Part shown: positions 1 through 64,000 of the stretch, piece after piece
Position numbering within the stretch: position 1 is the first letter of the stretch
Layout of the letters: the number at the start of each line of letters is the position of its first letter
DNA from: Odoribacter sp.
GTDB lineage: Bacteria > Bacteroidota > Bacteroidia > Bacteroidales > Prolixibacteraceae
DNA length: 64,000 bases
Direction: 5' to 3'
Assembly: GCA_013824715.1 (NCBI GenBank)
Contig: PNOH01000002.1
Location: forward strand, 124,001-188,000
Notes under the pieces: model-generated
What the model saw: only the letters and a program-made list of their open reading frames with translations
Told to the model about the DNA's origin: nothing
Databases searched by the model: none
Position numbers and translations under genes: made by a program

Positions 1-337
1 TATGCTTTTAACCGGCGATGTTGATGTGATTGGTATTGATGAAGCGCAGTTTTTTGATCATGGACTGATTGATGTCAGCATCACGCTTGCCAACATGGGC
101 ATTCGGGTAATTATTGCCGGCCTGGACATGGATTTTAAAGGAAAACCTTTTGGCCCGATTCCGGGACTGATGGCCGTTGCCGACCATATCACCAAAGTTC
201 ACGCCATTTGCATGAGATGTGGCGATGTCGCCCAGTTCTCGTACCGTTTTTCGAAAGCCGATAAATTGGTGCTGCTGGGCGAAAAAGATGAATACGAACC
301 TTTGTGCCGTTCCTGTTATACTAAAGCTATCCGGTAA
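1..337 (+). CDS. tdk: Thymidine kinase, C-terminal part (cut by window start)
   Basis: Type II thymidine kinase, which phosphorylates thymidine with ATP in the pyrimidine salvage pathway. The visible 111 residues contain the DEAQFF signature (Walker B-like segment with the catalytic Glu) and two zinc-binding Cys pairs, CMRC and CRSC, of the C-terminal lasso domain. The reading frame is open to the left edge, so the P-loop and the true start lie outside the window; the first ATG at position 2 is internal. The stop codon overlaps the ATG of the next gene by one base (TAATG), which suggests translational coupling with murF-alr. The assignment is secure; only the missing N-terminus limits it. Confidence 0.95.
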
Positions 338-2817
338 TGCCCATTCTTTCAGTTGGTCAGATCTCAAAAGTTTTAAACGGGGAATTGCATTCTTCCGATA
401 TTGGTCCGGAATGGCTGATTTCTTCCATAGCAAATGATAGCCGTACTATTTTTGATCCGGAATCGAGCCTCTTTTTTGCCCTGAAAAGTGATCGGAATAA
501 CGGTCACCGGTATGTGGCCGATTTAGTTCACATGGGAGTCCGTGCCTTTGTTGTATCTGATTTTTCTAAAGAATTTGGCAAGTTTGATTATTGCAGTTTC
601 ATTGTTGTACCCGATACCCTAAAAGCCTTGCAGGAACTGGCAGCCTGGCACCGGTCCCAGTTCAATATTCCGGTATTGGGAATTACCGGTAGCAACGGGA
701 AAACCATAGTAAAAGAGTGGTTGTTCGAATTGTTGAGAGATCGGGCTGTAATCCGCAGTCCGAAAAGTTATAACTCGCAGGTAGGAGTTCCGCTTTCAGT
801 CTGGAACCTGAGCGCTGATTACGAGTTAGCTATTTTTGAAGCCGGAATTTCGAAGCCAGGTGAAATGCACAATTTACAGGAGATTATCTGTCCAACTGTT
901 GGCATCCTTACGAATATTGGAGAAGCCCATCAGGAAAATTTTACCACGAAACAACAAAAGCTGGAAGAAAAACTCAAACTGTTTGAATCGAGCCATACAT
1001 TAATATACTGCAGGGATCAGGAATTGGTACATTCCTACATCCAAAACGGAGGAGTAAATTCCCGGATAAAACTTTACGCATGGTCGTTTACCAAAGAAAC
1101 ATCTGATTTGTTTTTCAGAAAAAAAGAACTGAACGGAACAGTTGAAATCGCTACAGAATTTGAAGGAAAGAAATTCCGGATTGAATTGCCATTTCAGGAC
1201 GAGTCAAGTCTCGAAAATGCAGGTCATTGTCTGGCTTTGATCCTGTCGCAGCATTATGCCGAACCTTCGGTAATGAAATTGTTCGCCAGTTTGCAACCGG
1301 TTGCCATGCGTTTGGAAATGAAGGAAGGGGTAAATAATTGTCTTTTAATCAACGATTATTATAACTCTGATATTAACTCGCTGCAGATAGCGCTGGCATT
1401 TTTAAATAATCATGCCAGAAAGCCATATTTGCAGAAAACCGTGATTCTGTCAGATATTCAGCAGGCTGGTATTCCTGACGAGCAATTGTATCAGGAGGTA
1501 GCCAGGTTACTTCAGTTGAATAAAACGAACCGTTTGATTGGCATTGGGACGAAAATTAAAAAGTATGCGTATCTGTTTGAGCGGCCTTCAGAGTTTTTCG
1601 AATCAACTGAATTATTTCTGGAATCATTTCAATCTGCAAACTTCCGCCTGGAATGTATCCTGCTTAAAGGTGCGCGTGATTTTCATTTTGAACTGATTTC
1701 TTCTGTTCTGCAAAAAAAATATCATCAAACTGTTCTGGAGATTGATTTGAATGCCCTGGTTGGGAACCTGAATTTTTTCCGGTCTGCTATTCGTCCTGAA
1801 ACCCGTATTATGGTAATGGTTAAGGCTTTTTCGTATGGAAGCGGAATGTCTGAAATTGCCCGTATCCTTCAATTTCATAAAGTTGATTATCTGGCCGTAG
1901 CCGTGGCCGACGAAGGCATTGAGCTTCGTCAGGCTGGAATTGATTTACCTATTGTGGTGATGAATCCTGAGGAGCATAGTTTTGAAAGTATGATCGAGTT
2001 CAGGCTTGAACCTAATGTTTATTCGGAAGAAATTTTCGATTCGTTCCGGAAAGTACTGCAACAACATGCCGTTGTTCGTTATCCTGTTCATTTGAAGTTC
2101 GATACCGGGATGAATAGACTGGGTTTTGATTCGGCCGGGAAAGTTGAGCGACTTGCCAGAAAATTGCAGGTGCAGGAGGAAATAGTGGTCCGGTCGGTAT
2201 TCTCTCATCTGGTTGGGGCTGATGAACCGGTTCATGATGAATTTACTATGGGCCAGGTTGAACAATTCCTTCAACTATCTTCAATAATTACTAAAAAATT
2301 ACCTTATAAAATCTTCCGTCATATATTGAATTCTGCCGGAATTGAACGTTTTCCCCAGTATCAGTTCGAAATGGTGCGTTTAGGAATTGGGCTGTATGGT
2401 GTAAGCGCCTGCGGTAATAACCAAATCAGGAGCATCAGCCGGTTGAAAACCTGTATCTCGCAGATTCGCCTGATTTGTGCCGGACAGACTGTTGGTTACG
2501 GACGCAAAGGCGTGGTAACCCGCGATGCCGAAATTGCCGTTTTGCCTATTGGTTATGCGGATGGTTACGATCGTCGTTTAAGTAATGGCGTCGGTAAAGT
2601 TTATATAAAAGGACAGCTTGTTCCAATTATAGGCAACATTTGTATGGACATGTGCATGATTGACGTAACTGGTTTGCAGTCTTCGGTCGGTGATGAAGTT
2701 GAACTGATGGGCGAACACATTTTGGTAGGCAATATGGCAGAAACAATCGGAACTATACCCTACGAAATACTCACCGGAATTTCGCAAAGGGTGAAACGGG
2801 TTTACCTTCAGGAGTAA
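337..2817 (+). CDS. Bifunctional MurF ligase / alanine racemase
   Basis: An 826-residue fusion. The N-terminal half (about 1-455) is MurF, which adds D-Ala-D-Ala to UDP-MurNAc-tripeptide; its ATP-binding P-loop GITGSNGKT is at residues 115-123. The C-terminal half (from about 468) is alanine racemase, which makes D-Ala from L-Ala; it begins IDLNAL and carries the PLP-binding lysine K496 in VKAFSYG. The fusion joins the enzyme that supplies D-Ala to the ligase that uses the dipeptide, in cytoplasmic peptidoglycan precursor synthesis. Such MurF-Alr fusions are known in Bacteroidota. D-Ala-D-Ala ligase is not in this window. The start overlaps the tdk stop by one base. Confidence 0.95.
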   Translation: MPILSVGQISKVLNGELHSSDIGPEWLISSIANDSRTIFDPESSLFFALKSDRNNGHRYVADLVHMGVRAFVVSDFSKEFGKFDYCSFIVVPDTLKALQELAAWHRSQFNIPVLGITGSNGKTIVKEWLFELLRDRAVIRSPKSYNSQVGVPLSVWNLSADYELAIFEAGISKPGEMHNLQEIICPTVGILTNIGEAHQENFTTKQQKLEEKLKLFESSHTLIYCRDQELVHSYIQNGGVNSRIKLYAWSFTKETSDLFFRKKELNGTVEIATEFEGKKFRIELPFQDESSLENAGHCLALILSQHYAEPSVMKLFASLQPVAMRLEMKEGVNNCLLINDYYNSDINSLQIALAFLNNHARKPYLQKTVILSDIQQAGIPDEQLYQEVARLLQLNKTNRLIGIGTKIKKYAYLFERPSEFFESTELFLESFQSANFRLECILLKGARDFHFELISSVLQKKYHQTVLEIDLNALVGNLNFFRSAIRPETRIMVMVKAFSYGSGMSEIARILQFHKVDYLAVAVADEGIELRQAGIDLPIVVMNPEEHSFESMIEFRLEPNVYSEEIFDSFRKVLQQHAVVRYPVHLKFDTGMNRLGFDSAGKVERLARKLQVQEEIVVRSVFSHLVGADEPVHDEFTMGQVEQFLQLSSIITKKLPYKIFRHILNSAGIERFPQYQFEMVRLGIGLYGVSACGNNQIRSISRLKTCISQIRLICAGQTVGYGRKGVVTRDAEIAVLPIGYADGYDRRLSNGVGKVYIKGQLVPIIGNICMDMCMIDVTGLQSSVGDEVELMGEHILVGNMAETIGTIPYEILTGISQRVKRVYLQE

Positions 2818-3001
2818 AAGTGTTCAGTGTTCAGTCGCAGTGATCAGTTAGATGTGTAGTTACGGGTTGCGGGTTGCGCGATGTCCATTGTCTATGCCTA
2901 AATAACGGTGACCGAAACTCAAGAGTGCAGGTAGCAAATCGGCACTAGTGATTGCGAAATTTGGTTATATCCGGAAGAACCAAATTGAGACGATTATTTA
3001 T

Positions 3002-3009
3002 TACTTTTG
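3002..3009 (+). promoter_or_regulatory. Bacteroidota -7 box before the VapBC-type pair
   Basis: TACTTTTG matches the Bacteroidota -7 consensus TAnnTTTG and lies 17 bases before the antitoxin ATG at 3027. A TTG at 2985-2987 is rather close (14-base spacer) for a -33 element, so only the -7 box is convincing. Confidence 0.45.
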
Positions 3010-3026
3010 TAAAAAATCAGACTACT

Positions 3027-3266
3027 ATGTTGACATTAAACACTATACTTAAAGAGATGAAAGATGTTCCGGTTAGCCGCCTTGAAGAACTTTATCAGCT
3101 CGTTCATTCGATGACTTCATCAACGAAACAGAAAGAAAGCTTACGAAAAAAAATCCTTTCTTTTGGCGGGGCTTTTAGCGATATGAGTAACGAGGACTAT
3201 TCAGACTTTCTCGGTCAAACACAAAAAGCAAGGACAAACCTTTTTGACCGTAAGATTGAGCTATGA
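3027..3266 (+). CDS. Putative antitoxin of a PIN-domain toxin
   Basis: A 79-residue protein beginning MLTLNTILKEMKDVPVSR. This start is preferred over the upstream ATG at 2952 because it follows the -7 box by a short leader and gives a compact antitoxin-sized product. I do not recognise a named DNA-binding fold; the central part is charged and probably helical, and the C-terminus (FDRKIEL) would be the toxin-binding part by analogy with other antitoxins. The last four bases overlap the start of the PIN-domain toxin gene, the usual arrangement of type II toxin-antitoxin pairs. The function is inferred from the partner gene, not from the sequence itself. Confidence 0.65.
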   Translation: MLTLNTILKEMKDVPVSRLEELYQLVHSMTSSTKQKESLRKKILSFGGAFSDMSNEDYSDFLGQTQKARTNLFDRKIEL

Positions 3267-3667
3267 AACCATCTATGCTGGATACCGATATTCTTTCGGA
3301 ATTTTTGCGTGGCAACCCAAAGGTTATTGCCAAAGTTGATGAACACTTGAAGGAGTATGGTTTTATAAGCTTAAGTATTATTACTTACTACGAAATTCTT
3401 AATGGACTTTTATATAAAGACGCAAGAAAGCAACTGTCAAAGTTTGAAGGATTTGTAGAATTAAATAAGGTCATTCCACTTTCATTGCGGATGGCAAAAA
3501 CCGCAGCATTATTACAGGCGGATCTACGGAAAAAAGGAAGTGAAATAGGGCACACTGATACGTTGATTGCCGGCATCGCAATTACAAGTGAACTTCAGCT
3601 AATAACCAACAATACAAATCACTTCGAGCGAATCAAAGGACTTGAAATTGAAAACTGGACCAAATAA
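3263..3667 (+). CDS. VapC-type PIN-domain ribonuclease toxin
   Basis: A 134-residue PIN-domain protein, the usual VapC size. The acidic residues expected to hold the catalytic metal are visible: D7 and D9 in MLDTDIL, E44 in TYYEIL and D99 in GHTDTLIAG. The fourth position falls in the segment ITNNTNHF, around N116-N117. VapC toxins are RNases that usually cleave tRNA or rRNA, and they are held inactive by the co-expressed antitoxin, here the overlapping upstream gene. Nothing looks broken, so the module is probably intact. The RNA target cannot be predicted. Confidence 0.87.
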   Translation: MKPSMLDTDILSEFLRGNPKVIAKVDEHLKEYGFISLSIITYYEILNGLLYKDARKQLSKFEGFVELNKVIPLSLRMAKTAALLQADLRKKGSEIGHTDTLIAGIAITSELQLITNNTNHFERIKGLEIENWTK

Positions 3668-3715
3668 TTTCGACTTAATTTTCGGAACTTGGAATTTGAA
3701 ACCTGGAACTTGAAA

Positions 3716-4417
3716 TTATCCCAGTTTGCTGATTTTCTCCAACCGGTGAAAGTCGAGAATACGGATTTTGCGGCCATCAATGGCAATTACTTTTTCGGCT
3801 GCAAATGTAGAAAGCGTACGGATGGCATTTGAAGTGGTCATGTTCGAAAGGTTAGAAATATCTTCTCTGGAGAGATAGACTTTCATGGTTGCCCCATCGT
3901 TTTCACAACCATATTTTTCTTTCAGGAGCAAAAGCGATTCGGCCAGGCGCCCGCGGATATGTTTTTGGGTAAGCGTAACCGTACGCATATTCGAGAACCC
4001 GAGTTCCCGGGCTAATTTCTGAATAAGCCGAAGTGAAAAGTTGGGGTTCTTTAGCAACTTCGTGTGTAAGTAATCAGAAGAAATTGATCCAACAGTCGAA
4101 TCTTCAAGTGCAATGGCTGTACCAATGTGAAGTTCCCCTGCCAATAAAGCCCGGTATCCTATCAATCCGAGAGGTTTTGTCATGCGGATGATCTGCTCAC
4201 GTCCGCCCCATCCTTCTTTGTAAATAATGACTTTCCCATCGAACAGGAACAAAAAACTACTCGGTTTTTCGCCCTCCTTGAAAATGAATTCATTCTTTTT
4301 GTAATAGGATAAATTAAGGTGGTTATGCAAATCTTCTTTTTCTTCAGGGGTAAGGGTACTGAAAATCGATTTAGGATTTTCAAAAACTTCTTTCATTCCC
4401 ATTTCATGGCTTGGCAT
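3716..4417 (-). CDS. Crp/Fnr-family transcriptional regulator
   Basis: A 233-residue regulator. Residues about 20-135 form a cyclic-nucleotide-binding-type beta roll (FKEGEKPSSFLFLFDGKVIIYKE is typical in its order). Residues about 150-225 form a Crp-type winged helix, with helix-turn-helix LSREDISNLSNMTTSNAIRT. No Fnr-type N-terminal Cys cluster is present, so it is unlikely to be an oxygen-sensing iron-sulfur Fnr; the ligand is unknown. It is transcribed away from the toxin-antitoxin pair and stands alone. The targets are unknown. Confidence 0.88.
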   Translation of the reverse strand: MPSHEMGMKEVFENPKSIFSTLTPEEKEDLHNHLNLSYYKKNEFIFKEGEKPSSFLFLFDGKVIIYKEGWGGREQIIRMTKPLGLIGYRALLAGELHIGTAIALEDSTVGSISSDYLHTKLLKNPNFSLRLIQKLARELGFSNMRTVTLTQKHIRGRLAESLLLLKEKYGCENDGATMKVYLSREDISNLSNMTTSNAIRTLSTFAAEKVIAIDGRKIRILDFHRLEKISKLG

Positions 4418-4551
4418 AGAAATAAATTTACATGTTCTGCAGCATCAAAGTTAAGTAATTTTGCCAATAATGAAAATTTGGACTGTTTATTTTAAATTAT
4501 TACTGAGTCCTGACGAAATTAATTTTTTTTAGTGTTAATACCTTTCAAATA

Positions 4552-6195
4552 TCAGGAATACCTTGCAACTAAGGGCATCCGGCGACCAAATCCGAAGGCC
4601 TTGGAGCTGATTCGCAGAATAGGTGGAGCCTGAAAACGTTTGTACTCATTGTTGTTTACCATTCTGACGGTTCTCAGTACAGTATTTTCGGCAAATCCTT
4701 TTGCAATAATTTCAGAAGGAGAGAGATTCAGCTCGATGTAATCGAACAGAACCTGGTCAAGAATATCGTAATCGGGCAGCGAATCGGAGTCTTTCTGATC
4801 AGGTCTCAATTCGGCTGAAGGTGGTTTCAGAATCGTATTTTCAGGAATGATTTCATGATCGCGGTTGATCCATCGGGCCATTTTGAAGATGTCGGTTTTA
4901 TAAACATCGCCGAGTACCGACAGGCCACCGTTCATATCGCCATAAAGTGTTCCGTAACCAACAGCGCATTCGCTTTTATTGGTGGTATTGAGCAGGATGT
5001 TTCCAAATTTGTTCGAAATGGCCATCAGTAAAATTCCGCGGGCCCGCGCCTGAATGTTTTCTTCGGTAAGGTCGGCTGGCAAACCGGCAAACACCTCCGA
5101 AAGGCTCTGTTCAAAACTATCCACCATGGCCTGAATGGGGATAATTTCATACTGAACATTCAGATTTCTGGCCAGCATTAAAGCATCTTCCACGCTGTGA
5201 TCAGACGAGTAGCGCGAGGGCATCAGTAAAACGCGAACATTTTCTGCACCAAGCGCTTTAACGGCCAAAACAAGGACCAGGGCAGAATCAATTCCTCCGG
5301 ACAAACCCAGTGTTGCTTTTTTAAATCCCATTTTCCCGAAATAGTCGCGAATTCCTAAAATCAGGGCATCAAGTATTTTTTCAATGTAGCCGGTTTCGGG
5401 CTGAAGGGTTCCGGTAGGGCTTCCGGTATCAATAATCCTGAAATCTTCTTCAAAATACTTCAGCTCTTCCTGAATGGTACCGTTTTTATCGAGGTAGAAA
5501 GATCCCCCGTCGAAAATCAGTTCAGTTTGCGCACCCACCTGATTGACATATAAAATAGGAAGCTGGTATCTGATAGCATTTTTGACCAGGATATTTTTTC
5601 GCCAGTTTTCCTGATTATATGAAAATGGCGAGGCTGAAAGATTAATGACCAAATCAGGATTAAGGGCTGATAATTCTTTCAGTGGAGAAAGCTGGTAAAG
5701 CTTTTCGCGGCCAAATTCGTTTTGGGTTTCCTGCTCGTCCCAAAGATCTTCACAAATGGTGACCGCCAGTTTTTTGCCACCAAAATCAATGACCGAAAAT
5801 TTCTTGTTGGGTTCAAAATGACGGTATTCGTCAAAAATATCGTAAGTCGGTAGCAGCGATTTGTTGACTACATGCTGTATGGTTCCGTTGTTCATGAAAA
5901 AGGCCGAATTGAAAAGTTTTTTGCCCCTTGGTTCAGGGTTGATGCTTGGAGCGCCCACAATAGCTGCAATTCCTTTACAGTGAGAAGCTATCTCATGCAG
6001 GGTTTGGTTCGATTGCTCTATAAATTCTTTCCTTTCGAGCAAATCGTGCGGATAATATCCGGTCACCGATAATTCCGAAAAAACAACCAGATCAGCTCCT
6101 TCAGCTTTTGATTTACGAATACATTCAATGATTTTCGATGAATTCAGGGCAAAATTACCGATGTGATAGTTCAGTTGTGCTATGGCAATCTTCAT
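4552..6195 (-). CDS. nadE: Glutamine-dependent NAD+ synthetase
   Basis: A 547-residue enzyme for the last step of NAD+ synthesis: amidation of nicotinic acid adenine dinucleotide with ammonia from glutamine. The N-terminal nitrilase-like glutaminase domain (1-260) shows the catalytic triad E41 (FSELSVTG), K112 (NKSLLPTYDIFDE) and C148 (TICEDLWD). The C-terminal synthetase domain (from about 275) has the pyrophosphatase loop GLSGGIDSA at 297-305 and the NTTNKSE segment. Both domains are complete. The gene lies just upstream of a PorT-like barrel gene on the same strand and near gldB. Confidence 0.97.
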   Translation of the reverse strand: MKIAIAQLNYHIGNFALNSSKIIECIRKSKAEGADLVVFSELSVTGYYPHDLLERKEFIEQSNQTLHEIASHCKGIAAIVGAPSINPEPRGKKLFNSAFFMNNGTIQHVVNKSLLPTYDIFDEYRHFEPNKKFSVIDFGGKKLAVTICEDLWDEQETQNEFGREKLYQLSPLKELSALNPDLVINLSASPFSYNQENWRKNILVKNAIRYQLPILYVNQVGAQTELIFDGGSFYLDKNGTIQEELKYFEEDFRIIDTGSPTGTLQPETGYIEKILDALILGIRDYFGKMGFKKATLGLSGGIDSALVLVLAVKALGAENVRVLLMPSRYSSDHSVEDALMLARNLNVQYEIIPIQAMVDSFEQSLSEVFAGLPADLTEENIQARARGILLMAISNKFGNILLNTTNKSECAVGYGTLYGDMNGGLSVLGDVYKTDIFKMARWINRDHEIIPENTILKPPSAELRPDQKDSDSLPDYDILDQVLFDYIELNLSPSEIIAKGFAENTVLRTVRMVNNNEYKRFQAPPILRISSKAFGFGRRMPLVARYS

Positions 6196-6206
6196 GGTAG
6201 TTTTTC

Positions 6207-6869
6207 TTAAAAGATCAGTGCAATCCTGAGTTTGAGCGAATTGATAATGGTTTTATCGGTGAATGCATTGTTGGTGGTAATGTCAATCAGCCCGTTTTGA
6301 AAGATTAAACCTGTTGAAACAGAATTGCTGGTGCCCAAATCGAAATCGAATCCGATTCCAACATTCATCGCCAGGTTAAACAGGCCCATCTCGTCATTAA
6401 TGTTCGCTTTTTTAAATGTTCCATCGTTGCTGTCGCCTTTCGATCCGATATTTACCATGCCTGAAAAGCCAAGCTGGCCCCAGTAACTCGATCGGCGAAA
6501 CTGATCTGTTTTCAGTTTAATAGTTATTGGTAGTTCAATATAGCGCAGGAGGTACTTGATTCTACTCATTGCGGGCAAAGTGACACCGGCGAATTGAAAA
6601 TCTGAATTGCCACGGTACGCTATCTCTCCGCCAGTGTTCGTGATCAGTAATCCGGTTAGCAAAGAATATCGTTCGTCTTCAGCAAAATAGAAATCAGCAT
6701 TCAGCCCAAAGTCGTAACCAAGTATTGATTTTTCGCGGCCGGCAGATGAATTGTTGGTAGTCATCCAATTTACTGTCGGGCTGCCTGTAAATGATAGGCG
6801 GATGTGCTTTTGGCCAAATCCGGCGAAAACTAAAGCAAGAAATAGAAAAGATAAAATAAATCGTTTCAT
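6207..6869 (-). CDS. PorT-like outer-membrane beta-barrel protein
   Basis: A 220-residue exported protein. The start is placed at MKRFILSFLFLALVFAGFGQ, a clean Sec signal peptide; the longer frame to 6980 would bury it behind 37 unlikely residues. The mature part alternates short beta strands, contains FAGVTLPAMSRIKYLLRYIELPI and ends with an aromatic-rich strand (LKLRIALIF), as expected for an eight-stranded barrel of the PorT / outer_membrane_beta-barrel type. PorT proteins take part in type IX secretion. The nearby gldB and the T9SS-sorted protein at 9890 fit that setting, but family members are diverse, so a T9SS role is inference. Confidence 0.68.
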   Translation of the reverse strand: MKRFILSFLFLALVFAGFGQKHIRLSFTGSPTVNWMTTNNSSAGREKSILGYDFGLNADFYFAEDERYSLLTGLLITNTGGEIAYRGNSDFQFAGVTLPAMSRIKYLLRYIELPITIKLKTDQFRRSSYWGQLGFSGMVNIGSKGDSNDGTFKKANINDEMGLFNLAMNVGIGFDFDLGTSNSVSTGLIFQNGLIDITTNNAFTDKTIINSLKLRIALIF

Positions 6870-7004
6870 CGTTTTTGTGTTTTGTTTGCCCGACGTATTA
6901 TTAACGCAAGAATCACTTAGTTTTGTCTTCTGCAAATCTCGAAATTTTAAATTTAAAATGACAATAAAAAAGCGCTTCATGCGTATTTACCAAAAATAAA
7001 ACGA

Positions 7005-8003
7005 ATGAAACAATTTTATTACTATTTATTCCTGATGATGATCTTGTTTGCCTGTACCCGCAATCCACTGAAAGTAAATGTTTCGGATGTTCCGGTTGAT
7101 TTAAAAATAAAACATCTGGATGTTGATTTATTGAAATTGAAGCAGGATCAGATTCAAACTGCTATCCCTGAATTGAAAAGGTCTTTCACCGAATTCTTTG
7201 ATATTTTCACTTACCGGATGATTTCGATTGGTGGTGCAGATCAGGAAAAATTTCAGGAGTTACTTTATTCGTTTGTTTCTGATACGCTGATCAGGGAACT
7301 TGAAGTAAAAGTCGCTGAAGAGATTGACACCGTTCGACTTCGGAAAGAATTGGAAACCGCCTTCAAACATTACGTGTATTATTTCCCGCAAAAAGAAGTT
7401 CCGGTTATTTATACCTGCATCTCAGGATTTAACCAGTCGGTAGTAACTTCCGAAAATTTAATAGGCTTAAGCCTGGATAAATTTCTGGGCGCCGATAGTC
7501 CGTTTTACGAAAAGTTGGGTTTGGCTGAATATAAACGCAGAAATATGCACCCGGCAAAAATAGTTCCTGATGTCATGTATGCATGGGCAGTAACCGAATG
7601 GCCCAAACCAGACCGTTCGAATAACTTGCTTGGCCAGATGATCCAGGAAGGGAAAATGATGTATTTTGTTGATGCCATGTTACCCGAAATTCATGATTCG
7701 CTAAAAATTGGTTTTACCAAAAAAGAGCTCGATTTCTGCAGGAAGAATGAAGCTTCGATGTGGACCTATTTGGCCGAACATAAACAACTATTTTCAACCG
7801 ACCGGATGAGCATTAAACGGTATATGGACGATGGCCCCTTCTCAGCTTCATTTTCAAACGAATCGCCTGCCCGCACCGGAGTATGGTTGGGCTGGCAAAT
7901 TGTTCGTTCTTACATGAAACAACATCCCGGGACAAAACTGGCGGATTTAATGGATAATCAGGATTTTCAGGGAATTTTGAACCAGTCGGGGTATCAGCCA
8001 TAA
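7005..8003 (+). CDS. gldB: GldB-like gliding-motility lipoprotein
   Basis: A 332-residue lipoprotein with the signal MKQFYYYLFLMMILFACTRN, in which the lipobox Cys follows LFA. The body matches GldB: a helix-rich envelope protein with the segments LIGLSLDKFLGADSPFYEKLG and NLLGQMIQEGKMMYFVDAMLP (given here by their order). GldB was found through gliding motility in Flavobacterium but also occurs in non-gliding Bacteroidota. It is divergent from the nadE/PorT-like pair. GldC, which often sits beside GldB, is not found downstream; instead there is a 416-base gap with a strong hairpin. Confidence 0.85.
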   Translation: MKQFYYYLFLMMILFACTRNPLKVNVSDVPVDLKIKHLDVDLLKLKQDQIQTAIPELKRSFTEFFDIFTYRMISIGGADQEKFQELLYSFVSDTLIRELEVKVAEEIDTVRLRKELETAFKHYVYYFPQKEVPVIYTCISGFNQSVVTSENLIGLSLDKFLGADSPFYEKLGLAEYKRRNMHPAKIVPDVMYAWAVTEWPKPDRSNNLLGQMIQEGKMMYFVDAMLPEIHDSLKIGFTKKELDFCRKNEASMWTYLAEHKQLFSTDRMSIKRYMDDGPFSASFSNESPARTGVWLGWQIVRSYMKQHPGTKLADLMDNQDFQGILNQSGYQP

Positions 8004-8042
8004 GAGTTGCGAGTTTCAATTTGAATTTCAGAATTGATGGTT

Positions 8043-8097
8043 AAACTGCATTGCCTCTTGTTTGAGCGTTAGCGAAAAACAAGAGGCAATGCAGTTT
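8043..8097. repeat. Perfect 21-bp inverted repeat, 13-nt loop
   Basis: Arms at 8043-8063 and 8077-8097 are exact reverse complements (core TTGCCTCTTG / CAAGAGGCAA) with the loop GAGCGTTAGCGAA. It starts 40 bases after the gldB stop. The stem could end transcription from both sides, but no T-run follows, so it may equally be a repeat element or an RNA-stabilising hairpin. Confidence 0.8.
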
Positions 8098-8146
8098 TGC
8101 TTTTGTAACTCCGATTCACTAGACGATTGGCTTGAGGCATTTCATG

Positions 8147-8180
8147 GGTTCCATCCCTTCCCAAAGGATGGAATCCCTAT
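8147..8180. repeat. GGATGGAATCCC hairpin, left flank of cassette
   Basis: GGGTTCCATCC pairs with GGATGGAATCCC with one bulged base. A related hairpin in the same orientation, followed by similar bases (CTATxTG), lies at 11224-11255 beyond the three-gene cassette. Confidence 0.55.
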
Positions 8181-8419
8181 GTGCACTGTCGTGGCTACAT
8201 CAAAGTCAATAACGGCCCGTAAAATTATTTATGTTGTCAAACATCTAAAACAGGAGCAACCTTTTGGTCGTTTTCGGAATCTATAAATATATGTTTATTT
8301 AACTGCCAATCACCCTAAAAACCAAAAACATGGAACGGACTCCACCGCCTGGATCGTTTTCTTCAAATCAGAGTAGAATATCAGAAATACAATTTGTCAA
8401 ATTTTAAACACTAAACACT

Positions 8420-9127
8420 ATGAAATTATTAATGATCTTAATTTTATTTGTTCCTATCATTACTTTTTCTCAAGTAGAAAGACCCAAATGGGATTATCCT
8501 GTGAAACCGGGGAGTGAAGAATGGAGGCAATTTAAATCAACCGATGATATGTATATTGCATGTCAAATACCCGATGATATATTAAGGCAACTTAATACAG
8601 AAGATTTAGTTCATATTTGTTTAAATTTTCCAGCTACCCCTCAGTTTCTTTTATTTAATACCCCGCAGGATTGTTTTATGGCATTTTATTCGAATTTCAA
8701 TGGAATTCGCGAGCTATTTAATCGTAAGGATATGGGATATTACTTAATAAACAGATATACCAAAATGTCTATGTCTGATTTCAATCCACTATGGCCTTTG
8801 CATGAACAAGGCAAATATATCTCTCAATACAAATTTATAGAGGCAATATTGGCTCAATCACAGGTAATAAAATCCCTCAATTCAGAAGAACGAAAATCTT
8901 TAATGAAAGAAGTAATTCGCAAAATCGATGAAAAGCTTGTTAAAAGGGACTTGTTTAGTGGCAATAATATCCAAATAAACTTATGGGTAATGGCAAAAAT
9001 ATTATCTTATGAAAATAAATTATATATCCCCAATATGAATATTAAAGACGTGCAAACATTTTTAGATTCCGGTATGCCAGTAGATGTGGATGTAAATTCT
9101 ATTTATGAACTGGCAAAAAAAATGTAA
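8420..9127 (+). CDS. Exported protein of unknown function, paralogue of next gene
   Basis: A 235-residue protein with the Sec signal MKLLMILILFVPIITFSQ and no lipobox. I recognise no named family. It is clearly related to the next gene: both have YPVxPGxxEWR, then STDxxY, an IP or LP motif, a Phe-rich segment and a (E)LF(N/S)RK(D/N) segment around residues 25-115. The C-terminal half is helical and charged. Codon use is noticeably AT-richer than in gldB or the GH16 gene, which fits a recently acquired cassette. Seven bases separate it from the next gene, so co-transcription is likely. An accessory or protective role toward the T9SS protein downstream is possible but unproven. Confidence 0.75.
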   Translation: MKLLMILILFVPIITFSQVERPKWDYPVKPGSEEWRQFKSTDDMYIACQIPDDILRQLNTEDLVHICLNFPATPQFLLFNTPQDCFMAFYSNFNGIRELFNRKDMGYYLINRYTKMSMSDFNPLWPLHEQGKYISQYKFIEAILAQSQVIKSLNSEERKSLMKEVIRKIDEKLVKRDLFSGNNIQINLWVMAKILSYENKLYIPNMNIKDVQTFLDSGMPVDVDVNSIYELAKKM

Positions 9128-9133
9128 TTAATT

Positions 9134-9877
9134 ATGAAAACAACAATAAATAAGTTCACGTTACTTATATTAATTTTCATTTGTAGCTGCAGCAAGGTTG
9201 AAAATATACGAGAAAAATCTACAAACTATTGTTTTCCTAACGTTGCCGACAGTTATATATATCCGGTTGTACCAGGTACAAATGAATGGAGAAATTTATC
9301 CTCTACTGATGAAGCATATAAAGTTATTCAACTTCCCGAGAGCGTTTTGAAGACGATCTCTACAAAAGGGTTAATTGATGCTTTGTTACATGCACCATTG
9401 TTCACTGGGTTTTACCTGTTATCCAGTTCATGTCCGGTTGACACATGGCATGGCCATTATTCACGGTTCAATAGTGCACAGGAGCTATTTAGCCGCAAAA
9501 ACTCAGGCGATACCCTTGTTGACTATTATAAAGAGGTAAATCTTGATTGTATTGAAAAGGGGGAAGTGTATGAAGATAAAGAACGACTTTTCGGCCTTGA
9601 GTTTTTGTTTACCAAGCAAGAAATTTTGGAAAAAATCAATACACAAAAAAAACAAGAGCTTGTAGTGGCTTTATTATCGCGATGTGAACAGAATATCGAA
9701 AATTGTAGAGAAATTGTTCCTATGGCTTGGGTTATGCTTAATGACAATTACGAACCTATGTTGAAATACTACCAAGAGAACACAAAATTGTATGAAGAGT
9801 CAATTCATCAAGGTTATGTTTTTTCAGATGATCAATCCAACCGAATTATTTCTATAGCTAAGAATTATATCAATTAA
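9134..9877 (+). CDS. Putative lipoprotein, paralogue of preceding gene
   Basis: A 247-residue protein with a lipoprotein signal; the lipobox ending ICSC follows the hydrophobic stretch LLILIFIC. It repeats the domain of the preceding protein (YPVVPGTNEWR, SSTDEAY, QLPESVLK, NSAQELFSRKN) at about 35-115, followed by a divergent helical C-terminal half. One paralogue is predicted to be soluble and exported and the other membrane-anchored, which suggests the pair works in the envelope at two places. No catalytic motif is seen. It is 12 bases upstream of the T9SS-sorted protein gene and probably in the same transcript. Confidence 0.75.
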   Translation: MKTTINKFTLLILIFICSCSKVENIREKSTNYCFPNVADSYIYPVVPGTNEWRNLSSTDEAYKVIQLPESVLKTISTKGLIDALLHAPLFTGFYLLSSSCPVDTWHGHYSRFNSAQELFSRKNSGDTLVDYYKEVNLDCIEKGEVYEDKERLFGLEFLFTKQEILEKINTQKKQELVVALLSRCEQNIENCREIVPMAWVMLNDNYEPMLKYYQENTKLYEESIHQGYVFSDDQSNRIISIAKNYIN

Positions 9878-9889
9878 AAATAGTTCAAC

Positions 9890-11215
9890 ATGAAAAAAAA
9901 CATTTTATTTTTTATTATAGGGGTTAATCTATGCTTATTTTCTAATGCACAACCATTCTATACGGCAGGGGCCAATATATATACCTGTAGAGGTGGCAGT
10001 GTGGCTACAGTTGTTCCTAATCGTGAGTTAAACTCGCAGGAAATTTCAGATATGGATTATAGCTTGTTTAATCAAAATGGCAATTATTATTATCTGGGAA
10101 TGCAAACTTCCGATATTATCTCTACCTATACTTCCTATTACAACTGTCATGCTTATGCGTGGCATTTATCAGAAGGAAACAGTAATAAAGTTTGGGTTAA
10201 TCGAGGTTATAATGACTCAAATCTTAGCCAATACTGGGCGGCAAATGTTGGTTGTTTTATTCAGGTATCTGAATCATCTGCCAGAAAAATATATTATTAT
10301 ACAGGGGACCATTCGGCGGTGAAATCATCAGTTGCAGGAAAATACGAATCTAAATGGGGAGCGTGGTATTTATTTAGACACTCACCTAATCAAGTCCCAT
10401 ATTCAAGTCCGGCGGATCGCAAATATTATGCGCCCTTTGAAGTCAATGGTCCTAACACAATAATATGTGATGTCAACAATTTGACATTTTCCACTCCAGA
10501 TTATATTAACTGCACTTTTAACTGGACCTATGATACAGGCAAGCTTAGCTATGTTGCGGGGCAAGGAACTAATACTTTCGTGGTTGTACCTAAAAACTCA
10601 CAAGTTGGCTCGGCATGGGTAAAACTCGATTTAACCATTGGCTCGCCAATAAATGAAACCAGAAGCATTACCAAAACCGTTTGGGTCGGTACCCCAGTAG
10701 TTACAAGCATTACAGGTCCTTCGACTGTAAGTATCAACCAGCCTGCATCATTCACTGCCCAACTTTCTTTGGACAGTTATCCTGATAGCTATTATTGGAC
10801 AACAAGTCCATCTTCCGGAGTAACTATATATCCTGATGGACGATATGCAAGTATGTCATTTGCCAATTCTGGCACTTATCAAGTGGTTACCAGAGCACAT
10901 AATAACTGTGGATGGAGTGATTATTCTATAACTTATGTGGATGTACCCGATGGTTATTATTTGGCCATTTCGCCCAACCCAACTTCTACCGAGGCAACGA
11001 TAGAGCTTGTTAATACATCCACAGAAAAGGCCGTGAAGGAAACAGAATGGGACCTGGAAGTTTACGATGCAATGCAAAGCATGAAAGCCAAAGTACAAAA
11101 GATAAAAGACAACAAGCAAATGCTAAGTACTATGGGCTGGAAAGAAGGTGTTTACGTTGTACGTGCTATAATTGGTAAGGACATAATTACCGGGAAGCTG
11201 GTGGTAAAACACTAA
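9890..11215 (+). CDS. T9SS-sorted protein with candidate Cys/His catalytic domain
   Basis: A 441-residue protein with the Sec signal MKKNILFFIIGVNLCLFSNA. Residues about 55-185 hold C86-H87 in YNCHAYAWHLSEG, then D140-H141 in GDHSAVKS and SKWG near 155. This Cys-then-His order is typical of papain-fold hydrolases (C86 nucleophile and H141 base would be the candidates). Residues 190-350 look like two Ig/PKD-like beta domains. The C-terminus, starting ISPNPTSTEATIEL and ending GVYVVRAIIGKDIITGKLVVKH (given by order), is a type IX secretion type A sorting domain. The protein should therefore be exported and attached or released at the cell surface. The enzymatic activity is inferred from the motif only. 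Confidence 0.8.
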   Translation: MKKNILFFIIGVNLCLFSNAQPFYTAGANIYTCRGGSVATVVPNRELNSQEISDMDYSLFNQNGNYYYLGMQTSDIISTYTSYYNCHAYAWHLSEGNSNKVWVNRGYNDSNLSQYWAANVGCFIQVSESSARKIYYYTGDHSAVKSSVAGKYESKWGAWYLFRHSPNQVPYSSPADRKYYAPFEVNGPNTIICDVNNLTFSTPDYINCTFNWTYDTGKLSYVAGQGTNTFVVVPKNSQVGSAWVKLDLTIGSPINETRSITKTVWVGTPVVTSITGPSTVSINQPASFTAQLSLDSYPDSYYWTTSPSSGVTIYPDGRYASMSFANSGTYQVVTRAHNNCGWSDYSITYVDVPDGYYLAISPNPTSTEATIELVNTSTEKAVKETEWDLEVYDAMQSMKAKVQKIKDNKQMLSTMGWKEGVYVVRAIIGKDIITGKLVVKH

Positions 11216-11223
11216 ATATTTAA

Positions 11224-11255
11224 AGGATTCCGTCCTTCGAAAGAGGGATGGAAAC
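11224..11255. repeat. GGATGGAAACC hairpin, right flank of cassette
   Basis: GGATTCCGTCC pairs with GGATGGAAACC (with G-T pairs) around a short TTCGAAAGAG-type loop, just after the stop of the T9SS protein gene. It resembles the hairpin at 8147-8180. It may serve as a terminator, but no T-run follows. Confidence 0.5.
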
Positions 11256-11364
11256 CTATTTGTATTCGTTGCAGGGATTAATAACTTTAAACAATTAATT
11301 GATTCTATTTCCGGATATGGGAAATCAGACGATTTGAGCAAGTTCAATCCTAAAAATTAATTGC

Positions 11365-12378
11365 ATGAGAACTCTAACCTTTGTATTCCTACTTCTTTCT
11401 TTGTTTTCATACAGTTGCAATAAATCAAAAGCCGATTCTCCTCCTGCTGACTTGAAGGTTGATGCAACTGTTGCACCCAATAAGAGCGGTAATGTGTCGT
11501 TTGTGGTTTCGGCAACCAGTGCCACATCTTATGAATTCGATTTTGGCGATGGCAGCATTCATGCAATTAATGAAACCGGAAATACTACCTACAAATATTT
11601 TGGTTCAGGCACCTATAATGTGGTTGTTACTGCCAGCAATTCAAGCGGAGCAACCGTTTCCAAATCAATTTCAGTTACGGTTGACGTTGAACTGTCGTTG
11701 GTTTGGTCGGATGAATTTAATACCGACGGCTTTCCCGATCCTGCCAAATGGGGTTACGATCTGGGTGCGGGTGGCTGGGGAAATGCTGAAGCTCAATACT
11801 ACACCAACCGAAAAGAAAATGCATCAGTATCGAATGGAACTCTAAAAATTACTGCGATGAAGGAGAACTATAGCGGTAGCGCCTATACTTCGGCCCGCCT
11901 TCTTACCAGGGATAAGTATGCATTTACCTTTGGAAAGGTTGAAGTGAAAGCAAAGCTTCCTTCGGGTGTAGGAACATGGCCCGCTGTATGGATGCTTGGA
12001 AGTAACATTGGTTTAATTGGATGGCCCGCATGTGGCGAGATTGACATTGTGGAACACATAGGCAGAGAACAAAATAAAATTTTCGGTACGCTGCATTATA
12101 CCGGAAGATCGGGTGGTAATGCAAACGGCAGTACCAAAGTAATAGCAAATGCCTCCACCGAGTTTCATTTATATGCGCTCGAATGGACATCCAACTCAAT
12201 CAAAATCTCGGTTGACAATCAGGTCTATCATTCAGTATTTAATTCCAAGGAACTGCCATTTAACCGCGACTTCTTTATTATTATGAACCTTGCAATGGGC
12301 GGAAACTTTGCTGGCCCGATCGATCCGGTTTTTACCAGTGCAACTTTGGAAATAGATTATGTTAGAGTATATCGGTAA
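11365..12378 (+). CDS. GH16 family beta-glucanase (laminarinase-like) lipoprotein with PKD domain
   Basis: A 337-residue lipoprotein (lipobox SYSC after LLLSLF). Residues about 30-105 form a PKD domain (YEFDFGDGS, YKYFGSGTYNVVVTAS). Residues 108-337 form the GH16 jelly-roll catalytic domain, with the nucleophile E225, D227 and acid/base E230 in GEIDIVEH, followed by a typical FGTLHYTG segment. GH16 enzymes of this type hydrolyse beta-1,3- or beta-1,3/1,4-glucans; the exact substrate cannot be read from sequence. The protein should be anchored at the cell surface or in the periplasm. No SusC/SusD pair adjoins it. It converges on the DUF1080 gene across a terminator hairpin. Confidence 0.93.
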   Translation: MRTLTFVFLLLSLFSYSCNKSKADSPPADLKVDATVAPNKSGNVSFVVSATSATSYEFDFGDGSIHAINETGNTTYKYFGSGTYNVVVTASNSSGATVSKSISVTVDVELSLVWSDEFNTDGFPDPAKWGYDLGAGGWGNAEAQYYTNRKENASVSNGTLKITAMKENYSGSAYTSARLLTRDKYAFTFGKVEVKAKLPSGVGTWPAVWMLGSNIGLIGWPACGEIDIVEHIGREQNKIFGTLHYTGRSGGNANGSTKVIANASTEFHLYALEWTSNSIKISVDNQVYHSVFNSKELPFNRDFFIIMNLAMGGNFAGPIDPVFTSATLEIDYVRVYR

Positions 12379-12431
12379 AGCTTTGCTTTCTTTAACAAAT
12401 TTGTTTACCCACTCCAAACGTCATAAACCAA

Positions 12432-12458
12432 AAAAAAGCCCCCTTTTCAGGAGGCTTT
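12432..12458 (-). terminator. Rho-independent terminator of the DUF1080 gene
   Basis: Read on the minus strand, AAAGCCTCC, the loop TGAAAA and GGGGGCTTT form a stem with one mismatch, followed by a T-run (seven T in all). It lies 20 bases beyond the stop of the minus-strand gene and can also serve the convergent GH16 gene. Confidence 0.8.
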
Positions 12459-12477
12459 CAATGATATACGAAGTTTT

Positions 12478-13233
12478 TTAGTTCATTTCTTTGATTTTCA
12501 CGTTGCGGTACCAAACATCGTCGCCATGATCCTGGAAAGCGATGAACCCTTCTTTGGCTACATCAGCCCAGTTTGGATTAAGTTCAGGGAATTTGCTGTC
12601 TTTAACCAGGTTTTTCCAATCTTCTGTCCATAAATGGAATTCAGCAACTTTTTCGCCATTCTGCTTGTAAACTACCGTTCCTTTAAAGCAGATAATTTCG
12701 ACCGTGTTCCATTCGCCAACCGGTTTGGCATTTTGTGGCTTGGCCGGAATCAGATCGTACAACGAACCTGCCTGGCGGTTGCCATCTTTTCCTAACATGG
12801 CATCCGGGTGATTGTCGTTGTCCAAAACCTGCATTTCAGGGGCAGTTTTCCAGATTGGCCATTCCGGTACTTCCTGTCCAAGAAAGAAAATGCCTGAATT
12901 TCCACCTTTAGAGATTTTCCATTCGACCTTCAAATGGAAATTTTTGAATTTTTTGTCGTACAAAATGTCTCCGCCATTTTCAGCGCCAGCTTCACCTGTT
13001 CCGGTTCCGATGCAATGCAATGTGCCGTCAACCACTTCCCATCCTTTAGGAAATTCGGTTTTGTTATAGCCTCTCCATCCGGTTGAGGTTGTACCGTCAA
13101 ATAAAAGTTCCCAGCCTGCTTTGACTTCTTCAGACGATAATTTATTGATCTCAGGAGCTTTTTTCTGGCAACTCTGGAATGAAAGCGCAAAAAGAATGAG
13201 GCCCGCAATTAAAAGTGAATAGATTTTTTTCAT
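12478..13233 (-). CDS. DUF1080 (3-keto-disaccharide hydrolase-type) lipoprotein
   Basis: A 251-residue lipoprotein; the start is at MKKIYSLLIAGLILFALSFQ, giving a signal peptide with lipobox LSFQSC, rather than the longer frame to 13290. The mature part is a DUF1080 concanavalin-like jelly roll: GWELLFDGTTSTGWRGYN near the N-terminus, then NFHLKVEWKISKGGNSGIFF, PEMQVLDNDNHPD, GEWNTVEIICFKGTVVY and GFIAFQDHGDDVWYRNVKI at the end (ordered landmarks). Family members include hydrolases acting on 3-keto-glycosides, but many are uncharacterised. It has its own terminator and appears monocistronic. Confidence 0.88.
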   Translation of the reverse strand: MKKIYSLLIAGLILFALSFQSCQKKAPEINKLSSEEVKAGWELLFDGTTSTGWRGYNKTEFPKGWEVVDGTLHCIGTGTGEAGAENGGDILYDKKFKNFHLKVEWKISKGGNSGIFFLGQEVPEWPIWKTAPEMQVLDNDNHPDAMLGKDGNRQAGSLYDLIPAKPQNAKPVGEWNTVEIICFKGTVVYKQNGEKVAEFHLWTEDWKNLVKDSKFPELNPNWADVAKEGFIAFQDHGDDVWYRNVKIKEMN

Positions 13234-13372
13234 AGGAAAATAATTTAAGTTCAATAATAATTTAACCTGGTTTGAAGTTGTGGTTGACAAAGTTAAAAAA
13301 CTTAATTTGTTTTTTTAACTTCGGTAAGTTTTCTTGAAAGTTAGTTTGGATAAGTAAATAAAGAATTTTGTC

Positions 13373-14404
13373 ATGAATAAGAGCAAAGCAAAAAGAATTG
13401 GCATTTTAACTGCCGGAGGCGATTGTCCGGGATTGAATGCTGCGATCAGGGGCGTTGGTAAAACTGCTATTATTGAATATGGGATGGAGGTGATTGGTTT
13501 TTCGTCGGGTTATACAGGCTTGATTTATAAGCAATATGTGGAATTGAAAGAAAAAGATTTGTCGGGAATATTAACCCTGGGAGGCACCATTATTGGAACT
13601 TCCCGCGAAAAGCCATTTAAAATTGTTACCGACGAAGCCAATGATAAACCAGCATTGATCAAGCAAAACTACCTCGATCTGGGATTGGATGGATTGGTTT
13701 GCATTGGTGGGAACGGAACCATGAAAACTGCCCATTTATTGTCTAAAATTGGATTGAATGTGATTGGAATACCGAAAACCATTGATAACGATGTTTGGGG
13801 AACTGACCTGACTTTTGGCTTCGATTCGGCAGTGATTATTGCTACAGAAGCGATTGACCGTCTGCACAGCACAGCCAACTCGCATGGTCGTGTCATGATT
13901 ATTGAAGTGATGGGCCACAATGCCGGATGGATTGCACTTTACGCCGGAATGGCAGGTGGCGGCGATATTATCCTTATTCCTGAAATAGAACATTCGATGG
14001 ATAAGGTGTGTGCCAAAATTGAGGAACGCTACAAAAACAATAAACCTTATTCCATTGTGGTGGTTGCCGAAGGGATTGAACATCCGAAAAACATGTCGGC
14101 TGCCAGGTATTTAGCAGAATGTATTCAGTTGCGGGTTGATGTCGAAGCGCGCGAAACCGTTTTGGGTTACACACAGCGCGGTGGTAGCCCTTCACCCATG
14201 GACCGTATTTTGGCTACACGCTACGGCGCTTATGCAACGCAATGTATTGCAGAAGAAAAATTCGGTACTATGGTAGCATTAATCAAAAACGACCTGACAA
14301 CTGTTCCACTCGAAGAAGTTGGGGGCAAATTACGTCTGGTTAGTCCCAATAATAATTTAGTGATAAAAGGACGTAAAATGGGTGTTTCGTTTGGCGACGA
14401 ATAG
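13373..14404 (+). CDS. pfkA: 6-phosphofructokinase
   Basis: A 343-residue glycolytic enzyme that phosphorylates fructose 6-phosphate. Visible motifs are the phosphate-binding GGDCPGLNAAIR near residue 15, IGGNGT at 111-116 and PKTIDND at 134-140 (catalytic D138), TFGFDSA and the substrate-binding EVMGHNAGW. The phosphoryl-donor signature is mixed. Gly115 is the residue usual in ATP-dependent enzymes (PPi-dependent ones have Asp there), while Lys135 is the residue usual in PPi-dependent and some actinobacterial ATP-dependent enzymes; Asn114 replaces the common Asp. ATP is therefore the more likely donor. The length and start are normal. Confidence 0.94.
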   Translation: MNKSKAKRIGILTAGGDCPGLNAAIRGVGKTAIIEYGMEVIGFSSGYTGLIYKQYVELKEKDLSGILTLGGTIIGTSREKPFKIVTDEANDKPALIKQNYLDLGLDGLVCIGGNGTMKTAHLLSKIGLNVIGIPKTIDNDVWGTDLTFGFDSAVIIATEAIDRLHSTANSHGRVMIIEVMGHNAGWIALYAGMAGGGDIILIPEIEHSMDKVCAKIEERYKNNKPYSIVVVAEGIEHPKNMSAARYLAECIQLRVDVEARETVLGYTQRGGSPSPMDRILATRYGAYATQCIAEEKFGTMVALIKNDLTTVPLEEVGGKLRLVSPNNNLVIKGRKMGVSFGDE

Positions 14405-14482
14405 GATTGTGAAATAGGGGAAAGGAAGCCGGTTTATTTGAAAATGAATGAATTTGAATATTGAAAAGAAAAACCGTTTGTA

Positions 14483-16294
14483 ATGAAAAAAACAATCTTC
14501 ATCGTATTATTGGGCATTTGTATGCTGCAATCCTTTGCCCAGTGGAAACCTGCCGGTGATAAAATCAAAACCGTTTGGGCCGAAAAAATTGACGTTAAAA
14601 ATGTTCTCCCTGAATATCCCCGCCCCATAATGGAACGCACCGACTGGATGAACCTGAATGGTTTGTGGAACTATTCTATCCTGAAAGCCGGAATGGCTGA
14701 ACCTTCTGCATTTGATGGGCAGATTCTGGTTCCATTCCCGGTTGAATCGAGCCTTTCAGGAGTGATGAAAACCGTTGGCGGAGAAAATGAAGTCTGGTAC
14801 AAACGGGCTTTTGAGGTCCCGGTGAAATGGAAAGGAAAGAACATATTGCTTCAATTTGGCGCAGTTGACTGGAAAGCCGATGTTTGGATAAACGACATCA
14901 AAATCGGGTCGCACACCGGTGGCTACACACCATTTTCATTTGATATTACTCCTTTCCTGACAAAAAACTTAAGCCAGAAACTGGTAGTCAGGGTTTGGGA
15001 TGGAACCGACAAAGGATTTCAGCCTCGCGGGAAACAGGTGAGCAACCCTAACTCGATCTGGTACACTGCTGTAACCGGAATCTGGCAAACGGTTTGGCTC
15101 GAACCTGTTGCCGCCAAACATATCGAAAATATCAAGAGTGTTCCGAACATTGACAAAGGCCAAGTGGCGGTTTCGGTTGAAACCAAAGGCGCAACTTATG
15201 GCGATGTGGTGGAAGTAAAACTGTTCGACGGTACAAAAGAAATGGCTTCAGGCAAAGCAACTTCAGGCGAAAAACTTGAAATCAATGTTCCTGAAGCAAA
15301 ACTGTGGAGCCCCGAATCGCCTTTCCTTTATACCATGAAAGTTAGCCTGATTAGCAACGGTGTGGTTGCCGATCAGGTGAACAGCTATTTTGCCATGCGT
15401 AAAATTTCGACCAAACGTGACCAGAACGGCATCGTTCGCCTGGAACTGAACAACAAACCGTATTTCCAGTTCGGCCCGCTCGATCAGGGCTGGTGGCCCG
15501 ATGGTTTATATACTGCCCCAACCGATGAAGCATTGAAATACGACATTCAGAAAACCAAAGATTTTGGCTTTAACATGATTCGCAAACATGTGAAAGTGGA
15601 GCCAGCCCGCTGGTACACCCATTGCGACCGGCTGGGAATTCTGGTGTGGCAGGATATGCCAAGCGGCGACCGCTCGCCTCAATGGCAAAATAAAAATTAT
15701 TTCAACGGGAATGAGTTCCGGAGAAGCGCCGAGTCGGAAGCTAACTACCGCAAAGAGTGGAAGGAAATTATGGATCTCCTGTATTCAAATCCAAGTGTGG
15801 TTACCTGGGTCCCGTTTAACGAAGCATGGGGTCAGTTTAAAACTGCTGAAATTGCGGAATGGACTAAAACCTATGATCCAAGCCGTTTGGTAAATCCGGC
15901 CAGTGGAGGAAACCATTATCCGGTGGGCGATATGCTCGATGTGCACAACTACCCGGCACCTGATATGTATTTGTATGATGGTCAGCGGCCAACAGTGCTG
16001 GGAGAATATGGCGGAATTGGTCTGGCATTGGAAGGGCACCTTTGGGCAACCGATAAAAACTGGGGATACGTTCAGTTTAAAAACCCGAAAGAAGTAACCG
16101 ACGAGTACGTGAAATATGGTGAATCACTTCTGAAAATGATCAAAAACGGTTTTTCTGCCGGAGTTTATACCCAAACCACCGACGTGGAAGCTGAAGTAAA
16201 CGGGCTGATGACCTACGATAGAAAAGTGATTAAAATGGATGAACTGCGCGTCAGGGAAATCAACCAAAAGATTTGCAATTCACTGAATGAATAA
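14483..16294 (+). CDS. Glycoside hydrolase family 2 protein (beta-galactosidase/glucuronidase-like)
   Basis: A 603-residue exported enzyme with the signal MKKTIFIVLLGICMLQSFAQ. Domain order: GH2 sugar-binding jelly roll (about 45-210, including EVWYKRAFEVP and DWKADVWINDIKIG), an immunoglobulin-like domain (215-310), then a TIM barrel (315-600). The predicted acid/base is E447 in VPFNEAWGQ and the nucleophile E508 in LGEYGGIG. The protein is shorter than LacZ and resembles compact GH2 exo-enzymes. The substrate could be a beta-galactoside, glucuronide or mannoside and cannot be fixed here. A hairpin with a T-run follows the gene. It faces the DUF5060 gene, a second carbohydrate-active candidate. 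Confidence 0.9.
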   Translation: MKKTIFIVLLGICMLQSFAQWKPAGDKIKTVWAEKIDVKNVLPEYPRPIMERTDWMNLNGLWNYSILKAGMAEPSAFDGQILVPFPVESSLSGVMKTVGGENEVWYKRAFEVPVKWKGKNILLQFGAVDWKADVWINDIKIGSHTGGYTPFSFDITPFLTKNLSQKLVVRVWDGTDKGFQPRGKQVSNPNSIWYTAVTGIWQTVWLEPVAAKHIENIKSVPNIDKGQVAVSVETKGATYGDVVEVKLFDGTKEMASGKATSGEKLEINVPEAKLWSPESPFLYTMKVSLISNGVVADQVNSYFAMRKISTKRDQNGIVRLELNNKPYFQFGPLDQGWWPDGLYTAPTDEALKYDIQKTKDFGFNMIRKHVKVEPARWYTHCDRLGILVWQDMPSGDRSPQWQNKNYFNGNEFRRSAESEANYRKEWKEIMDLLYSNPSVVTWVPFNEAWGQFKTAEIAEWTKTYDPSRLVNPASGGNHYPVGDMLDVHNYPAPDMYLYDGQRPTVLGEYGGIGLALEGHLWATDKNWGYVQFKNPKEVTDEYVKYGESLLKMIKNGFSAGVYTQTTDVEAEVNGLMTYDRKVIKMDELRVREINQKICNSLNE

Positions 16295-16313
16295 AGGATG
16301 ATACTAGTGATCA

Positions 16314-16340
16314 GATGACTTGAGTTCATCCGATTTTTTT
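16314..16340 (+). terminator. Terminator of the GH2 gene
   Basis: GATGACT and AGTTCATC form a short stem with one bulge and loop TG, followed by CGATTTTTTT, 20 bases after the stop codon. Confidence 0.55.
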
Positions 16341-16429
16341 CTTTAAAGTCATTTTTCGTTGTTATTAGTAGATAAAAATAATCGGATATTCATATAAAAC
16401 GTTGCTATAAGCCAATATTGTTGACCTGT

Positions 16430-18259
16430 TTATTTGGCCTTTGTGATCAGAACCACCCAGTCTTTCTCCGGTTCGGCAGGCGGCGCTCCCAACGAAACTT
16501 TCCCTCCGTTCAGGGTTTTGACGGATCCATCCAGCAGTTTGCCATCGGTTCGCGGGTTAAACCATTTCACCAGGTATTTCCCTGCAGGTAAAGTGATTTC
16601 GCCCGGTTCAGCTTTGGGCAGATAAACCGCATACACTTCGCCTGATTTAGCCAGACACCAGGCAGTTGCCGGGCTGACCAGTTCGTTGGCGGGTTTCATT
16701 TGTGCAAATGGCAGGTTATTCTGGAAAAAGTTGGTGGCTATTTTGGTTTGCTTCCACCACAACTCGCGGCTGCGGAAATCTTCACACATCAAATCGTTGT
16801 GCGGATAGCGGTACCCAAAATACCATTCGGCGCCAGCAGCGCCAGCCATCAGGCTGCCCCAGAGTGCATAATGTCGAACAGTGTCGTGCTGGGCGTCGAA
16901 TTCGTCGGGCATCACGCCTTTATGGGCCGGTCCAATTTCGTCGAGATTGACCACCCATGGTTTTTTGGTTTTGGCCGATTCGGTAATAAAATGGGCTACG
17001 CGGTTGTTGATGTCTTCAATTTTACCAATCTGCATCGAAGGCCCTTCGAGGTTTTCGAAGCCCAGCAAAGGATTGAGTACCATGTCCTGATGCTGAACGT
17101 CGGAATGGGTATGCACTACTACAAAGTTTGGATATGGATTGATGCTTTTCAGGTAATTAGCCATGTCTTTGCGCATCCGATCGGTTTGCCCGACAGGAGT
17201 CCAGTCGGCCGGGCCATTTTCTTCGCCCAGGTTCCAGGTTACTGCCAGATGATGCCCGAAACGCGCAACCAGTTCGCGCAGGTAAACCTTGCGCTGAACA
17301 TCGGTCTGGCCACCATCAAGCAAACATTCGTTTTCGGTTTCCTGAAGCACAAAATGAAGCATGATGCCCAGGCGCTCCATGTGGCTGAAGACGGTTTCCC
17401 ACTGGTCGAGTTTCGAGCAATCGAACCGGGTACGTTCGTTGTGGTCGCTATATGGCCAAACATCCTTTCCATCGCCCTGAATATTCATGGTCAGCATGTA
17501 CTGCGAATTGACGCCCTGTGATGCGAGATAATTCAACGCTCCGATGATGCCTTTCCCTTTTCCGACTTGCCAGGTTGGCTCGCCTTCGTGCCAGTCTTTC
17601 AGATGAGGTTCGTACTTATGGCAGCTTTCTTTCGGGTTTGCTTCCCCTTCACGGACAACAGCTTTTGTACCATAACGATTCGTTTGGTTGAAATCGGAAT
17701 ATGCCAGAAAATTCTCAGGGCTGTCGGCTCCGTTTTTCAGGAAATACTGGCCGGTTTCCCTGAATTTCAGATAACGTTCTCCCACGTATTCCAAACGTCC
17801 TTTGGAAAGGAATCCACGGGCATTTTTATCGGTTCCGGTAACTGCAAATGTGCCGGAACTACCATTGGGGGGCAGACTAGTACCCTCATCAGGTTGGATG
17901 CTTATTGAAATGTCTTTCCCGGTACGGAATGAAACCTGATATTTCCATACCCCCACTTCATCGGGAACAAAATTGACCTGCCATTTATTTCCCGACATGG
18001 CTCCGGTTTCTCCTGATTCGCCATCAGCAGAAAAAAATCCGGGTACCTGGTATGTTTTACTGCCATTGGTAAAAGTAACCTGTAGCCGGAAATCGAGAAA
18101 TGGATTCGGTTTAAAATTGGTTTCACTGCACTGCGGACCATCGAACAACAGGCGGATGGTATGCCATTTTTTGAGTTCGCCCTGAATAGTTGGTGTTTGG
18201 GCGAAAAGGTTTGTGATCAGAAAAAACGACAGAATGAAGAGCTGGGATAGTTTTTTCAT
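16430..18259 (-). CDS. DUF5060 domain protein, putative exported glycoside hydrolase
   Basis: A 609-residue protein with the signal MKKLSQLFILSFFLITNLFAQ. Residues about 25-115 are a DUF5060 beta-sandwich (WHTIRLLFDGPQ, NPFLDFRLQVTF). The central 130-510 region looks like a TIM barrel with YVGERYLKF, NLGEENGPADWT and WVVNLDEIGPAHKG, the Glu residues in the last two being candidate catalytic acids. The C-terminal 525-605 region (LPAGKYLVKWFNPRTDGK) matches a putative collagen-binding type beta domain. This architecture recurs in Bacteroidota proteins linked to polysaccharide use, but the substrate is unknown. A long antisense open frame covers part of it and is a shadow. Confidence 0.82.
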   Translation of the reverse strand: MKKLSQLFILSFFLITNLFAQTPTIQGELKKWHTIRLLFDGPQCSETNFKPNPFLDFRLQVTFTNGSKTYQVPGFFSADGESGETGAMSGNKWQVNFVPDEVGVWKYQVSFRTGKDISISIQPDEGTSLPPNGSSGTFAVTGTDKNARGFLSKGRLEYVGERYLKFRETGQYFLKNGADSPENFLAYSDFNQTNRYGTKAVVREGEANPKESCHKYEPHLKDWHEGEPTWQVGKGKGIIGALNYLASQGVNSQYMLTMNIQGDGKDVWPYSDHNERTRFDCSKLDQWETVFSHMERLGIMLHFVLQETENECLLDGGQTDVQRKVYLRELVARFGHHLAVTWNLGEENGPADWTPVGQTDRMRKDMANYLKSINPYPNFVVVHTHSDVQHQDMVLNPLLGFENLEGPSMQIGKIEDINNRVAHFITESAKTKKPWVVNLDEIGPAHKGVMPDEFDAQHDTVRHYALWGSLMAGAAGAEWYFGYRYPHNDLMCEDFRSRELWWKQTKIATNFFQNNLPFAQMKPANELVSPATAWCLAKSGEVYAVYLPKAEPGEITLPAGKYLVKWFNPRTDGKLLDGSVKTLNGGKVSLGAPPAEPEKDWVVLITKAK

Positions 18260-18347
18260 AGCTGATCTGTTTAGATTAGTGATTTCATCAAAATTAGTAT
18301 AAAATCACTGAAAAACAGCCCAGTTGAATAGAAAGAATATGAAGTTA

Positions 18348-19157
18348 TTAATGAATTTTGTAATGATCTTCAAGGATCATCCTGAACCATTTTCCGGGCA
18401 AAATATACTTTAACGCGACTGCCAGTTTCTGCTCAAAAGATGAAATAATGTACCTCTGTCCCGGATTTTTACATTCAATAATCCTGACAATTTTTCGGGC
18501 AAGGACTTCAGGTTTCCAACCGTTGGCTTCATCTTTCTCGATGGCAGTCAGCGACTTCTCGAATTGTTGGCGGTAGGGATCATTGTTGCCGGTTGGGGCC
18601 AGAAAATTCCGGCGGTTTGCTGTATTGCTCGTATGGAAATCTCCCGGATTAATTAGAATGACTTTAATATTGTAGGGTTTCACTTCCATTCTCAACGCTT
18701 CGCTGAATCCTTCGATGGCGAATTTGCCGGCTGAGTAAAAAGCCTGAAAAGGCAAGCCCATCAGGCCACCGATTGAACTGAAATTGATGATTGTTCCGCC
18801 TCCCTGCTGCCGGATGATGGGCAATACTTCACGTGTAATGAGTACCAATCCAAGGAAATTGGTGTCCATCTGAAGTTTAATGGTTTCGATTGGTAAGGTT
18901 TCAATTGGTCCGCCACTGTGCATTCCGGCATTATTGATGAGAACGTCAATCCGGCCTTCATTCTCAAAAACTACTGAAACAGCCTTTTTTATTGAGTCAG
19001 GATTGGTAAGATCCATCAGTAAATGATGAATCCGATCGTCTGGAACAGTCTCCTTTCTGACCGTGCCATAAACAATATGGCCTTCATCAGCAAGCAGTTT
19101 AGCGGTTTGCTTTCCGAAACCGGAGGAAATACCTGTAATGAGAATTACTTTCTTCAT
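18348..19157 (-). CDS. Short-chain dehydrogenase/reductase, candidate 3-ketosphinganine reductase
   Basis: A 269-residue classical SDR: cofactor loop TGISSGFG at 7-14, NNAG motif in VLINNAGMHSGG, catalytic Ser in NFSSIGG and YxxxK in FYSAGKFAIEG. Its start overlaps the stop of the serine palmitoyltransferase-like gene by four bases (ATGA), so the two are translated from one message. In sphingolipid synthesis the product of serine palmitoyltransferase, 3-ketosphinganine, is reduced by an SDR. The overlap makes that the best guess for this protein. The substrate is an inference: SDR sequence alone does not define it. Confidence 0.82.
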   Translation of the reverse strand: MKKVILITGISSGFGKQTAKLLADEGHIVYGTVRKETVPDDRIHHLLMDLTNPDSIKKAVSVVFENEGRIDVLINNAGMHSGGPIETLPIETIKLQMDTNFLGLVLITREVLPIIRQQGGGTIINFSSIGGLMGLPFQAFYSAGKFAIEGFSEALRMEVKPYNIKVILINPGDFHTSNTANRRNFLAPTGNNDPYRQQFEKSLTAIEKDEANGWKPEVLARKIVRIIECKNPGQRYIISSFEQKLAVALKYILPGKWFRMILEDHYKIH

Positions 19158-20359
19158 AGGAAGGCTGTTTGTAATTCAAGGATTCCCAGTTTTTTGGCAG
19201 CTTTGGTTATTTTATCAATGGATATTTCAACCTGCTCTTTGGTATGGGTTGCCATCAGCGAATACCTGATCAGGCTGTCTTCTTTTGGAACGGCGGGAGC
19301 TACCACAGGGTTCACGAATATTCCATCAGCGAGTAATATCTGGGTAAGTTTCAAAGCTTTAATGTCGTCGCGGATGAAAAGTGGAATGATGGGCGTTTCA
19401 GATTTTCCGGTATCAAAGCCTGCCGCTTTAAAGCCTTCAAGGGCATAAGCTGTGATATCCCAAAGATGCTGGATCCGTTCAGGTTCGTTTTCCATTATTT
19501 CAATTGATGCAAGAACGGCTGCAGTCGAAGACGGGGTCATGCTGGCGCTGAAAATAAGCGATCTGGAGTTGTGTTTTATGAAATTGATAACCTCATGGTC
19601 TCCTGCAATAAATCCTCCGAGTGATGCAAAAGACTTTGAAAAGGTCCCCATGATCAGGTCAACTTTGTCTGTCAATCCAAAATGATCGGCAGTTCCGGCG
19701 CCATTCTTTCCCAGAACGCCCAACGAATGGGCATCATCAAGCATTATTGAAGCTCCGTATTTTTCAGCAAGTCTGACCACTTCAGGTAATTTCAAAATGT
19801 CGCCTTCCATCGAAAAAACTCCATCAGCGACAATTAGTTTTACCCGATCGGGGCAGCAGTTTTTTAGCTTGCTCTCCAGAGCATCCATGTCGTTATGGGC
19901 AAACTTCAGTACATGCGAAAAAGAAAGTCTGCTTCCTTCAATGATGGAAGCATGGTCGAGTTCATCAAGTAGAAGGTAATCGTGGCGACCGGCAACAATT
20001 GAAACAACGCCGAGGTTCACCTGAAATCCGGTACTGTAGCAAAGCGCAGCATCCTTACCAACAAAGGCTGCCAGTTTGTTTTCCAATTCGATATGGATAT
20101 CAAGGGTGCCGTTCAGAAATCTTGAACCTGCACAACCTGTTCCATACTTGTCGATGGCAGCTTTAGCAGCTTCTTTTACTTTTGGGTGGTTGGTCAGGCC
20201 GAGGTAGCTGTTCGATCCAAACATCAATACCTTTTTGCCATTGATGAGTACTTCAGTATCCTGATCAGATTCGATTACCCTGAAATAGGGGTAGATGCCA
20301 GCCTGCATCACTTTTTGCGGTGCATCGTATTCCGAAAACTTGTCTTTTAGTATTCCCAC
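19154..20359 (-). CDS. spt: Serine palmitoyltransferase-like alpha-oxoamine synthase
   Basis: A 401-residue PLP enzyme of the alpha-oxoamine synthase family, which condenses an amino acid with an acyl-CoA. The start MGILKDKFSEYDAPQKVMQ and the segments KVLMFGSNSYLGLT and GTGCAGSRFLNGTLDIH follow the pattern of Bacteroidales serine palmitoyltransferases more closely than BioF or Kbl. The PLP lysine is K242 in GTFSKSFASLGG, and D209/H211 in LDDAHSLG hold the cofactor. The expected reaction is L-serine plus palmitoyl-CoA (or another acyl-CoA) to 3-ketosphinganine. BioF remains an alternative, but no other biotin genes are nearby, whereas a reductase gene overlaps its end. Confidence 0.85.
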   Translation of the reverse strand: MGILKDKFSEYDAPQKVMQAGIYPYFRVIESDQDTEVLINGKKVLMFGSNSYLGLTNHPKVKEAAKAAIDKYGTGCAGSRFLNGTLDIHIELENKLAAFVGKDAALCYSTGFQVNLGVVSIVAGRHDYLLLDELDHASIIEGSRLSFSHVLKFAHNDMDALESKLKNCCPDRVKLIVADGVFSMEGDILKLPEVVRLAEKYGASIMLDDAHSLGVLGKNGAGTADHFGLTDKVDLIMGTFSKSFASLGGFIAGDHEVINFIKHNSRSLIFSASMTPSSTAAVLASIEIMENEPERIQHLWDITAYALEGFKAAGFDTGKSETPIIPLFIRDDIKALKLTQILLADGIFVNPVVAPAVPKEDSLIRYSLMATHTKEQVEISIDKITKAAKKLGILELQTAFL

Positions 20360-20633
20360 CAGTCAAATTATTAGTATAACTTAATTTTGAGTAAAGGACA
20401 TGTTTGAGGGAAAAATGCCGTTTTCTTATGCTGTCAGATTGAAAAAAAACAAACACTCATCCGGATTGATGTTCTTCAAAAGTAATAAGTCTGATGAATT
20501 AATCGCCATTTATGCTTAAAAAGATAAACCTTAGGGCAAAAAAGTACATGAAATTAGATCAATGATGTAAAGAGGTTTATTGTTTTAAGGGATCAATTAT
20601 TGGTAGTTTATGCGGGGGTACTAATAAAACCGG

Positions 20634-21953
20634 TCAATTCAAATTGACCATTTTGCCTTCTTTCTTGTATTCTTTTTGGATGCCGGCCATCAGATCGGAA
20701 AGACTGATCGTGTCCGATTTTTTTTCGATGGTTTTCAGGCAGGCAAAGTGAATGATGTTGACAATGTTGGCCCCGGTCACCTCGTACCTTTTCGCGATTT
20801 CTGTCAGTACAATCTGATTATCGAGCTTAATGCGCTTCGGAATATTGTTTTTCCAGAGAATTAGCCTCTCCTGTGCGGTTGGATTTTCGAATTCGATAAT
20901 GGCATTGAATCGGCGGGTAAAGGCTGTATCAATGTTGTTTTTCATGTTCGTTGCCAAAATGACCAAACCGGCATGTGATTCGATGCGTTGCAAAAGGTAC
21001 GATACTTCCTGATTGGCGTATTTATCGTGGGCATCGCGTATTCCGGTCCGTTTTCCGAATAAGGCATCGGCTTCGTCAAAAAACAGGATCCAATCTTTAT
21101 TTTCAGCACGGTTGAATAATTTGGAAAGGTTTTTTTCGGTTTCGCCGATATATTTCGAAATGACCATCGAAAGGTCGATCCGGAAAACATCGCGGTTGGT
21201 GTATTTGCCCAGCAAGCAGGCAGTCATTGTTTTTCCGGTTCCGGCAGGTCCGGTAAAGAGTACCCGAAATCCTTGTTTGATTCGGCTTTTCATACCCCAT
21301 TCGTTCAACAGCACGTCATTATACTTTAGCCAGGTCTCAATTTCTGCTATTTGTTTTGAAGTTTTTTCGTTCAGGATTAAGTCTTTCCATTCGAGTTCCG
21401 TTTCAATTAACTGAGCCGGAAAATCGCTGCTCAACCGGGGTTTTGAAACAATACCGGAAGTAAATTTCTCAACAAATTCGTATTCCATAACCAGTTTTCC
21501 ACTCATGCGTGGTTCTCCCTGGGGCACTTCTTCAAGGTATAGAATACCTTTTTGGGCAAAGAAATGATCTTCAGAAAATAGTTGGGTTAACTCCGACCTT
21601 TTATCCATATCATGGCCAGCCAATACGAACAAAACGGTTTCGCCAGTCGGTAAAATGCCACGGTGATTTTTACCTTTCACGCCTCCAAACTCCGGAAATT
21701 CACCGCCATTGGGCAAATATGCTCCAATGATTGAATTAAAAAAGTTGGGAGAAAGGTGAGGAGCCAATGCGATCAGTAGTGTTACAACTTCATTTTCAGA
21801 AAGATTGTTCTTCTGAATAAACCGGGTTAATTCCGATGCTTCAATATCTTGCATCCCATACTGGGGAACCTGTCCGGCAGTTCCTTTGAATTCAATTTCC
21901 AGCCGGGAATGAATCACATTTTTCAGAAGTCCAAGCAATTTTGATTTACTCAT
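20634..21953 (-). CDS. AAA+ ATPase of the contractile injection system (Afp15-like)
   Basis: A 439-residue protein. Residues 1-190 form a family-specific N-terminal domain (LIALAPHLSPNFFNSIIGAY). Residues 195-435 form an AAA+ module with Walker A GPAGTGKT at 235-242, Walker B ILFFDEAD at 289-296, a sensor-1 Asn near 336 (ILATNMKNN) and the arginine pair R347-R348. Afp15/Pvc15-type ATPases are conserved in extracellular contractile injection systems and act in particle assembly or cargo loading. It is the last gene of the minus-strand locus, 19 bases after the 145-aa gene. A 273-base gap without clear features follows. Confidence 0.93.
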   Translation of the reverse strand: MSKSKLLGLLKNVIHSRLEIEFKGTAGQVPQYGMQDIEASELTRFIQKNNLSENEVVTLLIALAPHLSPNFFNSIIGAYLPNGGEFPEFGGVKGKNHRGILPTGETVLFVLAGHDMDKRSELTQLFSEDHFFAQKGILYLEEVPQGEPRMSGKLVMEYEFVEKFTSGIVSKPRLSSDFPAQLIETELEWKDLILNEKTSKQIAEIETWLKYNDVLLNEWGMKSRIKQGFRVLFTGPAGTGKTMTACLLGKYTNRDVFRIDLSMVISKYIGETEKNLSKLFNRAENKDWILFFDEADALFGKRTGIRDAHDKYANQEVSYLLQRIESHAGLVILATNMKNNIDTAFTRRFNAIIEFENPTAQERLILWKNNIPKRIKLDNQIVLTEIAKRYEVTGANIVNIIHFACLKTIEKKSDTISLSDLMAGIQKEYKKEGKMVNLN

Positions 21954-21972
21954 TTAAGCTTTGTGAAGGTGA

Positions 21973-22410
21973 TTATTCAGACAGGAAGGGTTTGATATTT
22001 GAATTGATCAGTAAATCAATTTGTGTGAAAACCTGGTGCTTACCCTCAGGAATACCGGCGATTAAAAATTCCTGAATTCCTGATTTGCACCTGATTTTCC
22101 AGGTAACCGCCCCTCTGATATTTCCACCTTTCGGGACATTGCTTTCCAGTTCACAACATTTTTCGAGTACTTCCTGAATAGCTTTTACTCCCTTTTCGGT
22201 TACCGTTGCGGCGAAATTCCATTTTCCGGAACTGATGGCGGAATCGGCTGAATCCCTTGCCAGCGATAAGTAATATAAACTTCCGTCGCTGTATATTCTT
22301 GAAATCAATTTATCTCCATAGTCAGGAGGAATATTGGTTTTCTCAAATAAGGGAATTTCGTTCTGATGCTGAAGTTTTATTCCGTTGATATTTTGAATGA
22401 ATTGAATCAT
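21973..22410 (-). CDS. Unknown 145-aa protein of the injection-system locus
   Basis: A 145-residue soluble protein with no signal peptide and no family I recognise. It has an alternating strand/helix pattern: SLYYLSLARDS, then KWNFAATVTEKGVKAIQEVLE, then GAVTWKIRCKSGIQEFLIAG. It sits between the DUF4157/metzincin-like gene and the AAA+ ATPase gene, with 39 and 19 base gaps. Possible roles are a loading chaperone for the DUF4157 protein, an immunity or inhibitor protein for its protease domain, or a minor structural part. Position alone supports these; nothing in the sequence decides. Confidence 0.7.
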   Translation of the reverse strand: MIQFIQNINGIKLQHQNEIPLFEKTNIPPDYGDKLISRIYSDGSLYYLSLARDSADSAISSGKWNFAATVTEKGVKAIQEVLEKCCELESNVPKGGNIRGAVTWKIRCKSGIQEFLIAGIPEGKHQVFTQIDLLINSNIKPFLSE

Positions 22411-22449
22411 GATAATGTTTTTATATGTCAGGCCGACAAGCTAAATATA

Positions 22450-24567
22450 CTAAGAAGTTACGATTCTCCAGCTTTTTGATGTTAACTGATTCAACGCATC
22501 GGCAAAAGTGGAATAATGGGCGGCCCCAACCACATTCCCTGTTGACATCATCCGGTCGTCATTACCAACAACAGCCCCGCCTGTGACTCCGGCATCCCGG
22601 GCTAACTGGTCGTGAGAGGCTGTGCTTCCGGCCGGCCGGTTGTATCCGCTTCCAACTTCAGCATATTCATCTCCTAAGCCAAAAACGTGTCCAAGTTCAT
22701 GTGCAAAAACATTCTGTCCGCCACGGCCAGGACGTGTAATCATGATATCAACCCTTCTGTAATCTGCCGGATCGTGTGTTGTGGGATTAGCCGCCAGATC
22801 GGCTTCAGCGCTGGTATCCGAATCGTTGGTTTGCGTTTGGGTGCTTATGTTTGTATTTAATTCCGAACTTTCCATTTCTGTATCTACATAACTTTGAACC
22901 GAAGTCAACCTGCTTTGAACCAATGTTTGATTGTAAGCGGCTGAACCAGGTGCAGAAGCATATCCGGTCAGGTCAATTTCCACGCTTCTACCGGCATTGT
23001 CGAGTAAAATCATCGGATCACTGAAAAAAACATCCAGCTTTGCACTTTCGGTTTCTGACAATTCACTCTCGTTATTTGCAAAATTTACATATTCGTAGAA
23101 GTATTGGTTTTCCGGATCGTCGCTCCGGTCACTTTCAAGCGACATTAAGTTGTTAAATCCCTGAGGATTCGAATTTCTGGAGCCCGGATCATTTCCCAGA
23201 TAGGATCTGACTCCACTGATCATCCCGTTAGTGACGGGGGCGGCAGTTGGAGCGCCACTTTCAGTGATGATCCGGGTAATATTGGCCACATCATCGGCTG
23301 AAGGCTGTTTCACAATTTCAATCTGAACATGATCACTGGTTGCTTCATCGGTGACCGTAAACAAGCCAAATGGACCTCCTTCACGGGTATTTGTAACAGC
23401 ATCGCCTTCGGTTATTTCAAGATTAATTGTTGGAGTTGCGGTTACATCTTCCCAACCGGTTTCTGAAACCTGAAAGGACATGCCGGTATCTTGCCAGAGT
23501 GCTGTCGCAGCGGCCAGATTCGCCCTGAACCGGAGCATGTGAATTTCTTTTTGAGCGTCGGTCCATTGAAAATAGGGTAATATTTGAGCCTGAACTTCGG
23601 GAGGTAAGCCATTCATGATAGGAATAAATCCACCCGTGTTCATGAAATGGTTTGGCGACGAGTATGCTCCCGGTGACCCAATCAGGGTGTCGGCAAAGCG
23701 GACTTTACCACGGACGGTCACATTCAGCCTGCTTTGTGCCGGAAAATAACTGGCGTCAAATCCTGAACCTGAAGTTTCGGTTCGTGTATAAGTAATCGGG
23801 CCATAGTTTTGACTTCTGAATTCCCTTTTTTCTTCGGCCAGTTCTTCTTCCGGAGTTTGTTCAGGGCCACTGTCCCATGGCCACCTTTGAATGGCTGGAC
23901 TTTCGGAAATCGCTGAAGTCGCTCCCTGCTGAAGGGTATGCGTCAGTTCATGAGCCAGTAATTGTGTACCCGGTAAAGATTCCGGACGATACTTTCCGGA
24001 GTTGAAATAAATATCAGATCCGGTAGTAAATGCCTGGGCGCCTAACTGCCTGTTTAGCTCAACAGCCGTTTGATCGGTATGTATTTTTACATCGCCAAAG
24101 TTTGCCCCAAACCCATTTTCCATTTTGGTGCGGATCGGCGTATCCATCGGAATGCCTGATCCTATACTGCCCCTAATTCTATTCTCAGTATTCGGATTGA
24201 GTTCTCTTTCCTGGTTATTTTTATTTTCTTCGCCCGCGGCCTTCATTTGTATGGGTTCATCATCTTCCTCCCTCTGCTTTTGTATCTCAGGGGTCAAACT
24301 AACCGCAACCGGGTTTTCCTGAATCGTTTCTTTTGGCATCCTTTGTACAGGTGTTGAAAATGCCGGAGGAAAAAAACTTTGTTGTTCGGCTGACGGTTGC
24401 TGCACAATTTTTTCTGCCAAATTATCTGCTTCGGCTTCAAAATGATCGTCGGGTTCGCCAACAGTTAATTTGGCCTGAATATTCAGAAATCCACCGTTGC
24501 TGTTAGCCGGGAAAAATGGAGAACTGGTTTGGCTTTTCTCCGCTGCTTTATTTGTTTTTGTTTTCAT
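22450..24567 (-). CDS. DUF4157 / OmpA-like / metzincin-like protein, candidate eCIS payload
   Basis: A 705-residue protein starting MKTKTNKAAEKSQ; this start avoids overlap with the tape-measure gene. Residues 30-60 hold the QAKLTVGEPDD..EAEAD leader typical of DUF4157 proteins; residues 135-215 are DUF4157, with a first zinc motif HELTH at 206-210. Residues about 490-610 look like an OmpA-like domain (NFANNESEL, IDLTGYASAPGS, QSRLTSVQSYV, YRRVDI), interrupted by a Thr/Asp-rich insertion. Residues 620-680 contain a second zinc motif HELGHVFGLGDEY (H623, E624, H627, D633) and a Met-turn-like MMSTG at 673-677, as in metzincin proteases. DUF4157 is strongly associated with contractile injection loci and their toxins. 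There is no signal peptide, which fits packaging rather than Sec export. The payload role is inference. Confidence 0.85.
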   Translation of the reverse strand: MKTKTNKAAEKSQTSSPFFPANSNGGFLNIQAKLTVGEPDDHFEAEADNLAEKIVQQPSAEQQSFFPPAFSTPVQRMPKETIQENPVAVSLTPEIQKQREEDDEPIQMKAAGEENKNNQERELNPNTENRIRGSIGSGIPMDTPIRTKMENGFGANFGDVKIHTDQTAVELNRQLGAQAFTTGSDIYFNSGKYRPESLPGTQLLAHELTHTLQQGATSAISESPAIQRWPWDSGPEQTPEEELAEEKREFRSQNYGPITYTRTETSGSGFDASYFPAQSRLNVTVRGKVRFADTLIGSPGAYSSPNHFMNTGGFIPIMNGLPPEVQAQILPYFQWTDAQKEIHMLRFRANLAAATALWQDTGMSFQVSETGWEDVTATPTINLEITEGDAVTNTREGGPFGLFTVTDEATSDHVQIEIVKQPSADDVANITRIITESGAPTAAPVTNGMISGVRSYLGNDPGSRNSNPQGFNNLMSLESDRSDDPENQYFYEYVNFANNESELSETESAKLDVFFSDPMILLDNAGRSVEIDLTGYASAPGSAAYNQTLVQSRLTSVQSYVDTEMESSELNTNISTQTQTNDSDTSAEADLAANPTTHDPADYRRVDIMITRPGRGGQNVFAHELGHVFGLGDEYAEVGSGYNRPAGSTASHDQLARDAGVTGGAVVGNDDRMMSTGNVVGAAHYSTFADALNQLTSKSWRIVTS

Positions 24568-24571
24568 ACTT

Positions 24572-26200
24572 TCACCATTCAACAAACAACAACTCTTTTA
24601 TCCAGGGTAGTTTTACAATGGAAATGTTCCATTCTAATTTTTCCAGAAGTACATCCTGAGCTTTTCGTTCAACGAAAAGCCTGTAAGGAAATTCATGTAA
24701 GTCTAATTTACCATCACGCTGCAAAAACATCTGTCGCAACCCATCCGGCGAGGTGTTTTTTAGTGCAGTCCAGTATCCGATAACTGATTTCAATAATTCA
24801 TTGCATTCTTTTTTTTCGGAATCGGAAAACTTTATTTTTCTGCTTACCGGACTGTTCAGCGGAACCCCGCAAAGGAATTTCTCGAAAGTGAGCTTGTATT
24901 CCATTTCCTGTTCCTGCCCGGTTGCCAGGTAATGTAAAAGGTGAATGGCCAGTGATGTTTTTTCAGGCAATAATCCGCTTTTCCCATCGGTACATTGGGT
25001 GTTGGTGAAAAAATTCCAGAAAAACGGATGCAGCAGAATCAGCCCGGCATTCTGAATATAAACAGCTTTGAGATCTGTATTTTCATTCTGCTTATTTTCA
25101 TTAATGGAATAGGTTTGTTCCGGTTCAGTCCTGTTAATATCGTGCACATCCGGCAAGCGACCGGCAAAAAGTTCGTTTGATGTTTCTTCAGGATTACTGT
25201 ATTTATTTTGCATTTCAAATTCGCCTGAAGCGCCGGCAACAGATTGTTTAGCGTGGGTTTTGGAATTTGTGAGATTCTCAAAAAAGTTGAATCCGGAGGT
25301 ATCCAGATTGACTGCATTCAGGATTCCCAGAACTTGCCGGCTAATCTTTTTGGACAGAACCTGTGATCTTTGTCTGGAAAATATTTCATCCTGAAGTTGC
25401 AGTATCTTTTCTTTTGTAATCAGGTATTCAGGATTAATTAGCTTATTGATGATCAGTTCGTACATCAGGTCTTTTACCGACTGATTGTGTCCGGATATTT
25501 TGAGCTGAAGTTTTTCAGTGCTGATGTTTGCTTCTTCGCTCAAATGCAGAATAAATTGATCAATGATCTGATTATCCAGTTGGTGTATAAATCTGTGCAC
25601 CACATTTCTGTTTGTCAGGAGTTGATGTTTTAAGCTTTCCAGAAAATTTTTATGCCCGAGTTCAGAAATAAATGACCCGGATTCTATAAATTCAGTTAGT
25701 AATGAAGATGATCCGTACCAGGGCAATTGACCGGTTTCCAGAAAGTGGAGAAATATACTTTTCAGGTTCGAGGCCTGGTCCAGCGAAGTCATTTTATGAT
25801 GTTCAGAGATTTTAGAGTCATCTGCGCCTGTGCCGGAATTTTTTGTTCTGGCGATTAAATCCTGATACATCTTTTCCGATCGTTTGGAGCTTGTCAGATT
25901 AAGGGCTTCAATTTTTTCATGAAGATGTTCGATTATTTTTTCACTCGCTTCATCGAAATTATCTGTCGATTTTATATTGATCTCAATATCAATAGAATCA
26001 AATCTTTTTATTTCGTTTTGAGCATCAGTATTATCAAATAAGGATTCAATTTTTGGCAAAAGGTTTTCGTTTAGAAAGCTGTCGGCATTTGCCTTTATGG
26101 CATAAGCTTGTGGCTCATTGCTGGTATTTATTTCCAGATTGACCTGATGCAAAATATGTCGGTTATTTTTTTTCATTTTTTCTGATAAAAAATCCTTCAT
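24572..26200 (-). CDS. Contractile injection system tape-measure protein (Afp14-like)
   Basis: A 542-residue protein of the CIS tape-measure family. The N-terminus has the family's HILHQVNLEINTSNEPQAYA and ENLLPKIESLFD followed by DSIDIEIN. The C-terminus has IQNAGLILLHPFFWNFF, AIHLLHYLATGQEQEMEYKLTF..LCGVP, SVIGYWTALKNTSPDGLRQMFLQRDGKL and the closing KLPWIKELLFVEW (ordered landmarks). In Afp and PVC the corresponding protein sets tube length. The region between (about 150-370) is helical and rich in Gln/Leu/Lys. The protein is short for a tape measure, which may mean a short particle. Its stop lies just before the next ATG. Confidence 0.9.
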   Translation of the reverse strand: MKDFLSEKMKKNNRHILHQVNLEINTSNEPQAYAIKANADSFLNENLLPKIESLFDNTDAQNEIKRFDSIDIEINIKSTDNFDEASEKIIEHLHEKIEALNLTSSKRSEKMYQDLIARTKNSGTGADDSKISEHHKMTSLDQASNLKSIFLHFLETGQLPWYGSSSLLTEFIESGSFISELGHKNFLESLKHQLLTNRNVVHRFIHQLDNQIIDQFILHLSEEANISTEKLQLKISGHNQSVKDLMYELIINKLINPEYLITKEKILQLQDEIFSRQRSQVLSKKISRQVLGILNAVNLDTSGFNFFENLTNSKTHAKQSVAGASGEFEMQNKYSNPEETSNELFAGRLPDVHDINRTEPEQTYSINENKQNENTDLKAVYIQNAGLILLHPFFWNFFTNTQCTDGKSGLLPEKTSLAIHLLHYLATGQEQEMEYKLTFEKFLCGVPLNSPVSRKIKFSDSEKKECNELLKSVIGYWTALKNTSPDGLRQMFLQRDGKLDLHEFPYRLFVERKAQDVLLEKLEWNISIVKLPWIKELLFVEW

Positions 26201-26363
26201 AAAGTAGGTTTCACATGAAAATAGTTGTATTTTTATCTCTCCTTTTAGTAGGTAACTGGGTAATGTTTATTGGTTCTTTTCAGCATGGTTTGGTTTGGTC
26301 ATCGTCATTATTTCGTTGCTCTTTCTCTTTTCATGAAGTTTGGTTCTGATTTTCGGCCCCATG

Positions 26364-26403
26364 GGAGTCTCATTCGAGCTAGCATTTTTTCGACTGAGAC
26401 TCC
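26364..26403. repeat. Hairpin between the 873-aa and tape-measure genes
   Basis: GGAGTCTCA (26364-26372) pairs perfectly with TGAGACTCC (26395-26403) around a 22-base loop that can add a few more pairs. It lies just downstream of the 873-aa gene on the minus strand, without a T-run, in the 211-base gap before the tape-measure gene. It may be a partial terminator or processing site that sets the level of the downstream genes. Confidence 0.6.
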
Positions 26404-26411
26404 TTTCTTTT

Positions 26412-29033
26412 TTATAGCTCGATGAAGGATTCCCCTTCAACTCTTCCCACGTAGAAATCAGCTTTAGTCAGGTATTTTGTTTGAAGCGCTTTCAATTGGG
26501 CATCGGTTAAGCCGGTTACAAAAATGGCAAAGGTGCTTTTACCCAATTTTTGATGTAACCTTTCCCGAAGTTTCATAAACAGGACGACATCGTCGTGCGT
26601 ATTTTTGATGTGGGCCTGATAATAATTCAGCATTGGAATATCCACCCAGGTACCATCGGCCCATTCGCCTGATAAGAAAGCTTTTGCTTTGGGGCTGGCT
26701 TTTAAAATATCCGCTTTGATTACACGCAGTTCAGCCTGAATTTCAACCGGAAGTCCGGTCATTTTGGTTGCAAATCGCTGGGCCTTGTCTTTAAAAATTT
26801 CGTGATTGACCAACCGCTGAACTATAGTGTTCCACTTACTCCATTTTTCATTGTACCGGCCATAATCGTCGTCTTTATTGATTGGATTATACCTGGTATG
26901 CAACTGCTGATAGAAACTTTTATGGTGCATTTTTACATCCGCACAACTCACTTCCTGAGCGCTGAACATTCTTGAATTTCTCAGGAATCCTTTTTCGGTA
27001 TAGGTATAAACAGGTGAATTGTTTGAAATTGTGATATCTTTTATACTGAAACTAAAGATATCTTCTTTCAGTTTTTTGATGATCAGTTGTTTTTTATTCT
27101 GGTCAAAATCGAATACCAGCCCGGTCGGGAATTTTTCGTTCAGTTTTTCAACAACCACATGCAACCTTCTCAGGAAAACTACTGCTAATGGAATGTTTAG
27201 CTCAACCGGTTGGCCAATCAGGGCAATATCGTTGATCGAATAACCGGTAATCAGGAGTTTGTAGAACTTCGGCATCAGTTTGTTTCTGCTTTGGGTACCC
27301 TTCATACTGCGCGACAGGTTATTCAGGTATTTCAGTGAACTTATCCAGGGAAAATAGCACTCGCTAATTTTGCAACACGACTCACCGCTGGCTTCAGTTG
27401 CATATTTGTATCCGATTGCAAAGTCGGCTATGATGAAGTCGGCCTTTTTCAGGAGCAGGAAAGTTCCTCCTTTGGGAACCCCGGCCTGATGTTCAAGGGA
27501 ATTGTTTTTGTTGATAAAAGCCTGAAGATCCTTTTGCTCTTTGTCAATGTCAAAGATCAGATAATTGAAATCCAAACCATACGAAGACCATTGTCCGATT
27601 AATTGAGTCAGGGCAGTAGCCGACGGTTTGCCTATATGGCCTTCGATCCTGAAAAAATCAAATGAATCGAGCCTGAATTTTAACGGATATTGAATATGGG
27701 CGGCCGGGGACAGGTTTGAAGTGAAATAGCAAAGATTTTTCTTTTGCATCAAACGAACAGTTTTCGAATAATCCCAGCTTTCAATCAACTGATCATCAAC
27801 TTTGAAGTAATAAGGAATGCTTCTGTTGCTCAGTTCTGATTTTGTGGTGGATGGGGTAACTTTTACCTCATTACCTGAAATGATGAATTTTAAAATCATC
27901 TGGTAAAAACGGGAGACCAGGCTGTTGAGTTTTTCAATATTTTGGCTGGAACCGGTTACCGGTGATTGATAGAATGAGTGCCGGAACGATTTGGGATCGG
28001 TTTTGTCGGTAAATTTTCCCAGCATCAGGTGCTTGGTGAATGAGTAGATATTCGGGCAACATTCGAAATCAAGTTGCAGTAAAAGTTCTTTGATTTCGGT
28101 ATATGTATCAGTTAAATCCTTTAAAAGATCATAACGGTACTGAACGTCTGTAGGAATAGCCAGGGCCGAAAATCCTAAAGTGGTATCGATTAGCTGGTTA
28201 ATCTTGACTGAATTTATTTCAGGAGGCAGACTAAGAAAACCACCGAAATTGGCAAAAAGTATGGAAATACCTGATTTTAACTGGCTAAGAATATTGTTTG
28301 ATGAAATAGCCGAATGAAAACTCTTCTTAAGATTAACCGGATTCTGGGCGCTGAAATTAGTTAATAAAACACGCTGAACGGCGATATCGGGCAATTGAAG
28401 GTAGGCCTGACGTATGGAATGTTTACTGAAAATCGGGTCGGAACTATTGATGTAGGCGGCATCTTCTTCGGAAACCAGAAGTACTCTCAAACGCGAAACC
28501 TCTTCTATCCCCTGGTTATTGCAGTCAATAGCTGTACACAATTCAGGCTGTTTGGAGAATTCTTCAAGATAGAGGATGACTACCATTTTTTCGATTCCTG
28601 ATAAGGTATTAATAGGGGAACTTCCGGATGGGGCCGTCTGAAAATCAGGAATTAGTTCAAATAATTTGATTTGTTCATTTCCTTTGAAAAAGGGCGGATA
28701 TTTCACAACCGAATCTTCAAATTCTTTGAATCGGGTGAATTTAACCGACTGAATATTGGATTTGAAATCGGATGTGCCTTCTACGGATTGTTGCAGTTGA
28801 ATCAGATCGCCATCGGTAGTGACCCCGCAGCCTTGCGATATGGTAACCTCTTTGCTGGCAGCTACACTGATCTGGAAGCCGCAGGCAATGCCAACTCCGT
28901 TCAGGCAAACGCGGGTTAACCTGTCCTGATCTTCGAAATACTGAATGAGCTTATTCAACTGGTCTGCGGTTAATACCTGATCGTTTACAAATGAACGGTA
29001 TTGCGTTGTTATTGTGGTTAATTTAGTTGCCAT
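26412..29033 (-). CDS. Large unassigned structural protein of the injection system (873 aa)
   Basis: An 873-residue protein without signal peptide. The N-terminal 100 residues (YRSFVNDQVLTADQLNKLI, YFEDQDRLTRVCLNGVGIAC, SQGCGVTTDGDLIQLQ) look like a conserved attachment segment found in large proteins of Bacteroidota contractile systems; I base this on memory of the pattern, not on a search. Residues 150-400 are helical; 400-640 are mixed with several Cys (GESCCKISECYFPW); the last 150 residues are helical (KMTGLPVEIQAELRVIKADIL). It sits between the second baseplate gene and the tape-measure gene, where Afp has its fibre gene afp13. It shows no fibre-like repeats, so a baseplate-peripheral or cage-like part is equally plausible. 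Confidence 0.72.
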   Translation of the reverse strand: MATKLTTITTQYRSFVNDQVLTADQLNKLIQYFEDQDRLTRVCLNGVGIACGFQISVAASKEVTISQGCGVTTDGDLIQLQQSVEGTSDFKSNIQSVKFTRFKEFEDSVVKYPPFFKGNEQIKLFELIPDFQTAPSGSSPINTLSGIEKMVVILYLEEFSKQPELCTAIDCNNQGIEEVSRLRVLLVSEEDAAYINSSDPIFSKHSIRQAYLQLPDIAVQRVLLTNFSAQNPVNLKKSFHSAISSNNILSQLKSGISILFANFGGFLSLPPEINSVKINQLIDTTLGFSALAIPTDVQYRYDLLKDLTDTYTEIKELLLQLDFECCPNIYSFTKHLMLGKFTDKTDPKSFRHSFYQSPVTGSSQNIEKLNSLVSRFYQMILKFIISGNEVKVTPSTTKSELSNRSIPYYFKVDDQLIESWDYSKTVRLMQKKNLCYFTSNLSPAAHIQYPLKFRLDSFDFFRIEGHIGKPSATALTQLIGQWSSYGLDFNYLIFDIDKEQKDLQAFINKNNSLEHQAGVPKGGTFLLLKKADFIIADFAIGYKYATEASGESCCKISECYFPWISSLKYLNNLSRSMKGTQSRNKLMPKFYKLLITGYSINDIALIGQPVELNIPLAVVFLRRLHVVVEKLNEKFPTGLVFDFDQNKKQLIIKKLKEDIFSFSIKDITISNNSPVYTYTEKGFLRNSRMFSAQEVSCADVKMHHKSFYQQLHTRYNPINKDDDYGRYNEKWSKWNTIVQRLVNHEIFKDKAQRFATKMTGLPVEIQAELRVIKADILKASPKAKAFLSGEWADGTWVDIPMLNYYQAHIKNTHDDVVLFMKLRERLHQKLGKSTFAIFVTGLTDAQLKALQTKYLTKADFYVGRVEGESFIEL

Positions 29034-29043
29034 AGCCTGCTAT

Positions 29044-31698
29044 TTAAATGTTTCCTAAATTGGTTCTGCCTAGTATTATTTTCCCCTTTAAGCTTTCTGT
29101 TTCATCCTCGCAATCGTACAAAACGCCGGTTGGATAGATGGAATGTAATTTACTGAGTATCGTGTTCAGATCAATGAGTGTCTGCATGCTCTGATCAGTT
29201 TTATTCATGCTGTCGAGAAATAAATGGTATGCCCTTTCGAATTGTACCATTTCATTTTTATCATCGGGTATTACACCGGCCGGATAACCGATCCAGCAAA
29301 TGCGGGCCAGAACGTGGGCCGGCAACTCTTTGCGAATCAAATCTTCCATGAAATTCCGGAAATCAATGTTTGAAAATCGTTCAGTCCAGCCCGAAAGAAT
29401 AACTGAAACCCGGAAAGAATAAGGGTCAAGCGCTTCGCAATCATCGCTGCAACAAATTGGAAGGAATGAATCTGCAGTAATCGAATAATCTTTCGATTCG
29501 TCAGGGCGGAGCAATATGTGCTCAACCAGATACATGCCTTCGTTTGGTTTTACTTTCTTCATGAAGGAAATAAAATGACGCACAGCTTTTCGTGCCAGCA
29601 ATTCAGTGTCGAAAAAATCAATCCGCCGGGCTATAATCCGGGCTTCGTCTTTGCTGTCGGAAATTTCCGGATTAATCAGGTTGAAATAAAACTTGCCCGA
29701 TTTGGCTTTTTTGATCTCGTAGTTACTGATATCGGTTGACAGCGCTTTCACCTGCAGCAACTCCTTGCTCATTTCTTCAGCCGAATAATATTTTTTGCTG
29801 GCCGAGCAAAGAATCGTTTGGTCTGTATCCTTTATCCTCCAGCGGTATTCGATCAGTCCATCGGTATCCTTTTCCTGATAAATTTCTACCGGGTCGTTCG
29901 AAAGGTTGCGGCGGCTGTAGTCGGTCATTCCGGTCAGCAAGGCTATGTGTTTTTCTACCGTCGAAACATTGAGCGTGTTCCACAGGCTTCCTTTTTGATG
30001 ATAGTTGAAGGCTGCGCCTCGTTCGGTTCCCAAAATCCGGTAATTTTTCAGAAAATTTTCTTTGGTCTGAATAACGGCTGAGGTGGCATCTTCGCCATAA
30101 AGCTGTTTCATCAGGAAAGCATAAGCTCCGAAGTTTTCGGCAAAACGGGAAAGCAAATGGTCGAGCAACTGGTTTTTGCGGTCGTTCTTTTTATCCAGTT
30201 TCGAAAACAGCATTTCGGAAAGCTCATCAACGGTGCTGTTCAGGTATTCTACAGGAATCAGGTATTCAATTCCGTTTATATCCTGAACGGCTTGTGTGAA
30301 ATACGATCTGTTGACTGTGTTGTTTACCGAAAGCAGTTCTTTTACCTGATCGAGCTGAGAGAAATAGCTGGCCAAAATCTGATCGAAAAATAACAGATAA
30401 GCCTGCAATTGTTTGGCGTGCGCTTTACGGGTATCCGAAACCGAAGGCGACAATCCAAATTCTCCGATTCCATAAGTTTCAGGAAAACTGTTCTGAATGG
30501 TGATGTAATCGCCAACTGCCTGAAATTCTCCTTCCGGCAGATCAAGAATTTTATTCAACTGCGCCTGCTGCTGAGCTTCGGCTTCTTCTTTTTCAAGCTG
30601 AAAAATATATTTTTTAACTGCATTCTGATTGATGTTTACCGGCAATACTCCTTTGGTATAACTGAACGCGCTTTTTGTGCAGAGTCCGGGTTTTTTGCCT
30701 TCGTCAATACAAATGATCCACGGTTGGCCTTCCGGCTTACTTTCAGCGCCGCAATTGCTGATCGAAATATCCTTGATCAGGTTCACTCCTTCAACCTTCA
30801 TGATCAGTTGAACGATATCGGTCAGCCGGATTTCTTTTCGTAATTCAGCATTTCGGAGTTCGGAACTATCAATAAATCCGTTGTTCAGGATCGGGCCATC
30901 GAAAATTTCGGTTGTCGGGATTCCCTTGTCAAGCATTTCCTGTAAGGAATAAAACCGGATTTCCGGGGAAAAATATTTGTTGATGGCCCGAAGAATGTTC
31001 GCATGAACCAGTTCTTCGTCGGTTTCGGGCTTCACGTCAATGATGGCGCAAACCGAAACCGGATGAATGGGTACCTCTGTAACCGTCATTAAATCTTCAC
31101 AAAGGTTACGGTTTTGATGGTATCTGGTACGGACTTCCTGCTCAATTTGCTTTTTCCGGGCTGCAATTTTTCCGGCGGTATTATAAATTTCAGGATCAAA
31201 TTCATCAAAATCGAGCAGCACATCATAAAGGCCTTTCAGCTTGAACTGTTTTTTGTATTTTTCTTCAATTTCAAAAGGCTGATAGGATAGCATATTGTTC
31301 TGACAGTCAACATGAACTTGCTTCAGGAAAGGTTTAAGCCAGGCATTCTTTATTCCGTCAATATCTATGAATAGTTTGCGGTAATCGGCTGCGGTAACCG
31401 GTTTGGTAGGAAGAATATATTCGGCCCGTACAAATTGTTTTTCCAGAGAATTGGCATTTTCAGCATCGCTCAGCAAATCTTCGATGGGTAAATTTATTCG
31501 TAAACCCAGATCAGTAATTGCATAACACAAGGCCTCCAGCATGGTTATCCCGGGGTCGTGCGAGTTGTAGTCAGTCCAGATTTTACTGCCCAGTTTTTCG
31601 ATGTATTCTATTCCTTTTTGGCGGAGGAACGAATAATCCAGATCGTCTTTCGAAGAAACATTTCCAGAAATGCTTGTATGTTTGTCAGCGTTCAGCAT
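29044..31698 (-). CDS. Large baseplate protein (Afp12-like by position)
   Basis: An 884-residue protein. The N-terminal segment IEYIEKLGSKIWTDYNSHDPGITMLEALCYAITDLG contains the HDPGIT..LE signature seen in the large baseplate proteins of Afp/PVC-type particles. The rest alternates helical and beta regions (for example DILASYFSQLDQVKELLSV and EHILLRPDESKDY). It is probably one of the two wedge proteins that connect the spike hub to the sheath. The numbering Afp12 follows gene order (after gp25 and the 1027-aa protein) and could be exchanged with Afp11. It lies 18 bases from the preceding gene. Confidence 0.83.
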   Translation of the reverse strand: MLNADKHTSISGNVSSKDDLDYSFLRQKGIEYIEKLGSKIWTDYNSHDPGITMLEALCYAITDLGLRINLPIEDLLSDAENANSLEKQFVRAEYILPTKPVTAADYRKLFIDIDGIKNAWLKPFLKQVHVDCQNNMLSYQPFEIEEKYKKQFKLKGLYDVLLDFDEFDPEIYNTAGKIAARKKQIEQEVRTRYHQNRNLCEDLMTVTEVPIHPVSVCAIIDVKPETDEELVHANILRAINKYFSPEIRFYSLQEMLDKGIPTTEIFDGPILNNGFIDSSELRNAELRKEIRLTDIVQLIMKVEGVNLIKDISISNCGAESKPEGQPWIICIDEGKKPGLCTKSAFSYTKGVLPVNINQNAVKKYIFQLEKEEAEAQQQAQLNKILDLPEGEFQAVGDYITIQNSFPETYGIGEFGLSPSVSDTRKAHAKQLQAYLLFFDQILASYFSQLDQVKELLSVNNTVNRSYFTQAVQDINGIEYLIPVEYLNSTVDELSEMLFSKLDKKNDRKNQLLDHLLSRFAENFGAYAFLMKQLYGEDATSAVIQTKENFLKNYRILGTERGAAFNYHQKGSLWNTLNVSTVEKHIALLTGMTDYSRRNLSNDPVEIYQEKDTDGLIEYRWRIKDTDQTILCSASKKYYSAEEMSKELLQVKALSTDISNYEIKKAKSGKFYFNLINPEISDSKDEARIIARRIDFFDTELLARKAVRHFISFMKKVKPNEGMYLVEHILLRPDESKDYSITADSFLPICCSDDCEALDPYSFRVSVILSGWTERFSNIDFRNFMEDLIRKELPAHVLARICWIGYPAGVIPDDKNEMVQFERAYHLFLDSMNKTDQSMQTLIDLNTILSKLHSIYPTGVLYDCEDETESLKGKIILGRTNLGNI

Positions 31699-31716
31699 TG
31701 TTCTTTTTTTTCTGAA

Positions 31717-34700
31717 TTACTTTTTAGGGCATACTTGTGGTTGAACCTCTGCCGGGTGTTTTTTGGCCGAAACCAGTATGGCTTTTGGATTCGACGGGCT
31801 CACTGCCGGTTTGTATTCTCCTTTATGTTTCACTTTCAGATCGGTGACGTAATCTACATAAGGTAATTTTTCAATGTAACTGATGATAACACTTTTATGC
31901 AGCGTGATTCCAAACTGCAGGTCAATGGTACGTTCGAATGCCCAGGGTGATAACAGTTTGGTCAGGTCTTCCTGAAGTACTTTCAGGTAATAGTTTTCAT
32001 CGTAACCTGAATGAAATTTTGCTTTCAGCGAGATTTCGACCTCTTCGTATTCCGGATTGATAACCACGGCATTCACATGAAGTGTATTTAGCTGATTAAT
32101 GTAATTCTGTATTTTATTGAGTGTTGCCTGGCTTACCCGCGGCTGGTACAGGTCGAAAACATTCTTGTTCAGGATGTCAGGGATAACTATCAGGGTTACA
32201 TCTCCGGGAGATAAGAACGAAGTCTTCGAGGTGTGGGGCAGGCATCGGACTTTGTGTATCTCAGGGAATTGCTGGAGAACCAGGTGTTCGTAATCCCACA
32301 GCGTAATGGCCCGGTTTTTATGTCGTAGCCGCTCGCTGATGCGCTGATAGTAGGCGGCATCGGCTTCGGCCGGTAACCCGCCAAACGAATTAAATGGCTG
32401 GGCAACCGATTTTACCGACTGTATCCGTTCGATCAGTTTACTGATTGTATTGGCTGGAATCCCGTTTTTCAGATGCGATAATTCATTTCCCTGATCGTTA
32501 AACTGAGCCAGAACAGCCTGCGCCCTGATATCAATAATTTTACATACGACATCAAAATTCTTGTTCATCCGGGCCCGTATCCAGGTCAGATTGGGAGGAA
32601 GCAGGGTGTTGTTTTTGGTGGCTTCAGGAGGAATCGAAAACTTTACTATCCCTGATTTCAGGAAATTGTCGGTTTGATTTGAAATCAGGTAATCGCTTGT
32701 TAGTGAAATCCAGTTATTGGAGCCAAGAATACTCCATTCCATTTTCTCTGCACCAGTGAAACCATCGGCTTCCGGATTTTCGCTTCCTTCAAATATCTGG
32801 AACAATAGAGAAATCTGCTGAAGAGGTTCGGCGTCTTTCAGACCGATGTACAATTCGCCCCCGGGCTGATAGGATGGGATCAAACCAATGGTATTGCTTT
32901 CATTAAAAGCAGGTTTTGGTTTCAGCCAGGCATGTTCCTCGCTTTGTCCAAACGGGTGCTCATGGAATAGCCTGACCGGATTATTCCCGAAATTTTCCTT
33001 TGTATTTTCATTGAAAGTGGCTTTGGCTTTCGACGAGTAACTGAGGCTGATTGACTCGATGAGCGGCGTATATGGTTCTTTGGGGATTTGTGCCGAATCA
33101 GGTTTCATGATTGCCGTGGCGTATAATCGCGGGAACATTTCGTGCAGAAAAGACTGGTTCAGGCACAATTGAAGCTGGCCGTTTTCACGGGTGTCGAACT
33201 GGTTGTTTAAAATTGAAATCCCGCATCCGTAAACAGATTTGGTTTGCACGAACAGTTCCTTATTGCCAACAATTTTAAGCCAGTCGTTATTACTGAAGAG
33301 TTTAATTTCAGCTTCGAAGTAATTGTCGTTTATAACGATCAGATCGGCAGGATCCTGATTTTTTTTACCCGCGTTTTTCCTGACAACTGCTTTCCTTTGG
33401 GTGAAGTCGTCAAAAATTTCTTTTCTGTAAGCAAAATACTGGTCTTTAAACGGGTCGTTTGGCGAGTCCTCAATGGGCTTTGGAGTATTCATCCAGGCGA
33501 TATTCACCGTTAAACCGTCCCAGTTTTTGCTAAAAATTTCTTCGTTTTTCAGGATAAATCTGGAACCTTTTACCGGAATGGGACCAAAAGGCATGAATGG
33601 TTTTTGCGCGTTCAAAACACCGAGGTCATTTTCAATTTCCACACTGGTAATATCATCAACCTGAACGGATAATTCGAGGCTCTTCAGTTTCAATTCCGAA
33701 AATGTAGTGGCGAAATCGAAACCTCCGGTTGCGCGTGTATCAATCACAAACCGCATCACCGGATCAGTAGTTTGAAATCGTTCGCCCAAAACGGTTTGGT
33801 TGTAGCCGACGACTGGCTTAACTTTTTTATCCAGCTCAATGGTAAAATTTATAATCTTTTTTTCTCCTGAAGTATCGTCTGAAAAAGTGGATTTTGGAGT
33901 GAACGGTCCCAGCCATTTCTTTTCTCCACTCAGGAAAACTGAAATACAACCATCAATTTCTGAAGTTGAAAATTCAGGAAGGATACTCTGGAATTCGGTT
34001 ACCAGATTGATGGTTCGGAGCCCTTCATTTAAACGAAGTACAGGCGAAGAAACAGCAAATCCAAGATGAACATCAGGAAGTTCGGGAGTTGTTTCCGGAT
34101 ATTCTTTTTTTACGTAACCAAACGGATGCCATTTCACATCATCAGTTGGAAGCGCTTTTCCCAATCCATCCAAAGAATTGGCAACTGCACAGGCTTTAAT
34201 CCCTTTGAGATCATTTTCAGAATGATGGTAAATATTCTTCAACTGAGAAACAGTGGTTTTATTGGCAACGAATTCTTCCTGCGTGGTAAAAATCAATTTC
34301 TTTCCGTTGGCATCTTTTCCCGCATTGAGCGCTGTATTTACGTCAATTTTTTCCTGAATGATATTTTTGGCCAGCTCGAAAATGACATGAATCCTATCAG
34401 GTTTCAAAGGCTGTTTCTCAATTTTCAGGATTTCCTGATAATAGAAATCCAAATGGCGTTTCGTGAGTTGGTTGAAGTGATCTTTACTGAGGTCGAGCAA
34501 TTTCAGGAAACAAACGAATAAAGTGAGGTGCGGGGTTACCGATTGGTTGGTTTCGGCGTTCTCCAGAAATGCTTTTATCTTAGCTTCTTCAATGAAAAAC
34601 TGCTGCCAGTTTCCATCAATCTGATGGCTGGCATCAAAATAATTCACCTTTTCAGCAAAAATCCAGGCAAATTTCATCCAGTCGGCTACGCTAAAATCGT

Positions 34701-34800
34701 GAAGCTTCAGGGAATCGGGATTCAGTGCATCGAGAGTTCTTTGCTGCTGATCGGTTCCATTGCCGGGTAAAATGATTTTATCACTCGTTTTTGTTGCCAT
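31717..34800 (-). CDS. Baseplate J-like wedge protein (Afp11-like by position)
   Basis: A 1027-residue protein, the largest in the locus. The C-terminal 250 residues are baseplate J-like: YYQRISERLRHKNRAITLWD, YEHLVLQQFPEIHKVRCLP, then PGDVTLIVIPD and FGITLHKSVIISYIEKLPYVDYV (ordered landmarks). The remaining 750 residues are a mixture of beta domains (DVHLGFAVSSPVLRLNEGL) preceded by a helical N-terminus (HDFSVADWMKFAWIFAEKVNYFD). Such proteins form the baseplate ring around the spike. Its start is six bases from the gp25 gene stop, so the two are certainly co-transcribed. Confidence 0.88.
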   Translation of the reverse strand: MATKTSDKIILPGNGTDQQQRTLDALNPDSLKLHDFSVADWMKFAWIFAEKVNYFDASHQIDGNWQQFFIEEAKIKAFLENAETNQSVTPHLTLFVCFLKLLDLSKDHFNQLTKRHLDFYYQEILKIEKQPLKPDRIHVIFELAKNIIQEKIDVNTALNAGKDANGKKLIFTTQEEFVANKTTVSQLKNIYHHSENDLKGIKACAVANSLDGLGKALPTDDVKWHPFGYVKKEYPETTPELPDVHLGFAVSSPVLRLNEGLRTINLVTEFQSILPEFSTSEIDGCISVFLSGEKKWLGPFTPKSTFSDDTSGEKKIINFTIELDKKVKPVVGYNQTVLGERFQTTDPVMRFVIDTRATGGFDFATTFSELKLKSLELSVQVDDITSVEIENDLGVLNAQKPFMPFGPIPVKGSRFILKNEEIFSKNWDGLTVNIAWMNTPKPIEDSPNDPFKDQYFAYRKEIFDDFTQRKAVVRKNAGKKNQDPADLIVINDNYFEAEIKLFSNNDWLKIVGNKELFVQTKSVYGCGISILNNQFDTRENGQLQLCLNQSFLHEMFPRLYATAIMKPDSAQIPKEPYTPLIESISLSYSSKAKATFNENTKENFGNNPVRLFHEHPFGQSEEHAWLKPKPAFNESNTIGLIPSYQPGGELYIGLKDAEPLQQISLLFQIFEGSENPEADGFTGAEKMEWSILGSNNWISLTSDYLISNQTDNFLKSGIVKFSIPPEATKNNTLLPPNLTWIRARMNKNFDVVCKIIDIRAQAVLAQFNDQGNELSHLKNGIPANTISKLIERIQSVKSVAQPFNSFGGLPAEADAAYYQRISERLRHKNRAITLWDYEHLVLQQFPEIHKVRCLPHTSKTSFLSPGDVTLIVIPDILNKNVFDLYQPRVSQATLNKIQNYINQLNTLHVNAVVINPEYEEVEISLKAKFHSGYDENYYLKVLQEDLTKLLSPWAFERTIDLQFGITLHKSVIISYIEKLPYVDYVTDLKVKHKGEYKPAVSPSNPKAILVSAKKHPAEVQPQVCPKK

Positions 34801-34806
34801 TTGATT

Positions 34807-35220
34807 TTAAGCTGTTTCAGTTCCTTCTGCCTGATAAAAGGGGAAAACCATATTCTTTCTTGAATTGGTAATTCTTATGCGGTAATCAATCGTAATCAGC
34901 AAAATCCCATCGGTATCGTTTGACGGCTCAATTCTGATTTTTTCAACGTCAATTCTCGATTCATGATAAAGAATCGCCGTTTTAATCAGATCGGTGACAT
35001 AAGTTTTTAAAGTCAGGTTCAACGGTTTGAACAGTAATTCATCCAGATTGCATCCATAACCGGGAAGCATAATCCGTTCACCCAACCGGGTTGATAACAG
35101 AATTTCCAGGCTCTTTTCAATATCTTCCTCGTCTTCAGTAAGTAAAACACTTGCCGTATTTTTACTGAATTCAGGAGGAAACCCCCAGCCCCGGCCTAAA
35201 AATGAATCTTTTGTAGTCAT
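34807..35220 (-). CDS. gp25-like baseplate protein (Afp9-like)
   Basis: A 137-residue GPW/gp25 family protein. It has the family opening FLGRGWGFP (7-15) and the motif LLSTRLGERIMLPGYGCNLDEL in the middle, followed by a strand-rich end (ILLITIDYRIRITNSRKN). gp25 is the most conserved baseplate wedge protein in phages, T6SS (TssE) and extracellular injection systems, and it starts sheath assembly. It lies between the PAAR tip gene and the 1027-aa baseplate gene. The length is normal. Confidence 0.94.
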   Translation of the reverse strand: MTTKDSFLGRGWGFPPEFSKNTASVLLTEDEEDIEKSLEILLSTRLGERIMLPGYGCNLDELLFKPLNLTLKTYVTDLIKTAILYHESRIDVEKIRIEPSNDTDGILLITIDYRIRITNSRKNMVFPFYQAEGTETA

Positions 35221-35235
35221 ATTCGTTTCTTGTTA

Positions 35236-35526
35236 TCATCCAATTAAAACGGTGAAGCAACCGAGTATGATAGTGCCACCGTGTGAGGTAGAGTCGCCCA
35301 TTCGGGCCGCGGGTTTTCCACCGAACATCACAGTGGTCGAACCCATCGCGATAGTATCAGGCGGACCAACACAGGTCAGCATATCGCCCACGCAGGCGGC
35401 AGGCATTCCTCCGATCAGCACAGTCGCAGAGCCGGGTGGAAGAACCGGCCCTCCAACATGCGGCACAGTTCCGGTAACCATCGGGCAAACGTGCATATCA
35501 CCTATTCTTGCTGCTGGCGCTCCCAT
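35236..35526 (-). CDS. PAAR-domain spike tip protein (Afp10-like)
   Basis: A 96-residue PAAR protein composed of three similar beta stretches: ARIGDMHVCP, then ACVGDMLTC, then ARMGDSTSHGG, each preceded by a Gly/Pro-rich turn. His and Cys residues at the tip positions can bind a metal ion. PAAR proteins form the sharp cone on top of the VgrG-type spike. There is no C-terminal toxin extension, so this tip is structural. A 272-base spacer with a GC-rich repeat separates it from the spike gene upstream. Confidence 0.93.
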   Translation of the reverse strand: MGAPAARIGDMHVCPMVTGTVPHVGGPVLPPGSATVLIGGMPAACVGDMLTCVGPPDTIAMGSTTVMFGGKPAARMGDSTSHGGTIILGCFTVLIG

Positions 35527-35571
35527 TTTAATTTACTATTTGATTATTTACAATTTACCATTTTCTGCATC

Positions 35572-35700
35572 CCGTCCGAATGATGGATTCCTATTTGTTT
35601 TACGAATTAACGCGGACGGTAATTCTTTTCCCATTTTGTCCCGGGGTTCCGTTCCTTCGTCACTTTACCCCGGGCTACAATACTTTCACCGCTCCGCGGT
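35572..35700. repeat. Composite hairpin repeat, copy 1 (CCGTCCG/CCCGGGGT type)
   Basis: CCGTCCG (35572-35578) and CGGACGG (35613-35619) pair across 34 bases. They are followed by the hairpin CCCGGGGT (35640-35647)/ACCCCGGG (35667-35674) and a small ACCGC/GCGGT hairpin (35688-35700). The same elements in the same order lie at 37617-37720. It is a dispersed non-coding repeat between the spike and tip genes. Confidence 0.75.
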
Positions 35701-35744
35701 TTTAAATGAGTAAAACATTTTCCCATTCCTTTTTCCTTCCCCGG

Positions 35745-35793
35745 TCTTCAGTCTTCAGTCTTCAGTCTTCGGTCTTCGGACTCCTGACTCCTG
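35745..35793. repeat. 7-bp tandem repeats (GTCTTCA and CTCCTGA)
   Basis: About five copies of the heptamer GTCTTCA/G are followed by two of CTCCTGA, just before the 3' end of the VgrG-like gene. The tract is non-coding and prone to slippage. Similar heptamer-based tracts occur near 2860 and 43300-43335. Confidence 0.7.
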
Positions 35794-35798
35794 ACTTT

Positions 35799-37544
35799 CT
35801 AATTTATCTGCACCACCGATCCTTTCACGATAGCGGCGCCTGAAGTTGATAGTTCAGCTCCTGCCGAACCTTCGCCTTTAAACATGGCATTAGCTTTCAG
35901 TGAAACATTCATTCCTTCAATCGTCACGTCCTGCGCGGCTTTCAGATTTATTTTTCCATTACTTTCCATTTTGATTCCATCTGAATTCATGGTAATCACA
36001 TTCGAATTTTCATCCTCTAGTTTAATAACTCCGGCATCATCGTCAACGGTAATCTTCTTTCCACCCGGAGTTTCCAGAACCACCGATTTTTTTTCATCAT
36101 TAAATATGAATTTGATTTTTTCGCGGGTCACAAATCCTTTTTCGTTGTTGGCATCAGCAGCGGTAAGAGGAGCCGGTTTAGCGCTGCTGTTCAGCATTCC
36201 GAGAACAACGGCATCGTTGGGATTGTCGTTGATGAAACCCACAATCACCTCGTCCTCAATTTCGGGCCGGAAAAATACGCCACGTTCGTTTCCTGCATCC
36301 AGTGAGGCTATTCGGGCCCATATTCCTTCCGAATCTTTATCAATCATCGGGCATTTAATTTTGATACGGTCTTCCCCGTCAGGATCCGATTCCAGTTGGG
36401 TAACAATCCCGATTTGCAATCCGTGTATGGCCGGAAACAGTCCTGATGCCGGCTGACTGCTGATATTATAGGTTTCGGAAAACCAGTTGGGATTTATTCC
36501 AAACTGGGCGTCAATGGTCCACTGGCCCTCGGTAATTTCGTGGCGAACAGCCGAAATATAGACTTTGCCATTGAAACGGTCTCCGACTCCCTCGAGCATC
36601 AGGGTGGTATTGGGTTTACAGGCTGGTATTCCCTGAAATTTTACTCTGCCCCGCACTTTCGAAAGCTGATTAAAAAGTGCTTTGGCATTGGCCCAATCCT
36701 GAATAGACCGATCGGCCACAGTTCCTCCGTACCTGAGTTCCAGATTTTCGAGCTCAATAACGGATGCTAATTCTCCGGCAGTTAGATTTCCGTTAAGCGA
36801 GACAGCCGGATCGGTGGCTTCAGTTTCTGTTACTTCCTGATTTGCCGGGTTCCAGACGTAAGAAGTTACTTTGCTGAACTGGTTCCGGGCATCAATTTCG
36901 GCATCGAAATCGAGCAAAGTGGCTCCAAAAGCAACAGTTTCAAGCTCTGCCTGTGAAAAGTCAGGAGCTTTTACCGTTATTTTTCCGTCGTCAACCACAC
37001 ATATTTTCCCGTTTGCCTGAGCGCGGGTTATCACAAAATCCCAGTCTGTACAGTCGTACCGCACGATCTTTTTGTGCTGAAAACCCGTTGCTTCAATATC
37101 CGGATCGAGTCCATAAGGACTGACAATTTCTTCAATCACATCGCTGTCTTTGCTGTCGAGGTAAAACTTGCTTTTTCGGCCCGAAGTCATCTTTACCGCT
37201 TTGTCGCGGCATTCAATAATCAGCAAAGAATGGCTTGCCCTGATTTTCAGACTGTGTTTGATGATGATGCCTTTAAAAATAGTTTCTTCGTCGGAATGGT
37301 AACCTGCTTTTATTTCAATCTCCTTTCCCGGAATCAGTAAACTTCCATTGCTTAGTACAAATTCCTGACTGGAGGGATCACCATCAATCAGGATGATTTT
37401 TGCAGAGGGTATCCGGTTGATTTCCTTTTCAACATTGATATTCATGACCTGCACAGTTGCCGGTAGTTCAGTTCCGTCAATCAGGATCTTGTGAGTGATC
37501 AGATCGGCTGACCTTGAGGTTTGTATGTTCCGGCTGTTGTTCAT
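35799..37544 (-). CDS. VgrG-like spike protein (Afp8-like)
   Basis: A 581-residue protein. Residues about 15-350 resemble the hub (gp27/phage late control D-like) with HKILIDGTELPATVQVMN, IKAGYHSDEETIFKGII and KPNTTLMLEGVGDRFNGKVYISAV. Residues 370-450 are a gp5-like OB fold (GLQIGIVTQLESDPDGEDRIKIK, RPEIEDEVIVGFINDNPNDAVVLG). The C-terminal 480-581 segment is a short beta-helix needle (NSDGIKMESNGKINLKAAQDV). The protein forms the trimeric central spike that the PAAR protein caps. No extra effector domain is fused at the end. Landmarks are given in order, not as one string. Confidence 0.93.
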   Translation of the reverse strand: MNNSRNIQTSRSADLITHKILIDGTELPATVQVMNINVEKEINRIPSAKIILIDGDPSSQEFVLSNGSLLIPGKEIEIKAGYHSDEETIFKGIIIKHSLKIRASHSLLIIECRDKAVKMTSGRKSKFYLDSKDSDVIEEIVSPYGLDPDIEATGFQHKKIVRYDCTDWDFVITRAQANGKICVVDDGKITVKAPDFSQAELETVAFGATLLDFDAEIDARNQFSKVTSYVWNPANQEVTETEATDPAVSLNGNLTAGELASVIELENLELRYGGTVADRSIQDWANAKALFNQLSKVRGRVKFQGIPACKPNTTLMLEGVGDRFNGKVYISAVRHEITEGQWTIDAQFGINPNWFSETYNISSQPASGLFPAIHGLQIGIVTQLESDPDGEDRIKIKCPMIDKDSEGIWARIASLDAGNERGVFFRPEIEDEVIVGFINDNPNDAVVLGMLNSSAKPAPLTAADANNEKGFVTREKIKFIFNDEKKSVVLETPGGKKITVDDDAGVIKLEDENSNVITMNSDGIKMESNGKINLKAAQDVTIEGMNVSLKANAMFKGEGSAGAELSTSGAAIVKGSVVQIN

Positions 37545-37616
37545 GAATATTTCGAATTAAATCCGGTTGTATCTGATGAGTATTTTATTTTTTCCACTTT
37601 GAAAACAATCTCAGTT

Positions 37617-37720
37617 CCGTCCGAAGGATGATAATCGCTTTGTTCGTTTTCTGTCACGGACGGGCAACTTGGGTTGTTTTCCAATCCCGGGGTGCCGCTC
37701 CTTCGTCGCTTTACCCCGGG
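37617..37720. repeat. Composite hairpin repeat, copy 2
   Basis: CCGTCCG (37617-37623)/CGGACGG (37657-37663) is followed by CCCGGGGT (37686-37693)/ACCCCGGG (37713-37720). The loop CTCCTTCGTCGCTTT is almost the same as in copy 1. It lies in the 255-base gap between the LysM adaptor and spike genes. Confidence 0.75.
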
Positions 37721-37799
37721 CTATTGATATATCGCTCTTTCAGAGCTAAGAACTACTGCCTTCAATTGTCTTCAAAATCATTCATATAAAAATTGAACA

Positions 37800-38498
37800 T
37801 TAAATTTTCAGCTTGCCACCCTTCTCAATGGGCGGAAAATAGATTTGCTGCCCGGGTGAAAGTTTTCTGAAATTCACCAACTTATTTGCTTTGGCCACTT
37901 CGAGGTAATATTTCGGGTCGCCATAAATTCTGAAGGTCATTAACGGTAGAGTATCTCCTTCGTTAATAATGCGCACATGGGTCAGGTCAGGAGAATTGTT
38001 GTTTTCCCGGGCAATGCGAAGATCGTCTTCAATAAATCCTTTGAACCTGGCACGGGCGCTGGCCCTGATCGGTGTTCCGTCGGGTTTAAATAACTTGAAG
38101 GTAATTTCCATCTGGCTTAAACTGCCTTTAAAAAGGAGCGCTCCCCAGGAAATAACCAGATAATTCGGCTTATGCTCGTCGCCGTTATAATCAAGAATTA
38201 CTTTCCTGAAATTATCCACATCATCAATGATCCCGTCACCCGATTCGTCTTCGTAGCCTTTAATCACTCCTGAACGGTCGAAAATAAATTCAAGATCGAG
38301 ATCTTCGGGCAAGGCTTTATTAAAACGGGGAGCAGCAGAACTGGTTCCCTGCGCCTGGCTTTGGTTTTGCTCAATCTGATATTTGACCAGGTACTTTTCA
38401 GGATTTAGTAGGGTGTTGAATTCACCATTGGCAACTTCCTGTGTAAACCGTTCGTCACGGTAGGCCTTTATTTTTAGTTTGGTCAATTCTCCACTCAT
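37800..38498 (-). CDS. LysM-containing tube/baseplate adaptor (Afp7-like)
   Basis: A 232-residue protein. The N-terminal 150 residues (LKIKAYRDERFTQEVANGEF, NPEKYLVKYQIE, PEDLDLEFIFDRSGVI, WGALLFKGSLSQMEITFKLF) match the CIS tube-initiator family, with KLFKPDGTPIRASARARFKGF near 135. The C-terminal 45 residues are a LysM-like module: INEGDTLPLMTFRIYGDPKYY..ANKLVNFRKLSPGQQIYFPP. In Afp and PVC this protein links the tube to the hub. LysM here is structural rather than wall-binding. It is 11 bases downstream of the DUF5908 gene. Confidence 0.93.
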   Translation of the reverse strand: MSGELTKLKIKAYRDERFTQEVANGEFNTLLNPEKYLVKYQIEQNQSQAQGTSSAAPRFNKALPEDLDLEFIFDRSGVIKGYEDESGDGIIDDVDNFRKVILDYNGDEHKPNYLVISWGALLFKGSLSQMEITFKLFKPDGTPIRASARARFKGFIEDDLRIARENNNSPDLTHVRIINEGDTLPLMTFRIYGDPKYYLEVAKANKLVNFRKLSPGQQIYFPPIEKGGKLKI

Positions 38499-38509
38499 GA
38501 TGTTTCGAT

Positions 38510-38674
38510 TTATCGTTCCCGGGTTTTCGAAATGATCTCCAATACCTGTTCAACGCATTGCGCAACCAGGTCTTCTTGTGCAAGCTTGCCTTTGGAACTG
38601 TCTCCTGAAGCCGGTGGATTTTGATTATCGGTCACGTTTATTTTGATATTCAACTCCTTAATTTCGATGGGCAT
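38510..38674 (-). CDS. DUF5908 small protein (Afp6-like)
   Basis: A 54-residue protein beginning MPIEIKELNIKINV, the hallmark of DUF5908. This start is taken rather than the longer frame to 38719, which would overlap the tube gene; here the ATG follows the tube stop after a single base. The rest is a polar linker and one amphipathic helix (EDLVAQCVEQVLEIISK). Family members sit beside tube genes in extracellular injection systems. Their role is not well defined and may concern assembly. Confidence 0.88.
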   Translation of the reverse strand: MPIEIKELNIKINVTDNQNPPASGDSSKGKLAQEDLVAQCVEQVLEIISKTRER

Positions 38675-38675
38675 G

Positions 38676-39107
38676 TCAAATCGTTTTAAAATAGCTGTAC
38701 GACAATTCAAGGCTTTCAATAACTATCTTACTTTCTTCGGCGTTGAAATCGGTCACCGACCATTTTACCGGCCAGGCATGGATGACATTCCAGGTCATCA
38801 ATGGTTCGTGGTCCTCGTTCAGCAATTTAATAATGACGTCGGTAGGTGAGAAATTGAATCCTTCTGAACCTTCTTTGCACCAGTCAATCAAAGCTGAATT
38901 TGCGAGCAAGCCCCTTTTGAGTACCAGGTTCGGATACCTTGGACGGCCCGGAAGTTTGTGAACAAAGCGATTTTCTCCTCCTTCGGTAATATCTTCTGTC
39001 CCCAGGTTAAAACTTAACCCGGAGACAGACTGAAACTGATATTCATCCTTCTGATTTCCAAATTCCACCAAAAAATGAAATCCCAAAGGAGGATAACTGT
39101 TGCTCAT
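38676..39107 (-). CDS. Second inner-tube protein (Afp5-like)
   Basis: A 143-residue protein of the T4 gp19-like phage tail tube family: YPPLGFHFLVEFGNQKDEYQ at the start, FQSVSGLSFNLGTEDITEGG, RPRYPNLVLKRGLLANSALIDW in the middle and VTDFNAEESKIVIESLELSY at the end (ordered landmarks). It is paralogous to the next upstream gene, with the same length. By analogy with Afp5, it is probably the layer joining the main tube to the spike hub, while the other tube protein builds the shaft. Confidence 0.91.
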   Translation of the reverse strand: MSNSYPPLGFHFLVEFGNQKDEYQFQSVSGLSFNLGTEDITEGGENRFVHKLPGRPRYPNLVLKRGLLANSALIDWCKEGSEGFNFSPTDVIIKLLNEDHEPLMTWNVIHAWPVKWSVTDFNAEESKIVIESLELSYSYFKTI

Positions 39108-39110
39108 TGT

Positions 39111-39542
39111 TTATTCGTTTTGAATAGTTAGTCCTTCATGTACCAATTCCATTGATTCGATCGCTACTTCGTTTCCGTCGGCCTTCAAATCGGTTGATTG
39201 AATTTTGGTTGGCCAGGCGTTTTTTATTTTCCAGGTCACAACCGGTTCGTGTTCTTCATTGAGTAAACTAATAGTAACATTTCGACGCTCAATGGTATTG
39301 AGCTTAACTGTATTCCACCAGTTGTAGTATTCGTTGTCGTTCTTGAAAGTGCCTCTCTTCAGGGTAATGTTGCTGAATTTCTGCATTCCGGGCATCTTGG
39401 TTTTCGAATATTCCGGACTCGAACCTTCCCGGTATTCCACCACTTCAGTTTCTACATCTAAACCTGAAACTTCGGTGAACCCTATTTTTGTTCCACCCCA
39501 GTCAACCTGGAAATGGAACTTCACTAATGGATATGCTGCCAT
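39111..39542 (-). CDS. Main inner-tube protein (Afp1-like)
   Basis: A 143-residue Hcp/gp19-like tail tube protein: YPLVKFHFQVDWGGTKIGFT, EVSGLDVETEVVEYREGSSPEYS, KMPGMQKFSNITLKRGTFKND and STDLKADGNEVAIESMELVHEG (ordered landmarks). It is very close to consensus for the main shaft protein of extracellular injection systems. It follows the sheath gene after 26 bases, and its stop lies three bases before the ATG of the second tube gene, so sheath and tube come from one message. Confidence 0.94.
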   Translation of the reverse strand: MAAYPLVKFHFQVDWGGTKIGFTEVSGLDVETEVVEYREGSSPEYSKTKMPGMQKFSNITLKRGTFKNDNEYYNWWNTVKLNTIERRNVTISLLNEEHEPVVTWKIKNAWPTKIQSTDLKADGNEVAIESMELVHEGLTIQNE

Positions 39543-39568
39543 GTTTTTTATAATTTAAGTTGTTAATA

Positions 39569-41524
39569 TTAAGATTGTTGAAGCTTGTGCGAAAATTTCA
39601 GGATGATGAATTCAGCCGGGCGTACTACGGCCATACCAATTTCAATGTGCATAAATCCATTCAGGATATCTTCGGCGGTCATCGTCTGGCCTAAACCTAC
39701 ACGTACATAAAATGCTTCATCGGGTTTTGCTCCGGCCAGCGCTCCGGCCCGCCATTGCAGAATCAGGAAGTTTTCGATCATGGCCCTGACTTTTACCCAG
39801 GTATTGGCATCGTTTGGCTCGAAGACAAACTGGGCAGTTGCCTTTTTTACGGATTCTTCAACCATATTGAAGAACCTGCGGACTGAAACGTACCGCCATT
39901 CATTGTCGTTTCCGGCCAGTGTCCGGGCTCCCCAAACGAGTGTTCCTTTTCCCGTAAACGACCGGATGGCATTGATTGATTTTCCGGCTGTGGTATCTAC
40001 ATTCAGCCCGTCTTGCATGTCGTTCGTAATCTTGACAGAGGGTCTGATCACATAATTCAGGCCGACATTGGCAGGTGCTTTCCAAACGCCCCGGTCGCGG
40101 TCAACCCGGGCATAAACTCCTGCAATGGCTCCGCCTGGCGGCATTTTGACGTAAAGTTTGGAAAGTGCAGTTTTAATTTCGTTGAAAGTTGTGCTGTCAG
40201 TATTTTCAATCACATTCAGTTTCAATCCATCCAGTTCTCCATTGGTGTCGGCGGCTTGCGCTGCAGTAATAGCAAGAATAACCGGAGGGTCAATAAGCGA
40301 TATGATACCATTAATCACTGTTTCGATGGTTGATGCAGTTGCTACTGCGTTAGTGGTTTCAATTTTTACTGCTGTTCCGCTTACTGCTGATTCAATAGTA
40401 GTAATGTGTCCTTCCAGCGCTGTTTTCATAGTGGCAATGGCTCCTCCGAGACCTGTAGTCAATGCTGCAGCGGCAGCAGTACAGGCGGCAGCTACCGGAG
40501 CTGATTCGCTGGAGGCTGCTGCGGCAAAATTTGCTGATGCAACCACATCAGTACCCGAAGTAATTACTGAATCAAGCAAGTCCACAATGGGTTGAATGGC
40601 ATCGGTAGCTAAACTGGATTGGGCAAGCGCTTCGGCGGCGGTTAATGCATCAATGGCTGTTTTTGCATCCGACAAAGCAGTTACCAGATCACCGCTATCA
40701 TCCAACTTTTCATTGATTTCATCCAGCGCAATGTTTACATCTTCAAGTGTATCAAATAAAACAGGCGAGTCATCGGTAATATGGTCAATGGATACTGCTG
40801 AAGTTTTGAAGTTGTAATTCATCAGAGTTTCGATGAAAGGATAATAAGCCGCTCCATATTTGAGATAGTCTTTTTCAAGATTGATCCCGTCTCTCAGACC
40901 TTCAGCCGGGGTAGGATCATCAGTTTCATCATCGGTATAGGTGTCGAGAATGGTAAATCTGTCCTGAAGTTTATTGCACTGCGTGAGTGCATCCTTATAA
41001 ATCGCATAGAAATTGTCGGATGACAGGGCTGTAGCATCGGGGAATAAAAGAAGTGTTGGCTCATCTTCTTTTTCTATTTCCGAAAGTCCTTCCTGAAGAT
41101 CTTCGAGTTGAACCGGAGCGGTGGCATTTGCCACAATAGCAGCGGTATAAGTATTTACAGCGGTAATGTAACACGGACCTCCTCCATTCGCAAAATATAA
41201 ACGAAGGGCATAATACATACGGAATGGCGATTTTGTTGAAGGTTGAGGAACTGTGATGTTTCTTTTCTGAACGCCGTTAACTGTTGTATCGGTGATTTTA
41301 ACCTCGATGCCTGTTTCCAGATCGGCGCCTCCAAAGTAAGTTTCGTATTCTAAAAGTGAAGTGATTCGAAACGGATTCAGGATTAAATCGTCAGTTTCCT
41401 TTCTGGAAGCCTTTTCAGTATAGCCAATAAAGGCTGGGATTGCAGTTTCGACCTGTGCTACCGATGGCGGGAATTTTGCAATTTCCTCTACGTAAACACC
41501 CGGTGTTTTGTACGTTGTTGCCAT
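39569..41524 (-). CDS. Contractile sheath protein with a large Ala-rich insertion (Afp2-4-like)
   Basis: A 651-residue phage tail sheath protein. The start KTPGVYVEEIAKFPPSVAQV, the segment ALRLYFANGGGPCYI (about 106-120), and the C-terminal core MPPGGAIAGVYARVDRDRG..WKAPANVGL (461-489) to FMHIEIGMAVVRPAEFI are canonical. Residues about 240-455 form an unusual block rich in Ala, Thr, Ser and Asp (for example SANFAAAASSESAPVAAACT), probably an outward-facing domain. It is the only sheath gene here, whereas Afp has three. The sheath contracts to drive the tube out. It is the second gene of the locus, 43 bases after the DUF4255 gene. Confidence 0.95.
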   Translation of the reverse strand: MATTYKTPGVYVEEIAKFPPSVAQVETAIPAFIGYTEKASRKETDDLILNPFRITSLLEYETYFGGADLETGIEVKITDTTVNGVQKRNITVPQPSTKSPFRMYYALRLYFANGGGPCYITAVNTYTAAIVANATAPVQLEDLQEGLSEIEKEDEPTLLLFPDATALSSDNFYAIYKDALTQCNKLQDRFTILDTYTDDETDDPTPAEGLRDGINLEKDYLKYGAAYYPFIETLMNYNFKTSAVSIDHITDDSPVLFDTLEDVNIALDEINEKLDDSGDLVTALSDAKTAIDALTAAEALAQSSLATDAIQPIVDLLDSVITSGTDVVASANFAAAASSESAPVAAACTAAAAALTTGLGGAIATMKTALEGHITTIESAVSGTAVKIETTNAVATASTIETVINGIISLIDPPVILAITAAQAADTNGELDGLKLNVIENTDSTTFNEIKTALSKLYVKMPPGGAIAGVYARVDRDRGVWKAPANVGLNYVIRPSVKITNDMQDGLNVDTTAGKSINAIRSFTGKGTLVWGARTLAGNDNEWRYVSVRRFFNMVEESVKKATAQFVFEPNDANTWVKVRAMIENFLILQWRAGALAGAKPDEAFYVRVGLGQTMTAEDILNGFMHIEIGMAVVRPAEFIILKFSHKLQQS

Positions 41525-41567
41525 AATTTTCTGTTTTTAGTTTATAGTTTATTTAACTTTAGATTGT

Positions 41568-42167
41568 TTAAACTTTCTCTTTTAGCTTGAGCGTATCAGT
41601 GATTTCCAAAATCACTTTTTCGGTTCCTTTTAATAACTTTTGATCAATTTCAACTAACTGAATTTTGTAAATCACCGATGGTAGCTGTCTTCCGCCAAGC
41701 GTTCCCCATACATGATTCAACTCCTCGAATGAGGGAGTGTACAACTCGGTAATGAGTTTAAAGTGTCCGAGTACATCAAAGTCTTCTTTGATTTCATAAA
41801 CTGTATTTTCAGAAGTAAAAATCTTTTTTCCCTGAAAAAACTCTATGGTTTTAGAGATGCTCCTTAAAGAATCGGAGTATGAATTGCAATTGCCGCTGAT
41901 GAGCAAAAAAAGGTTCAGGTGAACAGGAGGGTTTCTATATTCGGTGGTCGTTTTATCAATGACCTTGTAATTCGGAAGATTTTTTAAAGTAGTTTCTTCC
42001 TCCAGATTAAGCAGAGTCAGCACAACTTTGTTATCCAGTTTATTCGAATTATCGTTCGATGTTTCAATCATCGCAATATTTTCGAGGGTTACCAGATTGC
42101 CTAATCCGGCAGCAGAAAGGTAATTGTCCAGTTGTTCACTAATAATCTGTAACGCTTCGTAAATCAT
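41568..42167 (-). CDS. DUF4255 tail terminator protein (Afp16/Pvc16-like)
   Basis: A 199-residue DUF4255 protein: MIYEALQIISEQLDNYL at the start, VVLTLLNLEEETTLKN, then NPPVHLNLFLLISGNCNSYSDSLRSISKTIEFFQ and HVWGTLGGRQLPSVIYKIQLVEID (ordered landmarks). In Afp and PVC this protein caps the tube and sheath and stops growth at the proper length. It is the first gene of the minus-strand locus; the promoter should lie in 42168-42650, but I find no clear Bacteroidota promoter on that strand (only an imperfect TACTTTTA close to the start). Confidence 0.93.
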   Translation of the reverse strand: MIYEALQIISEQLDNYLSAAGLGNLVTLENIAMIETSNDNSNKLDNKVVLTLLNLEEETTLKNLPNYKVIDKTTTEYRNPPVHLNLFLLISGNCNSYSDSLRSISKTIEFFQGKKIFTSENTVYEIKEDFDVLGHFKLITELYTPSFEELNHVWGTLGGRQLPSVIYKIQLVEIDQKLLKGTEKVILEITDTLKLKEKV

Positions 42168-42368
42168 GGTAATAAAAGTATTTGTTGCGGTTGGGTGAAA
42201 TGATCAACAAATAATTACCTAATTTTTGGTTTTTGAGAGTAAATGGCATTGCTTGTGGATTTGAGTTTTCCAGAAAACAATGTCCGAAAGAGGCGGTTCA
42301 TCAGTAATTCAAAAAGAAATACAGACTTTAAACTCTGATCACGTAGAAGTTGAAGTAGTCTAATTTCT

Positions 42369-42388
42369 TATTTCCTGAACAGGAAATA
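42369..42388. promoter_or_regulatory. Palindrome TATTTCCTG-AA-CAGGAAATA, possible operator
   Basis: Nine-base arms TATTTCCTG and CAGGAAATA are separated by AA. It lies about 200 bases upstream of the first injection-system gene and 210 bases upstream of the ArsM-like promoter. The symmetrical short form suits binding by a dimeric regulator better than termination. No cognate regulator is identified. Confidence 0.45.
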
Positions 42389-42598
42389 GTACTTATATAG
42401 TTGCATGCCAAAGATAATGGCATTGAAAGCGATTAACTTCCATCTATTTATACCGATAACAATGAAATGGTAACCCTCTTTTTCGAATTATTTTATAGTG
42501 ATAATTAAAATTGTTTTTCGTATATTAAGAAGCAAAATAATTCCTGATACAAGAATTGATAAATTTTAATTGGAAACATATCAAATAATCTAGATATG

Positions 42599-42629
42599 TT
42601 TGTTCGTTGAAGATTTTGCTTTACCTTTG
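42599..42629 (+). promoter_or_regulatory. Promoter of the ArsM-like gene
   Basis: TTTG (42599-42602), a 19-base spacer and TACCTTTG (42622-42629) exactly match the Bacteroidota consensus TTTG-N19-TAnnTTTG. The ATG at 42649 follows after 19 bases. Confidence 0.75.
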
Positions 42630-42648
42630 CCGAACTAAAATTGGAGTT

Positions 42649-43290
42649 ATGAACACTATTGAAATTGCAGGGAGATATACGGTTCTGGCCAACGACACCT
42701 GCTGCCTGTCGTGCGGGGGGGCAGCACAGAAAAGTGAAGCAAAGCATGATGAAGTTTGCATTGATTTAGGAAGCGGACGCGGAACTGATGTTTTGAGATT
42801 GGCCGAAGAAGTTGGACAGGGTGGTTTTGTTTATGGTATTGATATCACTGAAGAAATGATCAGAAAGGCTAATACCACCGCAGCAAAAATGGGCGTTGAA
42901 AATGTGAAATTTATTCAGGCTGATCTGGAGCAAATTCCATTACCCGATGAAACTGCAAACCTGATCATTTCAAACTGCACCTTGAATCATGTTAGCAATA
43001 AACCCGGAGTTTGGGCAGAAATATACCGTTTGCTGAAAAACGGCGGACGTTTTGTGATCAGCGATATTTATTCGGGCGAACCTGTTCCGGAGGAATATGC
43101 CAACGATCCGGAGGCAGTTGCCGAATGTTGGGCAGGATCAATCACCAGGGAGGAATATATCGCATTAATTAAAGCAACCGGATTCAAAGATTTTCGTATT
43201 CTCGAAGAAAGCGCTCCTTACCCGAAAGGAAAAATTGAAGTTTCAAGCTTTACGATCACGGCGAAAAAAGATGATTTTAGTTGCTGCTGA
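42649..43290 (+). CDS. ArsM-like class I methyltransferase
   Basis: A 213-residue SAM-dependent methyltransferase starting MNTIEIAGRY, chosen because it directly follows the promoter. The SAM loop is IDLGSGRGTD, and the fold continues with GIDITEEMI and IQADLEQIPLPD. It has Cys residues placed as in arsenite methyltransferases: C18, C19 and C22 near the start, Cys in ISNCTLNHV and Cys in AECWAGSITREEY; it ends in SCC. ArsM methylates arsenite using glutathione or thioredoxin. The thioredoxin-reductase fusion downstream fits that, but no ArsR, ArsB or ArsC is nearby. Another metalloid, or a peptide thiol, could be the substrate. Confidence 0.82.
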   Translation: MNTIEIAGRYTVLANDTCCLSCGGAAQKSEAKHDEVCIDLGSGRGTDVLRLAEEVGQGGFVYGIDITEEMIRKANTTAAKMGVENVKFIQADLEQIPLPDETANLIISNCTLNHVSNKPGVWAEIYRLLKNGGRFVISDIYSGEPVPEEYANDPEAVAECWAGSITREEYIALIKATGFKDFRILEESAPYPKGKIEVSSFTITAKKDDFSCC

Positions 43291-43366
43291 AATCAAGTTT
43301 CAAATTCCAGGTTCCAAATTTCAGGTTCCAGGTTTTGGATTTATGTTAGTTTAGAGACGAGGGATA

Positions 43367-43464
43367 ACCCCGGCGGGGTGAAATATTTGTAGAAATAATA
43401 AAAGAGATGCGATTTCCCGTCCGCGATTGTGCATCGAACGAAGCGTTTACTTTTTTTCGGACGG
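43367..43464. repeat. Composite hairpin repeat, copy 3 (reversed order)
   Basis: ACCCC/GGGGT (43367-43379) is followed by CCGTCCG (43417-43423)/CGGACGG (43458-43464) with a 34-base interval. These are the same two units as in the copies at 35572 and 37617 but in opposite order, as expected for an inverted copy. Preceding bases (43290-43335) are a degenerate TTCCAGGTT-type tract. Confidence 0.6.
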
Positions 43465-43578
43465 AATAGTAAATAATGATACCAAATTGAAAAGGCTGAA
43501 AGTATTTAATGTTGAACATTGATTCATTTAAGGTACTTTTATTCACTATAGTTTAATCAATACCAAAATTCATTGCGA

Positions 43579-43674
43579 ATGAAAAGTTTAGTAAAAAAAG
43601 CCTGCAAGGGAGGCGTTAAACAGGCACAATGTTGTGCCAAACAATCACAGATTATTGCCGGATGCCACGATTAA
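43579..43674 (+). CDS. 31-aa Cys-rich peptide, candidate radical SAM substrate
   Basis: A small gene between the ArsM-like and radical SAM genes, encoding a 31-residue peptide that begins MKSLVKKACKGGVKQAQCC and ends AGCHD. Cys residues are at 9, 18, 19 and 29, with His30; the N-terminal half is Lys-rich with GG at 11-12. The frame starts with ATG and ends with TAA, and its composition is unlike the repeats around it. A short Cys-rich peptide directly upstream of a radical SAM/SPASM maturase is the typical layout of ribosomally made, modified peptides; a metal- or arsenic-binding peptide is the alternative. I know no named family with this sequence. It could still be a chance frame. Confidence 0.6.
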   Translation: MKSLVKKACKGGVKQAQCCAKQSQIIAGCHD

Positions 43675-43685
43675 GGCGTCCGAAA

Positions 43686-43815
43686 TAGCCTCCCCCAACC
43701 CCTCCGAAGGAGGGGGGTGGGATGGCTTATTTAATAAGTTACGATCCGTCAAAATTTTAATCTAAAAAAGCGCTCCCTGGCTTTCCCCCTTGGGGGAACG
43801 GGAAGGGGGCCTCTA
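43686..43815. repeat. MITE-like GC-rich repeat between peptide and maturase genes
   Basis: Two hairpins, CCCCTCC-GAA-GGAGGGG (43699-43715) and TTCCCCC-TT-GGGGGAA (43783-43798), bracket about 65 AT-rich bases. The outer ends, AGCCTCCCCC and GGGGGCCTCT, are roughly inverted. A similarly built element lies at 58640-58772. It reaches the start of the radical SAM gene. Confidence 0.6.
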
Positions 43816-43819
43816 TCAA

Positions 43820-45118
43820 ATGCAACTTTCCAAATACAACATCATTTCAAAAATTAAGGATTCTGACAATTGGTTTGTCGTGAATGCCTTGTCAGGACAG
43901 GCTGATGTGCTCGATCAGGAAACTTGGGAACAACTGAATTCAGGTGTGGCGAATCCGGAGTTTGTTGAGAATGGCTATCTGGTTGACCCGGCCCAGGAAA
44001 AACGTTTGTTCAGGGAGAAATACCTGCAATTTTTGGATGACCGCGAGAAGGACGAAGTTCAGATATTTTTTGTGACCAACTATTCCTGTAATTTTGATTG
44101 TTCCTATTGTTATCAGGCTGGTTACGAAGCTTTACCGGTCGCTTTGTCGAAAGAAGTTACCGACTCGTTTTTTGATTACATTCTGAAAGAGTTTTCAGGA
44201 AGACAAAAATACATTACCATTTTTGGCGGAGAACCTTTTTTGAATGCCCCAAGCCATAAGGAAAACATCGGATACATCATTCAAAAGGCCGCTGAAAACA
44301 ATCTGGAAATTGCTGCAGTAACCAATGGTTATCATCTGGAGGAATACATCCCGATCCTAAAAAAGGGAATTATTCGTGAAATTCAGGTGACACTCGACGG
44401 AACCAGCAAAATTCATAATCAACGCCGGTACCTAAAAGGCGGCAATCCGACTTTCGACCGAATCGTGCACGGTGTTGACCTTATACTTGAAAACCATATG
44501 CCTGTCAATCTCCGCATGGTTGTTGACAAGCAAAATATCGGCAATTTGCCCGATCTGGCTCAGTTTGCTATTGACAAAGGCTGGACTGCATCGCCACTTT
44601 TCAAGACCCAATTGGGCCGGAACTACGAACTGCATGAATGTCAGGCCAACCAGCAAAAATTGTATTCAAGGCTCGAATTGTATCAGGATTTGTACAATTT
44701 GCTGAAGAAATTTCCCCACATCAGGGAGTTTCACAAACCTGCATTTTCGGTCTCGAAATTTTTGTTCGAACAGGGAGAAATGCCCGCTCCTCTCTTCGAT
44801 GCCTGCACCGGAACCAAAACCGAGTGGGCTTTCGATTTTACCGGAAATGTTTATGCATGCACGGCTACTGTTGGTAAAAAGGGCGAAAGCCTGGGTACTT
44901 TTCATCCTGAAGTCAGGAAAAATACCGAAGCCGTTGAAGAATGGCAGGAACGCGATATTTTATCTATTCCGAAATGCCAGGGCTGCAACCTGAACCTGAT
45001 TTGTGGCGGTGGCTGTGCTTCGATGGCGAAAAACTACAACGGATCGCTGAACAGTCACGATTGCCGCCCGGTTACTGAATTACTGGAAATGGGAATTGGT
45101 CATTATTTTAACGAGTGA
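43820..45118 (+). CDS. Radical SAM/SPASM peptide-maturase-like enzyme
   Basis: A 432-residue protein starting MQLSKYNIISKIKDSD; the frame upstream to 43790 is repeat sequence. The radical SAM cluster motif is C90-x3-C94-x2-C97 (CNFDCSYC), followed by the GGEPF and TLDG motifs. The C-terminal SPASM domain is complete: CTGTKTEWAFDFTGNVYAC, CQGCNLNLICGGGC and a final Cys in HDCRP, enough to hold two auxiliary 4Fe-4S clusters. SPASM enzymes mature peptides (for example thioether or Cys-based crosslinks) or proteins. The N-terminal 80 residues may bind the peptide. The neighbouring 31-aa Cys peptide is the obvious candidate substrate. No PqqD-like protein is seen. Confidence 0.92.
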   Translation: MQLSKYNIISKIKDSDNWFVVNALSGQADVLDQETWEQLNSGVANPEFVENGYLVDPAQEKRLFREKYLQFLDDREKDEVQIFFVTNYSCNFDCSYCYQAGYEALPVALSKEVTDSFFDYILKEFSGRQKYITIFGGEPFLNAPSHKENIGYIIQKAAENNLEIAAVTNGYHLEEYIPILKKGIIREIQVTLDGTSKIHNQRRYLKGGNPTFDRIVHGVDLILENHMPVNLRMVVDKQNIGNLPDLAQFAIDKGWTASPLFKTQLGRNYELHECQANQQKLYSRLELYQDLYNLLKKFPHIREFHKPAFSVSKFLFEQGEMPAPLFDACTGTKTEWAFDFTGNVYACTATVGKKGESLGTFHPEVRKNTEAVEEWQERDILSIPKCQGCNLNLICGGGCASMAKNYNGSLNSHDCRPVTELLEMGIGHYFNE

Positions 45119-45129
45119 TGATAATATGT

Positions 45130-45149
45130 CCGTTCACTGAAGTGAACGG
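45130..45149. promoter_or_regulatory. Perfect palindrome CCGTTCACT-GA-AGTGAACGG
   Basis: Nine-base perfect arms with a two-base centre lie 11 bases after the radical SAM stop and 45 bases before the thioredoxin-reductase fusion gene. It may be an operator for a separate promoter or a tight hairpin that limits read-through. No T-run follows. Confidence 0.55.
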
Positions 45150-45194
45150 CAAAGGATAAGCCTTCAGAAAACAGAAAAACAAAAACCAAATATC

Positions 45195-46463
45195 ATGAAA
45201 GAAATAATTTCATCAGATTACGAAAAAGAAGTGTTGGCTGGCCAAAATGTGCTGGTTGACTTTTATTCAACCGAATGTCCTCCCTGTGAAGCAGTTGCTC
45301 CCAAATTAGAAACCTTGGAAAAATTATTTGGAAAAGAAATCAAATTTGTGAAAATATTCCGGCAGGGAAACCGCGATCTGGCAGATCAACTGGCGGTGAA
45401 ATCATCGCCGACTTTGCTGTTTTATCAGGATGGTGAAGAAGTAAGCGCCCGCCTGACTGGTGGAGTAAAACGCTCGGAAATAGTTCGGGAACTGAAACAT
45501 GTGCTCGGGAAAGACCGGGTATCTGAAATCATGAAAACTCAGGAGCCGACCATAAGCGATGTTGATGTAGCCATTTTGGGTGCCGGCCCGGGTGGACTGA
45601 CTGCCGGTTTGTACCTCTGCCAGGCACGAATCAATACGGTTTTGGTTGATATTGCTTTGCCCGGAGGAAATGTCTCGACCACCCACATGGTTTCGAATTA
45701 TCCCGGATTTATTGATCCGCAGCCCGGATACATGCTTTCGCACAACATGTCGGAACAAACCAAACGCTGCGGAACAACCTACAAGGTTGCCGTTGACGTG
45801 ACTCATGTTGATTTGCTGAAAAAAGAAATTGTTATCGATTCACAGGAGACAATCCGCGCCAAAAGGATAATAATTGCTACCGGAACTTCGCCAAACAGGA
45901 TAGGAATTCCGGGCGAGTTGGAATTTAAGGGACAAGGAATTTCATATTGCGCAACCTGTGACGCTAAATATTTTGTTGACAAAGAGGTTGTAGTGATTGG
46001 CGGTGGAAATTCGGCTATCGAAGAGGCTGATTTTATCTCGAAGTTTGCTTCGAAAATTACCATTGTTCACCAGTTCGACCAACTTCAGGCCAACAAAATA
46101 GCGCAGGAAAAAGTTTTTGAAAATCCGAAATTTTCGTTTCTGTTCTCTCACGAACCTCGGGCATTTAAAAAGGCTGGCGACAAAATGGTGGTTGAAGTGG
46201 AAGACCTGAAAACCAAAGAGATGAAAACACTGATTTCGGATGGAATTTTTGTTTTTATCGGACAGAAACCAAACCTTGAAATGTTTGGCGATAAGCTGAA
46301 GCTTGATCAGTGGGGGTATATCCAGACAGACGAGGATATGCGCACAAACATTGATGGGGTATATGCTGTTGGGGATGTCGGCAGCAAGAAATACAGGCAA
46401 ATCACTACAGCCATTGCCGACGGAACCATTGCCGCTATTTCAATCACCCGCGAAATCGGATAA
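45195..46463 (+). CDS. Thioredoxin-thioredoxin reductase fusion
   Basis: A 422-residue protein in which thioredoxin comes first (1-105, active site C28-P-P-C31, preceded by VDFYSTE) and thioredoxin reductase second (115-422). The reductase has the FAD loop GAGPGGLTAG, redox pair C252-A-T-C255, NADPH loop GGGNSAIEEA and the closing GDVGSKKYRQ segment. The usual fusion has the reductase first, so this order is uncommon. The active site is CPPC rather than CGPC. Such a unit passes electrons from NADPH to a disulfide. In this island it could keep the Cys peptide, the SPASM enzyme or the ArsM-like enzyme reduced. It is complete and probably cytoplasmic. Confidence 0.92.
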   Translation: MKEIISSDYEKEVLAGQNVLVDFYSTECPPCEAVAPKLETLEKLFGKEIKFVKIFRQGNRDLADQLAVKSSPTLLFYQDGEEVSARLTGGVKRSEIVRELKHVLGKDRVSEIMKTQEPTISDVDVAILGAGPGGLTAGLYLCQARINTVLVDIALPGGNVSTTHMVSNYPGFIDPQPGYMLSHNMSEQTKRCGTTYKVAVDVTHVDLLKKEIVIDSQETIRAKRIIIATGTSPNRIGIPGELEFKGQGISYCATCDAKYFVDKEVVVIGGGNSAIEEADFISKFASKITIVHQFDQLQANKIAQEKVFENPKFSFLFSHEPRAFKKAGDKMVVEVEDLKTKEMKTLISDGIFVFIGQKPNLEMFGDKLKLDQWGYIQTDEDMRTNIDGVYAVGDVGSKKYRQITTAIADGTIAAISITREIG

Positions 46464-46629
46464 TTGGTAGAGGAGATTTTTAAACTTCGTTTTAAATACG
46501 TGATTGGAAACTTCAGCATCCCTAATAGAGATTTTAAAGAGATTCAACAAATTCCGGTGTTCATTTTCCTGAAAAGGAAAATCGCGCCGGAATTTTTTTT
46601 GCAATCCTTGCTTCTTAAATTTGTATCAT

Positions 46630-46637
46630 TAACTTTG
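46630..46637 (+). promoter_or_regulatory. -7 box of the membrane protein/wHTH operon
   Basis: TAACTTTG exactly matches TAnnTTTG, 20 bases before the ATG at 46657. The candidate operator at 46639-46657 follows at once, near the expected transcription start. Confidence 0.6.
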
Positions 46638-46638
46638 C

Positions 46639-46657
46639 AACTCAAAGTACTTTTAAA
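46639..46657. promoter_or_regulatory. Candidate operator, copy 1
   Basis: AACTCAAAGTACTTTTAAA is repeated without change at 47612-47630 before creD. Its core AAAGTACTTT is a perfect 10-bp palindrome. The position between the -7 box and the start codon suits a repressor, most simply the winged-helix protein encoded at 47292. Confidence 0.6.
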
Positions 46658-47295
46658 TGAAAACAAATTCAACCAATCCCAAAGAGGATCTTCAGGCAAT
46701 CCGTGAGATCATGGAACGATCTTCCAAGTTTTTATCGCTAAGTGGATTAGCAGGCATATTTGCAGGTGGGTGTGCTTTGATCGGTGCAGCAGTCGCGTGG
46801 TTTGTTGTTCTCGACACGGGAAATGTACATTACGACGAATATCTGTGTAGTGTTGGCGCTTCACCTTTCAATCAGGTAAGTATAAACCTGGGAATTGACG
46901 CAATAATCGTGTTGGTGGCAGCAATTCTGGGAGCATTTTATTTTTCGTATAGGAAGGCTCAAAAAAGCGGCCAGAAACTTTGGACCAATTCAACCAGGCG
47001 ATTACTTGGACATCTTCTAATCCCGCTGGTTTCAGGAGGAATATTTGCAATTATTCTGGTATTGAGGAATAATACTGAATTGGTAGCTTCGGTGTTACTG
47101 ATTTTTTATGGATTGTCGCTGGTCAATGCCGGAAAATTTACTTTGGGCGAGATTCACTACCTGGGGCTTACTGAAATCGTGCTGGGAATTCTGGCCGGAA
47201 TTTTCATCAATCATGGACTGCTGTTTTGGATCGTAGGATTTGGAGTGATGCACATCGTTTATGGAATTGTCATGTATTACAGGTATGAGCGATGA
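46657..47295 (+). CDS. Multi-pass membrane protein of unknown function
   Basis: A 212-residue protein with an N-terminal cytoplasmic helix (KEDLQAIREIMERSSKFL) and about six hydrophobic segments: LAGIFAGGCALIGAAVAWFV, INLGIDAIIVLVAAILGAFY, LLIPLVSGGIFAIILVL, SVLLIFYGLSLV, EIVLGILAGIF and WIVGFGVMHIVYGIV. No enzyme motif is seen. It precedes a winged-helix regulator (4-base overlap) and creD. This trio is common in Bacteroidota, so the protein probably senses or reports an envelope state, but its job is unknown. Confidence 0.82.
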   Translation: MKTNSTNPKEDLQAIREIMERSSKFLSLSGLAGIFAGGCALIGAAVAWFVVLDTGNVHYDEYLCSVGASPFNQVSINLGIDAIIVLVAAILGAFYFSYRKAQKSGQKLWTNSTRRLLGHLLIPLVSGGIFAIILVLRNNTELVASVLLIFYGLSLVNAGKFTLGEIHYLGLTEIVLGILAGIFINHGLLFWIVGFGVMHIVYGIVMYYRYER

Positions 47296-47588
47296 AGAAC
47301 CCGATATCTAACCTTCAGAAAGTATTTGAAAGCCGCATCAGGCTTGGAATTATGTCGGCGCTGATGGTGAACGACACACTCGATTTTAATGCCCTGAAGG
47401 ATTTGCTTGAATTAACTGACGGAAATCTGGCCAGCCACCTGAAAGCTTTGGAACAGCAGGAAATTATTGTGGTTTCCAAACAATTTGTTGGACGGAAACC
47501 CAGTACAACTTATAAAGCTACCGATCTTGGAAAGAACTTGTTTCGCCAGCATCTGGCGGCGCTGGAAGAGCTAATTGGCAATCAATAA
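47292..47588 (+). CDS. Winged-helix transcriptional regulator
   Basis: A 98-residue single-domain regulator of the MarR/PadR-like winged-helix type (HTH_34 pattern): LQKVFESRIRLGIMSALMVN, FNALKDLLELTDGNLASHLK as the recognition part and EIIVVSKQFVGRKPSTTYKA as the wing, followed by a dimerisation helix (ordered landmarks). It overlaps the membrane-protein gene by four bases. Two identical palindromic sites lie at the operon start and before creD, so autoregulation together with creD is the simplest model. No ligand-binding domain is present. Confidence 0.87.
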   Translation: MKNPISNLQKVFESRIRLGIMSALMVNDTLDFNALKDLLELTDGNLASHLKALEQQEIIVVSKQFVGRKPSTTYKATDLGKNLFRQHLAALEELIGNQ

Positions 47589-47611
47589 TTTTTTTTATTC
47601 ATATACTCTGA

Positions 47612-47630
47612 AACTCAAAGTACTTTTAAA
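47612..47630. promoter_or_regulatory. Candidate operator, copy 2
   Basis: Same 19 bases as at 46639-46657, placed 10 bases before the creD ATG at 47641. The palindromic core AAAGTACTTT is at 47617-47626. Confidence 0.6.
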
Positions 47631-47640
47631 AATCAAAAAA

Positions 47641-48948
47641 ATGGAAACAAAAAGCATTCAACAATTCATGAACAGTTACAGTGTGAAGATGATCATCGTT
47701 TCAGGATTGGCTATTTTGCTTTTGATACCGTCCTTTTTAATTCAGGACATCATCAAAGAGCGAATCGCGTTGAGCGAAAAAGTAAAAAAAGAACTTTATG
47801 CCCAGTGGGGAGGCAAGCAGGTCGTCGCAGGTCCGGTGCTGAATGTGCCGTTCACTATTCAGGAACAAAACGAGAATAGTCAGGGTGTAAATGAACGACA
47901 CGGAATTGCTCATTTTTTGCCGGAAACGATAAAAACAGAAGGCTATCTAAAGCCCGAAATCCGCTATCGGGGTATTTATAAAGTGGTGGTTTACGAAGGC
48001 CTGGTCAAAGTGAAAGGTACATTTGCTCAACCCGATGTAACTCAATTGGATCAGCCAAATGCCCAATACAACTGGGATGCAGCGTATTTCACGATTGGGA
48101 TTTCTGACATGCGTGGAATCAAAAATTTGCCTGAATTGGTAGTGAACAGTCAAAAATGCCAGGTTGAATCCGGTGTAGCCGATACTGATTTGTTTCAGTC
48201 GGGAATTACGATTAAAGCCAATTCAATTGATCTGAAACAGCCGCTCAGTTTTGAGATTGATTTGGTTTTGAACGGTTCTGAAGACTTATCTGTTGAGGCC
48301 TTAGGCAAAACTTCAGAAGTGACCATGAAATCGGATTGGGCCGCACCAAGCTTTACTGGTGGATTTCTGCCGGTGAACCGGGAAATTACCGCAAAGGGAT
48401 TTACTGCCGACTGGCAGGTAACCCATCTCAACCGAAATTTTCCACAACAATGGATTGACCACAAATACAATACGCACGAGGCTACCCTTGGCGTTGAACT
48501 GCTAATTCCACTCGATCATTACCAGAAAGCCATGCGTTCGGTGAAATATGCGATCCTGTTCATCGCGCTCAATTTTATCATTTTCATCTTCATCGAGATC
48601 AAAAGCAAAACCCGGATCCATCCGTTCCAGTATTCGCTGGTGGCTTTTGCCTTACTGATTTTCTATGCCTTGCTGACTTCAATCGGCGAACAGACTGGGT
48701 TCAACTGGGCATACCTGATTTCGGCGGTTGCCGTTACTTCACTTATTTTGTGGTACTCCTATACAATTCTGCGGGATATGCGATCGGCAACCTGGATAAC
48801 TTTATTGCAAACGGGTTTATATTTGTTCCTGTTCACTATTTTGCAGTTACATGATTATGCCTTGCTAGCCGGAAGCATCGGACTGTTTGTTATCCTTGCC
48901 ATTATTATGCGTGCGTCGCAGCAGATTAAATGGTATTCGGAAGGGTAA
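47641..48948 (+). CDS. creD: CreD-family inner-membrane protein
   Basis: A 435-residue protein starting METKSIQQFMNSYSVKM, chosen over the longer frame to 47575 because the latter runs through the upstream regulator gene end and the repeat. One N-terminal membrane helix (IIVSGLAILLLIPSFLIQDI) is followed by a large periplasmic domain (about 40-275, with KELYAQWGGKQVVAGPVLNVPF and GGFLPVNREITAKGFTADWQV) and five or six C-terminal helices (YAILFIALNFIIFIFIEI, GLYLFLFTILQLHDYALLAG). CreD is linked to envelope integrity, and in Gammaproteobacteria it is controlled by CreBC; here control by the winged-helix protein is likely. The length is normal. Confidence 0.93.
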   Translation: METKSIQQFMNSYSVKMIIVSGLAILLLIPSFLIQDIIKERIALSEKVKKELYAQWGGKQVVAGPVLNVPFTIQEQNENSQGVNERHGIAHFLPETIKTEGYLKPEIRYRGIYKVVVYEGLVKVKGTFAQPDVTQLDQPNAQYNWDAAYFTIGISDMRGIKNLPELVVNSQKCQVESGVADTDLFQSGITIKANSIDLKQPLSFEIDLVLNGSEDLSVEALGKTSEVTMKSDWAAPSFTGGFLPVNREITAKGFTADWQVTHLNRNFPQQWIDHKYNTHEATLGVELLIPLDHYQKAMRSVKYAILFIALNFIIFIFIEIKSKTRIHPFQYSLVAFALLIFYALLTSIGEQTGFNWAYLISAVAVTSLILWYSYTILRDMRSATWITLLQTGLYLFLFTILQLHDYALLAGSIGLFVILAIIMRASQQIKWYSEG

Positions 48949-48951
48949 GAT

Positions 48952-49482
48952 TTATTTTACCCTTTTCAACAAAACTTTTGAATAAACCGCATAATCCTTC
49001 CCAGGCTCTGCCAGTTCGAAGGTTTCTTCCAATTCGTTTTCGCTCAGGACGCGGTATGTTTCTTTGGCTTTCCATCCGGAGGGAATATTTTCAATTGATT
49101 CGGTTACAAAAACCATCATTTTCTGGTCAGGGGAGATACTGTCCAGAAGGTATTCGTTCACAAAACCCTCGATATGAAACTGGCGCAGACGGAATTTTTT
49201 TAAGGCCCGATCGTAACTCATGTATCCCAAATCTTCGTGAACCTCGCCTTTCGCGTTACTGGCCGATGGCGGATAGATTGACTTGTTGCGTACTTCGATG
49301 AACTTGTTGTTCAGGATAAATCGGTAACTTCTTTCATAAGTTCCGGTACCGGGCTCACCGCCGCCTTGTACGGTCCATTCGCCGATAAATGACTTAAACG
49401 GAATCCACGGATCGACTTTGACTGTATTTTGACCGGCTAATGCGAATGGAAAGAGAATGCAGATGATCAGTAGTTTTTTCAT
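48952..49482 (-). CDS. Exported DUF1579-like protein
   Basis: A 176-residue protein starting MKKLLIICILFPFALAGQ, a Sec signal; the frame to 49563 would bury it. The mature part has FKSFIGEWTVQGGGEPGTGT near the start, then a beta-rich domain (YERSYRFILNNKFIEVRNKS, LGYMSYDRALKKFRLRQFHIE, KETYRVLSENELEETFEL), as in the DUF1579/nitrobindin-like small barrel proteins. Some of these bind hydrophobic ligands; the function here is unknown. It converges on creD with only three bases between the stops. Confidence 0.7.
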   Translation of the reverse strand: MKKLLIICILFPFALAGQNTVKVDPWIPFKSFIGEWTVQGGGEPGTGTYERSYRFILNNKFIEVRNKSIYPPSASNAKGEVHEDLGYMSYDRALKKFRLRQFHIEGFVNEYLLDSISPDQKMMVFVTESIENIPSGWKAKETYRVLSENELEETFELAEPGKDYAVYSKVLLKRVK

Positions 49483-49648
49483 TTTTTGTGGGTTGGTTTT
49501 CCGGGGTGAAAATAAGCAAACAGGTGTTGATGTACAAATGCACGTATTAGGTAATGATTTCATTCATCTCATTTCATTGTCATTATTGAATTATACCCTA
49601 AATTTGGCAATACATAAAAAATCAATTTGCTTTTATAAAAATATTCTG

Positions 49649-50755
49649 ATGCTGATTTCCCAAATTGAAGTCTATAAGTTCCCGGTGAAACTTAAAAAGC
49701 CGTTTGTAATTTCACTGGGTTCCTTTGATTATGCCGAAAATGTGATCGTTGTTATTCGAACTGACGAAGGTTTGACAGGTTTTGGCGAGTGCAGTCCCTT
49801 TATGCCCATCAATGGAGAAAGTATGGAGACAGCCTATGTGGTGGCCAATTACCTGGCTAAAGCTCTGGTCGGGAAAAATCCGTTGAATATTGAGACTTGT
49901 TCAGAATTGATGGATCGTACCATTTACGGCAATTCTAGTATAAAAAGTGCGTTTGATATGGCCTTGTACGATATCGCCTCCCAACATGCCGGACTTCCTT
50001 TGTATGCTTTTCTGGGTGGGAAGAATAACAAAACTCTTGTAACCGATTACACTGTGAGTTTGGGCGATCCGGAGCAAATGGTTTCCGATGCAAAGGATAT
50101 TAAGGACCGCGGTTTTAAGGTAATTAAGGTCAAATTGGGTGACGATCCGGAGAAAGATATTTTCAGGATAAAAGCAATTCGTTCACAAATTGGCAATGAT
50201 ATTCCTTTGCGACTTGATGCTAATCAAGGCTGGAATGTTGATTCGGCTATCCGGATTTTGAATGAACTTGCCAACGACAACATCCAGTTTTGTGAGGAGC
50301 CGATTCCACGATGGAACTTCATGGAACTGGCGACTGTTAGAAGACAAAGTCCAATTATGGTGATGGCCGATGAATCGTGTTGCGACCATCACGACGCCAA
50401 ACGCCTGATTGATTTGCAATCATGTCAGGCTTTCAATATCAAGCTTGGAAAATCAGCAGGAATTTTCAAGGCACAGAAAATTATTCGGCTTGCGGAACAG
50501 TCCGATATTCAGTTACAAATCGGTGGTTTTCTCGAATCGAGGATCGGTTTTACTGCCTCGGCACATCTTGCCTTGACGAGCGATAATATTAAGTTTTGTG
50601 ACTTCGACTCACCTTTGATGTTCAGCGAGGATCCGGTTTCCGGAGGAATTAAATATGATAAAGGCGGATTGGTTTCACTTCCTGAAGTTCCAGGATTAGG
50701 CGCTCGTCTGGATACGGAAGAATTGGAGAAACTTAAAGGTTTTGTTGTTCGATAA
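49649..50755 (+). CDS. Dipeptide epimerase (enolase superfamily)
   Basis: A 368-residue enzyme; the start MLISQIEVYKFPVKLKKPF is the natural enolase-family N-terminus, and the frame further upstream reads through non-coding sequence. The barrel shows the L-Ala-D/L-Glu epimerase residues: K160 and K162 in KVIKVKLG, metal ligands D190 (RLDANQGW), E216/E217 (CEEPIP) and D241 (ADES), and K265 in NIKLGKS. These enzymes epimerise dipeptides, for example from peptidoglycan recycling. The specificity may differ from Ala-Glu. A DUF2007 gene and a methyltransferase gene follow closely. Confidence 0.9.
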   Translation: MLISQIEVYKFPVKLKKPFVISLGSFDYAENVIVVIRTDEGLTGFGECSPFMPINGESMETAYVVANYLAKALVGKNPLNIETCSELMDRTIYGNSSIKSAFDMALYDIASQHAGLPLYAFLGGKNNKTLVTDYTVSLGDPEQMVSDAKDIKDRGFKVIKVKLGDDPEKDIFRIKAIRSQIGNDIPLRLDANQGWNVDSAIRILNELANDNIQFCEEPIPRWNFMELATVRRQSPIMVMADESCCDHHDAKRLIDLQSCQAFNIKLGKSAGIFKAQKIIRLAEQSDIQLQIGGFLESRIGFTASAHLALTSDNIKFCDFDSPLMFSEDPVSGGIKYDKGGLVSLPEVPGLGARLDTEELEKLKGFVVR

Positions 50756-50776
50756 TGAAACAGTAAATCAATTAAT

Positions 50777-51028
50777 ATGAAAGCAGATCAGGAAATTTAT
50801 CTGGTTGAGGTTTTTGATGTTAACCAATGGCAAGCCTCATTGGTAAAGAGCCTGTTGGACAATGCAGAAATTGAGTCTTTTCTGAAGGATGAACGCATGG
50901 GCGTGCTTGTTCCCTGGAATGTTGCAGGTGGAGGTGCCGGGGCTGTAAAGATCTTCGTTTCGAGTGTTGATTATAAAAGGGCAAAAGAAGTAATTGATCA
51001 GTACGAAAAGGCAGAAAAAGACAATTAG
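50777..51028 (+). CDS. DUF2007-type small protein
   Basis: An 83-residue cytoplasmic protein with a ferredoxin-like pattern: YLVEVFDVNQWQASLVKSLL, NAEIESFLKDERMG, then AVKIFVSSVDYKRAKEVIDQY (ordered landmarks). DUF2007 proteins are often called putative signal-transducing proteins, without firm function. It lies 21 bases after the epimerase gene and three bases before the methyltransferase gene, so all three form one operon. Confidence 0.82.
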   Translation: MKADQEIYLVEVFDVNQWQASLVKSLLDNAEIESFLKDERMGVLVPWNVAGGGAGAVKIFVSSVDYKRAKEVIDQYEKAEKDN

Positions 51029-51031
51029 CGA

Positions 51032-51658
51032 ATGAGCGAATTTTGGGAAGATAAGTTTCAGAAAATTGGCACACACTGGTCGTTCGAACCAGCCGGTTCT
51101 GCTATTTTTACCCGTGATTTATTTGTTCAGAATGGATTGAAAAAAATCCTGATTCCCGGACTTGGTTATGGCCGTAATGCAAAACCATTTGTTGACAGTG
51201 GTTTTGAAGTGACTGGAATCGAAATCTCTGAAACTGCTATCCGGCTTGCGCACGAAAATGGAATAGACTTTCCGATTTATTGCGGATCGGTCCAACGGAT
51301 GCCTTTTGATAAAGTGCAATACGACGGAATTTACTGTTATGCGCTCCTTCATTTGTTCAATCAGAACGATCGCAGGCAATTCCTGAAAAACTGTTACAAT
51401 CAGCTCCAGCCGGGTGGAATCATGGTTTTTGCTATTGTTTCGAAGAACTATACAAAACTGTTTGGAAAGGGAAAGTTGGTAAGTTGTGACCGCTTTTGGC
51501 TGGAAAAAGGTTTGACTGTTTTTTTCTACGATTCTGGCTCAATTGAAAAAGAATTCGCACCATTTGGCTTACATGAATACCGTGAAATTGACGAACCGGT
51601 TAAACATCTGGAAAACGAAGAACCCATGAAGTTTTTTCAGGTGATTTGCCGGAAATAA
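51032..51658 (+). CDS. Class I SAM-dependent methyltransferase (TehB/TPMT-like)
   Basis: A 208-residue protein beginning MSEFWEDKFQKIGTHWSFEP. The SAM loop is ILIPGLGYGRNAKPF, followed by VTGIEISETAIRLA and a catalytic-region YDGIYCYALLHLF, then RQFLKNCYNQLQPGGIMVFA. The fold resembles small thiol or tellurite methyltransferases. The substrate is unknown. Its neighbours (epimerase, DUF2007) do not point to a pathway. Confidence 0.82.
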   Translation: MSEFWEDKFQKIGTHWSFEPAGSAIFTRDLFVQNGLKKILIPGLGYGRNAKPFVDSGFEVTGIEISETAIRLAHENGIDFPIYCGSVQRMPFDKVQYDGIYCYALLHLFNQNDRRQFLKNCYNQLQPGGIMVFAIVSKNYTKLFGKGKLVSCDRFWLEKGLTVFFYDSGSIEKEFAPFGLHEYREIDEPVKHLENEEPMKFFQVICRK

Positions 51659-51692
51659 TAGGGATAAGTCTGAAAATTTAATGTCTTAAAAA

Positions 51693-51724
51693 TTTGGAGT
51701 ATATCTAATTTAGATATACTTTTG
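51693..51724 (+). promoter_or_regulatory. Promoter with embedded operator of the MazF-type pair
   Basis: TTTG (51693-51696), a 20-base spacer and TACTTTTG (51717-51724) match the Bacteroidota promoter. A perfect palindrome, AGTATATCTAA (51698-51708) / TTAGATATACT (51710-51720) around a single T, fills the spacer and enters the -7 box. This is an ideal place for antitoxin autorepression. Confidence 0.75.
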
Positions 51725-51739
51725 ATGTATAAAAAAAAT

Positions 51740-51970
51740 ATGAAAACAGTATCTTTAAAAATAGATGACTCTGTTTTTGCCGAGACGGAAAAAATCCTTT
51801 CCAAAATCAGAAAACCTCGTAATAGATATATTAATGAGGCGATTGAATATTATAATAAGATTCAAAGACGTAAAATTCTTGAGTTGAAACTTGCAAAGGA
51901 ATCTGAATTGGTCAGGAATGAATCTATGTCAGTTTTAAAAGAATTTGAGGAGATTGACTATGTTGATTAA
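51740..51970 (+). CDS. Antitoxin of a MazF-type pair (ribbon-helix-helix-like)
   Basis: A 76-residue protein starting MKTVSLKIDDSVFAETEKIL. ATG 51725 would add five residues (MYKKN), but the second start gives a canonical beta strand for a ribbon-helix-helix domain. Residues 1-45 carry the strand TVSLKID and helices AETEKILSKI and NRYINEAIEYYNK. The C-terminal tail (about 46-76), rich in Glu and Lys, would bind the toxin. It overlaps the toxin gene by 11 bases. It most likely represses its own promoter through the palindrome at 51698-51720. Confidence 0.78.
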   Translation: MKTVSLKIDDSVFAETEKILSKIRKPRNRYINEAIEYYNKIQRRKILELKLAKESELVRNESMSVLKEFEEIDYVD

Positions 51971-52307
51971 GCAATTTGAAATTTGGATTGCGGATTTAAA
52001 TCCCCAAATTGGTACAGAACCAGGAAAAATCCGACCTGTTCTTATTGTTCAAACAAATTTGCTGAATAAAGTATCGCATCCATCAACCATAGTCTGTCCG
52101 ATCACGACTAATATTCAAACTGATTCTGATATTTTGCGAATTAACCTGAAGAAGGGAGTTGCAAATATGATTGAGAGCAGCGATATTCTGATAGATCAGA
52201 TTCGGGCGATTGACAACAAGCGTTTTATTAAAAAGTTAGGGGACCTTCCATCTGGATTAATTGAAAAAGTCAAGGAAAATGTTGGAATCATTCTTGATCT
52301 TGAATAA
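51960..52307 (+). CDS. MazF/PemK-type endoribonuclease toxin
   Basis: A 115-residue protein starting MLIKQFEIWIADLNPQIGTE. The MazF fold is plain: the EIWIADLNPQIGTEPGKIRPVLIVQ opening (ordered landmarks), VCPITTNIQ in the middle and the ESSDILIDQIRAIDNKRFIKKLG strand pair, with the Arg in GKIRPV and Thr in CPITT at the usual active-site positions. MazF toxins cut mRNA or other RNA at short motifs. The upstream overlapping gene is the antitoxin. The pair looks intact. Confidence 0.88.
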   Translation: MLIKQFEIWIADLNPQIGTEPGKIRPVLIVQTNLLNKVSHPSTIVCPITTNIQTDSDILRINLKKGVANMIESSDILIDQIRAIDNKRFIKKLGDLPSGLIEKVKENVGIILDLE

Positions 52308-52352
52308 CTTCCGATCAAAGACTTATGAATTCTGCGACTGGCCACTAATTAC

Positions 52353-53372
52353 CTACCCGATCACATTCACTTCACGTTCCAATTCCACCCTAAACTTTTC
52401 CTGCACGGATTGTTTGATTTCTTTTGACAAATCATAAATTTCCTTTCCTGTAGCATTTCCATAATTGATCAGCACCAAAGCCTGTTTGTCGTGAACTCCG
52501 GCATCGCCACTGCGAAAACCTTTCCATCCGCATTGTTCGATGAGCCAGCCTGCGGCCAGTTTCCTTGTATTCCCGGAAGCAGGATATTGTGGCATATTCG
52601 TATAAGTTGCCAAAAGTTGCTCTGCCAACAAGGTTTCAACAACCGGGTTTTTAAAGAAACTTCCGGCGTTCCCGAAAACTCCCGGATCGGGAAGTTTCGA
52701 CTCGCGGATTGCAATAACAGCCTTGCGAATGTTTCGCAGGTTTATTGCACCATACTTTTCGGCATCTGTCTTCAGATCGCCGTAATTCAGGATAAATTCA
52801 GGAAACTTATCGAGTTTGATGCTCACACTGGTAATGATAAAACGATTCTTCAATTTATTTTTGAAAATACTGTCGCGGTAGGAATATTCACATTCGGATG
52901 CCTCAAAGGTAATTTCGGTTTGGGTTTCAAGGTCAATTCCTGTAACAGATTCAATCTGGTTTTGAATTTCCATTCCGTATGCGCCAATATTTTGAACCGC
53001 TGCAGCTCCTGCTTTTCCGGGTATGAGCGATAAATTTTCGATACCGCCCCAACGATTGAAAACGGCGTATTCAACCAGATCGTCCCATTTTACGCCGGCG
53101 CCAACTTCAAGCCAAATGTTGTTCCGGTCTTCATATGAAATTTTGATTCCCGGAATATTCGGATGAATGATTAATCCCTGAAAATCGTTCACAAACAATA
53201 AATTACTTCCTTCCCCCAGAATCAGGATTTCAAGGTTTTTCCACTCCTGATTGGTCGCCAGAAAACCTTTCAAATCTTCGGTCTCGGTAAATTCGAAGTA
53301 GTATTTGGTGGTGGCATCGGTGCCAAAAGCGTGTAGTTTCCGGAGCGGATAATCGGTGTATGAGCGGATCAT
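52353..53372 (-). CDS. murB: UDP-N-acetylenolpyruvoylglucosamine reductase
   Basis: A 339-residue FAD enzyme that reduces UDP-GlcNAc-enolpyruvate to UDP-MurNAc with NADPH, the second committed step of peptidoglycan synthesis. FAD-binding motifs LILGEGSNLLFV and GIENLSLIPGKAGAAAVQNIGAYGME (ordered) are present; the catalytic Arg is in YSYRDSIFK, the proton-donor Ser in GNAGSFFKNP and the terminal Glu in VELEREVNVIG. It is of the type I (E. coli-like) length. A TATATTTG -7 box lies just upstream on the minus strand (53389-53396 in plus coordinates). Confidence 0.96.
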   Translation of the reverse strand: MIRSYTDYPLRKLHAFGTDATTKYYFEFTETEDLKGFLATNQEWKNLEILILGEGSNLLFVNDFQGLIIHPNIPGIKISYEDRNNIWLEVGAGVKWDDLVEYAVFNRWGGIENLSLIPGKAGAAAVQNIGAYGMEIQNQIESVTGIDLETQTEITFEASECEYSYRDSIFKNKLKNRFIITSVSIKLDKFPEFILNYGDLKTDAEKYGAINLRNIRKAVIAIRESKLPDPGVFGNAGSFFKNPVVETLLAEQLLATYTNMPQYPASGNTRKLAAGWLIEQCGWKGFRSGDAGVHDKQALVLINYGNATGKEIYDLSKEIKQSVQEKFRVELEREVNVIG

Positions 53373-53388
53373 TGGAATTAATTTTAGG

Positions 53389-53396
53389 CAAATATA
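53389..53396 (-). promoter_or_regulatory. -7 box of murB
   Basis: On the minus strand the bases read TATATTTG, an exact TAnnTTTG match, 16 bases before the murB ATG. The -33 region reads GTTAAAC and is weak. Confidence 0.5.
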
Positions 53397-53452
53397 ACAG
53401 AAGATCGTCCTTTTTCGTTTAACTTGGCGATATCATTCAATCAGATTCAGAA

Positions 53453-54556
53453 TTGAAAAAAGTAACGCTCAGTGTGATCAACGATCTGGTTACCGACAAC
53501 CGTGTGCATAAGGTAGCAGAAAGTTTACAGAAGATGGGTTTCGAACCCGAACTGGTTGGAAGGTTATTGCCCGAAAGTCAGCCTGTGACCCGGGAATATA
53601 AAATCCACCGGATGAAATTGTTGTTTCGGAAAGGTGCAATGTTTTACGCTGAATACAACCTGAGGCTTTTCTTTTTTCTCCTGAAATCAAAATCAGATGT
53701 ATTTGTTTCAAACGATTTGGATACACTTCCGGCGAATTATCTTGCATCACGAATTAAACAAAAACCGCTGGTATATGACAGTCATGAATATTTTACTGAG
53801 GTTCCGGAACTCATTGGCCATCCGTTTGTAAAGGCAGTCTGGACCTGGTTGGAAAGATTACTTGTTCCACATGTTCATGGAGCCTATACCGTTTGTGAAT
53901 CGATTGCAGAAGTTTACCGGGATTTGTATAATGTCGATTTTAAAGTTGTCCGCAATCTTCCGGTCTGTTCAAAGATCGAAAAACCGGAACCTCCGGAAAA
54001 AATTCAGGGACAACCAAAGATAATCCTTTATCAGGGAGCGCTTAATATGGGTCGTGGCATTGAGGCGGCAATCCGGGCCATGCAGTTCCTCAATGGCGCT
54101 GAACTTTGGCTGGCCGGCGATGGTGATATTACCGCACAGCTCAGGCAATTTGTAGATGAGTTGAAATTGGAATCGAAAGTGAAGTTTCTGGGTAGAATGC
54201 CACTTTCGCAGTTGCATAAAGTTACCCGTCAGGCTGATTTGGGTATTTCGCTGGAAGAAGATTTAGGACTGAATTACCGCTTTGCTTTACCCAACAAGTT
54301 GTTCGATTATATTCAGGCAGAAGTTCCGGTTTTGGTTTCAAATCTTCCTGAGATGAAACGAATCGTTGAGCATTATCAGATTGGGGCAATTGCAGAAACT
54401 CACCAGCGAAAGGAATTGGCCGAAATCATGAAAAGGGCGCTTTTTGATCAGGAAAAAATTACTGTTTGGAAACAAAACCTTCAGAAAGCCGCAGTCGAAT
54501 TGTGTTGGGAAAATGAAGAAGAAGTGTTGCGGCAGGTTTATGGGCGGTTTCTTTAA
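53453..54556 (+). CDS. GT4-like glycosyltransferase (TTG start)
   Basis: A 367-residue cytoplasmic glycosyltransferase of the GT-B fold. The N-terminal domain opens with KKVTLSVINDLVTDNRVHKV; the C-terminal domain holds ILYQGALNMGRGIEAAIRAM, LWLAGDGD, VKFLGRMP and a donor-binding YRFALPNKLFDYIQAEVPVLVS (ordered landmarks). The start appears to be TTG at 53453, since no ATG precedes the conserved first strand. The target is unknown (lipid or surface glycan). It is divergent from murB and convergent with ftsE. Confidence 0.85.
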   Translation: MKKVTLSVINDLVTDNRVHKVAESLQKMGFEPELVGRLLPESQPVTREYKIHRMKLLFRKGAMFYAEYNLRLFFFLLKSKSDVFVSNDLDTLPANYLASRIKQKPLVYDSHEYFTEVPELIGHPFVKAVWTWLERLLVPHVHGAYTVCESIAEVYRDLYNVDFKVVRNLPVCSKIEKPEPPEKIQGQPKIILYQGALNMGRGIEAAIRAMQFLNGAELWLAGDGDITAQLRQFVDELKLESKVKFLGRMPLSQLHKVTRQADLGISLEEDLGLNYRFALPNKLFDYIQAEVPVLVSNLPEMKRIVEHYQIGAIAETHQRKELAEIMKRALFDQEKITVWKQNLQKAAVELCWENEEEVLRQVYGRFL

Positions 54557-54598
54557 AAACTTTTGGCACTTCAAACTCTAGCTCACTTTAGGCACTTT

Positions 54599-55297
54599 TT
54601 ATCCTTGATCTTCCTTCCTCTTAATCACCGTTTCGTAAATGTTTTGCTCATCAACGGTAATAATCCGTGCCGGAAATTTGCGGATCAACGGATAATCGTG
54701 CGTGGCAATTACAACAGTTTTGCCTTGTTCGTTCAGGTCTTTCAGAATTTGTAAAAGTTCTATCGAAGTTTGCGGGTCGAGATTACCGGTGGGTTCGTCG
54801 GCCAGGATGATTTCAGGATTATTCAACAGCGCCCGGGCAATGGTAATCCGCTGCTGTTCTCCTCCCGACAACTGATGAGGCATCGATCTGGCCTTGCTGG
54901 TCATCGCAACCATGTCCAATACCGTATTTACCCGGTCATCAATTTCCTTTTCGTCTTTCCAGTCGGTGGCTTTGAGCACAAATGCCAGATTGTCGTACAC
55001 GTTGCGGTCGCTCAAAAGCCTGAAATCCTGAAATACAACACCCAATTTGCGTCTCAGAAAAGGAATTTCTTTGGTTTTAAGTTCGGCTAAATTGTAACCG
55101 GCAACTTTGCCAGCTCCCTTTTCGAGCGATAATTCAGCGTTCAGGGTTTTAATCAGACTTGATTTTCCGCTGCCAACTTTTCCGATCAGGTAAACAAATT
55201 CACCGGTTTTTATTTCCAGACTGATGTCGGTAAGTACCGTATGATCGCGCTGAACGATGTCGGCATGAATGAGTTCAATGATGTTTTCTTCTGACAT
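54599..55297 (-). CDS. ftsE: FtsE-like ABC transporter ATPase
   Basis: A 232-residue ABC ATPase with Walker A GKVGSGKSSL, signature LSGGEQQRI, Walker B IILADEPTGNLDP and the switch His in ATHDYPLI. The FtsE/LolD-type spacing and the VYDNLAFVLKAT segment point to FtsE, which with FtsX controls peptidoglycan hydrolases during division. FtsX is not adjacent in this window, as is common in Bacteroidota. A LolD-like role is a weaker alternative. Confidence 0.84.
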   Translation of the reverse strand: MSEENIIELIHADIVQRDHTVLTDISLEIKTGEFVYLIGKVGSGKSSLIKTLNAELSLEKGAGKVAGYNLAELKTKEIPFLRRKLGVVFQDFRLLSDRNVYDNLAFVLKATDWKDEKEIDDRVNTVLDMVAMTSKARSMPHQLSGGEQQRITIARALLNNPEIILADEPTGNLDPQTSIELLQILKDLNEQGKTVVIATHDYPLIRKFPARIITVDEQNIYETVIKRKEDQG

Positions 55298-55538
55298 TGG
55301 AATAACAAATTGGTCTGCTGCAAAACTAATTTTTTTTATCCTTCCAGATACTAATTCAACCGAAATAACAGTTTTTGTTTAGAATTCATTTTAAAATATC
55401 AAACTCAGCAAACAGGAATAGTTAATTTTACGCTGGCAACTTTAAATAGAAAAAATTGTCTTTGTATAAAGGTGGTACAATTTGTGTATCCTGAAGAAAT
55501 TAGAAAAATAAATCCGAAATAAAATATCCAGTCACCAT

Positions 55539-58500
55539 ATGAAAACAAACCGATTCGTACTTATTCTGCTTCTGCTGATTCTTGCACCAGTCCTGATCAA
55601 AGCACAGCAAACGGTTTATTATCAGTCAGTCAGTCACGAAATTCAAAAGGCCAAAGAATTGTATCTGGCGCGAAACTACATATCAGCCATCGGTCAGTTT
55701 GAACAGATTGCTTCCAAATCAGGCGAAAACTCGGACATACGCGCCGAAGCTATGTTTTATAAAGCCTTATGCGGACTAAAACTTGACAATGGGAATGCAG
55801 AAGAGCAGATTGCCGATTTTATGCAGCAGTTTCCTGAAAGTTCATTCCGAAACCGGGCTTTATTCGAGCAGGCAGTTTATCAGTTCGATAAAAAGAAATA
55901 TTCAGGAGTACTGAAAACCCTGGAAGGATTAAATAAAGCTGAATTAAGCGACGATGAGGTGGTTCATTTTCATTACCTGAGAGGCTATTCAAATTTTGAG
56001 CTCGAGAAAATGGATGTTGCAGCATCCGACTTTGCCGGAATTAAGGAGGGAAATTCGATGTATGCGGCTCCTGCACAATATTACTATGGGCATATTCAAT
56101 ACCTGAAAGGCAATTACGAAACTGCTCTTCAGGAATTTGTGAAGCTGAAGAAAAATCCGGTTTTCGAAAAAGTGATTCCCTTTTATATCAGTCAGATTTA
56201 CTACAAACAGGAAAAATACAGGGAGGTGGTTGATTATACTGCACCCATAATCAATACGGTTTCAGCAGATCAGCAACCTGAAATGTCCAGGATTCTGGGT
56301 GATTCGTATTTTCATTTGCGCGAGTTTAAAGAGGCCATTCAGTTTCTGGAGTTCTATCTGTCGGATAAAAATAACCGTGGACGTGAAGAGAATTACATGC
56401 TTGGTTACTGCTTCTACCTGAACAGCGAAGAGGTAAAAGCCATCCCGCATTTCGAAATTGCTTCGAAGGGAAAAGACGAACTGGCGCAAAATGCCTGTTA
56501 CCATTTGGCCGATTGTTACGTGTCAACCAACGATAAAAATAAAGCGCGTCAGGCTTTTGAAGCGGCGTCTGCATTCGATTTTGATCCGAAAATCAAGGAA
56601 GATGCACTATTCAATTATGCCAAAATCACCTACGAATTGTCGTATTCGCCGTTTAATGAAACCATCAGGGCTTTCGATAAATATGTGGCTTCATACCCCA
56701 ATTCGGAGCGAAACGATGTGGCTTACAATTACCTGGTGAAAGTTTACATGAGTACCAGCAATTACCGCGACGCGATGACTTCGATCGAAAATATAAAAGT
56801 AAAAAGTCCATCGGTAAAAAAAGCCTACCAGCGTGTGGCCTATTACCGCGCCATGGAATGCTTTAACAATCTGGATTACACCGCGGCAATCGAGAATTTT
56901 GACAAGTCGGTTGATGCCGGAGATTTCAACAAGAATTACCGGGCGCTGGCTCTTTTCTGGAAGGCTGAAGCTTACTATCGCCTCAACGATTTCAATAAGG
57001 CGATTTCTGAATATGTGAGCTTTATGAAATCGCCCGGCGCTTTTCCACTTCCTGAATATAGAATTGCGCATTATAATCTGGCCTATAGTTATTTCCAGTT
57101 GAAGGATTATGGAAGCGCCTCCGATTATTTCAGAAAATACCTGAACCTTGAAGATGATTTACGCAGCGAAAAAGTGGCTGATGCCAATAACCGGCTGGGC
57201 GATTGTTATTACCTGAACCGTGATTATACTTCGGCAATCAGCAATTACGAAAAAGCTTTGCGCATCAATTTGTTCGATGCCGATTATGCACTTTTCCAGA
57301 AAGCTTTTTGTTTGGGATTACAGCGTGATTATCAGGGGAAAATAAGCAATTTGCAGACGCTGATTCAGAACTACCCGAAATCTTCCTATCAGGATGATGC
57401 GTTGTATGAGATGGGCCGGACTTACGAAAGAATGAATCAGCCACAGGTAGCGATAGGATTTTACAAGGATGTGACCAGTAAATTTCCGCAGAGCAATTTT
57501 GTAAATAAAGCCCTGGTTCAGTTAGGTTTGGCCTATTACAATTTGAACGATTATCAGGCATCGGTGAATTATTACAAACAGGTGGTTGATCGTTTTCCAA
57601 ACAGCCCCGAATCCCATGCAGCTCTATCGGGAATGAAGAACAGCTACATTGAGATGAATGATGTGGACGCCTATTTTGCCTATACCGGCAAGTTGGGTTC
57701 AGGGGTGCAGGTTTCGGTGAACGAGCAGGATTCGCTTTCGTACCAGTCTGCCGAAAAATTATATATGGCCCGCGATAAAAAGGCCCGTACTCAGTTTGAA
57801 CGATACCTCAGTCAGTTTCCAAACGGCAGTTTTGCGTTGAACTCGAAGTTTTATCTGGCCGAATTGATGTATGACGCAGGAGAATACAATAAATCGCTGG
57901 AAGGATACGATTACGTTCTAGCGCAACCCGATAATTCGTTTACCGAAGCGGCCTTGGCGAAAGCTGCCGGTTTGCAATATAATGCAGAGAATTATCTCAA
58001 AGCGCTGGCCTATTTCGAGCGGTTTGCCAAAGTCTCCAATTCCGGAAATAATTTGCTGAATGCCCGCACCGGAATCATGCGCTGTCAGTTCAAACTGGCC
58101 AATTATCAGGCTTGTGCCGATCAGGCAAACCTGATTCTGGGATCGGAAAAGGTTTCAGACATCCAGAAACGCGAAACGAATTACAAACTGGCCTTATCGT
58201 ATTATAATTTGGGCAATAAAGACAAGGCTTTCCCGATATTAAAACTGCTTTCGTCTGACACCAATTCCGGAGAAGGCGCCGAAGCCAAGTACCTGGTTTC
58301 TGAAATATTATACGAAAAACAAAAACTCAAGGAAGCCGAAAACGAAATCATGGATTTCATTGATAAAAATTCGCCTCATCAGTTCTGGCTGGCGAAAAGC
58401 TTTATGCTGTTATCAGATATTTATATGAAAAACGGTGACGAATTTCAGGCCAAACATACCCTGAAAAGTATAGTGGAAAATTATCCTGAGCAAAATGACG

Positions 58501-58610
58501 GAATTTTAGATTTAACACGCCGGAAATTGCAGGTTATCGAGGCCGGAGAGGCTGCGCAAAATAATAACCAGAGCAGGCCACTCGAAATTAATATTGGCGG
58601 AAAGAAATAA
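55539..58610 (+). CDS. Large exported TPR protein
   Basis: A 1023-residue protein with the signal MKTNRFVLILLLLILAPVLIKAQ. Almost the entire mature part is tetratricopeptide-like repeats of about 35 residues, for example YYYGHIQYLKGNYETALQEF, ALFWKAEAYYRLNDFNKAI and ALVQLGLAYYNLNDYQASVNYYKQV, continuing past residue 950. It ends in a polar tail. It probably acts as a periplasmic scaffold. The barrel protein downstream (176 bases) may be its partner, since similar pairs recur in Bacteroidota. No enzymatic domain is seen. Confidence 0.85.
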   Translation: MKTNRFVLILLLLILAPVLIKAQQTVYYQSVSHEIQKAKELYLARNYISAIGQFEQIASKSGENSDIRAEAMFYKALCGLKLDNGNAEEQIADFMQQFPESSFRNRALFEQAVYQFDKKKYSGVLKTLEGLNKAELSDDEVVHFHYLRGYSNFELEKMDVAASDFAGIKEGNSMYAAPAQYYYGHIQYLKGNYETALQEFVKLKKNPVFEKVIPFYISQIYYKQEKYREVVDYTAPIINTVSADQQPEMSRILGDSYFHLREFKEAIQFLEFYLSDKNNRGREENYMLGYCFYLNSEEVKAIPHFEIASKGKDELAQNACYHLADCYVSTNDKNKARQAFEAASAFDFDPKIKEDALFNYAKITYELSYSPFNETIRAFDKYVASYPNSERNDVAYNYLVKVYMSTSNYRDAMTSIENIKVKSPSVKKAYQRVAYYRAMECFNNLDYTAAIENFDKSVDAGDFNKNYRALALFWKAEAYYRLNDFNKAISEYVSFMKSPGAFPLPEYRIAHYNLAYSYFQLKDYGSASDYFRKYLNLEDDLRSEKVADANNRLGDCYYLNRDYTSAISNYEKALRINLFDADYALFQKAFCLGLQRDYQGKISNLQTLIQNYPKSSYQDDALYEMGRTYERMNQPQVAIGFYKDVTSKFPQSNFVNKALVQLGLAYYNLNDYQASVNYYKQVVDRFPNSPESHAALSGMKNSYIEMNDVDAYFAYTGKLGSGVQVSVNEQDSLSYQSAEKLYMARDKKARTQFERYLSQFPNGSFALNSKFYLAELMYDAGEYNKSLEGYDYVLAQPDNSFTEAALAKAAGLQYNAENYLKALAYFERFAKVSNSGNNLLNARTGIMRCQFKLANYQACADQANLILGSEKVSDIQKRETNYKLALSYYNLGNKDKAFPILKLLSSDTNSGEGAEAKYLVSEILYEKQKLKEAENEIMDFIDKNSPHQFWLAKSFMLLSDIYMKNGDEFQAKHTLKSIVENYPEQNDGILDLTRRKLQVIEAGEAAQNNNQSRPLEINIGGKK

Positions 58611-58639
58611 AGTGAGAATAACCACATAGAACAGATAGA

Positions 58640-58772
58640 AAGCCTCTCCCCAGCCCTCTCCAAAGGAGAGGGAGCTTTAGCTTGAAGATGCGGAAATTAT
58701 TCTTTGAAAAGACACCTTTAAAACTTGCACTGCGTAAAGCCCTCCCTTTTGGGGAGGGTTTGGGTGGGGCTT
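58640..58772. repeat. MITE-like GC-rich repeat between TPR and barrel genes
   Basis: Two hairpins, CCCTCTCC-AAA-GGAGAGGG (58654-58672) and CCCTCCC-TTTTG-GGGAGGG (58740-58758), enclose about 67 bases. The outer ends AAAGCCTCTCCCC and GGGTGGGGCTTC are inverted. It is built like the element at 43686-43815. Confidence 0.65.
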
Positions 58773-58786
58773 CAAAAAAATAACAA

Positions 58787-60586
58787 ATGAAAAAACGATC
58801 CTATTTAGCGATTAGTCTTATAGCCATAGTTCTTTTTCTGGAAGTTGGAACTGCAACAGCACAAAAAGATACCACCCGGTTAAAGCAGGAGGTGGAAGTT
58901 ACCAAAGCTTATCAGCCATCAATTAATGAAGCATTTAAAATTAACGATATTCCAAAAGTTAAAGCAGAACCAACGGAAACACCGACCTTCGATTATTCGA
59001 TATACAGCAAACCTGTTTTTTCGACTTTCGATGTGAAACCGGTTGTTGCTGCAAAAATGGTTGGCGAATCTAAATCTGAAATGGGATTAGGGCTTCTGAA
59101 ACTGGGCTTTGGAAACTATCTGACTCCTTACGGAGAGTTTTTCTTTAATGCGCAACCCGATAAAAAATCAAACTTTGGGATGCATTTCAGGCATCTTTCT
59201 TCATCAGGAAAAATTAATTTACTCAATGAAGACAAGGTGAAAGCGCCTAATTCAGAAAACACCGCCGAAATCTTTGGTAAACATTTCTTCCGAAAATCAA
59301 CCTTATCGGGCAAGCTTGCATTCGACCGCAAAGCATTTACCTATTATGGTTACACCGGAGATTTATTGACTGATTCCGAAAAAAGCCAAATAATTCCTCT
59401 TTGGGGTGACAAACAATACTTTTCGAAAGGTACTGCCGATGTTCACCTGAAAAGCGAAACTTTAGCCGCTTACAATCTCAATTACGACTTTGGAATGAAT
59501 TACCAGTTGATGAAAAGCAAAACCGGACAAACAGAAAATCAATTTGTGTTATCCGGCGATTTAAAGAGAAAATTTGGAAATGCATTTGGCCAACTCAATG
59601 CATCGCTCACTTATTATACGGTTGACAGCATTCGGAACAATTCTTCGTTTGGATACGGGAAAAAGAATCAAATGATGATCCGGGCCAACCCATCGGTCAG
59701 ATGGGAAACCGATAACAGTAGTTTGCAGATTGGCTTGAACTCCACCATATTTTTCGATAAAGACGCGAGCGCCGATTTTCTGGTTTATCCTAAGGTTAAA
59801 GCTGAGTGGTCGCCGGTGGAGCGCATCCTGACTTTATTTGCCGGAGTTGACAGCTATTTGCAGCACAATACCTATTCAGGCATTGCAACCGAAAATCAAT
59901 ATGTTGACATCTATCACGACATTAAAAATACCTTGTACGAATATGTTTTATCGGGCGGATTTAAAGGAAAACTGAGCTCGAAAACCAACTATGTGGCCGA
60001 AGTGAATTATTCGACTGTAAAGGATCAGCATTTTTACTATACATCAGGAATGGATATTTATAAACCAAATTCAATAGCTCCATGGCGGAGATTACAAAAT
60101 ACCTTTAGATTGCTTTACGATGACGTTAACATCTTAAAAATGTCTGGTGAGGTTTTGCATGCTGTTTCAGATAACTTTTCACTTCATTTGATCGGCAATT
60201 ACTATTCGTATGATTTGAAAACACAGGATAAAGCCTGGCAAATGCCAAATTTTGATTTGACAATTTCGGGTGTTTATAAACCAACAGGACAGTTGAAATT
60301 CACCACTGATATTTTTGTGGTAGGAAAACGCACAGCCTTAATTGAGGACATTGACTCGCGACTTTTATCATCACCTTCAAGTGTCCTTTCTCAGGCACTG
60401 ATTACGAAAAGTGAAGTTGCGATGGACCCGATTATCGACCTGAATGTCGGGGCGGAATATCAGTTTTCACCAAAACTCAACTTCTTTGTCAAACTCAATA
60501 ATTTTGGTTTTCAGCAGTACGAACAATGGCTGGGTTATACCAATAAAAGCTTCAACTGGATGGCCGGAATCAGTTATTCTTTCTAA
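58787..60586 (+). CDS. Outer-membrane beta-barrel protein (TonB-receptor-like barrel)
   Basis: A 599-residue exported protein with the signal MKKRSYLAISLIAIVLFLEVGTATA. After a short periplasmic segment (EVEVTKAYQPSINEAFKIND), residues 95-599 alternate amphipathic strands (LGLLKLGFGNYLTPYGEFFF, FGMNYQLMKS, KLNFFVKLNNFGFQQY) and end in WMAGISYSF, the terminal Phe being the classic outer-membrane assembly signal. There is no plug domain, so it is not a full TonB-dependent receptor. A channel or a partner of the TPR protein is likely. Confidence 0.82.
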   Translation: MKKRSYLAISLIAIVLFLEVGTATAQKDTTRLKQEVEVTKAYQPSINEAFKINDIPKVKAEPTETPTFDYSIYSKPVFSTFDVKPVVAAKMVGESKSEMGLGLLKLGFGNYLTPYGEFFFNAQPDKKSNFGMHFRHLSSSGKINLLNEDKVKAPNSENTAEIFGKHFFRKSTLSGKLAFDRKAFTYYGYTGDLLTDSEKSQIIPLWGDKQYFSKGTADVHLKSETLAAYNLNYDFGMNYQLMKSKTGQTENQFVLSGDLKRKFGNAFGQLNASLTYYTVDSIRNNSSFGYGKKNQMMIRANPSVRWETDNSSLQIGLNSTIFFDKDASADFLVYPKVKAEWSPVERILTLFAGVDSYLQHNTYSGIATENQYVDIYHDIKNTLYEYVLSGGFKGKLSSKTNYVAEVNYSTVKDQHFYYTSGMDIYKPNSIAPWRRLQNTFRLLYDDVNILKMSGEVLHAVSDNFSLHLIGNYYSYDLKTQDKAWQMPNFDLTISGVYKPTGQLKFTTDIFVVGKRTALIEDIDSRLLSSPSSVLSQALITKSEVAMDPIIDLNVGAEYQFSPKLNFFVKLNNFGFQQYEQWLGYTNKSFNWMAGISYSF

Positions 60587-60595
60587 GAAATTTAC

Positions 60596-60603
60596 TATAT
60601 TTG
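60596..60603 (+). promoter_or_regulatory. Possible -7 box of gyrB
   Basis: TATATTTG is an exact TAnnTTTG match just after the barrel gene stop and 179 bases before the gyrB ATG. The -33 region is weak. It implies a long leader. Confidence 0.4.
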
Positions 60604-60766
60604 CGACTGATTTGTTGAAGGTCATTTATTGTGAAGAATTTACTAAAAATCAAATATCTTTTTTATTACCCAATCAGGCAATTTTCAAAATTCAGGAAAA
60701 GATTTGTTTCCTGAAATTGGTTTTGGCTCTATATTTTCAGGGCCGAATGGGTAAAATATTGGATAG

Positions 60767-62767
<2,001 letters not shown>

Positions 62768-62871
62768 CAACAATTTACTATTATACGATTTACCATTTAC
62801 TAGTTAGGCAGTATCGCTGAAAATAGCACGAATAGTAAATCGTAAATGTTTTAATCGTAAATATATATTTC

Positions 62872-63453
62872 ATGAACATTTGTGTCTTTTCTTCTTCAAG
62901 TAATGCCATTGCCGATGTTTACGTGAATGAAGCCATTGATTTGGCCCGTCTGATTGGCCAGTCAGGTTTTTGTCTGATCAACGGGGGATCCAACGTAGGT
63001 ACTATGGACGTAATAACCCGTGAGGCAGGCAAAAACGGTGCAAAGACCATTGGTATCATTCCTGAAAAGCTACGCGATTTTAATCTGGCCTCCGTTCATG
63101 CCCATGAAATTATTGTTTCGGGCGACATGATGGACCGAAAGTTCAAAATGAGGGAATTGTCGGATGCCTTTATTGCGCTGGCCGGAGGTTTCGGGACACT
63201 CGAAGAAATTCTGGAAGTAATTACGCTGAAACAACTGGGATACCACCACAAAGCCATTGTTTTCATCAATACCAATGGTTTCTATGACGATCTTTTCTGT
63301 CAGTTCGAGAAATTATACAAGGAACAATTTGCCAAAGAAAATTACAGGAAACTCTTTTTTATTGCTGAAAATTCAGCCGATGCCATGAATTACCTCAAAA
63401 ATTATAAGCCGGAAGAAACGGTAAATAAATGGTTTGAAGTCCCTAAACGCTAA
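62872..63453 (+). CDS. LOG-family (TIGR00730) Rossmann-fold protein
   Basis: A 193-residue protein starting MNICVFSSSSNAIADVYVNE. It contains LINGGSNVGTMDVITREA, MRELSDAFIALAGGFGTLEEILE and LKQLGYHHKAIVFINTNGFYDDL (ordered landmarks). Members of this family hydrolyse nucleoside 5'-monophosphates at the N-glycosidic bond (the plant members are cytokinin-activating). The usual PGGxGTxxE motif is AGGFGTLEE here. The stop overlaps the opposite-strand kinase gene stop. Confidence 0.9.
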   Translation: MNICVFSSSSNAIADVYVNEAIDLARLIGQSGFCLINGGSNVGTMDVITREAGKNGAKTIGIIPEKLRDFNLASVHAHEIIVSGDMMDRKFKMRELSDAFIALAGGFGTLEEILEVITLKQLGYHHKAIVFINTNGFYDDLFCQFEKLYKEQFAKENYRKLFFIAENSADAMNYLKNYKPEETVNKWFEVPKR

Positions 63454-64000
63454 CTTACAGGTAATTCAAAATAGAAAGTTGATCCTTTCCCAAGTTCCGA
63501 TTCAACTCTAATTGTTCCACCAAGCAATTCAATCAGGTTTCTGGAAATGGCCAATCCAAGTCCGGTTCCGCCATAGTTCATTTTGTAGGCTTGTTCCGAC
63601 TGCATAAACCGCTCAAAAATAGTTGTCTGCTGATCGGGAGGAATACCAATGCCGGTGTCCGAAATACTAAATAGAACATATTCCCTTTCCATTTTTACAT
63701 CGAGTGAAACTGAACCTTCAGAAGTAAATTTGATTGCATTTCCAATCAGGTTATCCAGAATTTGTTTAAGCCTGATTACATCTGTGTTAATCAGCGTTTC
63801 AGAATTTAGCTCATTATTTACATTAAACTGAATGTTTTTTTCTTTTTTTGATAAAAGAGCTTCGGTGTAATAGTTATTGATTTCAATCAGGAATTGATCC
63901 AATTTGACTGGTCTTTTTTTGACCATCAGTTGATTGGCTTCTATTTTTGAAATATCAAGGATGTCGTTAATTAAATTGAGCAGCATATCCCCGTTCTTCC
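63450..64000 (-). CDS. Sensor histidine kinase, C-terminal part (cut by window end)
   Basis: At least 183 residues of a histidine kinase are visible; the frame stays open to the window edge, so the first ATG at 63986 is internal. The segment after the phospho-acceptor helix (LLNLINDILDISKIEANQ) is followed by the ATPase domain with N box NLIGNAIKFTSEG, G1 DTGIGIPPDQQ, F box FERFMQ and G2 GGTGLGLAISRNL. The chain ends right after the ATPase domain (FYFELPVS), so no receiver domain follows. The sensor part and the partner regulator are outside the window. Confidence 0.94.
   Translation of the reverse strand, partial: KNGDMLLNLINDILDISKIEANQLMVKKRPVKLDQFLIEINNYYTEALLSKKEKNIQFNVNNELNSETLINTDVIRLKQILDNLIGNAIKFTSEGSVSLDVKMEREYVLFSISDTGIGIPPDQQTTIFERFMQSEQAYKMNYGGTGLGLAISRNLIELLGGTIRVESELGKGSTFYFELPVS

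Follow-up and report, generated by a model that had tools for sequence, protein, structure and literature searches.

What does a gene for a 31-residue, cysteine-rich peptide do in front of a radical SAM/SPASM enzyme gene in Odoribacter sp.? We analysed a 64,000-nucleotide stretch of DNA carrying both (this whole stretch is called the window). As a preliminary description had claimed, the frame at 43579–43674 (plus strand) is present and translates to MKSLVKKACKGGVKQAQCCAKQSQIIAGCHD-stop, that is, 31 amino acids with cysteines at positions 9, 18, 19 and 29 and a histidine next to last. We annotate it as a precursor or carrier peptide gene, with residues 16–31, AQCCAKQSQIIAGCHD, as conserved core. 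The same description placed a methyltransferase gene upstream and a complete radical SAM/SPASM gene downstream, and both are there: a short ArsM-like methyltransferase (MT) of 213 amino acids (42649–43290, plus strand) and a radical SAM/SPASM maturase of 432 amino acids (43820–45118, plus strand), which starts at a conserved ATG at 43820 and not at the TTG at 43790. The unit as first drawn (43579–45118) does hold peptide and enzyme, but it omits a thioredoxin-thioredoxin reductase fusion (Trx-TrxR) of 422 amino acids (PF00085 and PF07992) at 45195–46463 on the plus strand. An exact match to TTTG-N19-TAnnTTTG, which we take to be the Bacteroidota promoter consensus, lies at 42599–42629 (plus strand), 19 nt before the MT ATG. 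TAnnTTTG was found at most 130 nt before the MT start in 38 of the 54 relatives with enough upstream DNA, a count that has no shuffled control.

Up to this cassette, the minus strand carries phage-tail-like genes (37821–42167), including a LysM-like protein, two tube-like proteins and a tail-sheath-like protein (MATTYKTPGVYVEEIAKFPPS..., 39569–41524, minus strand); by eye they resemble a contractile injection system. Many Bacteroidota loci have, divergent to MT, a zinc-ribbon protein of about 145 amino acids that presumably resembles the N-terminus of IS1595 transposases (a cluster of 16 loci, with L037, L042, L059, L061, L075, L078, L085 and others). It is a candidate domesticated regulator.

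The preliminary description had looked to conservation of the small frame beside orthologous radical SAM genes and to selection at the protein level, and both were found. Conservation is strict: scanning the genome collection with the enzyme gave 68 loci (48–93% identity to the window enzyme), and 61 of them have, ahead of the enzyme, a short gene with AQCCAKxSxxxxGCHD-stop as its end. The 5' end of the enzyme gene is cut or broken in each of the seven others; the enzyme match starts at most 31 nt from the locus start in six, and L020 is without the N-terminal part. Among 18 close relatives, pN over codons 16–31 is 0.000 versus a pS of 0.272, and pN/pS is 0.02 for codons 1–7 and 0.43 for the linker codons 8–15. 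The peptide thus combines a conserved head with a frozen core, and the linker between the two is freer to vary. One element of the claimed cysteine pattern fell away, since the window copy alone has Cys9 among the 18 close relatives. This residue falls in the linker, which varies in length and sequence (Paludibacter-type copies also have a cysteine at the corresponding position), and the conserved residues are C18, C19, C29, H30 and D31. In 159 records (1.47 Mb, almost all of them retrieved on account of this system) the motif QCCxKx6GCHD-stop was counted 142 times, spread over 141 of the records, and it was never seen after each record had been base-shuffled once; it is therefore not due to chance. 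In our view it is almost certain that this peptide gene is genuine and that its product works together with the radical SAM enzyme.

No NCBIfam or Pfam model matched the peptide at E 1, and 26 of its relatives gave a single, chance-level NCBIfam match (trifolitoxin, E 0.12). A match to the PDB entry 'Tet4 variant' (E 0.004) was likewise taken as chance. Some peptides, among them that of L149 (with SAAQCCATAQCCAK) and Paludibacter-type copies such as L031, L037 and L042, hold a second CC or CxC group in the linker, an arrangement that suggests a duplication of the core. Between the peptide and enzyme genes of the window lie G+C-rich self-complementary stretches (43685–43730 and 43770–43812), which may set peptide expression above enzyme expression, and a similar repeat, coding for SPNPSEGGG, stands in the corresponding gap of L011. 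Folding of the gap was no better than that of shuffles (z -1.2), and no inverted repeat was found in it.

How far does the peptide reach? A profile built from the 26 peptides was searched against the window's phylum and against Spirochaetota, Myxococcota and Fibrobacterota. It matched 6 of 296 genomes for the window's phylum and 30 of 100 for its family, in each case with one match put down to chance, and 11 of 13 for its genus. At E 0.001, matches came from 34 of 296 genomes in Spirochaetota (the phylum to which L028, by title one of the Spirochaetae, belongs), 23 of 195 in Myxococcota (L062) and 5 of 167 in Fibrobacterota (L032; Fibrobacteres). Matches in G106 (E 0.008) and G357 (E 0.006) were discarded as chance, being partial and in genomes with no enzyme at E 1e-20. 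Some matches fell in open frames of 200–600 amino acids, as if the peptide were fused to larger proteins; we rejected this and read them as ordinary short genes, because in these frames the conserved start comes only at the end. All 121 merged copies of at least 25 bits (weaker ones were left out of the counts) end AQCC[AST]Kx(S/T/A)xxxxGCHD-stop. Nine tail residues (A, Q, C, C, K, G, C, H and D) never vary; A, S or T stands at position -12, and S at position -9 in 119 of the 121. Enzyme identity between peptide-bearing loci falls to 31%; evolution of the tail is therefore much slower than that of the adjoining enzyme. A quick tree of 99 enzymes, with 24 of its 96 inner branches weak and many long, does not keep the phyla apart everywhere (6 label changes against a minimum of 3). 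A search for carriage of the system on plasmids gave no match at E 1e-30.

The four genes keep company. MT was found in 59 of the 68 scanned loci, the nine misses being seven cut loci and two real ones (L025, L035), and Trx-TrxR follows the enzyme in 67, the sole miss ending with its contig. Another 40 stretches from other phyla held MT, enzyme and TrxR (33) or MT and enzyme alone (7). By a 400-nt enzyme segment, 151 records were merged into 134 units, the window copy (L001) being dropped and two chance matches (L074, L087) and L106, a short copy of L116, still being included. All four genes stand together in 103 of these units. Among the loci carrying the set is L058, from a MAG labelled Paludibacter jiangxiensis. 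The rest comprise 11 with enzyme and TrxR (seven cut, four of a split type), 10 without TrxR, 2 without MT, 4 with peptide and MT, 1 with peptide, MT and TrxR (the short copy of L116), 1 with MT alone and the 2 chance matches. Gene order was MPRT in 81 units, TMPR in 9, MPR in 9, MRPT in 4, tpMR in 3, Rtpm in 3 and PTMR in 2, with others besides; linkage is kept while order changes. Distances of the four genes correlate (r 0.93, 0.92 and 0.86 over 99 loci, values that still include the effect of shared species descent; 4 of the 103 four-gene units were left out for short matches). Single irregularities were a frame break in the MT of L016, a second, interrupted reductase match in L146, and L112 and L113 (10–11 kb) and L142 (6.5 kb), within which no reductase was found nearby.

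Co-occurrence extends to whole genomes. Within the window's phylum, where 46 genomes were compared, all 33 peptide carriers have the enzyme (best match at least 54% identity) and 12 of 13 peptide-negative genomes do not; the exception, G384, has an enzyme whose first 92 residues are unmatched. Among 195 Myxococcota genomes the enzyme (at least 44% identity) is present in 24, including 23 of 23 peptide carriers, and the remaining one, G740, has MT, enzyme and TrxR; a search there found no peptide. MT orthologues (at least 56% identity) occur in all 33 carriers and in G359. That genome (92% complete) has kept MT, followed by a short frame with the peptide start and without the cysteine core, and a search of it did not find the enzyme. 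In genus g155, G340 and G379 have the usual gene order. Five other genomes of this genus (G351, G383, G386, G389, G392) have MT and peptide adjoining a flavoprotein-like or other gene, with enzyme and TrxR 5–18 kb off or on a different contig. In G389 a further copy of the peptide gene adjoins the enzyme, and G386 has a second, broken enzyme copy. Such separation, together with the three clustered cysteines, would suit an unmodified metallothionein-like chelator or regulator, with the radical SAM enzyme acting elsewhere. We regard this as very unlikely, since the enzyme is present in every peptide-positive genome checked (33/33 and 23/23) and absent from G359, whose peptide frame has lost the core, since Q17, K21, G28, H30 and D31 vary no more than the cysteines do, and since the enzyme has the fold of peptide maturases. 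RiPP systems are recognised by a substrate gene beside its modifying enzyme, and here 121 peptide genes co-occur with the enzyme; from these sequences we infer that the enzyme acts on the peptide.

The enzyme carries the radical SAM motif CX3CX2C (C90, C94, C97) and the SPASM cysteines C329, C347, C386, C389, C395, C399 and C415, whose spacing we take to be C-x-GX4C, CX2CX5CX3C, C. All ten are present in every non-gap row of a 72-row alignment. Its NCBIfam scores lie below the cut-offs: 157.6 bits for CefB (NF038107; cut-off 600), 124 for TIGR04463 (525), 117 for PapB (NF047865; 340) and 92 for the SCIFF maturase (TIGR03974; 425). Five divergent members are likewise below cut-offs, with CefB and TIGR04463 among their top three. 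Structure comparison gave CteB, ChlB, anSME, TigE and SuiB as best rows, with 5why as best Foldseek match (E 4.9e-18). That is, the fold is that of peptide maturases and CteB-like over the full length. The full-length matches to CteB and TigE extend over the N-terminus (three strands and three helices), which on these fold matches we regard as a candidate RRE-like domain.

Full-length architecture is thus common to the window enzyme and CteB, the maturase of SCIFF ranthipeptides (PDB 5wgg, 5why), but identity is 19% and the peptide is different, and we know of no CteB that travels with an ArsM-like MT or Trx-TrxR. CefB and TIGR04463, maturases of Cys-rich peptides, are the best-scoring families, yet the window enzyme falls far below their cut-offs and the peptide is without their Cys-every-fifth pattern. 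Enzymes of 33% identity in G768 and G809 also lie near small frames, which end CECCINV(S/D), and the 9–11 kb surrounding these two relatives gave no match to MT or TrxR. The two relatives, at 5275 of L152 (minus strand) and 4489 of L153 (plus strand), are presumably of TIGR04463 type; the ends of the frames near them, CECCINVS and CECCINVD, represent another Cys-Cys tail, in one case with Asp as last residue.

What does the methyltransferase add? C22, C110 and C160 of MT correspond to the As(III)-binding cysteine triad of ArsM and are kept in 66 rows from four phyla; the matching cysteines are given as As(III) ligands of CmArsM in PMC3877260. MT shares the fold and these three ligands with ArsM (NF008823; PDB 4fr0, 5evj, 8xt7). 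It differs in its length of 213 amino acids, in a His114 where ArsM structures have Leu, in having a peptide gene and a SPASM enzyme gene linked to it, and in scoring below the NF008823 cut-off of 263 (185.4 bits in the window; of two divergent members, one has 177.1 and the other, L145, 228.9). By fold, ArsM is not the only candidate, since YcgJ ties with it, and the putative arsenic link would rest mainly on the retained triad. No ars family was among the 25 commonest families listed for 75 and 104 neighbour proteins. One ACR3-like transporter was recognised in L026 by reading its sequence, and tblastn found no second one in 99 loci and the window. A separate ArsM relative (35–41% identity, open frame of 232–297 amino acids) occurs in 21 of the 33 peptide carriers; for arsenic methylation by itself the set may thus be unnecessary.

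ArsM also pairs with radical SAM enzymes elsewhere, as here: with ArsL for arsinothricin and with ArsS for arsenosugars. PMC8552651 states that ArsL and ArsM suffice for arsinothricin and names ArsS for arsenosugars. ArsL and ArsS act on small molecules; the window enzyme, by contrast, belongs to the SPASM peptide maturases and has a peptide gene in its set. ArsM-like selenoproteins with a C-terminal Sec, such as methyltransferase/UXPK-star, are named in a review (PMC13188914). That family (NF047649) has a related MT domain, to which the window MT scores 106.6 bits, far below the cut-off of 460; here the peptide gene is separate, with Cys instead of Sec. The UXX-star protein, going by its name, has Sec two residues before the stop, where GCHD-stop has Cys. 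Selenocysteine versions of our system were sought and rejected: among in-frame stops listed within matches of at least 100 bits for the three enzymes, those in Myxococcota-type reductases lie between the Trx and TrxR domains and not at cysteines, and a peptide motif search allowing stops at the Cys positions found none there. Myxococcota-type loci often have Trx and TrxR as two genes. The window Trx-TrxR scores 314 bits against TIGR01292 (cut-off 343).

Neighbouring genes point partly to sulfur. A first scan considered 75 of 98 proteins (DUF1847 was already out, and mostly repeats from the window's genus were dropped), and a second, in other phyla, 104 of 173 counted proteins, some of them doubtful frames. 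Among the 75 operon-like neighbours were thioredoxin (13), rhodanese (6) and DUF302 (6), others being fewer. Within the stretches of the 134 units we counted rhodanese 9, DUF302 12 and SQR-III-like flavoproteins 17 times (two below 30% identity), and extra thioredoxins of two overlapping kinds 30 and 25 times. The MT-peptide pair of L075, L078 and L085 stands beside a gene for a 485-residue flavoprotein-like protein that is weakly SQR-like (31 bits, cut-off 525). The peptide might accordingly shuttle sulfane sulfur, as per- or trisulfide, among SQR-like flavoproteins, rhodaneses and thioredoxins, with MT S-methylating sulfide or a thiol; its C18-x10-C29 near the C-terminus recalls the arm of DsrC, whose C-terminal cysteines have a comparable spacing. 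However, these sulfur-type partners are optional and mostly found in Bacteroidota. The 104 neighbours of other phyla have no shared theme (acyl-CoA dehydrogenase, the commonest family, occurs 4 times; Pyr_redox_2 3 and Thioredoxin_2 2 times among the 25 commonest families listed), and to our knowledge sulfide methylation needs no As(III)-type Cys triad. We consider a sulfur carrier rather doubtful. Separately, DUF1847 lies in the stretch of 42 of the 134 units, often between enzyme and Trx-TrxR or after Trx-TrxR (L004 7306–7863, L042 9418–9888, L061 9248–9742), and offers a lead on that family.

Would the product leave the cell, or become a cofactor within it? Radical SAM/SPASM enzymes with short Cys peptides are the usual sign of ranthipeptides and sactipeptides, and OPT oligopeptide transporters occur among the neighbours (2 of 104), which would fit a secreted antimicrobial or metallophore RiPP. 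Against this stand the near-invariance of the tail across four phyla and the lack of any exporter, peptidase or immunity family common to the loci among the 25 commonest neighbour families listed. The near-invariant tail and the absence of a listed exporter make a secreted natural product unlikely, and a secreted antimicrobial or metallophore we rate as extremely unlikely, the antimicrobial being rejected; the preliminary description's broader proposal of a modified-peptide pathway without a known family held up, as the peptide is conserved and matches no model and the enzyme is CteB-like. Mycofactocin provides the precedent for a peptide-derived redox cofactor. Radical SAM enzyme and MT might both act on the peptide to yield such a redox or group-transfer cofactor (mycofactocin- or PQQ-like), used by Trx-TrxR or SQR-like flavoproteins. 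The near-invariant tail, a flavoprotein reductase in nearly every complete locus, and TIGR04463- and CefB-type maturases as nearest enzyme families are consistent with it. We nevertheless think it unlikely, as the loci share no releasing peptidase (one YgjP-like metallopeptidase among 104 neighbours, within the 25 commonest families listed) and the As(III)-type triad of MT would have no evident role in methylating a peptide.

At the level of sequence, then, four genes are co-inherited: a tiny peptide, a radical SAM/SPASM enzyme with an RRE-like N-terminus, an ArsM-like MT and Trx-TrxR. The reading we favour, as a carrier system, runs as follows. The N-terminal domain of the radical SAM enzyme would bind the basic MKSL...K head of the peptide, and the enzyme would cross-link or otherwise modify the tail AQCCxKxSxxxxGCHD. 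The matured peptide would stay inside the cell, and its Cys18, Cys19 and Cys29 (with His30 and Asp31) would carry a thiophilic species as thiolates to MT, with a trivalent metalloid, As(III) for example, as the likeliest cargo. MT would take the species onto its C22/C110/C160 triad and methylate it with SAM, and Trx-TrxR with NADPH would re-reduce the thiols of peptide and MT. ArsM is used together with thioredoxin, which reduces it, and many Bacteroidota lack glutathione; in this reading the peptide would replace, in gene-encoded form, the glutathione by which other ArsM enzymes are fed.

Confidence differs between the parts. On sequence and fold comparison, chemical modification of the peptide is very probable, and we think it likely that it remains in the cell. 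That the Cys tail carries a thiophilic species for MT, with an arsenic-type metalloid placed ahead of sulfur, we propose tentatively and at somewhat below even chances. The whole carrier system, serving an MT for a thiophilic element and recharged by Trx-TrxR, we hold to be possible with equal reserve. In its most far-reaching form, SPASM enzyme and MT would jointly build an organometalloid peptide or load a ribosomal one with metalloid, and the CC...GCHD tail would bind As, Sb, Se or Te, making the peptide a carrier cofactor that replaces glutathione in bacteria of four phyla; this form is improbable. The recurrence of sulfur-type neighbours (rhodanese, DUF302, thioredoxins, SQR-like flavoproteins) rather than ars genes speaks against the carrier reading. 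SCIFF maturation is thioether chemistry, and if the present enzyme made thioethers from cysteines, fewer thiols would be left for carrying.

What is new here? Among the 25 best NCBIfam models listed per protein, none reached its cut-off for peptide, enzyme or MT, and Pfam gives enzyme and MT generic domains only. Searches of open-access literature yielded no paper on the peptide or the four-gene set. The chemistry belongs to radical-SAM peptide maturation, known mostly for variable, often secreted products; new is the combination of a frozen, apparently non-secreted peptide with an ArsM-type MT and Trx-TrxR. A tail nearly frozen in four phyla, the reductase, the ArsM-type MT and little sign of export argue for a core intracellular function. 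The peptide looks like an undescribed intracellular cofactor or metal(loid)/sulfur carrier. If the carrier reading is true, the system would show how some bacteria pass reactive soft elements to a methyltransferase, and it would be relevant to the volatilisation of arsenic or sulfur in sediments.
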